Of a stretch of 41,313 nt of DNA, positions 1 to 41,313 are shown in pieces. How positions within the stretch are numbered: the first letter of the stretch is position 1; each line of letters starts with the position of its first letter. Below the pieces are notes generated by a model that saw only the letters and a list, made by a program, of their open reading frames with translations, searched no databases and was not told the origin of the DNA. Position numbers and translations under genes: made by a program. Source of the DNA: Thiobacillus sp. 65-29 (GTDB lineage Bacteria; Pseudomonadota; Gammaproteobacteria; Burkholderiales; Thiobacillaceae); assembly GCA_001899775.1 (NCBI GenBank), contig MKWN01000051.1, positions 1 through 41,313 on the forward strand, given 5' to 3'.

Positions 1-110
1 CTTCATCGCTCGGAAACCGGCATCAAACATGGCTTACAGCGATTCATTCCTCAATTTAACCGGACAGTAGTGAGGGAAGTATGTTTTTCAACCATGAAGA
101 AAGGACAACC

Positions 111-599
111 ATGTTGCATGAAGTGAGCGGCGATATCCTCCTGTCCCGGGCGGACGCGATTGCCCATGGCGTCGCGCCGAACGACGGCCACAATCAGGGC
201 TTGGCGCTGGCCTTGCGTGAGAACTGGCCGGCCATGTACAAGGACTTCCGGCATTATTGCCAGACCACGCATCCCAAGGCCGGCGCCATCTGGGCATGGG
301 CCGGTGCGGACGGCAAGCGCGTCGTGTCACTGTTCACCCAGGAGGCGGCTTACGAGCATGGCGCCAAGCCGGGGCGCGCTTCCGTCGAACATGTCAATCA
401 CGCGTTGAAGGCCCTGCGCAAATGGGTCGAGACGGAAGGCGTGCGCAGCCTTGCGTTGCCACGGGTGGCGACCGGTGTCGGCGGGATGGACTGGGCCACG
501 GTGCAACCGCTGATCGAAAAGCATCTGGGCGATCTTGCGCTGCCGGTATACGTCTATGCGACCTACCACCCCGGGGTGACGGCAGCCGAGGCAGCGTGA
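111..599 (+). CDS. Macro domain (ADP-ribose-binding) protein
   Basis: A single macro domain fills this 162-residue protein. The N-terminal GDIL motif, the loop after it, and the glycine-rich VATGVGG segment near residues 125-131 match the ADP-ribose-binding loops of the family. Such proteins bind or remove ADP-ribose from proteins or nucleic acids in the cytoplasm; the substrate here is unknown. I chose ATG 111 because AAGGA lies 5 bases upstream and the homologous region starts there. An in-frame ATG at 81 would add 10 residues. Only 6 bases separate the stop from the GCS2-type ligase, so the two are probably co-transcribed. No ADP-ribosyltransferase toxin (DarT-like) gene lies beside it, so a DarG-type antitoxin role is not supported. 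Confidence 0.8.
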   Translation: MLHEVSGDILLSRADAIAHGVAPNDGHNQGLALALRENWPAMYKDFRHYCQTTHPKAGAIWAWAGADGKRVVSLFTQEAAYEHGAKPGRASVEHVNHALKALRKWVETEGVRSLALPRVATGVGGMDWATVQPLIEKHLGDLALPVYVYATYHPGVTAAEAA

Positions 600-605
600 T
601 CGGTC

Positions 606-2033
606 ATGGGCCAGGAAATCGCCCGTACGGCCTTTTCGGAAGCCGACCACCGTGCGTGCGCGACGCGTCTCGCGGAGGAAACCACCCTGCTGCGCGCGCT
701 CGCCGACGCGCAGGGTTTTGCGGCGGGGCCGTTCGTGGCGGGTTTCGAGCTCGAAGCCTGGCTGCTCGATCATGCCGGGCGCCCCAATCCTGTCAACGAG
801 GCCTACCTGCGTGCGCTTGACGATCCCCTGGTGGTGCCCGAACTGTCACGCTTCAACGTGGAACTGAACGCGCCGCCGGTGGATATCGGGCCGGGGGTGC
901 TGGCTGCGCTCGAGGAATCGTTGCTGGTCACGTGGGAGAAGTGCCAGCGCGTGGCGCACGGCATGGACACGGTGCTGGCGATGATCGGCATCCTGCCGAC
1001 CATCCGCGATGTCGATCTCGATCTCGCCAACATGTCGGCGATGAAGCGCTTCGACGTCCTCAACGCGCAGGTGCTGCTGCAGCGCGACGGCGCCCCCATT
1101 GAGATCGACATCGCGGGCGAGGATGTGCTGTACCTGCGCCGTCACGACGTGATGCTGGAGGCCGCCACCACCTCGTTCCAGTTGCACCTGCAGGTGCCGT
1201 TCGACGCCGCGGTGCGCTATCACAATGCATCGCTCGCCTGCTGCGCGCCCTTGCTCGCTGCCGCAGCCAACTCGCCGTTGCTGTTCGGTCATCGCCTGTG
1301 GCAGGAGACACGCGTGCCGCTGTTCGAACAGGCGGTGGAGCTGGGTGGCCACCGCGGACTCGACGATCCGACCGTGCGTCGCGTCACCTTCGGGCGCGGA
1401 TACGTGACCGACAGCCTGGTGGAAATCTTCGAGGAAAACCTCGAGCATTATCCGATGCTGCTGCCGATGCCGCAGACGGAAGAGCCGGCGCGCTTCCCTC
1501 ACGTGCGCCTGCACAATGGCGCGATCTGGCGCTGGGTGCGGCCGCTGGTCGGTTTCGACGCGGCGGGCCGGCCGCACCTGCGGCTGGAGCAGCGCGTGCT
1601 GCCGGCGGGCCCCACGGCACTCGACATGATCGCCAACGCCGGGCTGTATTTCGGCCTGGTGCACACGCTCGCGCACCAGCGGGTCGAAGCGGACCTGCCG
1701 TTCGATGTCGCGCGCGCCAACTTCTACGCCGCTGCGCGTCATGGGCTCGACGCTGAACTGGTGTGGCTGGACGGCCGCCGTCAGCGGGCGCGCGACCTGC
1801 TGCTCGACGTGATCCTGTCGCAGGCGCGTGCGGGGCTCGCCGGATTTGGTCTATCCGCGGCCGAGATCGAACATTATCTCGGTGTGGTCGAGGCCCGCGT
1901 GCGCAGCGGGCAGACGGGAGCCGTGTGGCAGTTGCGGCGCCTGGCCCGGCTCGATGGCGACCTCGAACGCATGATGGACGACTATCTGGAGAACCAGCGC
2001 GCGGGCGCGCCGGTGCACGAATGGACCGTCTGA
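606..2033 (+). CDS. GCS2-family carboxylate-amine ligase (glutamate-cysteine ligase-like)
   Basis: This 475-residue protein resembles glutamate-cysteine ligase family 2, which joins a carboxylate to an amine at the cost of ATP. Visible family features are the early acidic strand FELEAWL (near residues 46-52), the NVELNAPP segment near 86-93, and a basic/aromatic region near 300-345. Not all GCS2 proteins make gamma-glutamylcysteine; many are amidoligases with unknown substrates. The last codons overlap the start of the next gene by 13 bases, so the two are translationally coupled. The substrate cannot be read from the sequence. A peptide or amino-acid ligase is as likely as a glutathione-pathway enzyme. 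Confidence 0.8.
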   Translation: MGQEIARTAFSEADHRACATRLAEETTLLRALADAQGFAAGPFVAGFELEAWLLDHAGRPNPVNEAYLRALDDPLVVPELSRFNVELNAPPVDIGPGVLAALEESLLVTWEKCQRVAHGMDTVLAMIGILPTIRDVDLDLANMSAMKRFDVLNAQVLLQRDGAPIEIDIAGEDVLYLRRHDVMLEAATTSFQLHLQVPFDAAVRYHNASLACCAPLLAAAANSPLLFGHRLWQETRVPLFEQAVELGGHRGLDDPTVRRVTFGRGYVTDSLVEIFEENLEHYPMLLPMPQTEEPARFPHVRLHNGAIWRWVRPLVGFDAAGRPHLRLEQRVLPAGPTALDMIANAGLYFGLVHTLAHQRVEADLPFDVARANFYAAARHGLDAELVWLDGRRQRARDLLLDVILSQARAGLAGFGLSAAEIEHYLGVVEARVRSGQTGAVWQLRRLARLDGDLERMMDDYLENQRAGAPVHEWTV

Positions 2034-3037
2034 CCCAACTCGACGCGCTGCCGTCCGGCCTGCTCGACCTGCCAGCCGCGCGCCTGCACGAAATTCTGCC
2101 GGGGCCTGCGCTCATCCACCTGCCGGGACGGCGTACGCCGCCGCTGTTTGTTTCGGTGCTGCTGCACGGCAACGAGGACACTGGCTGGCTCGCCGCCCGT
2201 GCGGTGCTGAAAAAATTTGCCGGCAGCGAACTGCCGCGTGCGCTGTCCCTGTTCGTCGGCAATGTCGCCGCGGCGCGCGCCGGGCTGCGACGGCTGGACG
2301 GCCAGCCCGACTACAACCGCGTGTGGCCGGGCGGCGAGGCGGCGCATGCCGTGGAGGCGGGGCTGATGCGGCAGGTGGTCGACGCCATGCGCGCGCGCGG
2401 CGTGTTCGCCAGTCTCGACATCCACAACAACACCGGCCTCAATCCGTACTATGCCTGCATCAATCGCCTGGAGCCGGATTTCCTGCACCTGGCGACGCTG
2501 TTCTCGCGCGTCGTCGTGTATTTCGTGCGCCCGCTCGGGGTGCAGTCGGCGGCGTTTGCCGAATTGTGCCCGGCGGTCACGGTGGAGTGCGGCAAGCCGG
2601 GTACTCCGGGCAGCGTCGAGCATGCCGCCGATTTCATCGAGGCCTGCCTGCATCTTGCCGAGTTCCCGGCGCACGCGGTGGCGCCGCAGGACATCGACCT
2701 GTTTCATACGGTCGCGACGGTCAAGGTACCGGACGCGGCGAGTTTCGGCTTTGGTGTGCCGGAGGTCGACATCGATTTCGTGCCGGAGCTCGACCATTAC
2801 AACTTCCGCGAACTCGGTCACGGCGAGCTGTTCGGCCGGGTGCGGCCGGGCAGTGACGCCACCTTGCAGGTAACCGACGAAGCGGGTGCGGATGTCGGTG
2901 CGCGCGTGTTCGATTACCGCGACGGGCGTATCGTGCTGACGAAATGCCTGATGCCGGCGATGCTGACGCGCGACGAGCGCGTCATTCGCCAGGACTGCCT
3001 GTGCTACCTGATGGAGCGCCTCCCCTATCCGGGCTGA
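2021..3037 (+). CDS. AstE/AspA-type zinc peptidase/deacylase (M14 superfamily)
   Basis: The 338-residue protein belongs to the succinylglutamate desuccinylase/aspartoacylase group of M14-fold zinc hydrolases. HGNE near residue 48 supplies the HxxE zinc ligands. SLDIHNN near residues 131-137 supplies the third His. A late VECGKPGT segment carries the probable catalytic Glu. The family removes acyl groups from amino acids or trims small peptides. ATG 2021 lies inside the end of the GCS2 ligase gene and gives the usual N-terminus; longer in-frame openings read through the ligase gene and are implausible. A ligase paired with a hydrolase suggests that they make and process the same small amide-linked compound. 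That is inference only. Confidence 0.82.
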   Translation: MDRLTQLDALPSGLLDLPAARLHEILPGPALIHLPGRRTPPLFVSVLLHGNEDTGWLAARAVLKKFAGSELPRALSLFVGNVAAARAGLRRLDGQPDYNRVWPGGEAAHAVEAGLMRQVVDAMRARGVFASLDIHNNTGLNPYYACINRLEPDFLHLATLFSRVVVYFVRPLGVQSAAFAELCPAVTVECGKPGTPGSVEHAADFIEACLHLAEFPAHAVAPQDIDLFHTVATVKVPDAASFGFGVPEVDIDFVPELDHYNFRELGHGELFGRVRPGSDATLQVTDEAGADVGARVFDYRDGRIVLTKCLMPAMLTRDERVIRQDCLCYLMERLPYPG

Positions 3038-3940
3038 TCAGCCGCGCGGATGATGCTGTGCGTGCAGTTGCTTCAAACGCTCGCGCGCGACGTGGGTGTA
3101 GATCTGCGTGGTGGAAATGTCGCTGTGGCCGAGCAGCATCTGCACCACGCGCAGGTCGGCGCCGTGGTTGAGGAGGTGGGTGGCGAAGGCGTGGCGCAGG
3201 GTGTGTGGCGAGAGCGCACGCTCGATGCCGGCGCCGCGTGCGCGGCGCTTGATGAGGTGCCAGAAGGCCTGGCGCGTCATGCCGGCACCGCGTGCGGTGA
3301 CGAACACCGCGTCCGACAACTGTCCAGCCAGCAGCGCCGCGCGCGCGCCAGCGAGATAGCGGCGTAGCCAGACCACCGCCTCCTCGCCCAGCGGCACCAG
3401 ACGATCCTTGCTGCCCTTGCCGGTGACACGCAGCACGCCGTCGTCGAGGTTGAGCGCGGCAAGCCGCAGCCCCACCAGCTCCGAGACCCTGAGCCCGGTG
3501 GCGTAGAGCGTTTCCAGCATCGCCCGGTCGCGTGTGTCGGCCGGTGCATCGCCCGCACACGCGGCGAGCAGGCGTTCGACGTCGGTTTCGGTCAGCGTCT
3601 TCGGCAGTGCGCGCGGCAGTTTCGGACTGTCGAGATTGAGCGTGGGATCGGCCGCGATGAGATTTTCGCGCAGGAGATAGCGATAGAAGCGCTTCAGGGT
3701 CGAGCTGTAGCGTGCCGCGCTGCGCGGCCGCGCCCGTTGCGCGAAGCGGTGCGCGAGCCAGGCCTCGACGTCGCCGGCCGCCGCCGTGGCGAGCGTGCGC
3801 GCGTGCGTTTGGGCGAGCCAGGCGGCGAAACCGCGCAGATCACGGCGATAGGCGGCGAGCGTGAGCTCGGCCAGACCGTCTTCCAGCCACAGGTGGTCGC
3901 AGAAGCGGTCGATCAGCGCGTCGTCAATCGGTGTCGGCAC
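3038..3940 (-). CDS. xerD: Site-specific tyrosine recombinase XerD
   Basis: XerD works with XerC at dif to resolve chromosome dimers at division. The 300-residue protein has the N-terminal core-binding SAM-like domain (about 1-100) and the C-terminal catalytic domain. The catalytic set is complete: R151, K175, H246, R249, H272 and nucleophile Y281. The C-terminal RLKQLHAQHHPRG ending is XerD-like rather than XerC-like. The start is a GTG at 3940 whose first base is the last base of the ogt stop codon (TAGTG), so the two genes are coupled. Its Shine-Dalgarno sequence (GAGGGAGC) comes from the REP-like palindrome at 3948-3990. Read further upstream in this frame, the repeat encodes meaningless sequence. 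Confidence 0.93.
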   Translation of the reverse strand: MPTPIDDALIDRFCDHLWLEDGLAELTLAAYRRDLRGFAAWLAQTHARTLATAAAGDVEAWLAHRFAQRARPRSAARYSSTLKRFYRYLLRENLIAADPTLNLDSPKLPRALPKTLTETDVERLLAACAGDAPADTRDRAMLETLYATGLRVSELVGLRLAALNLDDGVLRVTGKGSKDRLVPLGEEAVVWLRRYLAGARAALLAGQLSDAVFVTARGAGMTRQAFWHLIKRRARGAGIERALSPHTLRHAFATHLLNHGADLRVVQMLLGHSDISTTQIYTHVARERLKQLHAQHHPRG

Positions 3941-4476
3941 TACGGTTGCTCCCTCTCCCGCTTGCGGGAGAGGGTTGGGGAGAGGGAGCAGGCGGCTTGA
4001 ACGGAGCTCGCCGCCCGCTCGTGCGCGAGCAGCCAGGTCTTGACTTCGAGCGGCGCTCCGCTCGATGCATGCATGAAGCCGCCGAGCGCGCCGTTCGCCG
4101 CGAGCACGCGGTGGCAGGGAATGATGATCGGCAGCGGATTGGCGGCGCAGGCCTGACCCACCGCGCGCGGCGCCGTGCCGAGCGCCCTGGCGAGTGCGCC
4201 GTAGGTGGTCGGCCGGCCGGGCGGAATCTGCAGCAGTGCGCGCCATACACGCAACTGGAACGGCGTGCCCTGGGGCACGTACAGGAGGTCGAAGACGTGC
4301 GCGGGGTCGTGCCAGTAGGCATCGAGTTCGCGGGCAAGTGCCTGCGCGCGGCTGTCGAGCCGGCGCGACACGGGCGTGTCCGCCGGCAGGAAGTCGAGCT
4401 CCGTCAGGGCGGCACCGGTGAAGTGCGCGCCGAGACGGCACGGCGGCGCGGCGAGAACGGCATCAAAATCCGCCAT
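3940..4476 (-). CDS. ogt: Methylated-DNA--protein-cysteine methyltransferase
   Basis: This suicide enzyme removes alkyl groups from O6 of guanine in DNA. The 178-residue protein carries the diagnostic PCHRV motif with acceptor Cys121, the upstream RAVGQACAANP helix-turn-helix segment, and the GGF turn near 132-134. The family normally ends at the KTWLLAHE helix, near residue 153. Residues of about 160-178 (ending SLSPTLSRKREREQP) are encoded by a REP-like repeat and are probably an unstructured tail acquired by insertion. ATG 4476 gives the usual length. The stop overlaps the xerD start. Confidence 0.92.
   Translation of the reverse strand: MADFDAVLAAPPCRLGAHFTGAALTELDFLPADTPVSRRLDSRAQALARELDAYWHDPAHVFDLLYVPQGTPFQLRVWRALLQIPPGRPTTYGALARALGTAPRAVGQACAANPLPIIIPCHRVLAANGALGGFMHASSGAPLEVKTWLLAHERAASSVQAACSLSPTLSRKREREQP
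3948..3990. repeat. REP-like palindrome at the ogt/xerD junction
   Basis: The perfect hairpin CCCTCTCCCGC-TT-GCGGGAGAGGG spans 3951-3974, followed by TTGGGGAGAGGGAGCA. The same element recurs at 28,817-28,860 and 28,886-28,930 in the same orientation relative to a downstream leftward start codon. Here it encodes the Ogt C-terminus and supplies the xerD ribosome-binding site. Elements with this CTCCCGC..GCGGGAG core are widely dispersed in proteobacterial genomes. Confidence 0.85.
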
Positions 4477-4489
4477 GGCCGGGCCTCGT

Positions 4490-5842
4490 TCAACCGACCT
4501 TGGGCAGCCGTTCCAGCGCCGCGCGGATGGCCTCCTCGGGGTAGACGAAGTCTTCCAGCGCGCCGCTGAAATAGCTGTCGTAGGCGGCCATGTCGAAGTG
4601 GCCGTGGCCGGACAGGTTGAAGAACAGCGTCTTCGCCTCGCCGCTTTCCTTGCAGCGCAGCGCCTCGTCGATGCACGCGGCGATGGCATGGTTGGACTCC
4701 GGCGCGGGAACGATGCCCTCGGTGCGCGCGAAGGTGACGCCCGCCTCGAAGGTGGCGAGCTGCGGCACCGCAATGGCCTCGATCAGTTTCTCATGGTAGA
4801 GCTGCGACACCAGCGCGGAATCGCCGTGGTAGCGCAGGCCGCCGGCGTGGATGCTGGGCGGCATGAAATCATGGCCGAGCGTATACATCAGCATCATCGG
4901 CGTGAGCTTGGCGGTGTCACCGAAGTCGTAGGCGTAATGACCGCGCGTGAGCGTCGGACACGAGGCCGGCTCGACCGCCACCAGACGCACCTCCTTGCCC
5001 GCCGCCTTGTCGGCGAAGAAGGGAAAGGCCGCGCCGCCGAAATTCGAGCCGCCGCCGCAGGGGGCGAATACCATGTCGGGATAGGCGCCGATCTTCGCGA
5101 ACTGCTTCTTCGCTTCCAGGCCGATGACGGTCTGGTGCAGCAGCACATGGTTGAGCACCGAACCGAGGGCATAGTTGGTGTCGGCGTGGGTGGCGGCATC
5201 CTCCACCGCTTCCGAGATCGCCAGACCGAGCGAGCCGGGGTTGTTGGGGTCGGCCTCGAGGGCCGCGCGCCCGGCGTTGGTTTCCATGGAGGGGCTGGCG
5301 AACACCTCCGCGCCCCAGGTCTGCATCATCGAGCGGCGATAGGGCTTCTGGCCGTAGCTGACCTTGACCATGTACACGCGCACCTCGAGACCGAACATCT
5401 GGCCGGCCAGTGCCATCGAGCAGCCCCACTGGCCCGCGCCGGTCTCGGTGGCGATGCGCCGGATGCCGGCCTCTGCGTTGTAGTAGGCCTGCGCGACCGA
5501 GGTATTTACCTTGTGCGAGCCGGCCGGCGAGACGCCTTCGTACTTGTAGTAGATCTTCGCGGGCGTACCGAGCGCGGCCTCCAGGCGGTGCGCGCGGTAC
5601 AGCGGGGAGGGGCGCCAGAGCTGATAGATTTCGCGCACTTTTTCCGGGATCGCGATCCAGCGCTCGGACGACACTTCCTGCTCGATGAGGCTCATCGGGA
5701 AGATCGGCGCCAGCGCCTCCGGGCCGATCGGCTTGCCGTCCGGGCCCAGGGGCGGCGCGGGCGGGTTCGGCATGTCGGCGACGACGTTGTACCAGTGGGT
5801 GGGAATCTCGGATTCGTCGAGCAGGATTTTCGTTTGTTGCAT
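4490..5842 (-). CDS. trpB2: Tryptophan synthase beta-like protein TrpB2
   Basis: This pyridoxal-phosphate enzyme of 450 residues belongs to the longer TrpB2 branch of tryptophan synthase beta chains. Members condense indole with serine, usually without a classical TrpA partner; some use O-phosphoserine. The PLP lysine is K111 in SHKVNTS. The phosphate-binding loop GGGSN is at 263-267. The extended N-terminus (about 75 residues before the fold) and the GAGQWG segment are TrpB2-like. ATG 5842 follows a strong AAGGAGG. No trpA, trpF or trpC is adjacent, so this is an orphan copy, possibly for indole salvage or phosphoserine use. It is preceded by the rplS terminator and has its own transcription unit. 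Confidence 0.9.
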
Positions 5843-5940
5843 GGCGGTCGTCCTCCTTGTGGTGCCGTGAATGTGCAATGCGGGATGCAACTGACAATGA
5901 TTGACGAGGTCGGCGCCGACGTCAAATGCGGTGGGTAAAA

Positions 5941-5969
5941 GAAAACGCCCGCATACAGCGGGCGTTTTC
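5941..5969 (-). terminator. Rho-independent terminator of the rpsP-rimM-trmD-rplS operon
   Basis: A perfect 12-bp stem (GAAAACGCCCGC / GCGGGCGTTTTC) with a 5-base loop is followed on the minus strand by a T-rich run (GTTTTCTTTTACCC). It lies about 20 bases beyond the rplS stop and ends the leftward ribosomal operon before trpB2. Confidence 0.93.
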
Positions 5970-5989
5970 TTGCGGCAGGACAAAGCGGC

Positions 5990-6376
5990 CTATTCGGCAG
6001 CCGTGCTGCCGGCACTCTTGCGCGCGGGCAGCTTCTCCTTGATGCGCGCGGACTTGCCGGAGCGCGCACGCAGGTAGTACAGCTTGGCACGGCGCACGTC
6101 GCCGCGACGCTTCACTTCAATGGCAGCGACCAGCGGCGAATAGGTCTGGAAGGTGCGCTCGACGCCTTCGCCGGCGGAGATCTTGCGCACGGTGAAGCCG
6201 GAGTTGAGGCCGCGGTTGCGCTTGGCGATGACCACGCCTTCGTAGGCCTGCAAACGCTCGCGGTTGCCTTCCTTCACCTTCACCTGGACGACGACGGTGT
6301 CGCCGGGGGCGAAGTCGGGAACGGTCTTGCCCAGTCGGGCGATTTCTTCCTGCTCGAGTTGCTCGATGATGTTCAT
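5990..6376 (-). CDS. rplS: 50S ribosomal protein L19
   Basis: L19 sits at the 30S-50S interface. The 128-residue protein has the full family sequence, including the [20 protein letters not shown] strand region and the [14 protein letters not shown] basic segment. It carries a C-terminal tail of about 13 residues (ending KSAGSTAAE) beyond the usual length of about 115. It is the last gene of the rpsP-rimM-trmD-rplS operon. The 124 bases separating it from trmD show no clear second promoter. Confidence 0.97.
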
Positions 6377-6500
6377 GATGCTTCCTTACATCAAGGCGGG
6401 AGAGGTGCCTCCACGCGGAGGGACGTCACGCCGTTGCAAATTGGCCCGTGGCCGGTCAAGGCCTGGGGCCGTTCGTTTCCGGCCTGCCGCAGCAAACCGG

Positions 6501-7220
6501 TCAAATCTTCTTCTGCGCCGCCTGCAGCAGGTCGGGCCGCAGGGTGGCGGTGAGCCGCAGGCTCTCCTCGCGCCGCCATTGCGCGATCGCAGCATGGTTG
6601 CCGCGTGTCAGCACCGCCGGCACCGCCATGCCCTGCCACACCTCCGGCCGGGTGTAGTGCGGGCAGTCGAGCAACCCGTCGCTGAACGAGTCCTGCAACG
6701 CCGACTCCGCGTCGTTCAACGCGCCCGGCAACTGGCGGATGATCGCGTCCATCAACGCCAGCGCCGGCAACTCGCCACCCGACAGCACGAAGTCGCCCAG
6801 CGAGATTTCCTCGTCGACGCGACGTGCGAGCAAGCGCTCGTCGATGCCTTCGTAGCGTCCGCACAGCAGCACCAGCGCACGCTTCTGCTCGAGTGCGACA
6901 TCCTTCAATTCCATCACCCGCCGCTGTGTCAGCGGACGGCCGCGCGGCGAGAAATGCAGCACCCACGGCGTCAGGTCCACGCCGGCCAGATCCTCCTGCA
7001 CCGCATTCAATGCGCGATCCAGCGGCTCGGCGCGCATCAGCATTCCCGGTCCGCCGCCGTAGGGGCGGTCGTCCACCGTGCGATGCGGGTCGTCGGTGAA
7101 ATCGCGCGGGTTCCACGCATGAAACCGGTACAGTCCGCGATCCAGCGCCCGCCGCGTGATGCCGTAATCCAGCACGGCATCGAACATCTCGGGGAAGAGC
7201 GTGACCGCCTCGAAACGCAT
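6501..7220 (-). CDS. trmD: tRNA (guanine37-N1)-methyltransferase
   Basis: TrmD is a SPOUT (trefoil-knot) enzyme that methylates G37 of tRNAs to prevent frameshifting. The 239-residue protein shows [11 protein letters not shown] at the start, PYGGGPGML near residues 57-65, and the knot signature [13 protein letters not shown] near 112-124. ATG 7220 overlaps the rimM stop as TGATG; a GTG one codon upstream (7223) is the alternative. The order rpsP-rimM-trmD-rplS is the classical proteobacterial one. Confidence 0.97.
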
Positions 7221-7726
7221 CACCAGTCTTCGCCCCAGTCCACCTCGATCGTCCCGCCCGCCAGATCGATCTTGCCGACGAAGGCCGCGACGAAGGGGAC
7301 CAGGTGTTCCCGCTGGCCTTTTACCACCAGCACGTCGTGCGCACCGGTTTCCAGCAGACCTGTCACCTTGCCCAGCTCGACGCCCTCGCGGTTGACCGCG
7401 ACAAGCCCGATGAGATCGGACCAGTAAAACTCGTTCTCGTCCGGCGGCGGCAGGTCGCTGCGCGCCACCGATATTTCCTGCCCGCGCAGCGCGTACGCCG
7501 CATCGCGGTCGTCGATGCCGACCAGCTTGGCCACCAGGGCATTGCCGTGGTCCTGGATGGCTTCGACGGTGTATTGCACCTGCTGTGCGCCGCTGCCGAC
7601 GCGCCAGGATGCGAAATCCATCAGCGCGTCCGGATCCTCGCTGTAGGGCTGGACCTTGACCCAGCCCTTGACGCCGAACGGGGCGGCGATGCGCCCCATC
7701 ACGACCCGGTCGGCGGCGTCAGCCAA
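7220..7726 (-). CDS. rimM: 16S rRNA processing protein RimM
   Basis: RimM binds S19 and helps mature the 30S head. The [18 protein letters not shown] segment is the RimM N-terminal domain signature. The C-terminal PRC-barrel domain runs from about residue 95 to the end ([16 protein letters not shown]). The start is uncertain. I chose TTG 7726, three bases from the rpsP stop, which gives 168 residues. GTG 7702 or ATG 7699 would remove 8-9 residues without touching the conserved region. Further upstream the frame runs through rpsP. Confidence 0.9.
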
Positions 7727-7727
7727 G

Positions 7728-7979
7728 TCAGGCCGTGGCAGCCTTGTTCTGCTTGAACAGACGGGCAACCGTGTCGGACAGCTGCGCACCGTGGCCGGTC
7801 CAGTAGTTGATGCGGTCCTGGTCCAGGCGCATGCCCTCGCCGCCTTCCGCCGCGACCGGGTTGTAGAAGCCGACACGCTCGATGAAGCGGCCGTCACGAC
7901 GGCAGCGGGAGTCCGCGACCACCACGTTGTAGAACGGACGCTTCTTGGAACCGCCGCGGGAAAGACGAATAACGACCAT
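7728..7979 (-). CDS. rpsP: 30S ribosomal protein S16
   Basis: The 83-residue protein begins [20 protein letters not shown], the S16 signature, and continues with the [10 protein letters not shown] segment. S16 is needed for 30S assembly. It is the first gene of the leftward rpsP-rimM-trmD-rplS operon, behind a TATAAT box at 8014-8019. Confidence 0.98.
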
Positions 7980-8013
7980 GGTAATACCTGCCGGGAAACG
8001 GAGAAAACCGGGG

Positions 8014-8019
8014 ATTATA
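8014..8019 (-). promoter_or_regulatory. -10 box of the rpsP operon promoter
   Basis: On the minus strand TATAAT lies 35 bases before the rpsP start. The -35 region (around 8037-8042, TGGCCA/CTGGCC) is weak, so the promoter is supported mainly by its perfect -10 box and by its position at the head of the operon. Confidence 0.55.
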
Positions 8020-8085
8020 CCGGAATCCGCCGGCTTGGCCAGTGCTGTACTGTACTGCGCAGCGTGCGGGGCGCAGCGGGCGCGC

Positions 8086-9429
<1,344 letters not shown>

Positions 9430-9498
9430 GGTTTCCTTGTTGCCGCCGCAGGCGGCGTGGATAATGGACCGTCTTGAACAGACCGGCTATTTTAACCA

Positions 9499-10284
9499 AT
9501 GTCCCCGCTGCTGCTGCTTACCCTGTGCACAAGCGCGCTGTATGGCTGGAGTGCCTGGCGTCTGCGCCACGCGCCTGGCGACCCCTGGCTGCGCGGGCTG
9601 CTGCCGCTGGCGCTGCTGGCGCATGGCGCGCTCAACGCGCACGCGGTGCTGGGCGAGGGCAACATTCGTCTCGGGTTCGGCAGTTCGCTGTCGACGGTGG
9701 TGTGGCTGACCGCAGTGGTGTACTGGCTCGCCAGCCGCAGCGCGCCGCTGGCACGGGCGCAGGCGTGGGTGAGCGGGTTTGCCGCGGTTGCGGTGCTGGG
9801 CATGACGTTGTTCACCGCTACGCATGCGATTCCGAATTCGGAAGCGCTGGCGCTGCGCGCGCACCTGGTGGTGGCGTTTCTCGCCTATGCCCTGCTGGCG
9901 GTGGCGGCCTTGCACGCGGTATTGATGACGGTGCTGGAAAAGCGTCTGCATCGTGGCAGCCTGCTGCAGGACGGCGCGCCGCCGCTGCTCACGCTGGAAG
10001 CCATGCTGTTCCGGACGATCGGCGTCGGCTTCGCGCTGCTGACCCTGGCGCTGTTCAGCGGCGTGTTCTTCTCGGAAGAGCTGTTCGGTACGGCCCTGCA
10101 ACTCACCCACAAGGTCGTGTTCGGCATCCTGTCGTGGCTGGTGTTCGGCGGCCTGCTGCTGGGGCGGTATTACCGGGGATGGCGGGGACGTACCGCGCTG
10201 GTGTGGACCATCACCGGCTTCACCCTGCTGCTGCTCGCCTATCTGGGCACCCAGTTCGTTCTGGAAGTCATGCTGCGACGTTGA
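9499..10284 (+). CDS. CcsA/YpjD-family inner-membrane protein
   Basis: The 261-residue protein consists almost entirely of hydrophobic helices (about eight) and matches the cytochrome c assembly (CcsA/ResC) fold family as found in YpjD. Conserved His residues sit near helix ends (for example THAIPN, LHAVL, LTHKVVFG), as expected for a haem-related membrane protein. It does not carry the WWD haem-handling motif, so a direct cytochrome c maturation role is doubtful. Its place between ffh and a CorC-like gene is the usual one for ypjD. Translation starts at ATG 9499; the next gene begins 11 bases after its stop. Confidence 0.85.
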   Translation: MSPLLLLTLCTSALYGWSAWRLRHAPGDPWLRGLLPLALLAHGALNAHAVLGEGNIRLGFGSSLSTVVWLTAVVYWLASRSAPLARAQAWVSGFAAVAVLGMTLFTATHAIPNSEALALRAHLVVAFLAYALLAVAALHAVLMTVLEKRLHRGSLLQDGAPPLLTLEAMLFRTIGVGFALLTLALFSGVFFSEELFGTALQLTHKVVFGILSWLVFGGLLLGRYYRGWRGRTALVWTITGFTLLLLAYLGTQFVLEVMLRR

Positions 10285-10295
10285 GGCGAGACTGA

Positions 10296-11594
10296 GTGGA
10301 CCACATTTCCACCGGTACGCTGTTTACGACGCTTGCCGTGTTGTTGCTGACATCGGCATTTTTTTCCGCGTCGGAGACAGCCATGATGGCGATCAACCGC
10401 TACCGGCTGCGTCATGCCGCGCAATCCGGTGTGCGTGGGGCCGTGCGGGCGCAGGCGCTGCTCAACCAGACCGACAAGCTGCTCGGCGTGATCCTGCTGG
10501 GCAACAACCTCGTGAATTCCGCGGCGGCGACGCTGTCGGCGGTGCTGGCGATCCGCCTGTTCGGTGACGGCGAGATGGTGCTCCTGGTGGCGACCGTGCT
10601 GCTCACCTTCCTCATCCTGGTGTTCAGCGAAGTGACGCCCAAGGTGATGGGGGCGTCCTTGCCGGAACGGATCGCCTACCCGGCCTCGTTCCTGCTGGGG
10701 CCGCTGCTGAGGCTGGCCTATCCGGCCGTCTGGTTCGTCAATCTTTTCGTGCAGGGTATTCTCCGGCTGCTGCGTATCAAGCCGCCGGAGCCGGGGCAGG
10801 GGGTCAGCCTCGGGCTCGAGGAGTTGCGCATCATCGTGCTGGAATCCTCGGGCCGCCTGCCGCGCGAGCATCATCGCATCCTGATGAACCTGATGGATCT
10901 CCAGGACCTCACCGTCGACGACGTCATGACGCCGCGCAGCCAGATCGAGATGATCGACATCGAGGACGACCCCGAACGCCTGCAGCAGCAGATCGCCACC
11001 AGCCATCACACACGGCTGGTGGTGGTCGAGGGCTCGGCGGACCATCTGCTGGGCGTGTTGCACATCCGGCGCGTGCTGCACACCCTGGCGGGCGAGACGC
11101 TGGATCCGGAGGAACTTCGGGAGAATCTCGAGAGCCCTTATTTTGTGCCGGCCGGCACGGCGCTGTTCACCCAGCTGCACAACTTCCAGAAGAGCCGCCG
11201 GCGGCTGGCGCTGGTGGTCGATGAATACGGCGAACTGCAGGGCCTGGTGACGCTGGAAGACCTGCTGGAGGAAATGGTCGGCGAGTTCACCACCCAGGCG
11301 CCCGCCGACATGGGCTATCTGCGGCAGGACGCGGACGGCAGCTGGCTGGTCGAGGGTTCGGTGGCGTTGCGCCAGCTCAACCGCAAGCTGGGCCTGGCCT
11401 TGCCGCTCGATGGGCCGAAGACGCTCAACGGCCTGCTGCTGGAGCAGTTCGAGGACATCCCCGAGGCGGGCGTGAGCCTCAAGCTGGGCGATGTTCCGGT
11501 GGAAATCGTGCAGACCCAGGACCGGGCGGTGAAGACCGCCCGCATCCATATTCCGGCGCCCGCCAGCGCGGTGGCGGGAGAAACCTCAACTTAG
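10296..11594 (+). CDS. CorC/HlyC-family protein (CNNM transmembrane, tandem CBS, CorC_HlyC domains)
   Basis: The 432-residue protein has a DUF21/CNNM membrane domain (about residues 1-190, with FFSASETAMMAINRYRL), then two CBS domains (about 205-330). A C-terminal CorC_HlyC domain begins near WLVEGSVALRQLN. Such proteins are linked to magnesium or cobalt efflux and are sometimes named CorB or YfjD. The start is GTG 10296 behind GAGGCGAG. It probably shares a transcript with the YpjD-like gene. The palindrome GGCGAAATTTCGCC (11594-11607) begins at the last base of its stop codon. Confidence 0.9.
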   Translation: MDHISTGTLFTTLAVLLLTSAFFSASETAMMAINRYRLRHAAQSGVRGAVRAQALLNQTDKLLGVILLGNNLVNSAAATLSAVLAIRLFGDGEMVLLVATVLLTFLILVFSEVTPKVMGASLPERIAYPASFLLGPLLRLAYPAVWFVNLFVQGILRLLRIKPPEPGQGVSLGLEELRIIVLESSGRLPREHHRILMNLMDLQDLTVDDVMTPRSQIEMIDIEDDPERLQQQIATSHHTRLVVVEGSADHLLGVLHIRRVLHTLAGETLDPEELRENLESPYFVPAGTALFTQLHNFQKSRRRLALVVDEYGELQGLVTLEDLLEEMVGEFTTQAPADMGYLRQDADGSWLVEGSVALRQLNRKLGLALPLDGPKTLNGLLLEQFEDIPEAGVSLKLGDVPVEIVQTQDRAVKTARIHIPAPASAVAGETST

Positions 11595-11607
11595 GCGAAA
11601 TTTCGCC
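11594..11607. promoter_or_regulatory. Palindrome after the CorC-like gene
   Basis: The perfect 14-bp palindrome GGCGAAATTTCGCC starts at the last base of the stop codon. It lacks a strong T run, so it is either a weak terminator or an operator for the downstream pil genes; sequence alone does not decide. Confidence 0.35.
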
Positions 11608-11683
11608 GTTAAGGGCTCTGATTGCCGCCCGGAATGTGGCGGCGGGAAGAGATCATCCGAAGCAGAACAAGGCTGGATCGAGC

Positions 11684-13396
<1,713 letters not shown>

Positions 13397-13408
13397 GGGA
13401 AAATCCGT

Positions 13409-14629
13409 ATGGCTACAGCGGCAAAGGCAGTCAAGGAGGCAACCTTCCTGTGGGAAGGGATGGACAAGCGCGGCAAGAAGGTGAAGGGGCAGATGAGCGC
13501 CGGCGGCGAGGCGGTGGTCAGCACCCAGTTGCGCCGCCAGGGCATCACCGTCACCAAGGTAAAGAAGCAGAGCAGCCTGTTCGGTGGCGCCAAGCGCATC
13601 ACCGACAAGGACGTCACCCTGTTCACGCGCCAGCTCGCCACCATGATGAAGGCGGGCGTGCCGCTGTTGCAGTCCTTCGAGATCGTCGCGCGCGGGCACT
13701 CCAACCCGTCCATGCAGCGCCTGCTGCTGGAAATCAAGGCCGATATCGAGAAAGGCAGCAGTCTCACCCAGGCGTTCGGGCGCCATCCGCTGTATTTCGA
13801 TACCCTGTTCTGCAACCTGGTCGGCGCGGGCGAAGCGGCGGGTATTCTCGAAGGCGTTCTCGAACGCCTGGCGGTCTACAAGGAAAAGATTCTCGGCATC
13901 AAGAGCAAGATCAAGTCGGCGCTGTTCTATCCGGTCTCGATCATCGTGGTGGCCTTCGTCATTACCGCGATCATCATGATTTTCGTGATTCCGGCGTTCA
14001 AGGATCTGTTCACCAGCTTCGGTGCCGACCTTCCCGGTCCGACCCTGGTGGTGATGGCGATCTCGGATTTCTTCGTCCAGTGGTGGTGGGCGATCTTCGG
14101 CGCCATCGGCGGCGGCCTCTATGCCTTCATGCAGGCGTGGAAGCGATCGAAGAAGATGCAGATGGTGATGGACCGGCTCATGCTCAAACTGCCGATCTTC
14201 GGGCCGGTCATCGAGAAGGCGACCATCGCGCGCTGGACGCGCACCCTGTCGACCATGTTCGCCGCGGGCGTGCCCCTGGTCGAAGCGCTCGATTCGGTCG
14301 GCGGCGCCTCGGGCAACCAGGTGTTCGTCGAAGCCACGGCGCGGATCCGCGGCGAGGTGTCGACCGGCACCGCGCTCACGGCGGCGATGCAGAATTGCGC
14401 ACTGTTTCCCAACATGGTGCTGCAGATGACGGCGATCGGCGAGGAATCCGGTTCGCTCGATTCGATGCTGGGCAAGGTGGCGGATTTCTACGAGGCCGAG
14501 GTGGATGATGCGGTGGCGGCGCTGTCGAGCCTGATGGAACCGCTCATCATGGTCGTGCTGGGCACGCTCATCGGCGGCATGGTGATCGCCATGTACCTGC
14601 CGATCTTCAAGATGGGCTCGGTCGTTTGA
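13409..14629 (+). CDS. pilC: Type IV pilus inner-membrane platform protein PilC
   Basis: PilC is the polytopic platform that couples PilB rotation to pilin insertion. The 406-residue protein has two repeats of the T2SSF domain (about 70-195 and 270-395) and three long hydrophobic segments (around 170-195, 215-240 and 375-395). TRQLATMMKAGVPLLQSF and TRTLSTMFAAGVPLVEAL are the paired domain signatures. It begins 12 bases after pilB and its stop overlaps the pilD start. Confidence 0.97.
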   Translation: MATAAKAVKEATFLWEGMDKRGKKVKGQMSAGGEAVVSTQLRRQGITVTKVKKQSSLFGGAKRITDKDVTLFTRQLATMMKAGVPLLQSFEIVARGHSNPSMQRLLLEIKADIEKGSSLTQAFGRHPLYFDTLFCNLVGAGEAAGILEGVLERLAVYKEKILGIKSKIKSALFYPVSIIVVAFVITAIIMIFVIPAFKDLFTSFGADLPGPTLVVMAISDFFVQWWWAIFGAIGGGLYAFMQAWKRSKKMQMVMDRLMLKLPIFGPVIEKATIARWTRTLSTMFAAGVPLVEALDSVGGASGNQVFVEATARIRGEVSTGTALTAAMQNCALFPNMVLQMTAIGEESGSLDSMLGKVADFYEAEVDDAVAALSSLMEPLIMVVLGTLIGGMVIAMYLPIFKMGSVV

Positions 14630-15480
14630 TCGCGCTGCTGCAAGCCGAGCCAGGCCTGTTCACGGGGCTGGTTTTCGTCCTCGGCCTGCTGATCGGCAGC
14701 TTTCTCAATGTCGTCATCCATCGCCTGCCCAAGATGATGGAGGCCGAGTGGCAGGCGCAGTGTGCCGAGTTGCGCGGCGAAACCGTGCCGGAAATCCCGC
14801 GCTACAACCTGTGGACTCCACGTTCGGCGTGCCCGCACTGCGGCCACGCGATCACGGCGCTGGAAAACATTCCGGTGCTGTCGTGGTTGTGGCTGCGCGG
14901 ACGGTGTTCTGGCTGCGGCGCGCCGATCAGTGTGCGCTATCCGCTGGTGGAACTGCTGACGGCGGCGTTGTCCGCGGCGGTGGCGTGGAAATGGGGGGCG
15001 AGCGTCGAGACGGCCGGCGCGCTGCTGCTGGTCTGGACCCTGGTGGCGCTCGCCTTTATTGATCTCGACACCACTCTGTTGCCCGATTCGCTCACCCTGC
15101 CACTGGTGTGGCTGGGTCTCCTGTTCAACCTGGGCGGCCATTTTGCCAGCCTGCCCGATGCGGTCATTGGCGCCATCGCGGGTTATCTGGTGCTGTGGTC
15201 GGTGTACTGGCTGTTCAAGCTCGTCACCGGCAAGGAAGGCATGGGCTTCGGCGACTTCAAGCTGCTGGCCGCACTCGGCGCCTGGCTCGGCTGGCAATTG
15301 CTGCCGATCACCATCCTGTTGTCTTCGGTGGTCGGCGCGGCCGTCGGCATCGCCATGATCCTGCTGATCAAGCATGATCGCCGCGTGCCGATTCCCTTCG
15401 GCCCCTATCTTGCCGGGGGCGGTGTGGTCGCGCTGTTTTTCGGCGCCGACCTGACCCGGGCGTACCTCGCGCAGTTCTGA
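14626..15480 (+). CDS. pilD: Prepilin peptidase / N-methyltransferase PilD
   Basis: PilD cleaves the leader of type IV prepilins and methylates the new N-terminus. The 284-residue membrane protein has the N-terminal methyltransferase part with a zinc-binding CPHC...CSGC tetracysteine (around residues 66-100). The two catalytic aspartates of an aspartyl protease lie in DLDTTLLPD and the GFGDFK (GxGD) motif. Translation starts at TTG 14626, inside the last codons of pilC, consistent with coupling. Its stop overlaps the coaE start by one base. Confidence 0.96.
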   Translation: MIALLQAEPGLFTGLVFVLGLLIGSFLNVVIHRLPKMMEAEWQAQCAELRGETVPEIPRYNLWTPRSACPHCGHAITALENIPVLSWLWLRGRCSGCGAPISVRYPLVELLTAALSAAVAWKWGASVETAGALLLVWTLVALAFIDLDTTLLPDSLTLPLVWLGLLFNLGGHFASLPDAVIGAIAGYLVLWSVYWLFKLVTGKEGMGFGDFKLLAALGAWLGWQLLPITILLSSVVGAAVGIAMILLIKHDRRVPIPFGPYLAGGGVVALFFGADLTRAYLAQF

Positions 15481-16085
15481 TGTTTGTGGTCGGCCTCACC
15501 GGCGGCATCGGCACGGGCAAATCGACCGTCGCCGATCTTTTTGCCGAACGGGGCGCTGCGGTGATCGATACCGATGTCATCGCGCGCGCGCTCGTCGCGC
15601 CCGGCGAGGAGGCCCTGGCAGAAATCCATGCCGCATTCGGCGACGCGGTGATCGCGCCGGACGGCACCCTCGACCGTGCGCTTTTGCGCCGCAAGGTTTT
15701 TGCCGACGCGAACGCGCGCCACCGGCTCGAAGCGATCCTGCATCCGCGCATCCGTCGCGCGGTCGAAGCCGAACTTGGGCGCGTGCACAGCCCTTACGCG
15801 CTGGTGGTGATTCCCCTTCTGGTCGAGACGGGCGACTATCGTGACCTGCTCGACCGCGTGCTGGTGATCGACTGCCCCGAGACGATGCAACTGGCGCGCG
15901 TGATGGCGCGCAATGCGCTGACCCGCGACGAGGCGGCGGCGATTGTTGCCGCGCAGGCGGGCCGGGCCGAGCGCCTCGCGCTGGCGGATGACGTCATCGC
16001 GAACACCGGCGTGCCGGACGCCCTGGCGCCGCAGGTCGCCACGCTGCACCGCAAGTATCTCGAACTTTCCGCCGCAAAATGTTGA
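15480..16085 (+). CDS. coaE: Dephospho-CoA kinase
   Basis: CoaE phosphorylates dephospho-CoA in the last step of coenzyme A synthesis. The 201-residue protein starts with the P-loop GGIGTGKST (residues 8-16), followed by DTDVIAR and the lid-region HPRIR segment. Its ATG overlaps the pilD stop (TGATG). The pilD-coaE-zapD-yacG order is common in beta- and gammaproteobacteria. Confidence 0.96.
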   Translation: MFVVGLTGGIGTGKSTVADLFAERGAAVIDTDVIARALVAPGEEALAEIHAAFGDAVIAPDGTLDRALLRRKVFADANARHRLEAILHPRIRRAVEAELGRVHSPYALVVIPLLVETGDYRDLLDRVLVIDCPETMQLARVMARNALTRDEAAAIVAAQAGRAERLALADDVIANTGVPDALAPQVATLHRKYLELSAAKC

Positions 16086-16136
16086 TTTTCAGTCCGGATC
16101 GGCGACAATCGAGCGATCTTTGGCAGCCAGCGCAGC

Positions 16137-16892
16137 GTGATCCACTACGAATACCCCTTGAGTGAGCGCATCCGCACGCTGTTGCGGCTGGAGGCGCTGT
16201 TCGAGCGTTTCGATGCCTACGCGGGATCGGACGCGCCTCCCGCTCATCACGCAGCGCTGCTGACCTTGTTCGAGGTCGCCGAAGTCGCCGCGCGCGCCGA
16301 CCTCAAGTCCGACCTCCTGCAGGAACTCGATCGCCAGAAGACCGCGCTGACCCTGCTGCGCGGCAATCCACATGTCGACGCCAGCACGCTGGAGCAGGTG
16401 CTGACGGCGATCGAGGCGGCGCACCATGGCATCCATCGGCTGACCGGCAAGGTCGGCCAGCATCTGCGCGACGACGAGTGGCTGATGGCGATCAAGCAGC
16501 GCGCGGCGATTCCGGGTGGCACCTGCGAATTCGACCTGCCCGCCTACCATCACTGGCTGCACCGCCCGCCCGATGAGCGTGCACGGCAGCTGCTCGCCTG
16601 GTTGCAGCCGTTCGGGCCGATCCGCGCGGCGGTCGGCATCGTCCTGGGGTTGCTGCGCGACAGCGGGCAGCCGGAAACGCAGCACACGACGAATGGCAAC
16701 TACCAGCGCATGCTCGAATCGAGGAACCCGCTGCTGATCCGGGTGGCACTTGCCGGGGAGATCCCGTGCGTGCCGGAGATTTCGGCCAACAAGTACGCGC
16801 TCAACATTCGCTTCGTGCAGGCGAGCCCGGGTCACGCCCGCACCTGCACCGATCAGGCGATCGATTTTCAGTTGACGTTCTGCACGCTGTGA
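16137..16892 (+). CDS. zapD: Cell division protein ZapD
   Basis: ZapD crosslinks FtsZ filaments at the Z-ring. The 251-residue protein has the family start ([17 protein letters not shown]), an alpha-helical N-terminal half, and a beta-rich C-terminal half with [13 protein letters not shown] and the final DFQLTFCTL. The start is GTG 16137. The stop overlaps the yacG GTG start as GTGA. Confidence 0.95.
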
Positions 16893-17080
16893 AATCCGTC
16901 GCGCCGCCCCCCGCCGTCCGCTGCCCGATTTGCGATGCCGCGGTACCGTGGACGGCGGAGAGCCGCTGGAAGCCGTTTTGCAGCGAGCGCTGCAAGCTCA
17001 TCGACCTGGGGCAGTGGGCGGACGAGAAATACCGCGTGCCGGTGCAGGAGCAGGAACCCGAGGGCGAATCTCGGCAATGA
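16889..17080 (+). CDS. yacG: DNA gyrase inhibitor / zinc-binding protein YacG
   Basis: This 63-residue protein has the YacG zinc finger CPIC...FCSERC, then the conserved [14 protein letters not shown] segment. In E. coli YacG binds GyrB and inhibits gyrase. The GTG start at 16889 overlaps the zapD stop, giving the usual length. Frame extension upstream runs through zapD and is rejected. Confidence 0.93.
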
Positions 17081-17092
17081 GTCCTTGTCTAT

Positions 17093-17138
17093 CCGCGAAG
17101 GACGCGAAGGGAAAAAAGGATTTCGCGTTTCTTCGCGG
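17093..17138. terminator. Imperfect hairpin between convergent yacG and rpiA
   Basis: CCGCGAA-GGA-CGCGAA pairs with TTCGCG-TTTC-TTCGCGG downstream. The stem lies between two convergent genes and contains an A-rich run (GGGAAAAAAGG), so a bidirectional terminator is likely. The CGCGAAG-rich sequence also resembles a dispersed intergenic repeat family. Confidence 0.55.
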
Positions 17139-17153
17139 AGACGGTGCTTCGGC

Positions 17154-17816
17154 TCAGGCTGGTTTCTTGTAGGTCCGGACCCCGGATGCCGTGCCGAGCA
17201 GCAGCACGTCGGCGCCACGCCGCGCGAACAGCCCGTTGGTGACCACGCCGACGATCTGGTTGATGGCGGTCTCCAGCGAAACCGGGTCGACGATGGACAG
17301 GCCGTGCACGTCGAGAATGACATTGCCGTTGTCGGTGGTGAAACCCTCACGCAGGCGCGGTTGTCCGCCCAGTTTCACCAGCTCGCGCGCAACGTGGCCG
17401 CGCGCCATCGGGATCACTTCCACCGGCAGGGGAAACGTGCCGAGCACACCGACCAGCTTGCTTTCGTCGGCGATGCAGACGAACTGCCGGCTGCACGCGG
17501 CGACGATCTTCTCGCGCGTCAGCGCGCCGCCGCCACCCTTGATCATGGCGAAGTGTTCGGTGATTTCGTCGGCGCCGTCGACGTACACGTCCAGCTCGCC
17601 CACGCTGTTGAGGTCGAGCACGGGAATGCCGTGGCTTTTCAGGCGCGCGGCGGTGGCTTCCGAGCTGGCCACGGTGCCGTCGATGCGGCCCTTCACCCCG
17701 GCCAGCGCGTCGATGAAATGGTTGGCGGTCGAGCCGGTACCTACCCCGATGATGCCGCCCTTGGCATAATCCACCGCGGCACGCGCCACGGCTTGCTTCA
17801 TTTCGTCCTGGGTCAT
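17154..17816 (-). CDS. rpiA: Ribose-5-phosphate isomerase A
   Basis: RpiA interconverts ribose-5-phosphate and ribulose-5-phosphate in the pentose phosphate pathway. The 220-residue protein has [13 protein letters not shown] (phosphate loop, about 26-38), DGADEI near 81-86, and the [12 protein letters not shown] segment with the catalytic Glu/Lys. ATG 17816 gives the usual length. A longer in-frame opening adds 24 basic residues that overlap the promoter and is rejected. Confidence 0.97.
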
Positions 17817-17849
17817 GATCTTTGTCGTCGATTTCGGATGCAGCCGGCT

Positions 17850-17878
17850 AAGATAGCCGTATCGTTCCCTTTTTTCAA
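17850..17878 (-). promoter_or_regulatory. rpiA promoter
   Basis: On the minus strand TTGAAA (17873-17878) and TATCTT (17850-17855) are spaced by 17 bases, about 34 bases before the rpiA start. It lies in the 70-base divergent gap with ilvA. Confidence 0.6.
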
Positions 17879-17886
17879 ACCTTGCC

Positions 17887-19404
17887 ATGAGCCGACCCGA
17901 CGATTATCTCGAACGCATCCTCACCTCGCGCGTCTATGACGTCGCGGTGGAGTCGCCGCTCGACATCGCGCACAATCTATCGCAGCGGCTCGACAACCAG
18001 GTTCTGCTCAAGCGCGAAGACCTGCAGCCGGTGTTTTCCTTCAAGTGCCGGGGTGCCTACAATCGCATGGCCCTGCTGAAGCCGGCGCAACTGGCGCGCG
18101 GCGTCGTTGCGGCGTCGGCCGGCAACCATGCGCAGGGCGTCGCGCTGGCGGCGCAGCGGCTCGGCGTCGCCGCCACCATCGTGATGCCGGCGACCACGCC
18201 GAAGATCAAGGTCGACGCCGTGGCCGCGCGCGGCGCCCAGGTGATCCTGCACGGCGACAACTACGATGAAGCCTGCGTGCATGCGACCGAACTGGCGAAG
18301 GAGGCGAAGGCGACCTTCGTCCATCCCTACGACGACCCCGACGTGATCGCAGGCCAGGGGACCGTGGCGATGGAGTTGCTGCGCCAGCATCCCGGTCCGA
18401 TCCATTCCGTTTACATCCCGGTCGGCGGCGGCGGGCTGATCGCCGGCATGGCCGCCTACATCAAGCGCTTGCGGCCCGATATCAAGGTGGTCGGTGTCGA
18501 ACCGGAGGACGCTGACGCGATGGCGCGCTCGCTGTGCCGCGGCGAGCGCGTGACCCTGTCGCGCGTCGGCATCTTCGCCGACGGCGTTGCGGTGAAGAAG
18601 GTCGGCAAGGAAACCTTCCGCCTGGCGAAGCTTTACGTCGATGAAGTGATCCGTGTCAACAACGACGCCATCTGCGCCGCGATCAAGGACGTGTTCGAGG
18701 ACACGCGCTCGATTCTCGAACCGGCCGGCGCGCTGTCGGTCGCGGGCCTCAAGGCGGCGGTGGCGGGCGACCGGCTACGCGGCAAGACGTTGATCGCCGT
18801 GGCCTCCGGCGCCAACATGAATTTCGACCGCCTGCGCCATATCGCCGAGCGCGCCGAGCTGGGCGAAAAGCGCGAGGCGGTGCTTGCGGTGACCATCCCC
18901 GAGACGCCGGGAAGTTTCAAGAATTTCTGCAGCCTGCTCGGCGCGCGCAACATCACCGAATTCAACTACCGCTATTCCGATCCGAAGGAGGCGCGCGTCT
19001 TCGTTGGCCTGTCGGTGCCCGGGGCCGGCGAAAGTGCGCGGGTGGTCGAACTGCTGCATCGCCACGGTCTCGACGCGATCGATCTCACCGACAACGAAAT
19101 GGCCAAACTGCATGTCCGCCATCTCGTCGGCGGGCGCGCACCCGCGGCGGTCAACGAGGTGCTGTATCGCTTCGAATTTCCCGAGCGCCCCGGCGCGCTC
19201 ATGCAGTTCCTGCAAAGCATGAGCCGCGGCTGGAATATCAGCCTGTTCCACTACCGCAACCATGGCGCCGACTACGGTCGTGTGCTGGTGGGCATCCAGG
19301 TACCGGAAAAGGAAAAACCTGCGTTCCAGAAATTCCTCGACGGCCTGGGTTACCGCTATTGGGACGAGTCGCGCAACCCGGCCTACAAACTCTTCCTCGG
19401 CTGA
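17887..19404 (+). CDS. ilvA: Threonine ammonia-lyase, biosynthetic
   Basis: IlvA deaminates threonine to 2-oxobutyrate, the committed step to isoleucine. The 505-residue protein has the PLP catalytic domain with K53 in SFKCRGAYN, the GGGGLIAG phosphate loop near 179-186, and [10 protein letters not shown]. Two ACT-like regulatory domains occupy about residues 330-500, as in the long isoleucine-sensitive form. ATG 17887 opens the reading frame. It stands alone, divergent from rpiA. Confidence 0.97.
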
Positions 19405-19438
19405 ACGCGCTTCGCGCAGCAATGGTACCCTCGACACC

Positions 19439-21400
19439 ATGAGGAGATGGATTGCTGCCTGCCTGCTGATCGGGGCGCTGTGGGAAGCACCGGTGGTCGC
19501 GGCTCCGGGCGACGACGCGGTGCGACAGGCGCAGGCGGCGTTTGCCGCACGCAAGCCGGCGGAACTGGCGCGCGCGGCGGCCGCGGTACCGGGCAACCAC
19601 GCGCTCGCGCCCTACGTGAGCTACTGGCAATTGCTGCTGACGCTCCCTGCCGGACGTGACGAGCAGGTGGCGGATTTTCTTGCCGCGTATCCTGGCAGCT
19701 GGCCGGCCGAGCGGCTGCGTGCCGAATGGCTGAAGGACCTGGGCCGGCGCGAGATGTGGCCGGCCTACCGCGCCGAGTACGCGCGCCTGCGGCGTCCCGA
19801 CGTCGCGCACCAGTGCTACGCGCGCCGCGCCGAGTGGGCAGCAGGCGATCGCAGCGAACTGCGCGCAGCCATCGCGCTGTGGTTCACCGGGCGCGATCAG
19901 CCCGCTGCCTGCGCACCGCTGTTCGACCAGCTGATTGCGGCGGGCCTGCTGCAGAGCGAAGACCTGTGGCGGCGCTACCGGCTCGCGCTGGCAGCCGGCA
20001 ATCCGGGGGTGGCGAAAAGCGTTGCGGCCCTGCTGCCCGATGCGCAGCGCACGGCAGCCGCGCAGCTCGATTCGGCGACCCGCGACCCCGCACACTGGCT
20101 GGCAACCACGAAGAATCTCGACAGCCGTGGCAGCCGCGAAATCGCCCTGTATGCAGTGAACCTGCTGGCGAAACTGGATACCGTGCGCGCGCGCATGGCG
20201 CTGGAAAAACGGCTGGAGCAGTTCACGCAACTGGAGCAGCGCCATGCCTGGGGGCTTCTGGCGACATGGGCGGCGCGCCGCCATGAGGACAGCGCGCCCG
20301 GATTGTTCGAGCGCGCCGGCCCGATCGTGCTCGACGATACGCAGCGCGAATGGTGGGCGCGCAGCGCGCTGCGCGCCGGTGACTGGGATGCGGTGCGGCG
20401 TGCGATCGAAAGCATGGGTGAAGCGCGCAGCGAGCCCGCATGGCGCTACTGGTACGCGCGCGCACTGAAAGCCGGCGGGCAGGCGCTCGTCGCCAACCAG
20501 GGCTTCGTCGTGCTGGCGCGCGAGCACCACTATTACGGCCAGCTCGCGCAGGAAGAGCTGGGTCCGGTGCTGCAGGCCCCCGCCGTCAACATCAAGGTCG
20601 GCGGCGCCGACATTGACGCCGTCGCGCGCCATCCCGGCATCGCACGTGCAGTGGCGCTGTACGAACTGGGCCTGCGCAGCGAGGCGACGCAGGAATGGAA
20701 CTGGAGCATCCAGGAGTTCAACGACGTGAACCTGCTCGCTGCGGCGGAGATTGCGCGCCGGCTGGGCTGGTACGACCGCGCGATTTACGCGGCCGAGCGC
20801 ACCCGCGACCTGCACGATTTCGAACTGCGCTTCATCGCCCCCTACCGTGAACTGGCGCAGGAGGCGGCGCGCGCGCAACAGATCGACGAGGCGTGGGTAT
20901 TTGGCCTCATGCGTCAGGAAAGCCGCTTCATCAACGTCGCGCGTTCGAACGTCGGCGCCGCCGGCCTGATGCAGATCATGCCCGATACCGCGCGCTGGAT
21001 CGCGCGCCGCCTCGGTATTTCCCGCTTCAACCCGCGGGAGATGCAGGACCCGGCAAAGAATATCCGTTTCGGCACGTACTACCTGCGTCACGTGCTCGAC
21101 AGCCTCGACGGCTCGCCGGTGCTCGCCACTGCCGCGTACAACGCCGGCCCCGGCCGGGCACAGCGCTGGCGTGCCGGCCAACCCATCGAGGGCGCGGTCT
21201 ACGTGGAATCGATCCCGTTCGCCGAAACGCGCGATTACGTCAAGAAGGTGCTGAGCAATGCGATGTACTACGCGCAGCGCTTCAATCAGCCATCGGTGCT
21301 GCTGAAGGAGCGGCTCGGCAGCATTCCGGCGCGCCGCGGTGCGGTGCCGCCGCCGGCCACCGACGCGGAACCCGCAGGCGATGACGGGGCTGCGGGCTGA
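19439..21400 (+). CDS. slt: Soluble lytic murein transglycosylase (Slt70-like)
   Basis: Slt cleaves peptidoglycan glycan strands to 1,6-anhydro products in the periplasm. The 653-residue protein starts with a signal peptide (MRRWIAACLLIGALWEAPVVA, cleavage near residue 22). A long alpha-superhelical U/L domain rich in Ala/Arg helices follows. The C-terminal lysozyme-like domain holds QESRF with catalytic E494, NVGAAGLMQIMPDTA and AYNAGPGR. ATG 19439 is the only start giving a signal peptide. Length matches E. coli Slt70 (645). Confidence 0.95.
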   Translation: MRRWIAACLLIGALWEAPVVAAPGDDAVRQAQAAFAARKPAELARAAAAVPGNHALAPYVSYWQLLLTLPAGRDEQVADFLAAYPGSWPAERLRAEWLKDLGRREMWPAYRAEYARLRRPDVAHQCYARRAEWAAGDRSELRAAIALWFTGRDQPAACAPLFDQLIAAGLLQSEDLWRRYRLALAAGNPGVAKSVAALLPDAQRTAAAQLDSATRDPAHWLATTKNLDSRGSREIALYAVNLLAKLDTVRARMALEKRLEQFTQLEQRHAWGLLATWAARRHEDSAPGLFERAGPIVLDDTQREWWARSALRAGDWDAVRRAIESMGEARSEPAWRYWYARALKAGGQALVANQGFVVLAREHHYYGQLAQEELGPVLQAPAVNIKVGGADIDAVARHPGIARAVALYELGLRSEATQEWNWSIQEFNDVNLLAAAEIARRLGWYDRAIYAAERTRDLHDFELRFIAPYRELAQEAARAQQIDEAWVFGLMRQESRFINVARSNVGAAGLMQIMPDTARWIARRLGISRFNPREMQDPAKNIRFGTYYLRHVLDSLDGSPVLATAAYNAGPGRAQRWRAGQPIEGAVYVESIPFAETRDYVKKVLSNAMYYAQRFNQPSVLLKERLGSIPARRGAVPPPATDAEPAGDDGAAG

Positions 21401-21437
21401 GCTAGAATCGAAGCCTCCGCGATTTGATTTGCAGACC

Positions 21438-22475
21438 ATGCGTACTCAACATATCGGCATCCTGGGTGGTTCGGGTTTCGTCGGCACCCAGCTCGTCAGC
21501 CTGCTGGCGGCACGCGGCCATCATGTGCGGGTGCTGAGCCGGCGCCGCGAGGCGGCCAGGGAACTGATCCTCCTGCCCACCGTCGAGGTGGTCGAAGCCG
21601 ACGTGCACAATCCGCAGACCCTGCTGCGCCAGTTCCGCGGGCTCGACGCGGTCATCAACCTCGTCGGCATCCTGCATGAAGGCAAGCGGGGGCGCGTCGA
21701 CCGCCCTGCCGAGCGGCGTGGTGACTTCCAGCATGTTCATGTCGAACTGCCGCGCAAGGTCGTGCACGCCATGGGCGAAGCCGGCGTGCGCCGCCTGCTG
21801 CACATGAGCGCGCTGGGCGCCAATCCCAATGCGCGCTCTGCCTATCAGCGTTCCAAGGGCATCGGCGAGGCGCTGGTGCGCGAGGCCGGGCGACGCCACG
21901 TCGAGCACGAGAAGTGGTATCTCGACGGTCCCAAGTTCGTCCACGGCTACGGCCTCGACGTCACGGTGTTTCGCCCCTCGGTGATCTTCGGCCGCGGTGA
22001 TTCCTTCCTGTCGATGTTCGCCGGCCTGCTCAAGCTGTCCCCCGTCGTGCCGCTTGCCGGCGCGCACGCGCGCTTCGCGCCGGTGCATGTCGAGGATGTC
22101 GCGCGTGCCTTCGCCGACAGCCTCGACAATCCCGCGACCCTCGGCGAGGCCTACGACCTGTGCGGTCCACGCGCCTATAGCCTGCATGAACTGGTGCACT
22201 ACGTCGGGACGCTCACCGGCCGGCGCCGTCTCATCGTGCCGCTGGGCGACATGCTGTCCTACCTGCAGGCGTGGATACTGGAATTCAAGCCCGGCAAAAA
22301 GCTGATGACGCGCGACAACGTCTTCGCGATGACCGTCGACAACGTCTGCACCGGCGGCTGGCCGGCGGTGTTCGATTTCCAGCCCGCGGCCCTGGAAGCG
22401 GTCGCCCCCGAATATCTCGGCGCAAGGACGCCGCGGGCGCGCTACGAACAGTTCCGCGAACACGCGCATCGCTGA
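21438..22475 (+). CDS. NDUFA9-type atypical SDR (NAD(P)-binding epimerase-like)
   Basis: The 345-residue protein is an atypical short-chain dehydrogenase. GILGGSGFVGTQLV at residues 6-19 is the nucleotide-binding loop, and INLVGIL and FRPSVIFGRGD are family signatures of the complex I NDUFA9-like group. Bacterial members are usually about 320 residues. This one carries two extra charged stretches, after GILHEGKRG (about 9 residues) and before GYGLDVTVFRP (about 20 residues). The function of bacterial members is not established. The slt-SDR-cca order suggests a housekeeping role. ATG 21438 is followed directly by the Rossmann loop. Confidence 0.85.
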   Translation: MRTQHIGILGGSGFVGTQLVSLLAARGHHVRVLSRRREAARELILLPTVEVVEADVHNPQTLLRQFRGLDAVINLVGILHEGKRGRVDRPAERRGDFQHVHVELPRKVVHAMGEAGVRRLLHMSALGANPNARSAYQRSKGIGEALVREAGRRHVEHEKWYLDGPKFVHGYGLDVTVFRPSVIFGRGDSFLSMFAGLLKLSPVVPLAGAHARFAPVHVEDVARAFADSLDNPATLGEAYDLCGPRAYSLHELVHYVGTLTGRRRLIVPLGDMLSYLQAWILEFKPGKKLMTRDNVFAMTVDNVCTGGWPAVFDFQPAALEAVAPEYLGARTPRARYEQFREHAHR

Positions 22476-22490
22476 TCCCGCGCGGCCGCC

Positions 22491-23702
22491 ATGAAAACCT
22501 ATATCGTCGGTGGCGCGGTGCGTGACCGGCTGCTGGGGCGGCCGGTAGCCGACCGTGATCACGTCGTCGTCGGCGCCACGCCCGACGACATGGTGGCCCT
22601 GGGCTTCCAGCCGGTGGGCAAGGACTTCCCGGTGTTCCTTCATCCCGACAGCCACGAGGAATATGCGCTTGCGCGCACCGAGCGCAAGTCGGGGCGGGGC
22701 TACCGGGGTTTCACCGTATATGCTTCACCCGAGGTGACGCTGGAGGATGATCTGCATCGGCGCGACCTCACCATCAACGCCATGGCCGAGGACGAGCAGG
22801 GCGCGCTGATCGACCCGTTCGGTGGCCGGCGCGATCTGGAGGCACGCGTGTTCCGCCACGTCAGCGAGGCCTTCGGCGAGGACCCGGTACGCATCCTCCG
22901 CGTCGCGCGCTTCGCCGCGCGTTTTGCCGGCTTCACCGTGGCGCCGGAAACGCTCGTCCTGATGCGGCGCATGGTCGACGACGGCGAGGTCGACGCGCTG
23001 GTGGCCGAGCGCGTGTGGCAGGAACTGGCGCGCGGATTGATGGAGCCGGTGCCGTCGCGCATGGTCGAGGTGTTGCGTGCATGTGGTGCGCTGGCGCGGT
23101 TGTTGCCGGAGCTCGATCGCCTGTTCGGCGTGCCGCAACCGCCCGAGCATCACCCGGAAATCGACACCGGTGTCCACGTCATGCGCGTCATCGACTGGGC
23201 GGCGCAGCAGGGCTATTCGCTGCCGGTGCGCTTTGCCGCACTCGTGCACGATCTCGGCAAGGGCGCCACGCCGCGTGAGGACTGGCCACGTCACGTCGGT
23301 CACGAGGCGAAGGGGGTGGAGCTGGTACGCGGCCTCTGCGAACGGTTGCGCGTGCCGAACGACTGCCGCGAACTCGGCGTCGCGGTCGCGCGCGAGCACG
23401 GTCTGGTTCATCGCGCACGCGAATTGCGCCCCGGCACGCTGGTCCAACTTCTCGAGCGGGTCGATGCCTTTCGCCGGCCGGAGCGCTTCGAGGAATTTCT
23501 GCGCGCCTGTGAATGCGACTTCCGCGGTCGTCCGGGCTATGAGACCCGTCCCTTTCCCGAAGCCGACCACTTGCGGCAGGCCTTGCGCGCCGCGCAGGCG
23601 GTCGATGCCGGCGCGGTGGCGCAGAGCGTTGCTCCGGCGCAGATCCGCGAGGCCGTATTCCAGGCGCGCGCGCAGGCGGTGGCGGTGGTACAAAGCGGCT
23701 GA
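22491..23702 (+). CDS. cca: CCA-adding tRNA nucleotidyltransferase
   Basis: Cca adds or repairs the 3' CCA of tRNAs. The 403-residue protein has [22 protein letters not shown] near the N-terminus (nucleotidyltransferase loop with the DxD-type carboxylates), [10 protein letters not shown] near 98-107, and a C-terminal HD domain (LVHDLGKG near 247-254). The HD domain suggests the extra phosphatase activity known in E. coli. It starts 15 bases after the SDR gene. Confidence 0.96.
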
Positions 23703-23788
23703 AGCGGGAATGCGGTCGGCACCGTGCGGGGGATACGGCCCGCACAGGCCTGCATCGGGAGCGGTGTCCCGATACAGGTCCTGTCACG

Positions 23789-24157
23789 TCAGTAGCGGTG
23801 GGAATGGCGCCGGTCGTCGTGGCGATCATGCCGATCGTGGCGGTAATCGTCGCGCCAGCCGCGACGCTCGTCCCAGCCAGGGTAATGGCGCACGGCATGC
23901 GGAGGGACCGGGTACATGCGATACGCCGGTGGCATGACAATCATCGGCCCGGGGCGGTAGGGCGTGTGGGTCCAGTAACGCTGGCCGCCGCTCTCGAACA
24001 GCACGCGGAAACCATCGTAATAACCGGTGCCGAACGAGACCGACACGCGTGGTTCGACCTCGATGACGCGGCCGTAGCCATAATCACCGTGGGCGAGCGC
24101 CGCGCCCGAAAAACCGGCGCTGACGAAGGTGGCGGCGATGAGTAGTTTGCGGATCAT
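23789..24157 (-). CDS. Small exported His/Asp/Arg-rich protein
   Basis: Not recognised as a named family. The 122-residue product has a clear signal peptide (MIRKLLIAATFVSAGFSGAALA, cleavage before HGDYG). A Tyr/Pro-rich middle follows (TPYRPGPMIVMPP). The tail is strikingly repetitive (DDYRHDRHDRHDDRRHSHRY), rich in His and Asp and compatible with metal binding. AAAGGAGC precedes ATG 24157. It is the third gene of a leftward operon of exported proteins, 31 bases after the previous one and divergent from a two-component system. A periplasmic role is inferred from the signal peptide only. Confidence 0.75.
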   Translation of the reverse strand: MIRKLLIAATFVSAGFSGAALAHGDYGYGRVIEVEPRVSVSFGTGYYDGFRVLFESGGQRYWTHTPYRPGPMIVMPPAYRMYPVPPHAVRHYPGWDERRGWRDDYRHDRHDRHDDRRHSHRY

Positions 24158-24188
24158 GGCGGTGCTCCTTTCAGGGTTGCGGCGGAAC

Positions 24189-24773
24189 TCAGTCGTCCCA
24201 GCCATTGCGGCCGTAATACCCGCGCGGGGCGCGCTGGTCTTCGGCGACGGAAAAACTCACGTTGAGGTTGAGCCAGGGGCCCGGATCGTAGGGCAGGCGC
24301 GTGGTGTATTCGCGGCCCTGGAAGCGGTAGCGGACGTCGTAGCCGCTGATCACCTGACGGAAATCGTCCTGCGTGCGGCAGCGCTCGACCTGCTGCGGGC
24401 GCGATTCGTAGCGCGTGCCGCCCGAATTCCAGCGGTCGCCGACCACGGCGCCGGTCGCGGCGCCGACCGCAGCGGCGGCGACCTTGCCGTCACCCTTGCC
24501 GACGGTGGAACCGAGCAGGCCGCCGGCGATGGCGCCGAGTACCGCACCGCCGGTGTTGTTGCCGCCGCGGTAGCTGCGGGTTTCGTAGCCCACGGTTTCG
24601 GTCCAGCACTCGCGGCGTGGCTCGTTGATCGTTTCGTAGACCGGCACGCTCGCCACGACCTTGGCGCGGGTGACGAAGCCGTCCGCCGCGTTGCGGCCGG
24701 GACCGGCCTGCACCGCGCCGCTGGCAGCAAGCAGGGCGGCGATGAGTGTGGTGTTGACGGTCAGCTTGTTCAT
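24189..24773 (-). CDS. Glycine-zipper 2TM-domain exported protein
   Basis: The 194-residue protein has a signal peptide (cleavage near residue 23, VQA/GPG). A two-helix glycine zipper at about 75-113 (GGAVLGAIAGGLLGSTVG and VGAATGAVVGD) follows, as in the Rickettsia 17-kDa-antigen family. A C-terminal beta-rich part has FQGREYTTRLPYDPG. There is no lipobox Cys at the cleavage site, so it is probably periplasmic or outer-membrane associated rather than a lipoprotein. Two cysteines flank the zipper (C57 and one near 130). AAAAGGAGC precedes ATG 24773. The conserved RYRFQGREYTTRLPYDPG segment shares a Pro-Gly strand feature with the adjacent 122-residue protein. Confidence 0.8.
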   Translation of the reverse strand: MNKLTVNTTLIAALLAASGAVQAGPGRNAADGFVTRAKVVASVPVYETINEPRRECWTETVGYETRSYRGGNNTGGAVLGAIAGGLLGSTVGKGDGKVAAAAVGAATGAVVGDRWNSGGTRYESRPQQVERCRTQDDFRQVISGYDVRYRFQGREYTTRLPYDPGPWLNLNVSFSVAEDQRAPRGYYGRNGWDD

Positions 24774-24807
24774 GTTGCGCTCCTTTTCCGGTGTGTCGGG
24801 GTGGGTT

Positions 24808-25104
24808 TCAGCGACGGCCGCGTGGACGGCTGTCCTCTTCCTGCCGCGTCTGCTGGCGACGTTCGTAGCCGTAGCCGTAGCCGCGTTCGTTGTCGCGTCC
24901 GGCCTCGGTCTCGGCGTTACGGTCCTGGGCACGACGCTCGTCGCGGCGCGGCTCGCGGGCCGTACGGCGCGCGTCGCGCTCGTTGTCCTGCCGGGCCACG
25001 ATGAACGCGCCGTCCAGGTAGCCATCGTGCGCGGCATGAACCGGGGACATCAGAACGAGTCCCAGGGCAGCCATGCCGAACGTCAGGGGGGTGCGTGCAT
25101 TCAT
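24808..25104 (-). CDS. Small exported Arg/Glu/Asp-rich protein
   Basis: The 98-residue product has a signal peptide (MNARTPLTFGMAALGLVLMSPVHA, cleavage before AHDGY). A low-complexity charged tail of Arg, Asp and Glu follows, with GYGYGYE. No family is recognised. The start is ATG 25104, with GGAG at a normal distance; ATG 25110 sits too close to that GGAG. It is the first gene of the three-gene exported-protein operon and faces the response-regulator gene across a 158-base gap. The charged tail suggests a disordered periplasmic protein; no function can be assigned. Confidence 0.7.
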   Translation of the reverse strand: MNARTPLTFGMAALGLVLMSPVHAAHDGYLDGAFIVARQDNERDARRTAREPRRDERRAQDRNAETEAGRDNERGYGYGYERRQQTRQEEDSRPRGRR

Positions 25105-25197
25105 CGTCATCTCCGTTTCTGTGGTCGCGTGTTTCGCTTCCACGCTTTGCATTGTGGGCGGGAAAAGTAAGCGCACCGTTTCGCGCAAGGGGGATTT

Positions 25198-25213
25198 TGT
25201 AACAGTGTGTAAC
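25198..25213. promoter_or_regulatory. Tandem TGTAAC direct repeat, OmpR-like operator
   Basis: TGTAAC occurs at 25198-25203 and 25208-25213, exactly 10 bases apart, in the divergent gap between the exported-protein operon and the OmpR-family regulator. Tandem GTAACA-like sites one helical turn apart are typical of OmpR-subfamily binding. Autoregulation and control of the operon are inferred. Confidence 0.5.
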
Positions 25214-25250
25214 CGGATGGGACAGGGCGTGTGGGCGGGGCGGTTGGAGT

Positions 25251-25256
25251 TATAGT
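25251..25256 (+). promoter_or_regulatory. -10 box close to the response-regulator start
   Basis: TATAGT ends 6 bases before ATG 25263, and no Shine-Dalgarno sequence is present. If used, transcription would begin at or near the A of the start codon, giving a leaderless mRNA. No convincing -35 box is seen 16-18 bases upstream, which would fit a promoter activated from the TGTAAC repeats. Confidence 0.4.
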
Positions 25257-25262
25257 CTGCGC

Positions 25263-25973
25263 ATGGAGAAGGAACTCGTTTACGTCACCGACGACGACGC
25301 CGGCATCCGCGAACTCGTCGCCGAATATCTCGCCGGCCAGGGCTACGCGGTGGAAACCGCGGCGGACGCGGTGGCCCTCGAACATCTGCTGGCGGCGAAG
25401 ACGCCCGACCTCGTCGTGCTCGACTGGATGATGCCGGGAGAGGACGGCCTTTCGGTGGCGCGCCGCCTGCGCGCGCAGCCGGGGTTCCCGCCCATCATCA
25501 TGCTGTCGGCCAAGGGCGAGGACATCGACCGCATCATCGGGCTTGAAGTCGGCGCCGACGACTATCTGCCCAAGCCGTTCAACCCGCGCGAACTCCTTGC
25601 GCGCATCCGTGCCGTGCTGCGGCGTGGTGCGGGTGCTACGCCTCCCGCCACGGATGGCGCTCGGCGGGTGGGTTTCGGCCCTTACAGCGTCAACCTCGAC
25701 GCACGCACGCTGTCGCGCGACGGCGCGGAGATTGCGCTCACCGGCGGCGAATATGAACTGCTGGAAATCTTCGTCACCCATGCCAATCGTGCGCTGTCGC
25801 GCGACTGGTTGATGGACCAGTTGCGCGGTTTCGAGCGCGATCCCTTCGACCGCAGCATCGACGTACGCGTCAATCGGCTGCGCAAGAAGATCGAGGATGA
25901 CCCGGCGAATCCGGCCTATATCCGCACCCAGCGCGGCCAGGGCTACATCTTCCTGCCGCAGGGCAAGGGCTGA
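25263..25973 (+). CDS. OmpR-family response regulator
   Basis: The 236-residue protein has a receiver domain with acidic pocket D10-D12, phosphoacceptor D54 (VVLDWMMPGEDG), and K104-type lysine in LPKPF. A winged-helix DNA-binding domain (about 130-232) ends with the YIRTQRGQGYIFLPQ wing. It is close to OmpR itself. The cognate kinase starts 6 bases after its stop. No Shine-Dalgarno precedes the start. Its likely targets are itself and the divergent exported-protein operon. Confidence 0.95.
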   Translation: MEKELVYVTDDDAGIRELVAEYLAGQGYAVETAADAVALEHLLAAKTPDLVVLDWMMPGEDGLSVARRLRAQPGFPPIIMLSAKGEDIDRIIGLEVGADDYLPKPFNPRELLARIRAVLRRGAGATPPATDGARRVGFGPYSVNLDARTLSRDGAEIALTGGEYELLEIFVTHANRALSRDWLMDQLRGFERDPFDRSIDVRVNRLRKKIEDDPANPAYIRTQRGQGYIFLPQGKG

Positions 25974-25979
25974 TTCCCG

Positions 25980-27269
25980 ATGCGGGGGGTGGCCGGTTCG
26001 CTCTACGCGCGCACCGCGCTGACGCTGGCCTTCGCCTTCGTCGTGTTCCAGGCGCTGGCGACCTGGGTGGTGGTGCAGACGCTGATCCTGCCGGTGGCGG
26101 AGCGCTCGGCCGACGATCTTGCCGGTCTCATCGTGCTCTCCGCGCAGACCTGGGTGGAACTGCCGCCGGAGACGCGCGCGGCCTTCGAGCGTGAACTCGC
26201 CCGCCGCCACGGACTGCGCCTGACCACCGTCGATGTCGGCGCGACCACGCCGGCGCCGAGCTTCGCCTTCCGCCGGCAGATCGAGGATGCGCTCAGCCGG
26301 CGCACCGGTGACGTGGTGGCGCTGCACGGCGTACCTGGCACCGCCGCGGCCTGGCTGGAACTGCCGCTGAGCGGCCACGACCTGCGCGTCGGTTTTTATC
26401 CGCAGCGCTACGCGGTGCGGCCGCCGCTTGCCGCGGTGGCGGTCGTCGCTGTCGGTACCCTGCTCAGCCTGCTGACCGCGCTGTTCCTGGTGCGCCGCAT
26501 CACCGTGCCGCTGGCGCGTGCAGCACAGGCCGCGCGCCAGGTCGGCGCCGGCGAACTGCCCGAGCCGCTGCCGGAGACCGGCCCCGCCGAACTCGCCGAA
26601 CTGGCGCGGCGTTTCAACACCATGGCAACGGAAGTGCGCGACCTGCTCGACAATCGCACCACGCTCCTCGGTGGCATCTCACACGATCTGCGCACCCCGA
26701 TGACGCGCCTGCGCCTGAATCTGGAACTGCTGCGTGACGATCCCGCCCCGGCGCGCATCGACCGGGCGCTCGCCGATCTCGACGACATGAACCGGCTCGT
26801 CGCGGGCTACCTCGATCTTGCCCGCGCCGCGCGCCCGGAAGCGCGCACCCGCTTCGACCTCGCGGTCCTGCTGGGCGAGCTGGCCGCAGAAGCCGGCGTG
26901 CCCTGGGAGGCCGCCCCGGCCTGTGAAATCGATGCCGGCCCGCTCGCCGTGCGGCAGATTCTCGCCAATCTCATGCAGAATGCGTTGCGCTATGGCGGGG
27001 CGCCGGTGGAACTTGCGCTGGATTGCGGCGCACGGCAGGCGCGTGTGCACGTGCGCGACAACGGCCCCGGCATTCCCGAAGCGCAACTGGAAAAGGTGTT
27101 CCGCCCCTTCTACCGGCTGGAGGATTCGCGCGCGCAGGCGACCGGCGGCACCGGACTCGGGCTCGCCATCGTCCGGCAGCTCGCCGCGATCAACGGCTGG
27201 ACGGTCACGCTCAGAAACCGGCCCACCAGCGGCATCGAAGCCACGCTCGAATTGCCCCGCTCGGGGTGA
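25980..27269 (+). CDS. EnvZ-like sensor histidine kinase
   Basis: The 429-residue inner-membrane kinase has a first transmembrane helix (about 12-36), a periplasmic sensor of roughly 105 residues, and a second helix (about 148-171). Next come a HAMP domain (172-224) and the dimerisation domain with phosphoacceptor H235 in GGISHDLRTP. The ATPase domain has N-box LANLMQNALRYG, DNGPGIP and GGTGLGLAIV. It forms an operon with the preceding regulator. The HDLRTP motif and short sensor match the EnvZ subgroup. The signal is unknown. Confidence 0.94.
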   Translation: MRGVAGSLYARTALTLAFAFVVFQALATWVVVQTLILPVAERSADDLAGLIVLSAQTWVELPPETRAAFERELARRHGLRLTTVDVGATTPAPSFAFRRQIEDALSRRTGDVVALHGVPGTAAAWLELPLSGHDLRVGFYPQRYAVRPPLAAVAVVAVGTLLSLLTALFLVRRITVPLARAAQAARQVGAGELPEPLPETGPAELAELARRFNTMATEVRDLLDNRTTLLGGISHDLRTPMTRLRLNLELLRDDPAPARIDRALADLDDMNRLVAGYLDLARAARPEARTRFDLAVLLGELAAEAGVPWEAAPACEIDAGPLAVRQILANLMQNALRYGGAPVELALDCGARQARVHVRDNGPGIPEAQLEKVFRPFYRLEDSRAQATGGTGLGLAIVRQLAAINGWTVTLRNRPTSGIEATLELPRSG

Positions 27270-27272
27270 GGC

Positions 27273-28553
27273 TTACGCCGCGCGCCCGCCGCAGGCGTGA
27301 AACCGCCGCACTGCGGACAGGAGATTGAGCCACAGGCTTGCCGCCGACAGGCACAGTACCAGCCCGCCGCCGATCGCGAGCGGCGGCCAGAAGGGCGCCG
27401 GGACGAGCAGCGCACAGGCCGCCAGATGCAGGCGCAGCTGCATGCGCTGGCGGCGCGGGTCGATCATGTCCTTCATCGTCGGGATGGTGCCGGCGCGCGC
27501 CTGCAACTGCGCCTGCAGGTGGAACCAGGCGAGGAAGGGCACGATCTTGTAGAGCATGCCGGAAACGACGCTGACAGCGAAACCGGCAAGAAACAGCACG
27601 CCCAGCAGCAGCGACAAGGCGTCGCGGGCCGCCCCCGCGGGAAGCAACCGCGCGGCGAGCCAGACGCCGACACAGGCAATGAGACTCGCCATGCCCAGAC
27701 GCCAGAAATCGAGGGTGACGTCCGGCAGCTTGCGCCGGCGCCGCGTCTGCAGGCGCAGGGTGACGAGCGCGAACACCAGTACCACGGCGGCGATGCCCGC
27801 CTCGGCGGCGTACGTCAGCGGCGCGGGCAGCCACGGCGCGAAGGCGTAGAGGCCCAGCAACGCGGCGAGGACGAAGGCGAGCCAGCGCGCGATGCGCCGC
27901 GGATAGGGCGGGGTGATCTGGAACATCGGCACCACCTGGTAGGCGATGCCGATGACCAGGAGCAGCACCCAGCCGAGCAGGCCGAACGCGGCGTGCGCGT
28001 CGACGTGCGCCCAGACCGGAGGGCGGGGCAGCCAGCCGGCGCGCGGCAGGGCGAGCGCCACGCCGAAGGTGGCGGTCAGCGCGAGACCGGCGAGCGCCAG
28101 ACGCATGCCGTTGACCGTGTCGCCCCGCGCTGCGCGCGCGAGGCTCGTCGCGGCGGCGATGCCGAACACCGCAAGGCCGGCACCCAGCAGCGCGATGGCG
28201 GCGGTGAATGCCGCGGCGCCGGCGCCGAGAAAAGCGGCGACCAAGAGCGCGCTGCCCAGGGTGAAGGGTGCGTGCGTGAGCCAGGCGACCGCGCGTGGCG
28301 CGGCGATGGGCACGCCGGCGAGCACCGGCAGCATCTGCGTGAGCGCGCCGAGCATGGTCATGCCCAGAAAACCGAGGGTGACCAGATGGGTGAGTGCGAA
28401 GGTGCGCAGCCCCCAGCGTGAACCCAGCGCATCGGGCGCCACGGCCAGCAGCACTCCGGCCGCGAGCAGGAACAGCGGCGCGCTGAGAAAGAAGCGCAGC
28501 GGCAGTGCGAACGGCGGCGCCTGCTCGAACGCGAGTCCGGCCTGCATGCGCAT
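27273..28553 (-). CDS. NnrS-like polytopic membrane protein
   Basis: The 426-residue protein has about twelve hydrophobic helices and repeated His/Pro motifs: HLVTLGFLGMTMLGALTQM, HVDAHAAFGLLGW and GMLYKIVPFLAWFHLQ. These place it in the NnrS/haem-copper-oxidase-like membrane superfamily. NnrS proteins are haem- and copper-containing and are linked to nitric oxide metabolism. The assignment is by pattern, not alignment. Its start is 8 bases beyond the DUF2249 gene's stop, so it is co-transcribed with that gene and probably with the hemerythrin-like gene. No denitrification reductase gene is in the window. Confidence 0.7.
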   Translation of the reverse strand: MRMQAGLAFEQAPPFALPLRFFLSAPLFLLAAGVLLAVAPDALGSRWGLRTFALTHLVTLGFLGMTMLGALTQMLPVLAGVPIAAPRAVAWLTHAPFTLGSALLVAAFLGAGAAAFTAAIALLGAGLAVFGIAAATSLARAARGDTVNGMRLALAGLALTATFGVALALPRAGWLPRPPVWAHVDAHAAFGLLGWVLLLVIGIAYQVVPMFQITPPYPRRIARWLAFVLAALLGLYAFAPWLPAPLTYAAEAGIAAVVLVFALVTLRLQTRRRRKLPDVTLDFWRLGMASLIACVGVWLAARLLPAGAARDALSLLLGVLFLAGFAVSVVSGMLYKIVPFLAWFHLQAQLQARAGTIPTMKDMIDPRRQRMQLRLHLAACALLVPAPFWPPLAIGGGLVLCLSAASLWLNLLSAVRRFHACGGRAA

Positions 28554-28561
28554 GCCGCGCC

Positions 28562-28810
28562 TCAGCTCGCCGCGCCGGGGCCGGCCCGGTAGATGCGGAT
28601 CACGTAGTTGCCGTCCGCTTGCGCGACGGTCTCATGGCGCCAGCCGCGCTGGGCGAGCAGGGGATACAGCGGAAAAGGCTCGCGCGGCAACAGCAGCCGC
28701 AGCGTCTGGCCGGGGCGCGCGGCGTCCAGCGCGGCCAGTACGCGCAGCATGGGCTCCGGGGGTTCCAGGCCGTGTCCGTCGATGAGGATTTCGTTAATCG
28801 GTTTGGGCAT
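28562..28810 (-). CDS. DUF2249 (SirA/TusA-like fold) protein
   Basis: The 82-residue protein matches the DUF2249 family. An early LIDGHGLEPPEPMLRVLAALD segment replaces the Cys-Pro of TusA, and a LLPREPFPLYPLL stretch and YVIRIYRAG end follow. DUF2249 genes cluster with hemerythrins, NnrS and nitrogen-oxide genes and are of unknown function. ATG 28810 is directly preceded by a REP-like palindrome that provides GGGAGGGAG as ribosome-binding site. A second in-frame ATG with the same MPKP start lies 69 bases upstream in the duplicated repeat and would add 23 residues. Confidence 0.82.
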   Translation of the reverse strand: MPKPINEILIDGHGLEPPEPMLRVLAALDAARPGQTLRLLLPREPFPLYPLLAQRGWRHETVAQADGNYVIRIYRAGPGAAS

Positions 28811-29010
28811 TACGTTTGCTCCCTCCCCCGCTCGCGGGGGAGGGTTGGGGAGAGGGGGCGAAGCCGTCGGTTTGGGCATTACGTTTGCCCCCTCCCCCGC
28901 TTGCGGGGGAGGGTTGGGGAGAGGGGGGCGAAGCCGTCGGTTTGGGCATTACGTTTGCTCCCTCCCCCGAATCCCTCTCCCCGCCCTCCCGCAAGCGGGA
29001 GTGGGGGGCA
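28799..29010. repeat. Tandem array of a 69-70 bp unit carrying a start codon and REP-like hairpin
   Basis: Three copies start at 28,799, 28,868 and 28,938 with CGGTTTGGGCATTACGTTTG, which holds the ATG of the DUF2249 gene in reverse. Copies 1 and 2 each contain a perfect hairpin, CCCTCCCCCGC / GCGGGGGAGGG (28,821-28,844 and 28,890-28,913). Copy 3 is rearranged and ends in a shorter CTCCCGC-AA-GCGGGAG hairpin (28,986-29,001). Copies 1 and 2 are in frame with the gene; copy 3 is shifted by one base. Confidence 0.9.
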
Positions 29011-29051
29011 AAGCCGGGCGGGGTGGAATGGGGGGTTGCGGCAAAACGTGT

Positions 29052-29492
29052 TCAGTCCGGCAGCCCCTGCATCGCCTGGAGCACGTCCTCGCGCTCGCCG
29101 GCGAGCGCCTGGTCGGTCATCGGATAGAGCACGTTTTCCTCCTTCATGTTGTGCTGCTGCATCAGCATGTTGAGGGTTTCGGCATGGCCAAGGTAGGCGT
29201 TCGCATCGCCGGCGTTCGCGGCGGCGGCCATCTGCTCCATGAGATCGCGCATCTGCACGTGCTCGCCGCGCATCACCTGGGTCGGTCCCATGCTCATGCC
29301 GGTGCGGGTCTCGAACGCGGGAAACAGCACGTCCTCCTCCATCCTGAAGTGATGCAGGGTGGCGTGCCGGAAGCGCTCGAACGCGTCGCGCGCGCGCGCC
29401 CAGTCGTTTTTCGCCACGGCCTCTTCGGCCGCCGCGAACAGTTCGTCGCACGCGCGATGCGCGTCACCCATGAAGTCTCGGATGCTGCTCAT
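29052..29492 (-). CDS. Hemerythrin-like HHE domain protein
   Basis: The 146-residue all-helical protein has the metal-ligand pattern of HHE/hemerythrin domains: H near residue 12, HHFRMEED near 47-54, GEHVQM near 77-82, and a late HNMKEENVLYP. These residues would hold a di-iron site that binds oxygen or nitric oxide. It is the first of a leftward group with DUF2249 and an NnrS-like protein, which points to nitric oxide or low-oxygen handling (inference). GGAG lies before ATG 29492. Confidence 0.88.
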   Translation of the reverse strand: MSSIRDFMGDAHRACDELFAAAEEAVAKNDWARARDAFERFRHATLHHFRMEEDVLFPAFETRTGMSMGPTQVMRGEHVQMRDLMEQMAAAANAGDANAYLGHAETLNMLMQQHNMKEENVLYPMTDQALAGEREDVLQAMQGLPD

Positions 29493-29536
29493 AGTGGTTC
29501 TCCAGTAAGCCTCGGAAAAATAAATTAATTCAGTTT

Positions 29537-29552
29537 ATCAGGGTATCCTGAT
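29537..29552. promoter_or_regulatory. Inverted repeat in the hemerythrin/nrdD divergent gap
   Basis: ATCAGG-GTAT-CCTGAT is a perfect 6-bp inverted repeat with a 4-base spacer, 45 bases upstream of the hemerythrin-like gene. It could be a binding site for a redox or NO regulator. It does not match the FNR consensus TTGAT-N4-ATCAA. Confidence 0.4.
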
Positions 29553-29564
29553 CTTCAATTCGTC

Positions 29565-29592
29565 TTGACTTTGCCACAAGATGTCGTAGTCT
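29565..29592 (+). promoter_or_regulatory. Putative nrdD promoter
   Basis: TTGACT (29565-29570) and TAGTCT (29587-29592) are 16 bases apart, 47 bases before nrdD. The first NrdR-like box lies between the two elements. Confidence 0.45.
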
Positions 29593-29621
29593 GCATCTTC
29601 GTTGGACACAAAATGTTGTTG
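29573..29621 (+). promoter_or_regulatory. Pair of NrdR-like boxes upstream of nrdD
   Basis: CCACAAGATGTCGTAG (29574-29589) and ACACAAAATGTTGTTG (29606-29621) share 11 of 16 bases and start 32 bases apart. NrdR boxes are 16-bp imperfect palindromes of the ACAC...GTGT type. They usually occur in pairs about three helical turns apart before ribonucleotide reductase genes. The match to the palindromic consensus is partial. Confidence 0.5.
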
Positions 29622-29638
29622 ATCAGGAGGAGACCCCC

Positions 29639-31654
29639 ATGAACGCTGTAGTAGCCGTTTTGCCCCGTGAAGTCCTCAAGCGCGACGGCCGCCGGGCGCC
29701 GTTCGACGCCAACAAGATCCGTTCGGCCATTTTACGCGCCGGGCAGGCGACGGGCGAATTCGGCGAGGCCGAGGCCGATCTGCTGACTGCGCAGGCCGCC
29801 AAGGTGCTGATCCACAAATACCATGGCACGCCGCCCGGCATCGAGGGCATCCAGGACATCGTCGAACAGACCCTGATCGCCGCCAACCACCTGGAAACCG
29901 CGCGCGCCTACATCGTCTACCGCGAAAGCCACAAGAAGCTGCGCGAAGACCGCAAGACCGTGGTCGACGTCGAGGCCTCGATCAACGAATACCTGTCGCG
30001 CCAGGACTGGCGCGTCAACGCCAACGCCAACCAGGGCTACAGCCTGGGCGGCCTGATTCTCAACGTCTCCGGCAAGGTGGTGGCGAACTACTGGCTGAAC
30101 CACGTCTATCCGCCCGAACTGGGCGAAGCGCACCGCGACGGCTCGATCCACATCCACGACCTCGACATGCTGGCAGGCTACTGCGCCGGCTGGTCGCTGC
30201 GCACCCTGCTGCACGAGGGCCTCAATGGCGTGCCGGGCAAGGTCGAGGCCGGCCCGCCCAAGCACATGTCCTCGGCGGTCGGCCAGATCGTCAACTTTCT
30301 CGGCACCCTGCAGAACGAGTGGGCCGGCGCGCAGGCGTTCAGTTCGTTCGACACCTACATGGCGCCCTTCATCCGCAAGGACAACCTGCCCTATACCCAG
30401 GTCAAGCAATACATCCAGGAACTGATCTACAACCTCAACGTGCCGTCGCGCTGGGGTACGCAGACGCCGTTCACCAACCTCACTTTCGACTGGGTGTGCC
30501 CGGAAGACCTGCGCGAGCAGGTGCCGGTGGTCGGCGGCGTGGAGATGCCGTTCACCTATGGCGAATTGCAGGCCGAGATGGACATGATCAACCGCGCCTA
30601 CATCGAGGTGATGACCACCGGCGATGCCAAGGGTCGCGTGTTCACCTTCCCCATCCCGACCTACAACATGACGCCCGACTTCCCCTGGGAATCGGAAAAC
30701 GCCGAGCGCCTGTTCGCCATGACCGCGCGCTACGGCCTGCCGTATTTCCAGAACTTCATCAATTCCGAGATGAAGCCCAACCACATCCGCTCGATGTGCT
30801 GCCGCCTGCAACTCGACCTGCGCGAACTGCTGAAGCGCGGCAACGGCCTGTTCGGCTCGGCCGAGCAGACCGGCTCGGTCGGCGTGGTGACGGTGAACTG
30901 CGCGCGCCTCGGCCACGAATACAAGGGCGACGAGGACGGCCTGCTGCGCCGTCTCGACGCGCTGCTCGACATGGCGCGCAACGGCCTCGAAATCAAGCGC
31001 AAGGAAATCCAGCGTCTGATGGACAGCGGGTTGTTCCCGTACACCAAGCGCTATCTTGGCACCCTGCGCAACCACTTCTCGACCATCGGCGTCAACGGCG
31101 TCAACGAGATGATCCGCAATTTCAGCGGCGACGAACACGACATCACCACGGTGTGGGGCCACGACTTCGCCGTGCGCCTGCTCGATCACATCCGCAGCCG
31201 CATCGCCGAATTCCAGGAGGAAACCGGCCACCTCTACAACCTGGAGGCGACCCCGGCCGAAGGCACCACCTACCGCTTCGCCAAGGAAGACGCCAAACGC
31301 TACCCCGGCATCCTGCAGGCAGGCACGCCCGACGCGCCGTACTACACCAACTCGACGCAACTGCCGGTCGGCTTCACCGACGACGCCTTCGAGGCGCTGG
31401 AGCGCCAGGACGACCTGCAGCGCAAGTACACCGGCGGCACCGTGCTGCACCTCTACATGTCGGAGAACATTTCCTCGACCGAGGCCTGCCGCAACCTGGT
31501 GCGCCGTTCGCTGGAGCGCTTCCGCCTGCCCTACATCACCATCACCCCGACCTTCTCGATCTGTCCCAAACATGGCTACCTCGCCGGCGAGCACGAGTTC
31601 TGTCCGAAATGCGACGAGGAAGCCCTGTCCCGCAAACGTGCTGTTGCAGCCTGA
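29639..31654 (+). CDS. nrdD: Anaerobic (class III) ribonucleoside-triphosphate reductase, large part without glycyl-radical tail
   Basis: NrdD reduces NTPs to dNTPs under anaerobic conditions. The 671-residue protein has an N-terminal ATP-cone (about 10-100: LKRDGRRAPFDANKIR). The ten-stranded barrel core follows, with SSAVGQIVNFLGTLQNEWAGAQAFSS and the MCCRLQLDLREL segment. A C-terminal zinc site has C642, H645, C655 and C658 (CPKH...CPKC). It then stops at 31654. The RVxGY glycyl-radical segment normally following the zinc site is absent here and is found in the next gene, in another frame. A strong AGGAGGAG precedes ATG 29639. The protein should need the next product and NrdG to be active. 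Confidence 0.94.
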   Translation: MNAVVAVLPREVLKRDGRRAPFDANKIRSAILRAGQATGEFGEAEADLLTAQAAKVLIHKYHGTPPGIEGIQDIVEQTLIAANHLETARAYIVYRESHKKLREDRKTVVDVEASINEYLSRQDWRVNANANQGYSLGGLILNVSGKVVANYWLNHVYPPELGEAHRDGSIHIHDLDMLAGYCAGWSLRTLLHEGLNGVPGKVEAGPPKHMSSAVGQIVNFLGTLQNEWAGAQAFSSFDTYMAPFIRKDNLPYTQVKQYIQELIYNLNVPSRWGTQTPFTNLTFDWVCPEDLREQVPVVGGVEMPFTYGELQAEMDMINRAYIEVMTTGDAKGRVFTFPIPTYNMTPDFPWESENAERLFAMTARYGLPYFQNFINSEMKPNHIRSMCCRLQLDLRELLKRGNGLFGSAEQTGSVGVVTVNCARLGHEYKGDEDGLLRRLDALLDMARNGLEIKRKEIQRLMDSGLFPYTKRYLGTLRNHFSTIGVNGVNEMIRNFSGDEHDITTVWGHDFAVRLLDHIRSRIAEFQEETGHLYNLEATPAEGTTYRFAKEDAKRYPGILQAGTPDAPYYTNSTQLPVGFTDDAFEALERQDDLQRKYTGGTVLHLYMSENISSTEACRNLVRRSLERFRLPYITITPTFSICPKHGYLAGEHEFCPKCDEEALSRKRAVAA

Positions 31655-31671
31655 CCCCCAAGGAGACCCGC

Positions 31672-31860
31672 ATGAACGATATGACCCTTCCGACCCAGTT
31701 TCTCGACGCCGCCGCCGTCCTCAAGGACGAGGAGCGTACCCGCTGCGAAGTGTGGACCCGCGTCATGGGCTACCACCGCCCCACCAGCAGCTTCAACAAG
31801 GGCAAGCAGAGCGAGCATCGCGAGCGCCAGTTCTTCGTCGAGGGACGCTGCGCCGCCTGA
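31672..31860 (+). CDS. Separate glycyl-radical tail of class III ribonucleotide reductase
   Basis: This 62-residue protein contains RCEVWTRVMGYHRPTSSFN. The RVMGYH segment is the glycyl-radical site of NrdD, with G33 as the radical glycine. The end (HRERQFF) matches the normal NrdD C-terminus. The gene has its own AAGGAG 6-8 bases before ATG 31672, 17 bases after the nrdD stop and in a different frame. A clean start, ribosome-binding site and a 24-residue lead-in argue for a true split gene rather than a sequencing frameshift, but an error cannot be excluded from one sequence. NrdG, the activase, follows 81 bases downstream. Confidence 0.88.
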   Translation: MNDMTLPTQFLDAAAVLKDEERTRCEVWTRVMGYHRPTSSFNKGKQSEHRERQFFVEGRCAA

Positions 31861-31903
31861 CCCCGTCAACCCTGCCACTCTGCAGAGCGGCGCTTGAGGC
31901 CTC

Positions 31904-31925
31904 GCCCCGTGCGGGGCCGTTTTTC
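31904..31925 (+). terminator. Terminator-like hairpin before nrdG
   Basis: GCCCCG-TG-CGGGGC followed by CG and a run of five T lies between the glycyl-radical gene and nrdG. It could partly stop transcription, so that less activase than reductase is made, or separate the two units. The stem is only 6 bp but very GC-rich, and can extend with flanking bases. Confidence 0.6.
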
Positions 31926-31941
31926 TCCCGGGATCGACTGC

Positions 31942-32631
31942 ATGTTGCGCGTCGGCGGCCTCACGCCGCTTTCCTCCACCGACTGGCCCGGCCAGTTGTC
32001 CGCCGTGGTGTTCTGCCAGGGCTGTCCGTGGCGCTGCGGCTATTGCCACAATCCCGGCCTCATCCCCGTGCAGGCCGACACGGAAATCGCCTGGGACGAG
32101 GTCATGGCGCTGCTGCGCCGCCGCCAGGGCCTGCTCGACGCGGTGGTGTTTTCCGGCGGCGAGCCGACCCTGCAGGTGGCCCTGCCGGACGCCATGCGCG
32201 AAGTGCGCGCGCTCGGTTTCAAGATCGGCCTGCACACCGGCGGCATGTATCCGCGGCGACTGGAAGCCGTGCTGCCGTGGGTCGATTGGGTCGGACTCGA
32301 CGTCAAGGCGCCGTTCGAGGCCTATGCGGGCGTGACCGGCGTCGACGGCAGCGGCGCGCGCGCCCTCGAAAGCCTGCAACAGCTCCTCGCGTCGGGTGTC
32401 GATTACGAGGTGCGCACCACCGTGCATCCCGAACTGCTCGACGACGTTGCGCTGGCAACGCTCGCCCGCGATCTCGCCGCGCGCGGCGTCAAGCGTTACG
32501 TCGTGCAGGCCTTCCGTCCGCAGGGCTGCCAGGATGCGAAGCTGTGCGCCACCGCCACGCGCACCCGCTCCCTGCACGAAACCAGCAACGACTTCGCCGG
32601 GCTGTTCGACGATTTCAGCGTACGCGGCTGA
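31942..32631 (+). CDS. nrdG: Anaerobic ribonucleotide reductase activating protein (radical SAM)
   Basis: NrdG uses S-adenosylmethionine and a 4Fe-4S cluster to make the glycyl radical on NrdD. The 229-residue protein has the radical SAM cluster motif C28-PWR-C32-GY-C35, then FSGGEPTLQ near 70-78 (SAM-binding GGE). It is of the longer type found with the NrdD subgroup seen here. ATG 31942 gives the usual start (MLRVGGLTPLSSTDWPG). In this locus its target glycine would be on the separate 62-residue protein. Confidence 0.93.
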   Translation: MLRVGGLTPLSSTDWPGQLSAVVFCQGCPWRCGYCHNPGLIPVQADTEIAWDEVMALLRRRQGLLDAVVFSGGEPTLQVALPDAMREVRALGFKIGLHTGGMYPRRLEAVLPWVDWVGLDVKAPFEAYAGVTGVDGSGARALESLQQLLASGVDYEVRTTVHPELLDDVALATLARDLAARGVKRYVVQAFRPQGCQDAKLCATATRTRSLHETSNDFAGLFDDFSVRG

Positions 32632-32653
32632 GCGCTAGTTTCTCCCCGCCCGC

Positions 32654-33119
32654 GCCGCGATTTTCGGGCGGTGGAAACATCACGGCATCGGGCCGAGGGC
32701 GACCCTCCTACAACACCTCCCCTGTAGGAGCGGCGCCCTCGCCGCGATTTTCGGGCGCTGAAACCCTCACCCCATCGGCCCGCGGGCGCCCCGCCTGCAA
32801 CCTCCCCTGTAGGAGCCGCGCCCTCGCCGCGATTTTCGGGCGGTGGGATCTTCACGGCATCGGGCCGCGGGCGCCCCGCCTGCAACCTCCCCTGTAGGAG
32901 CGGCGCCCTCGCCGCGATTTTCGGGCGGTGGAAACATCACGGCATCGGGCCGGGGGCGGCCCTCCTACAAGGGCGCGGTACCCCTGTAGGAGCACCCGCA
33001 AGGGGCAGGCCGTGGTTGTAATGCCAATAAATTGGCAACAACCACGCACCGGCGCCCTCGCCGCGATTTTCGGGCGCTGAAACCCTCACCCCATCGGCCC
33101 GCGGGCGCCCCGCCTTGTA
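32654..33119. repeat. Array of 85-87 bp REP-type repeats
   Basis: The core GCCGCGATTTTCGGGCG occurs at 32,654, 32,741, 32,826, 32,911 and 33,060. Most copies are preceded by CCTGTAGGAGC and the hairpin GCGGCG-CCCT-CGCCGC. Spacing is 87, 85, 85 and then 149 bases, the last enlarged by an insert with its own palindrome. GTAG followed by a GC hairpin is the hallmark of REPs moved by REP-associated tyrosine transposases. Copies alternate in the tail after the core (GTGG versus CTGAAACCCTC). Confidence 0.9.
33011..33046. repeat. 36-base near-perfect palindrome inside the repeat array
   Basis: CGTGGTTGT-AA-TGCCAAT pairs with ATTGGCA-ACAACCACG around an AA centre, with one AA bulge. It is AT-richer than its surroundings and lies in the extra segment between repeat copies 4 and 5. 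It can form a cruciform or RNA hairpin and looks like an insertion of different origin. Confidence 0.8.
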
Positions 33120-33128
33120 CCGGCGAAT

Positions 33129-33249
33129 GGACACAATCCGGGTTCATCTATAATCGGCACTGAAGTGCGACCTACAGTTCAGCCATCGAATCGCCGTATC
33201 AATAGGCTCCTTCGCGGACAAAGGATTTGGACATGAACCCGGATTGTCC
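33129..33249. mobile_element. MITE-like 121-bp element with terminal inverted repeats
   Basis: The left end reads, in reverse complement, ATGAACCCGGATTGTGTCC (33,129-33,147). The right end is ATGAACCCGGATTGTCC (33,233-33,249), so the ends are 17 bp inverted repeats differing by a GT insertion. There is no coding capacity inside. Related single ends occur at 39,897-39,913 and 41,237-41,256. Confidence 0.6.
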
Positions 33250-33283
33250 ATTAGCCATTCAGGTATCGAAAAACCAATGAGTT

Positions 33284-33305
33284 GTAGGCCGGGCTTCAGC
33301 CCGAC
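33284..33305. repeat. REP sequence upstream of the DUF2322 gene
   Basis: GTAGGCCGGGC-TTCA-GCCCGAC is a GTAG-headed hairpin, 18 bases before ATG 33323. It belongs to the same family as the REPs at 39,981-40,045. Confidence 0.75.
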
Positions 33306-33322
33306 CTGCGCCCACATCCAGG

Positions 33323-33628
33323 ATGAAATTCGCTGACACCCTCAAGACCCTCCCCGAATTCCCCGGCGCGCGAATCGTCTTGACCGACGCCGCCGGTGCC
33401 GAGGTGGCCACGATCGCCAACGCCCCCGGCAGCGCCGGCTCGTTCCGCGTATACGCCCATCTCCTGAAGCGATACGGCGCCATCAACGCCGAGGCCGCCG
33501 CCGAAGGGCTCGCCGTCTTCGCCGAGCACACCGAAGACGCCAGCCGCAACCCCGGCAAGCACCCCAACATCGACCGCCTCATTGGCATCCTCGCCACCGG
33601 CGAGACGCTCGACGCCCGTATCGAGTGA
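33323..33628 (+). CDS. DUF2322 family protein
   Basis: The 101-residue protein (KFADTLKTLPEFPGARIVLTDAAG at the start) resembles the small uncharacterised DUF2322 family of betaproteobacteria. It has no signal peptide or membrane segment; helix-rich sequence with HPNIDRLIGIL near the end. It starts an operon with nudB, whose GTG overlaps this stop (GTGA). Its function is unknown. Confidence 0.75.
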   Translation: MKFADTLKTLPEFPGARIVLTDAAGAEVATIANAPGSAGSFRVYAHLLKRYGAINAEAAAEGLAVFAEHTEDASRNPGKHPNIDRLIGILATGETLDARIE

Positions 33629-34065
33629 GCATTTACAAACTTCCGGTATCCGTTCTCGTCATCGTGTACACCGTCGACGGCGAGGTGCTGCTGATGGAAC
33701 GCGCCGACGCCCCCGGCTTCTGGCAGTCCGTCACCGGCTCGCAAGACCCCGGCGAAACCCTGTTCGACACGGCCGTGCGCGAAGTGCGCGAGGAAACCGG
33801 CCTCGATGCCAAAAAGTACGCACTTACTGCCTGGGGTATCGAGACGCGCTATGAAATCTATCCGCGCTGGCGCCACCGTTACGCCCCCGGCGTCACCCAC
33901 AACACGGAACATGTGTTCGGCCTGAAACTTCCCGCGCCGGAGCCGGTCTTTCTCGCGCCGGACGAACACGTCCGGCATGTGTGGCTGCCCTGGCAGGCTG
34001 CTGCCGGGCGCTGCTTTTCCCCCAGCAACGCCGCCGCTATCCGCCAGCTGTCCGCACGTTTATAA
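33625..34065 (+). CDS. nudB: Dihydroneopterin triphosphate diphosphatase (Nudix)
   Basis: NudB removes pyrophosphate from dihydroneopterin triphosphate in folate synthesis. The 146-residue protein has VSVLVIVYT at the start, GFWQSVTGSQDPGE, and the Nudix box GETLFDTAVREVREETGLD (near residues 44-62). The C-terminal EHVFGLKLP and EHVRHVWLPW segments are NudB-like. The start is GTG 33625, overlapping DUF2322. Confidence 0.9.
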   Translation: MSIYKLPVSVLVIVYTVDGEVLLMERADAPGFWQSVTGSQDPGETLFDTAVREVREETGLDAKKYALTAWGIETRYEIYPRWRHRYAPGVTHNTEHVFGLKLPAPEPVFLAPDEHVRHVWLPWQAAAGRCFSPSNAAAIRQLSARL

Positions 34066-34079
34066 TTCGCCAGGATAAT

Positions 34080-34835
34080 ATGACCGCTCCGCTCCAGATC
34101 GCTTCGTACAACATCCACAAGGGTTTGTCGCAATTCAACCGGCGACTGACGGTGCACGAACTGCGCGACCGCCTCGGCACCCTGGGCTCGGACATCGTCT
34201 TCCTGCAGGAAGTGCAGCACAGCCACGGCCTGCGCGCCGCCCGCTTCCAGCACTGGCCCAGCCGTCCGCAGCACGAATTCCTCGCCGGCCACGTCTACAC
34301 CGACTTCGCCTACGGCAAGAACTGCGTCTACGACAGCGGCCACCACGGCAACGCCATCCTCTCCCGCCACAAGATCCTGGCGTGGGAAAACGAGGACATT
34401 TCCTCCCACGCCTTCGAAAGCCGTGGCATGCTGCATTGCGAGATCGAAATGCCCGGCGTCGCCACCCCGGTGCACTGCATCAACGTCCATCTCGCCCTGA
34501 ACGAAAGCGGCCGCCGCCGCCAACTGGCGATGATCGTCGCGCGCGTGCGCGCCATGGTGCCGGACGATGCGCCGCTCATCCTCGCCGGCGACTTCAACGA
34601 CTGGCGCGTGCGCGTCGGGCGCTATTTCGCCGACGAACTCGGCCTCATGGAAGTGTTCGAGACCCACCACGGCAAACCCGCGCGCAGCTACCCGTCCATC
34701 CTCCCCATGTTTTCGCTCGACCGCATCTACGTGCGGCGCTTCAACATCCAGACCGCGCAGGTGCACACCGGCAACGCCTGGCACCGCATCTCCGACCACG
34801 CCGCCCTGACCGCGAAGCTTCAATTGGCGGGATGA
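34080..34835 (+). CDS. Endonuclease/exonuclease/phosphatase (EEP) family protein
   Basis: The 251-residue protein shows the EEP fold motifs: IASYNIHKG near residues 6-14, DIVFLQEVQ near 40-48, HCINVHLALNE, LAGDFNDW near 170-177, and the final RISDHAALTA. These give the metal and phosphate-binding Asn, Glu, Asp and His residues. It overlaps the cardiolipin synthase gene by 4 bases (ATGA). A homologue (YbhP) accompanies ybhO/clsB in E. coli, so a membrane-lipid role is reasonable. Confidence 0.9.
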   Translation: MTAPLQIASYNIHKGLSQFNRRLTVHELRDRLGTLGSDIVFLQEVQHSHGLRAARFQHWPSRPQHEFLAGHVYTDFAYGKNCVYDSGHHGNAILSRHKILAWENEDISSHAFESRGMLHCEIEMPGVATPVHCINVHLALNESGRRRQLAMIVARVRAMVPDDAPLILAGDFNDWRVRVGRYFADELGLMEVFETHHGKPARSYPSILPMFSLDRIYVRRFNIQTAQVHTGNAWHRISDHAALTAKLQLAG

Positions 34836-36019
34836 TTCCTCGCCCGTGGCCCCGGCTGTTCGCGCATGACGCGGCGCTGGTGCCCGGCAACCATGTGCGA
34901 CTGCTGCAAAGCGGCGGTGAATTTTTTCCCGCGCTGATCGCCGCCTGCGACGCCGCGCGCGCCGAAATCCACCTCGAAACCTACATCTTCAACGCCGACG
35001 CCAGCACCGTCCGCGTGCGCGATGCCCTGGTGCGCGCCGCCCGCCGGGGCGTCGCCGTGCGCCTGCTGGTCGACGGCGTCGGCGCGCGCGATTTTCCGCT
35101 CGACTGGCGCGCCGCGCTGGAGGCCGCCGGCGTCCAGGTGCGCGTCTACCGCCCGCTCGCCGGCCGCTGGCGCGCCAACCCCCGCAGCCTGCGCCGCCTG
35201 CACCGCAAACTCGCCGTCATCGACGCGCGCACCGCCATCCTCGGCGGCATGAATCTCATCGACGACTTCGAGCCCGTGCGCTTCGCCCTGCCGCGCCTCG
35301 ACTTCAGCGTCGAAGTGCAGGGCCCCTTGCTCGCCGACATCCACGACAACGCACGCCGCCTGTGGCGCCTCGTCTGTTTCTCGCAGTTGCATCGGCGCGG
35401 ACCGCGTCCCGCCGCCGAACCGTCCTGGCCCACCGACGGCCGCACCCGCGCCGCCTTCGTCGTGCGCGACAACTTCGCCCACCGCCGCGACATCGAGCGC
35501 GCCTACGTCACCGCGCTCGCGCACGCGCGCGAGGACATCCTCATCGCCAGCGCCTACTTCCTCCCCGGCCGCCGCTTCCGCCAGGTCCTCAAGCACGCCG
35601 CCGCACGCGGCGTGCGCGTGCGCCTGCTGGTGCAGGGGCACACCGACCACCCCTTCTTCCAGCTCGCCGCCCGCGCCCTCTACGGCAATCTCCTCGCCGC
35701 CGGCGTCGCCATCCACGAATATCACGAGAGCGAACTCCACGCCAAGGCCGCCGTCGTCGACGGCCGCTGGGCCACCGTCGGCTCCAGCAACATCGACCCC
35801 TTGAGCCTGCTCGCCGCGCGCGAGGCCAACCTCGTCATCGACGACCGCGCCTTCGCCGGCGACCTGCGCCAGCGTCTGCAGACCGCCATCAACCAGTCCC
35901 TCACCCTCGCTCCCGCCGACTGGCAGCGCCGCCGCTGGCACGTGCGCGTCCTGTCCTGGTTCGCCTACAGCGTCGTGCGCTGGATGACCGGCCTCGCCGG
36001 CGGCGGGCGCTGGGCGTAA
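34832..36019 (+). CDS. clsB: Cardiolipin synthase ClsB-like phospholipase D
   Basis: The 395-residue protein has two HKD motifs, H124-x-K126-x4-D131 and H303-x-K305-x4-D310, as in phospholipase D-type cardiolipin synthases. There is no long N-terminal membrane pair, which favours ClsB over ClsA. A short hydrophobic C-terminus (VLSWFAYSVVRWMTGLAGG) may associate with the membrane. ClsB makes cardiolipin or phosphatidylglycerol from phosphatidylglycerol. It is translationally coupled to the EEP gene. Confidence 0.9.
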   Translation: MIPRPWPRLFAHDAALVPGNHVRLLQSGGEFFPALIAACDAARAEIHLETYIFNADASTVRVRDALVRAARRGVAVRLLVDGVGARDFPLDWRAALEAAGVQVRVYRPLAGRWRANPRSLRRLHRKLAVIDARTAILGGMNLIDDFEPVRFALPRLDFSVEVQGPLLADIHDNARRLWRLVCFSQLHRRGPRPAAEPSWPTDGRTRAAFVVRDNFAHRRDIERAYVTALAHAREDILIASAYFLPGRRFRQVLKHAAARGVRVRLLVQGHTDHPFFQLAARALYGNLLAAGVAIHEYHESELHAKAAVVDGRWATVGSSNIDPLSLLAAREANLVIDDRAFAGDLRQRLQTAINQSLTLAPADWQRRRWHVRVLSWFAYSVVRWMTGLAGGGRWA

Positions 36020-36055
36020 AAGGGCAGGGCGCCCCGCATCAGCGCGGCGCCGCCC

Positions 36056-36078
36056 GTAGGCGGCCCGCTCGCGGGCCG
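36056..36078. repeat. REP-like GTAG hairpin after clsB
   Basis: GTAGG is followed by the perfect palindrome CGGCCCGC-TC-GCGGGCCG (36061-36078). It may also serve as a terminator stem for the clsB operon but lacks a T run. Confidence 0.6.
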
Positions 36079-36129
36079 AACCATCACTCCGGCGCGTCGC
36101 CATCTCGCGCGGCAGTCTGGATCGCCGGT

Positions 36130-36158
36130 TTGGCAAGCCTTGCGCGAACACGTATAAT
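36130..36158 (+). promoter_or_regulatory. Promoter of the DUF6364/PIN toxin-antitoxin pair
   Basis: TTGGCA (36130-36135) and a perfect TATAAT (36153-36158) are spaced by 17 bases, 30 bases before the antitoxin start. The inverted repeat CACGTAT (36149-36155) / ATACGTG (36171-36177) overlaps the -10 box and is a likely autoregulatory operator. Confidence 0.8.
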
Positions 36159-36188
36159 GATAGCGAATTGATACGTGCAGGGGGCGCC

Positions 36189-36425
36189 ATGGCAACCAAC
36201 AAACTCACGCTCAGCATCGATGCCGACACCGTCAGCAAAGCCAAACGCTACGTCGCCCGGCGCGGGACCAGCCTGTCGCGCCTGTTGACGCAATACCTGG
36301 CCAGCCTGCCCGATGACACCGGCGCGCCCTTGCCGCCCAGGGTCGCCCGTCTGGCCGGCGTGCTGCCGCCGCACACGGACATCGAGGAATACAAGGCACA
36401 TCTTCGCGACAGGCACGGCTTGTGA
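36189..36425 (+). CDS. DUF6364 / ribbon-helix-helix-type antitoxin
   Basis: The 78-residue protein begins with a short strand and helix (KLTLSIDADTVSKAKRYVARRGTS), typical of ribbon-helix-helix antitoxins of the DUF6364 family. A toxin-binding tail ends with TDIEEYKAHLRDRHGL. Its stop overlaps the PIN toxin start (GTGA). The operator-like repeat in the promoter fits autoregulation by the complex. Confidence 0.85.
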   Translation: MATNKLTLSIDADTVSKAKRYVARRGTSLSRLLTQYLASLPDDTGAPLPPRVARLAGVLPPHTDIEEYKAHLRDRHGL

Positions 36426-36832
36426 AGCTCTTTGTCGATACCAACGTCGTGCTCGACGTGCTGGCGCAACGCGAGCCCTGGTTTGGCGACTCGGCGCGTC
36501 TGCTGGCGCATGTCGAAGAGGGTGCTGTCAGCGGACATATCGCCGCGCACACCTTCACCACCTTGCATTACCTGTTGGCGCGGCATCTCGGGCAACAGAA
36601 GACCGCGGCCGTCCTCATCGACCTCGCCGCCATTTTTTGCATCGAGCCGGTCGATCAGCAAATTCTCCAACAGGCGCTCGCCCTGGGCTGGCGCGACTTC
36701 GAAGACGCGGTCCAGGCGGTCACCGCCGCCCGCTGCGGCGCCGACTACCTCGTCACACGCAATCCGCGCGACTTCAGGCAAAGCCTGGTGCCGGTCGTCA
36801 CGCCCGCCGAGTTCCTGGCCTTGTCGCCATGA
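36422..36832 (+). CDS. PIN-domain toxin (VapC-like)
   Basis: The 136-residue PIN-fold protein is probably a ribonuclease toxin. Acidic residues D6 (FVDTNVVLD) and D95 (FEDAVQA), and the TRNPRDF motif at 112-118, match PIN_3 proteins. The start is GTG 36422 inside the antitoxin stop. The pair is self-contained, with its own promoter, between housekeeping genes. Confidence 0.88.
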   Translation: MKLFVDTNVVLDVLAQREPWFGDSARLLAHVEEGAVSGHIAAHTFTTLHYLLARHLGQQKTAAVLIDLAAIFCIEPVDQQILQQALALGWRDFEDAVQAVTAARCGADYLVTRNPRDFRQSLVPVVTPAEFLALSP

Positions 36833-36835
36833 ATC

Positions 36836-36894
36836 TGTTGCACAAGTGCAACAAAACAACACTTTTATCTACCAGTGAAGAAAAAAACAACACT
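36836..36894. promoter_or_regulatory. Operator-like sites upstream of the porin promoter
   Basis: TGTTGCACAAGTGCAACA (36836-36853) is an 18-base palindrome with 8-bp arms, starting 3 bases after the PIN gene stop. AAAACAACACT then occurs twice in direct orientation, 36853-36863 and 36884-36894, 31 bases apart (three helical turns). Both lie just upstream of the porin promoter. The binding proteins are unknown. Confidence 0.5.
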
Positions 36895-36900
36895 GTTTCC

Positions 36901-36928
36901 TTGCCTGCCCGCGGGGACTCTGGATAAT
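36901..36928 (+). promoter_or_regulatory. Putative porin promoter
   Basis: TTGCCT (36901-36906) and GATAAT (36923-36928) are 16 bases apart. They would give a leader of about 85 bases. Confidence 0.5.
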
Positions 36929-36934
36929 CGGACC

Positions 36935-37021
36935 TGTCCCCCAAGCACCTTTTCGTGCAGGACAGCTCTGCAGAGCTCCGAACCTTGACTGGTTTCCACT
37001 TTTCTTTCTTAGGAGAAAGTA
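36935..37021 (+). promoter_or_regulatory. Structured 5' leader of the porin mRNA
   Basis: The leader can fold CTGTCC...GCAC-CTTTTC-GTGC-A-GGACAG, then the perfect palindrome AGCTCTG-CAGAGCT (36964-36977), before AGGAG and the start codon. This resembles stabilising or regulatory hairpins of abundant outer-membrane protein mRNAs. Confidence 0.4.
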
Positions 37022-38095
37022 ATGAAAAAATCCCTGATCGCTCTGGCCGTTGCCGGTGTCGTGTCGGCCCCCGCGTTTGCTGCGACCAGCAACGTCGACG
37101 TGTACGGCGTGTTGAACGTTGGTGTGTTCAGCGTCAACTCCGACGTCGCCGGTGAAGACCGCAGCACCAGCGTCAGCTCGCAGTCCAGCCGCATCGGCTT
37201 CAAGGGCAGCGAAGACGTCGGTGGCGGCCTGTCCGCCATCTGGCAGATCGAATCCTCGCTGAACGCCGAAGAAGGCGGCGGCACCTGGGCGGGCCGCAAC
37301 ACCTTCGTCGGCCTGAAGGGTGGCTTCGGTACCGTTCTGCTGGGCAAGCACGATACCCCGATGAAAATGCTCGGCCGCAAGGTCGACAACTTCGGCGACA
37401 CCTACGCCGACTCGCGTAACCTGATGGGTGCGTCTGCCACGTCTGGCGCTTCCGTGTTCGATCTGCGTCCCGACAACGTCATCGCCTATGTTTCGCCGAA
37501 CTTCAGCGGCCTGACCGTGACCGCGGCCTACTCCACGGACCACGGCGCGATCGGCGCTGGCGCGGGTTGTATCAGCCCGCTTGACTGTAACGACCGCAAC
37601 GCCTACAGCCTGAGCGGCGACTACAGCAACGGCCCGCTGATGCTGGGTCTAGGCTATGAGCGCCAGAACGGTGTCGTGGCGGCGGCCGACGTCGATCGCA
37701 GCATGTGGCGCCTGGTGGGTGGCTACAGCTTCGGCGACCTCAAGCTGGGCGCCCAGTACGAGCGTGGCTCGGCTGACGCCGCGCTGGCTGTCGCCGATCG
37801 CAACGGCTGGGGCCTGTTCGCCAACTACGCGATGGGCAACATCGTGCTGAAGGCCAACTACCTCTCCGTCGGCGACTACAAGGGCGTGAACGACAGCGGT
37901 GCCAACCAGTACACCCTGGGTGCCGACTACAACCTGTCCAAGCGCACCACCGCCTACGCGCAGTACGCCAAGATCAAGAACGACACCAATGCCGCGTTTG
38001 ACATTGGCCGCGCCCAGGGCATCACCGACATGACCTCCACGGTCGGTGGCAACGATCCCAGCGTCTTCGGCGTCGGTATCCGCCACGCCTTCTAA
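37022..38095 (+). CDS. Gram-negative porin (betaproteobacterial trimeric type)
   Basis: The 357-residue outer-membrane porin has a signal peptide (MKKSLIALAVAGVVSAPAFA, cleaved before ATSNVDVYG). It has alternating beta strands, the SSRIGFKGSEDVGGGLSAIWQIE signature, WAGRNTFVGLKGGFGTVLLGK, and C-terminal Phe in GVGIRHAF for BAM recognition. It forms a 16-stranded diffusion channel. AGGAG precedes the start. Codon use is more biased than in neighbours (AAC, CTG, GGC), as expected for a highly expressed gene. Confidence 0.95.
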   Translation: MKKSLIALAVAGVVSAPAFAATSNVDVYGVLNVGVFSVNSDVAGEDRSTSVSSQSSRIGFKGSEDVGGGLSAIWQIESSLNAEEGGGTWAGRNTFVGLKGGFGTVLLGKHDTPMKMLGRKVDNFGDTYADSRNLMGASATSGASVFDLRPDNVIAYVSPNFSGLTVTAAYSTDHGAIGAGAGCISPLDCNDRNAYSLSGDYSNGPLMLGLGYERQNGVVAAADVDRSMWRLVGGYSFGDLKLGAQYERGSADAALAVADRNGWGLFANYAMGNIVLKANYLSVGDYKGVNDSGANQYTLGADYNLSKRTTAYAQYAKIKNDTNAAFDIGRAQGITDMTSTVGGNDPSVFGVGIRHAF

Positions 38096-38133
38096 TTCAA
38101 CGCCGGGGTAACCCGGTTTGAAGGACGAAGCTG

Positions 38134-38163
38134 AAACGGGCTCCTGCGGGAGCCCGTTTTTTT
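38134..38163 (+). terminator. Rho-independent terminator of the porin gene
   Basis: ACGGGCTCC-TGCG-GGAGCCCGT is a perfect 9-bp stem followed by six or seven T, 40 bases after the stop. Confidence 0.95.
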
Positions 38164-38201
38164 GTGCGCCCGGCACGGGCGCACTCTTGGAGGCGAAAAA
38201 T

Positions 38202-38531
38202 GGGGTCAGACTCGATTTTCGAAAGAGGGTGGAAAAATGGGGTCAGACTCGATTTTGAAAAAAAGAAAAATGCGCAAAAGAAAATGGAAAAGAAAATGGG
38301 GTCAGACTCGATTTCCGCGGCCTGCTTTACGCTCACCCGAATAATTGCTGAAGCAGTTCGTCGCGCGTGAGGCCATGGTGCGAGCGAAAAATGGGGTCAC
38401 GCAAGAAAATGGGGTCAGACTCGATTTTCGGATTTTAAAACGAAAAATGGGGTAAAACGAAAAATGGGGTCAGACTCGATTTTCGAAAGAGAGACAGCGG
38501 GGTGAAAGGAAAGTGGGGTCAGACTCGATTT
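38202..38531 (+). repeat. Direct 17-bp repeats GGGGTCAGACTCGATTT, cluster of six
   Basis: Exact copies start at 38202, 38239, 38298, 38411, 38466 and 38515. Partial copies lie at 38393 (diverging after GGGGTCA) and 38449 (GGGGTAAAAC). All are on the same strand and are preceded by A-rich sequence (usually AAAAAT). Two copies run on into CCGCGGCCTGCTTTACGCTCA. Further exact copies are at 39116 and 40124. Confidence 0.95.
38306..38386 (-). pseudogene. Duplicated 3' fragment of hicA
   Basis: About 80 bases match 38,522-38,602 with a handful of differences, and run from inside the 17-bp repeat into the last 19 or so codons of hicA, including its stop codon. The fragment ends at GCGAGCG, where another repeat begins. 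It is a non-coding remnant. Confidence 0.85.
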
Positions 38532-38549
38532 CCGCGGCCTGCTTTACGC

Positions 38550-38792
38550 TCATCTGAATAATTGCTGAAGCAGTTCGTCGCGCGTGAGGCCATGGTGCGC
38601 GGCGATGCTGGCCAGAATGGCGGCGAGCGTGCCGACCCGGAGAGGATCGTGGTTGGGAAGGGTGATATGGTGCTCGCCATGAGCCATGCTGGTCAGTCGA
38701 ATATGGCTACCGGTCTGGCGGGTGGTGGTGTAGCCCCAGCCAGCAAGACGCTTGACCAGTTCCGCGCCGGAAAGGTCGCGCGGAATTTTCAT
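38550..38792 (-). CDS. hicA: HicA family mRNA interferase toxin
   Basis: The 80-residue protein has the HicA double-stranded-RNA-binding-like fold: MKIPRDLSGAELVKRLAGWGY, then RQTGSHIRLT with catalytic-type His30, and HHITLPNHDPLRVGTLAAIL. HicA cleaves mRNA or tmRNA when free of its antitoxin. ATG 38792 overlaps the HicB-like stop (ATGA). Its 3' end is duplicated about 220 bases downstream. Confidence 0.92.
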   Translation of the reverse strand: MKIPRDLSGAELVKRLAGWGYTTTRQTGSHIRLTSMAHGEHHITLPNHDPLRVGTLAAILASIAAHHGLTRDELLQQLFR

Positions 38793-38995
38793 GCTGCAAG
38801 GACTTCTTCCCGGGTGATGTGCAGGCGGATGATGCCGGGACGCTGTCCTTCGTCGAAATGGCAATGCACGGCATCCCTGACCTGGGCATGAAGAAACGAC
38901 AGGTCGTCAGCCTCGGTAACAATATCTGCACCGACGGCCCGTGCGATGAACCCCCCTTCCGGTGCTTCTTCGACGATGAAATGAATTTCGGTCAT
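38789..38995 (-). CDS. hicB: HicB-like short antitoxin
   Basis: The 68-residue protein starts MTEIHFIVEEAPEGGFIARAVG and continues with VRDAVHCHFDEG, the truncated RNase H-like fold of HicB antitoxins. The C-terminal DNA-binding domain of longer HicB proteins is missing. It precedes hicA, the reverse of the classical E. coli order, as in other members of this short type. It should bind and neutralise HicA. How the pair is transcriptionally controlled is not visible. Confidence 0.82.
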   Translation of the reverse strand: MTEIHFIVEEAPEGGFIARAVGADIVTEADDLSFLHAQVRDAVHCHFDEGQRPGIIRLHITREEVLAA

Positions 38996-39115
38996 GACGT
39001 AATTTCCCCGAAGCAATCAACAAATTTCAGTATCACCCAAATGGGCGTAGGAGCAAAGCAAGAACCCAGAGCAGGATATAGACAGGAAAAAATGGGAAAA
39101 AATGCAGGAAAAAAT

Positions 39116-39132
39116 GGGGTCAGACTCGATTT
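39116..39132 (+). repeat. 17-bp repeat copy between hicBA and phd/PIN modules
   Basis: This is an exact GGGGTCAGACTCGATTT copy, preceded by degenerate A-rich copies (AAAAAATGGGAAAAAATGCAGG). It lies 31 bases from the PIN toxin stop. Confidence 0.93.
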
Positions 39133-39162
39133 TCGGGGTGTCATTCTTGAACCCGCAGGAGG

Positions 39163-39591
39163 TCATGGCGATGGCTCCCACGGATTGACGATGGCTACTC
39201 CCGTCGGCTTGAAATCGGCCACGTTGCGCGTGACCACCGCCATGCCGTGCACCAGTGCCGTCGCAGCGATAAGCGCGTCACGCTCACCGCGCTTGTCTGG
39301 CACATGCAGCCGGGCGCAGCGCTGAGCCACAGCGGTATCGATAGGCAACGTGCGCCCGGAGAGCTCGGGCAGTACGTGCTGCTCCAGCCACGAGCGCAGC
39401 ATGGCCGCGTGGGTCGCGTCCCTGCGTTCAATCGACAAAACGCCAAGCTCCAGCTCCATGATGGTGATGGCCGATATGAAGAGGTCGGCGGCATCGACGC
39501 TTTCCGACCATGCCGCTACATTCGCATCGGCCTTGCCAAGCCGTACCTTGCGCAACTCGGACAGTACGTTGGTATCGAGCACGTACATCAT
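39163..39591 (-). CDS. PIN-domain toxin (FitB/VapC-like)
   Basis: The 142-residue PIN protein begins MMYVLDTNVLSELRK with D6. It has ITIMELELGVL with the conserved Glu and RGERDALIAATALVHGMAVVTRNVADF with the late acidic residues. This is the FitB branch of VapC ribonucleases. ATG 39591 or ATG 39588 can start it; both overlap the antitoxin stop. It is in an operon with the Phd/YefM-type antitoxin. Confidence 0.92.
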   Translation of the reverse strand: MMYVLDTNVLSELRKVRLGKADANVAAWSESVDAADLFISAITIMELELGVLSIERRDATHAAMLRSWLEQHVLPELSGRTLPIDTAVAQRCARLHVPDKRGERDALIAATALVHGMAVVTRNVADFKPTGVAIVNPWEPSP

Positions 39592-39842
39592 GAGAGATCA
39601 GCCGGACGGGCTCCAATGGTCACTCGCGGCGGCTCGAACTCGATGTCCGCAACACCCGGCATCGCCAGCGCATCGGCAATGTTGCGTCGCTGCTTCGTCA
39701 GTCGCTGATAGTCCTCGAAGCTCAACAGCACGTGAGCAGGCTTGCCGCGATCCGTGATGAACACCGGGCCGCTCTTGGTGGCCTTCTTTGCTCGCGTCAC
39801 GTCCTGGTTCAACTCTCGACTGGATAAGGTCGTGATGGCCAT
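39588..39842 (-). CDS. Phd/YefM-type antitoxin
   Basis: The 84-residue protein has the Phd/YefM N-terminal DNA-binding fold: TTLSSRELNQDVTRAKKA, then GPVFITDRGKPAHVLLSFEDYQRL. A flexible toxin-binding tail follows. AGGAGAT precedes ATG 39842. The palindrome GTAGTAA-TG-TTACTAC sits 26 bases upstream and is the likely operator. Confidence 0.93.
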   Translation of the reverse strand: MAITTLSSRELNQDVTRAKKATKSGPVFITDRGKPAHVLLSFEDYQRLTKQRRNIADALAMPGVADIEFEPPRVTIGARPADLS

Positions 39843-39868
39843 GGGATATCTCCTGCACCAGTTTCAAT

Positions 39869-39884
39869 GTAGTAATGTTACTAC
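39869..39884. promoter_or_regulatory. Operator palindrome of the Phd/PIN operon
   Basis: GTAGTAA-TG-TTACTAC is a perfect 7-bp inverted repeat with a 2-base centre, in the expected place for Phd-type autoregulation. A clear -35/-10 pair is not evident. Confidence 0.6.
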
Positions 39885-39896
39885 GTCACAAACTTG

Positions 39897-39913
39897 ATTG
39901 AACCCGGATTGTC
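39897..39913. repeat. Solo end of the MITE-like family
   Basis: TGAACCCGGATTGTCCA matches the right end of the element at 33,233-33,249. No partner end is found nearby. REP hairpins begin 10 bases further on. Confidence 0.7.
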
Positions 39914-39922
39914 CAATAGACC

Positions 39923-40045
39923 GTCGGGCTTTGGCCCGACATGCCGGGTCGAAACCCGACCGGGCTGTCTGCGTGGCCTCGTAGGTCGGGCTTCAGCCCG
40001 ACTGGACCTCAACCGACCGTTGCGTCGGGTTGAAACCCGACCTAC
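39923..40045. repeat. REP cluster with a REPIN-like inverted pair
   Basis: Hairpins are GTCGGGC-TTTG-GCCCGAC (39923-39940), GGGTC-GAA-ACCC (39946-39957), GTAGGTCGGGC-TTCA-GCCCGAC (39981-40002) and GTCGGGT-TGAA-ACCCGACCTAC (40024-40045). The last two face each other with the GTAG ends outward, which is the structure of a REPIN. No gene lies in this 280-base gap. Confidence 0.85.
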
Positions 40046-40123
40046 AACCCGTTGATTTGTCACGCACGGCTGTTCCAATGGATTTTTCGGGTTGAAAGGG
40101 AGCGGAAAATGGGAGCGGAAAAT

Positions 40124-40140
40124 GGGGTCAGACTCGATTT
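40124..40140 (+). repeat. 17-bp repeat copy next to the TumA-like gene
   Basis: This exact copy of GGGGTCAGACTCGATTT ends 25 bases before the antitoxin stop codon. It is preceded by GAGCGGAAAATGGGAGCGGAAAAT, itself a short tandem duplication. Confidence 0.93.
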
Positions 40141-40165
40141 GTCCCGCATTTTTTCGATATCCGGG

Positions 40166-40537
40166 CTATGCGGCAACCATCAGCGAGCCATCCACACGCA
40201 CCACCACGTCGTCCCAGGGAACACATATCCGGCCGTGCTCGTCTTTTTCCACAAGGCCGAGATCGAGCAGGCGCATGACGTCAGAATGGATGTTGGAATA
40301 GTTGCGGCATAGTTTTTTCGCCAAGGCATAAATCGAAATGGGGCCGACTTTCCGTATGGTTCGCAGCGCTTCAAGCCTCTTGGGGGGCAATGCTTCCAGC
40401 AGCGCTACCGGACTGGCAAAATTCAACATGTAATCCGCTTCAGGCAACCGTTCACCCGCATCCACCCGACGCGCCAGCGCCGCGAGATTCGAACGGGTTT
40501 GCGTCCAGTCCGTAATTCCAATAATCGCCTTGGCCAT
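40166..40537 (-). CDS. HTH antitoxin/regulator of the TumE-type pair
   Basis: The 123-residue protein has a winged-helix domain in its second half (LRTIRKVGPISIYALAKKLCRNYSNIHSDVMRLLDLGLVEKD), as in the HVO_A0114-type DNA-binding proteins that accompany DUF6516 toxins. The N-terminal half is helical. It begins one base after the toxin stop codon. A toxin-neutralising and repressor role is inferred from the pairing. Confidence 0.8.
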   Translation of the reverse strand: MAKAIIGITDWTQTRSNLAALARRVDAGERLPEADYMLNFASPVALLEALPPKRLEALRTIRKVGPISIYALAKKLCRNYSNIHSDVMRLLDLGLVEKDEHGRICVPWDDVVVRVDGSLMVAA

Positions 40538-40538
40538 A

Positions 40539-40826
40539 TCAGCCCCCTTTTTCAATGTCCGCAAAGAAGTCGGCCACCAGTTTCGATAGCGACACGAAGC
40601 AGTACACTTCCTCTACACCGGCCTCGCCAAGATGCTTGTGGTCACCCTTGCCGCTCTCATTGTCGTAGCGCACAAGCCTCTTGCCATCCCGTCCGGCCCA
40701 CAGCCGATATTTCAAGCCATGCGGCCGGTCCGGGGTAGGGGTTGGCAACTGCCAGATCACCATGTCCACCTTCACACCGTCGAGTCGGGTTTCATTCAGT
40801 CGGTAGATTGGCGTAGCTTTCCGCAT
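40539..40826 (-). CDS. DUF6516 (TumE-type) toxin
   Basis: The 95-residue protein (MVIWQLPTPTPDRPHGLKYRLWAGRDGKRLVRYDNESGKGDHKH) matches the DUF6516 toxin family, later named TumE. KYRL, RYDNE and GKGDHKH are the conserved features. The molecular target of TumE-type toxins is not settled to my knowledge. It precedes its HTH partner. No Shine-Dalgarno is present and the promoter touches the start codon. Confidence 0.82.
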   Translation of the reverse strand: MRKATPIYRLNETRLDGVKVDMVIWQLPTPTPDRPHGLKYRLWAGRDGKRLVRYDNESGKGDHKHLGEAGVEEVYCFVSLSKLVADFFADIEKGG

Positions 40827-40827
40827 C

Positions 40828-40861
40828 TATTGCATTCTACGCAATATATTGATCGTCGCAA
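40828..40861 (-). promoter_or_regulatory. Promoter/operator of the TumE-type toxin operon
   Basis: On the minus strand TTGCGA (40856-40861) and TAGAAT (40834-40839) are 16 bases apart, and the -10 box ends only 7 bases before the start codon. The inverted repeat TATTGC-N7-GCAATA (40828-40846) overlaps the -10 box. This predicts a leaderless or nearly leaderless transcript repressed by the HTH protein. Confidence 0.55.
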
Positions 40862-40873
40862 ATCCGGGAAAAT

Positions 40874-40936
40874 GGGGTCCGCAAAATGGCGCAAAATGGG
40901 GTCTGGCGCAAAATGGGGTCAGACACGATATCGTGT
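40874..40936 (+). repeat. Degenerate 17-bp repeats and a palindrome before the Y1 transposase
   Basis: Three diverged copies begin at 40874 (GGGGTCCGC), 40898 (GGGGTCTGG) and 40915 (GGGGTCAGACACGAT). The last runs into the perfect palindrome ACACGAT-ATCGTGT (40923-40936), 38 bases before the transposase start. Confidence 0.8.
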
Positions 40937-40974
40937 ATCCTGTGGCTTGCCCCCGATTTCAAGGTTAGCGATCC

Positions 40975-41271
40975 ATGGCGCGCCTTCCTCGCTACGTTAT
41001 TCCCGGCCAACCGCAGCACATCATCCAGCGCGGCAACAATCGCCAGGCGATTTTCGCCGCAGTGGCGGATTACCAGTTCTTTCGGGATGCACTCGTTGAA
41101 GCCGCGGCGGAGCATGGACTGGCGATCCACGCCTACGTGTGGATGACGAACCATGTGCACCTGCTTGCCACGCCGGAGCGCGAGAACACTCTTGGCAAGG
41201 TCCTGCAATCAGTCGGGCGGCGCTACGTGCAGTACTTTAATCCCAGATTGTCCATTAGCCATTTTTCGTGA
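40975..41271 (+). pseudogene. REP-associated (Y1/IS200-type) tyrosine transposase, truncated
   Basis: Residues 1-89 match the REP-associated tyrosine transposase family: PRYVIPGQPQHIIQRGNNRQ at the start, the HUH motif MTNHVHLL with H60 and H62, and the helix GRRYVQYFN with candidate nucleophile tyrosines Y84 and Y87. Intact members are roughly twice this length. From about 41,237 the sequence switches to a copy of the repeat ending seen at 33,233 and a stop follows 9 codons later. Insertion of another element is the simplest explanation. The interrupted downstream half is not visible before the window ends. Confidence 0.85.
41237..41256. repeat. End of the MITE-like family at the transposase breakpoint
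   Basis: ATCCCAGATTGTCCATTAGCC continues as CATT and matches the 33,235-33,259 sequence (ACCCGGATTGTCCATTAGCC) with few changes. It marks the left end of an element that continues to the window edge. The last ~60 bases are open in one frame but too short to name. Confidence 0.6.
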
Positions 41272-41313
41272 TTTTGATGCAAGCTATGATCCGTTGCTGC
41301 GGCGGCTGGGCGA

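Follow-up and report, generated by a model that had tools for sequence, protein, structure and literature searches.

A class III ribonucleotide reductase of Thiobacillus with a probable separately translated glycyl-radical subunit

Described spare parts and divided reductases

Class III ribonucleotide reductases are described, in the published sections drawn on here, as a single chain carrying both the active site and the radical. For pyruvate formate-lyase, small proteins are known that act as spare parts, namely YfiD (GrcA) of E. coli and Y06I of phage T4; the sections of that paper used here give only these two as validated, and others may exist (PMC8683613). The locus studied here resembles them in having a small stand-alone glycyl-radical protein, and viral copies of this protein are phage-borne, as Y06I is. 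It differs from YfiD and Y06I, as far as those sections describe them, in that the target is a ribonucleotide reductase and the main enzyme itself lacks a radical segment. No kinship of the small protein to YfiD or pyruvate formate-lyase was detected among Pfam and NCBIfam profiles up to an E-value of 1, the notable matches being to NrdD models.

Reductases encoded in more than one piece have also been described. NrdJa/NrdJb of Pseudomonas aeruginosa is likewise a reductase that is a single chain elsewhere and is encoded there by two genes (PMC4520616, relevant sections). Phage nrdD genes can also occupy more than one ORF, being split by introns, inteins or endonucleases, with one case of unknown cause (PMC3653736 and PMC12363816, relevant sections). 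Unlike these interrupted phage genes, as characterized there, the present nrdD has a break that is conserved, lies at a domain border and leaves each piece with its own start. The Pseudomonas enzyme differs from the present one in belonging to class II, using adenosylcobalamin and having no glycyl radical. No published description of a split NrdD was found in the open-licence literature; Siedow et al. (1999), who studied the H16 enzyme of Cupriavidus (Alcaligenes), may already mention a separate ORF.

The nrdD locus of Thiobacillus sp. 65-29

The window, that is, the whole stretch of 41,313 nucleotides that was analysed, carries nrdD, a small ORF and nrdG in this order on the forward strand, where all features given below are also located. 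The nrdD gene (positions 29639–31654; PF03477 and PF13597) encodes a class III catalytic subunit of 671 aa that contains an ATP-cone, the barrel, an SMCCR motif and a Cys/His zinc ribbon, lacks the glycyl-radical loop, and matched NF006126 with 1132.8 bits in the NCBIfam search. Its C-terminus reads CPKHGYLAGEHEFCPKC-DEEALSRKRAVAA-stop and ends just past the zinc site, the zinc-ribbon motif CPKHGYLAGEHEFCPKC being encoded at 31562–31612. The small ORF (31672–31860) encodes a 62-aa glycyl-radical protein, proposed as a separate subunit from PF13597 and pN/pS; its ATG, at 31672, lies 17 bases past the NrdD stop in a frame different from that of NrdD, and a ribosome-binding site, AAGGAG, precedes it at 31660–31665. 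An earlier note had NrdD ending after its zinc site and RVMGYH carried by this ORF, with coordinates that proved exact, and the AAGGAG, start codon, frame and spacing it reported were all confirmed in the sequence. From the sequence and the PF13597 alignment, the predicted radical glycine is Gly33 of the small protein (codon 31768–31770, within RVMGYH), and the surrounding loop aligned weakly with the C-terminal loop of T. maritima NrdD (E 0.94). In NCBI annotation the small gene already bears the name nrdD. The radical SAM activase gene nrdG follows at 31942–32631 (229 aa; TIGR02495 NrdG2, E 9.4e-64).

A terminator-like hairpin followed by a T-run was located between the small ORF and nrdG (31898–31918) by a consensus scan, which found three such hairpins in 29400–32000 against 2.1 expected. 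A rougher, low-sensitivity scan, which also missed the hairpin of the window itself, found one before nrdG in 3 of 53 family loci and 2 of 56 other loci. No FNR-type site was found in the upstream region of the window nrdD; with up to two mismatches there were 13 matches window-wide, the nearest one preceding nrdD being at 28590. In the genome, NrdD and the small protein were each found at a single place. A second genome match of the window NrdD comprised only the ATP-cone and belonged to a different reductase.

The single profile PF13597 (NRDD) was divided over the two chains: NrdD matched profile positions 2–530 (E 8.6e-175) and the small ORF positions 532–562 (E 1.8e-8, above the curated cut-off). 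Because these parts are complementary and the E-values low, the pairing exceeds chance. Among the features of a class III NrdD, the barrel and zinc ribbon were found by PF13597 and the radical SAM activase by TIGR02495, while the glycyl-radical loop, expected on the C-terminus of the same chain, sits on the next ORF. When a relative's model was searched with Foldseek, the first 36 rows were all class III ribonucleotide reductase chains. The NrdDh4 group is marked by an MCCR variant with Phe at the finger-loop position, and T. maritima NrdD binds zinc via CxxxHx6CxxC (PMC4493059, relevant sections). Both SMCCR and GLFG occur in the window NrdD, placing it by eye, rather than by an NrdDh4 profile, in this group. 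It shares with the NrdDh enzymes of T. maritima and N. bacilliformis the barrel, Cys3-His zinc ribbon, double-cysteine motif and NrdG activase, and has an ATP-cone; in contrast to those enzymes, it has its glycyl-radical loop on another polypeptide. In AlphaFold models of a relative's read-through form, the radical segment had confidence below 50 in the first and block means of about 63–69 from the loop onward in the second.

Conservation of the split among relatives

The earlier note would have been overturned if close relatives all had an intact ORF, and this was checked: among the matches listed, from which NrdD matches without a C-terminus were left out, 54 of the 56 family loci read were split and none was intact. 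The same split was present in 30 of the 39 genomes with an NRDD match in the class sample and in 17 of the 66 with a match in the phylum sample, 46 of which have a one-piece NrdD. The 27 intact loci read from the class and phylum samples have termini like that of Escherichia NrdD. Split loci occur in Cupriavidus, Bradyrhizobium, Achromobacter, Thauera, Pseudomonas and Thiobacillus species. The laboratory strain Cupriavidus necator H16 is among the carriers of this arrangement. The earlier note was silent on this wide spread and on the stand-alone copies described below.

Small-protein loci were collected with the patterns [VI][WY]TRVMGY and FNxGK[QK][GSA]E[HY], so that the search itself accounts for part of the RVMGY conservation, and the best 80 of at least 570 genome loci were analysed; the shares apply to those 80. 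NrdD lay just upstream as a separate ORF in 77 and NrdG just downstream in 75 of these 80. In the 77 parsed loci from this set, the gap between NrdD and the small ORF ranged from −23 to 298 bases, the three relative frames were about equally frequent (28/26/23), a ribosome-binding site with at least four of six matches to AGGAGG preceded the small ORF in 74, and a ribosome-binding site together with ATG was present in most. Purifying selection acts on the small ORF (core pN/pS 0.147; 44 family loci, 944 pairs).

That a sequencing error or recent frameshift broke a single NrdD gene in the window assembly, as the small ORF 17 bases past the stop in another frame might suggest, has a negligible probability and was rejected, because the relatives are split too and vary in gap length and relative frame, which a single-base error cannot explain, and because the small ORF has its own ribosome-binding site and start and is under selection. 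The even distribution of frames likewise excludes a shared frameshift. Programmed frameshifting or stop readthrough, yielding a fused NrdD with the small ORF untranslated on its own, would suit the 20 of 77 listed loci in which both parts are in the same frame with at least one stop between them (23 of 77 by frame count), as well as two genomes in which NrdD is more distant and the parts are separated by a single in-frame TAG. This explanation was also rejected and is highly improbable, given the even frames, the variable gaps and one genome (G722) with about 9 kb separating the genes.

In a tree of 65 rows, all 48 split rows fell into one clade. Three intact enzymes also lie within this clade, so the split is dispensable for function. 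The tree left out L276, L291, L307, L115, L299, rows shorter than 540 aa and near-copies, and L318 and L320, both missed by the motif, were labelled intact by hand. Several loci needed individual reading: L142, from Magnetospirillum fulvum, is a second locus that has decayed and not an intact enzyme, L115 has only short decayed pieces of NrdD upstream, L062 has an 83-aa NrdD tail with a terminus like those of the others, and genomes G773 and G705 have a stop between the NrdD core and the radical segment.

Stand-alone copies and the proposed two-chain enzyme

Spare parts are encoded apart from their main enzyme, and this arrangement was found for the small gene in G722 and in viral loci; the window gene itself adjoins nrdD. 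In G722 the small gene and nrdG are separated from nrdD by ORFs of opposite orientation. Additional copies of the small gene occur in G855, G353 and G860, and also in G856, there in a decayed locus; two genomes have prophage-borne extra copies. In the best 80 of 185 IMG/VR loci, to which the viral shares apply, NrdD or NrdG was found in none, with 11 loci too near a contig edge to count and one unparsed. When whole viral records were searched, the small segment was alone in 38 of 38, and likewise in two of two plasmids. A protein search of 50,697 isolate phage records matched the ANMV-1 virus, one human-gut phage with the segment directly after NrdD, and one virus whose match, at E 0.1, fell on a gene with a reductase annotation; uncultured contigs are thus almost the sole source of the viral copies. 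As a control, the Escherichia-type segment was searched in viral contigs, with one of the two patterns in the zinc region and thus favouring whole enzymes: of 24 loci, 23 had the segment in the same ORF as NrdD, whole or in part, one had NrdD in a neighbouring ORF, and none had the segment alone. The occurrence of this tiny protein alone in many uncultured phage genomes suggests a swappable part.

The viral copies have no known activity and might, instead of carrying a working radical, act on the host enzyme as decoys or inhibitors. This is unlikely, as the Gly and Tyr are kept in all 64 distinct stand-alone cores (the search patterns favoured both), and the Cys eight residues before, required by no pattern, in 62 of 64.

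The conserved ORFs with their own starts, the complementary profile parts, the purifying selection and the unlinked or extra small genes together point to an NrdDh4-type class III ribonucleotide reductase made of two chains, in which the radical segment is very probably a separately translated subunit. The small protein likely functions as such a subunit, and the earlier proposal that it carries the radical is supported by the unlinked gene in G722, the prophage duplicates and the viral stand-alone copies. The 671-aa NrdD would supply the ATP-cone, barrel, catalytic cysteines and zinc ribbon, and the 62-aa protein would dock at the zinc-ribbon end with its RVMGYH loop entering the barrel. NrdG would then act on the docked subunit, generating the radical at Gly33, from which it would move to a cysteine of NrdD in each turnover. 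After cleavage by oxygen, the small subunit could be exchanged.

The two-chain enzyme may, however, have an obligate subunit whose separation is unrelated to oxygen, serving for example to control dose or activation independently, and which is not replaced once damaged. This is a substantial possibility, somewhat short of even, and agrees with the position of the small gene directly before nrdG in 75 of the 78 loci labelled split (from the best 80 of at least 570), but the prophage and viral stand-alone copies would better fit an exchangeable part than a permanently bound one. That oxygen damage is repaired by exchanging the small subunit, as the earlier note proposed on the model of YfiD, is a reasonable extension, held tentatively at somewhat less than even odds. 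We consider the chances evenly balanced that a phage-carried exchangeable subunit of about 45–90 codons keeps up or restores deoxynucleotide synthesis of the host in anaerobic infection.

The two-chain form would be one used by a large group of bacteria, and NrdD and NrdG expressed alone from split-type organisms would be missing the radical site. A radical carrier of 62 residues would provide a simple means of studying whether docking is a prerequisite for NrdG action, whether damaged sites are exchanged and why phages carry the part. For enzymes beyond pyruvate formate-lyase, the last of these questions was left open by Andorfer et al. (2021), in the sections drawn on here (PMC8683613). The phage-carried exchangeable subunit, if true, would be the first spare part of a glycyl radical enzyme outside pyruvate formate-lyase.

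The nrdD operon and its separate glycyl-radical ORF

In the window, nrdD (29639–31654, plus strand) encodes a protein whose C-terminus lies 13 residues past the last zinc-ribbon cysteine, and it is followed, after a gap of 17 bases containing AAGGAG, by a 62-residue glycyl-radical ORF (31672–31860, plus strand; ATG at 31672) that contains CEVWTRVMGYHRP. The Pfam NRDD profile (PF13597) was divided cleanly between the two, with positions 2–530 on NrdD (E = 8.6e−175) and 532–562 on the small ORF (E = 1.8e−8). These coordinates and complementary profile parts bear out the earlier note, in which NrdD was said to end after its zinc site and the RVMGYH segment to lie on an ORF with its own AAGGAG and ATG. 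The gene for the radical SAM activase, nrdG (31942–32631, plus strand), encodes a protein of the NrdG2 kind according to a profile search. The window NrdD scored 1132.8 bits against NF006126 and contains SMCCR and GLFG, which are given as marks of group NrdDh4 (PMC4493059). A genome search found this split system once in the source genome, along with two further ribonucleotide reductase large chains; their open frames span 976 and 701 aa, and on length they are presumed class I and class II enzymes.

Upstream of nrdD, the minus strand encodes a hemerythrin-like protein (29052–29492), a DUF2249 protein (28562–28879), and a 426-aa protein with no Pfam match (27273–28553); in Cupriavidus necator H16, hemerythrin-domain and DUF2249 genes lie 3′ of nrdG. 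In the window, the region 3′ of nrdG (32640–33130) contains short repeats, noticed by eye as like peptides in ORF translations.

Conservation and distribution of the split

Sequencing error as the cause of the split was ruled out by the family loci, the shifting gap and frame of the break, and the codon statistics of the small ORF. The family search covered 117 genomes and gave at least one match in 99, many of which matched solely through the ATP-cone of a different reductase. In 55 of these genomes, 56 loci that include the C-terminus of NrdD were read. Script labels assigned 54 of the 56 as split; one of the other two reaches the contig end, and the second was labelled as a small gene without NrdD, yet its NrdD tail ends alike. 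Intact NrdD was found at none of the 56 loci, contrary to the possibility, raised in the earlier note, that the relatives all have an intact ORF. For 77 of the best 80 named-genome loci, the three relative frames of NrdD and the small ORF occurred 28, 26, and 23 times, the gap ranged from −23 to 298 bases, and at least four of six matches to AGGAGG preceded the small ORF in 74. The small-ORF core had a mean pS of 0.325 and pN of 0.048 (944 pairs, 44 loci); when the DNA was read +2 bases, pN exceeded pS in the 630 stop-free pairs, and just one pair was stop-free at +1 base. At two loci (L090 and L101), the small ORF was 100 aa long from its script-chosen start, with a repeated EERTR-type stretch.

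Beyond the family, hand counts gave 30 split, 7 intact, and 2 partial or weak among the 39 NRDD matches in the class sample (370 genomes). The phylum sample (397 genomes), which shares several genomes with it, gave 66 matches (E 0.001): 17 split as in the window, 2 with a more distant NrdD that has a stop at the corresponding position, 46 in one piece, and 1 weak. The Escherichia NrdD-like ending occurred in 27 intact loci among those read. For the best 80 of at least 570 loci in the GTDB collection, script labels were 78 split, 1 small gene alone, and 1 intact; one of the 78 (L115) has NrdD merely as decayed pieces, and the intact one is a decayed second locus.

The small protein also matched 29 plasmid records. 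Among those opened, the small gene adjoins the NrdG gene and is annotated nrdD in Cupriavidus necator, Bradyrhizobium, Thiothrix, Shinella, Azospira, Sulfuricystis, Aquabacterium, and Sulfuricurvum, so it is already in the NCBI annotation under the large gene's name; one-chain NrdD was seen in Acidiphilium, Actinomyces, Acidithiobacillus, and Geoalkalibacter. On one Bradyrhizobium plasmid (L033), two parts of NrdD are separated by an IS3-family transposase gene, with the small gene and nrdG whole. The C. metallidurans genome paper gives NrdDG as Rmet_5137 and Rmet_5139, skipping one locus tag between them (PMC2864759), and we infer that this tag is the small gene. No description of this split was found in the open-licence literature, outside which most subscription papers fall; reported phage nrdD splits chiefly involve introns, inteins, and endonucleases (PMC3653736, PMC12363816). 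Separately, at two loci (G233:C2:195300-200000, L299; G480:C37), the NrdD match breaks in frame near profile positions 156–158, the surrounding open frames being 1021 and 1567 aa long, which suggests an intein.

Origin of the split

A quick tree built from 65 NrdD rows placed all 48 split rows within one clade (support 98), which also includes three intact rows (Acidiphilium, Actinomyces, and one other genome), and the split/intact label needed four changes. This fits one split followed by about three later fusions. We infer the direction of change, rather than observe it, because the root was outgroup-set and the tree search was short.

Outside this tree, two genomes of one genus carry a more distant NrdD with a TAG past the zinc site (L307, G773:C1:437500-441500; L348, G705:C1:443500-446000), followed by AAAGGG and, 12 bases on and in the same frame, an ATG opening a protein on the 60-residue scale with RRITGY. 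Their sequences suggest a second split in a distant NrdD, which may be independent of the first. Stop-codon readthrough may instead account for them, in that a single in-frame stop lies between the NrdD core and the radical segment.

Stand-alone small genes and the putative mode of action

The radical was predicted in the earlier note to reside on a dissociable small subunit, and gene arrangements elsewhere support a separate subunit acting in trans. In one genome (G722), nrdD lies ~9 kb from nrdG and the small gene, which has its own AAGGAG and ATG, and the intervening ORFs are in the opposite orientation. Three genomes have a split operon plus an extra stand-alone small gene: in Thiobacillus (G855) among phage tail and baseplate genes; in Turicimonas (G860) next to tail-fibre assembly, holin, endolysin, and integrase genes; and in G353 close to RecT and to the C-terminus of a different ribonucleotide reductase, whose gene is truncated by the limits of the extracted region. 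Two Allochromatium plasmids carried the small gene, and searching them in full gave no match to the NRDD core.

Small-protein relatives were encoded in 185 IMG/VR stretches. Among the best 80, 68 were alone (45 with at least 2 kb of sequence on each side), 11 had an upstream edge within 700 bases, and 1 was unparsed; searches of both strands gave no match to NrdD or NrdG at any of these 80. A PF13597 search of 38 whole viral records from this set, which may be fragments, found nothing but the radical segment in each of the 38. Several of 120 neighbour ORFs from 24 viral loci matched terminase, portal, integrase, tape measure, and baseplate families; therefore, many of these contigs are real phages. 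PHROG 4132 (function unknown) spans the radical segment in 6/6 proteins tried, and in the ANMV-1 virus a similar protein of 144 aa is encoded close to a prohead protease; protein searches showed the small protein to be scarcely present in isolate phages. As a control, the Escherichia-type segment in 24 viral loci was in the same ORF as NrdD in 23, had NrdD in an adjacent ORF in 1, and was alone in none, with one of the two control patterns lying in the zinc region and favouring whole enzymes. Nine viral stand-alone proteins (L185, L191, L194, L214, L224, L225, L230, L238, and L240) have an extra N-terminal ~30–40 residues with several Cys ahead of the radical segment. One human-gut phage (L320, MT835493.1) has an NrdD of the window kind as one 810-aa ORF, whose C-terminal stretch appears thioredoxin- or glutaredoxin-like by eye.

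In known NrdD, a loop after the zinc site enters the barrel and brings the glycine near the radical cysteine, and a tail then runs across the barrel (PMC4493059, PMC11226230). The split point falls between the zinc ribbon and this loop, where some one-chain relatives have a linker of merely a few residues; in the window, it leaves a 13-residue NrdD tail and a small protein with a variable start of about 20 residues. Two AlphaFold runs on the read-through form of a relative gave the class III fold, and in the second, with moderate confidence, two strands meet at the glycine, followed by a helix. A Cys eight residues ahead of the glycine, no part of the search patterns, occurs in 77/77 distinct split cores and 62/64 distinct stand-alone cores; it is not split-specific because some intact relatives also have it. 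Andorfer et al. 2021 (PMC8683613) name YfiD and T4 Y06I, both for pyruvate formate-lyase, as the sole validated spare parts and allow for further ones. The small protein most likely docks in the manner of the normal C-terminal loop, and NrdG would activate it once it is docked on NrdD.
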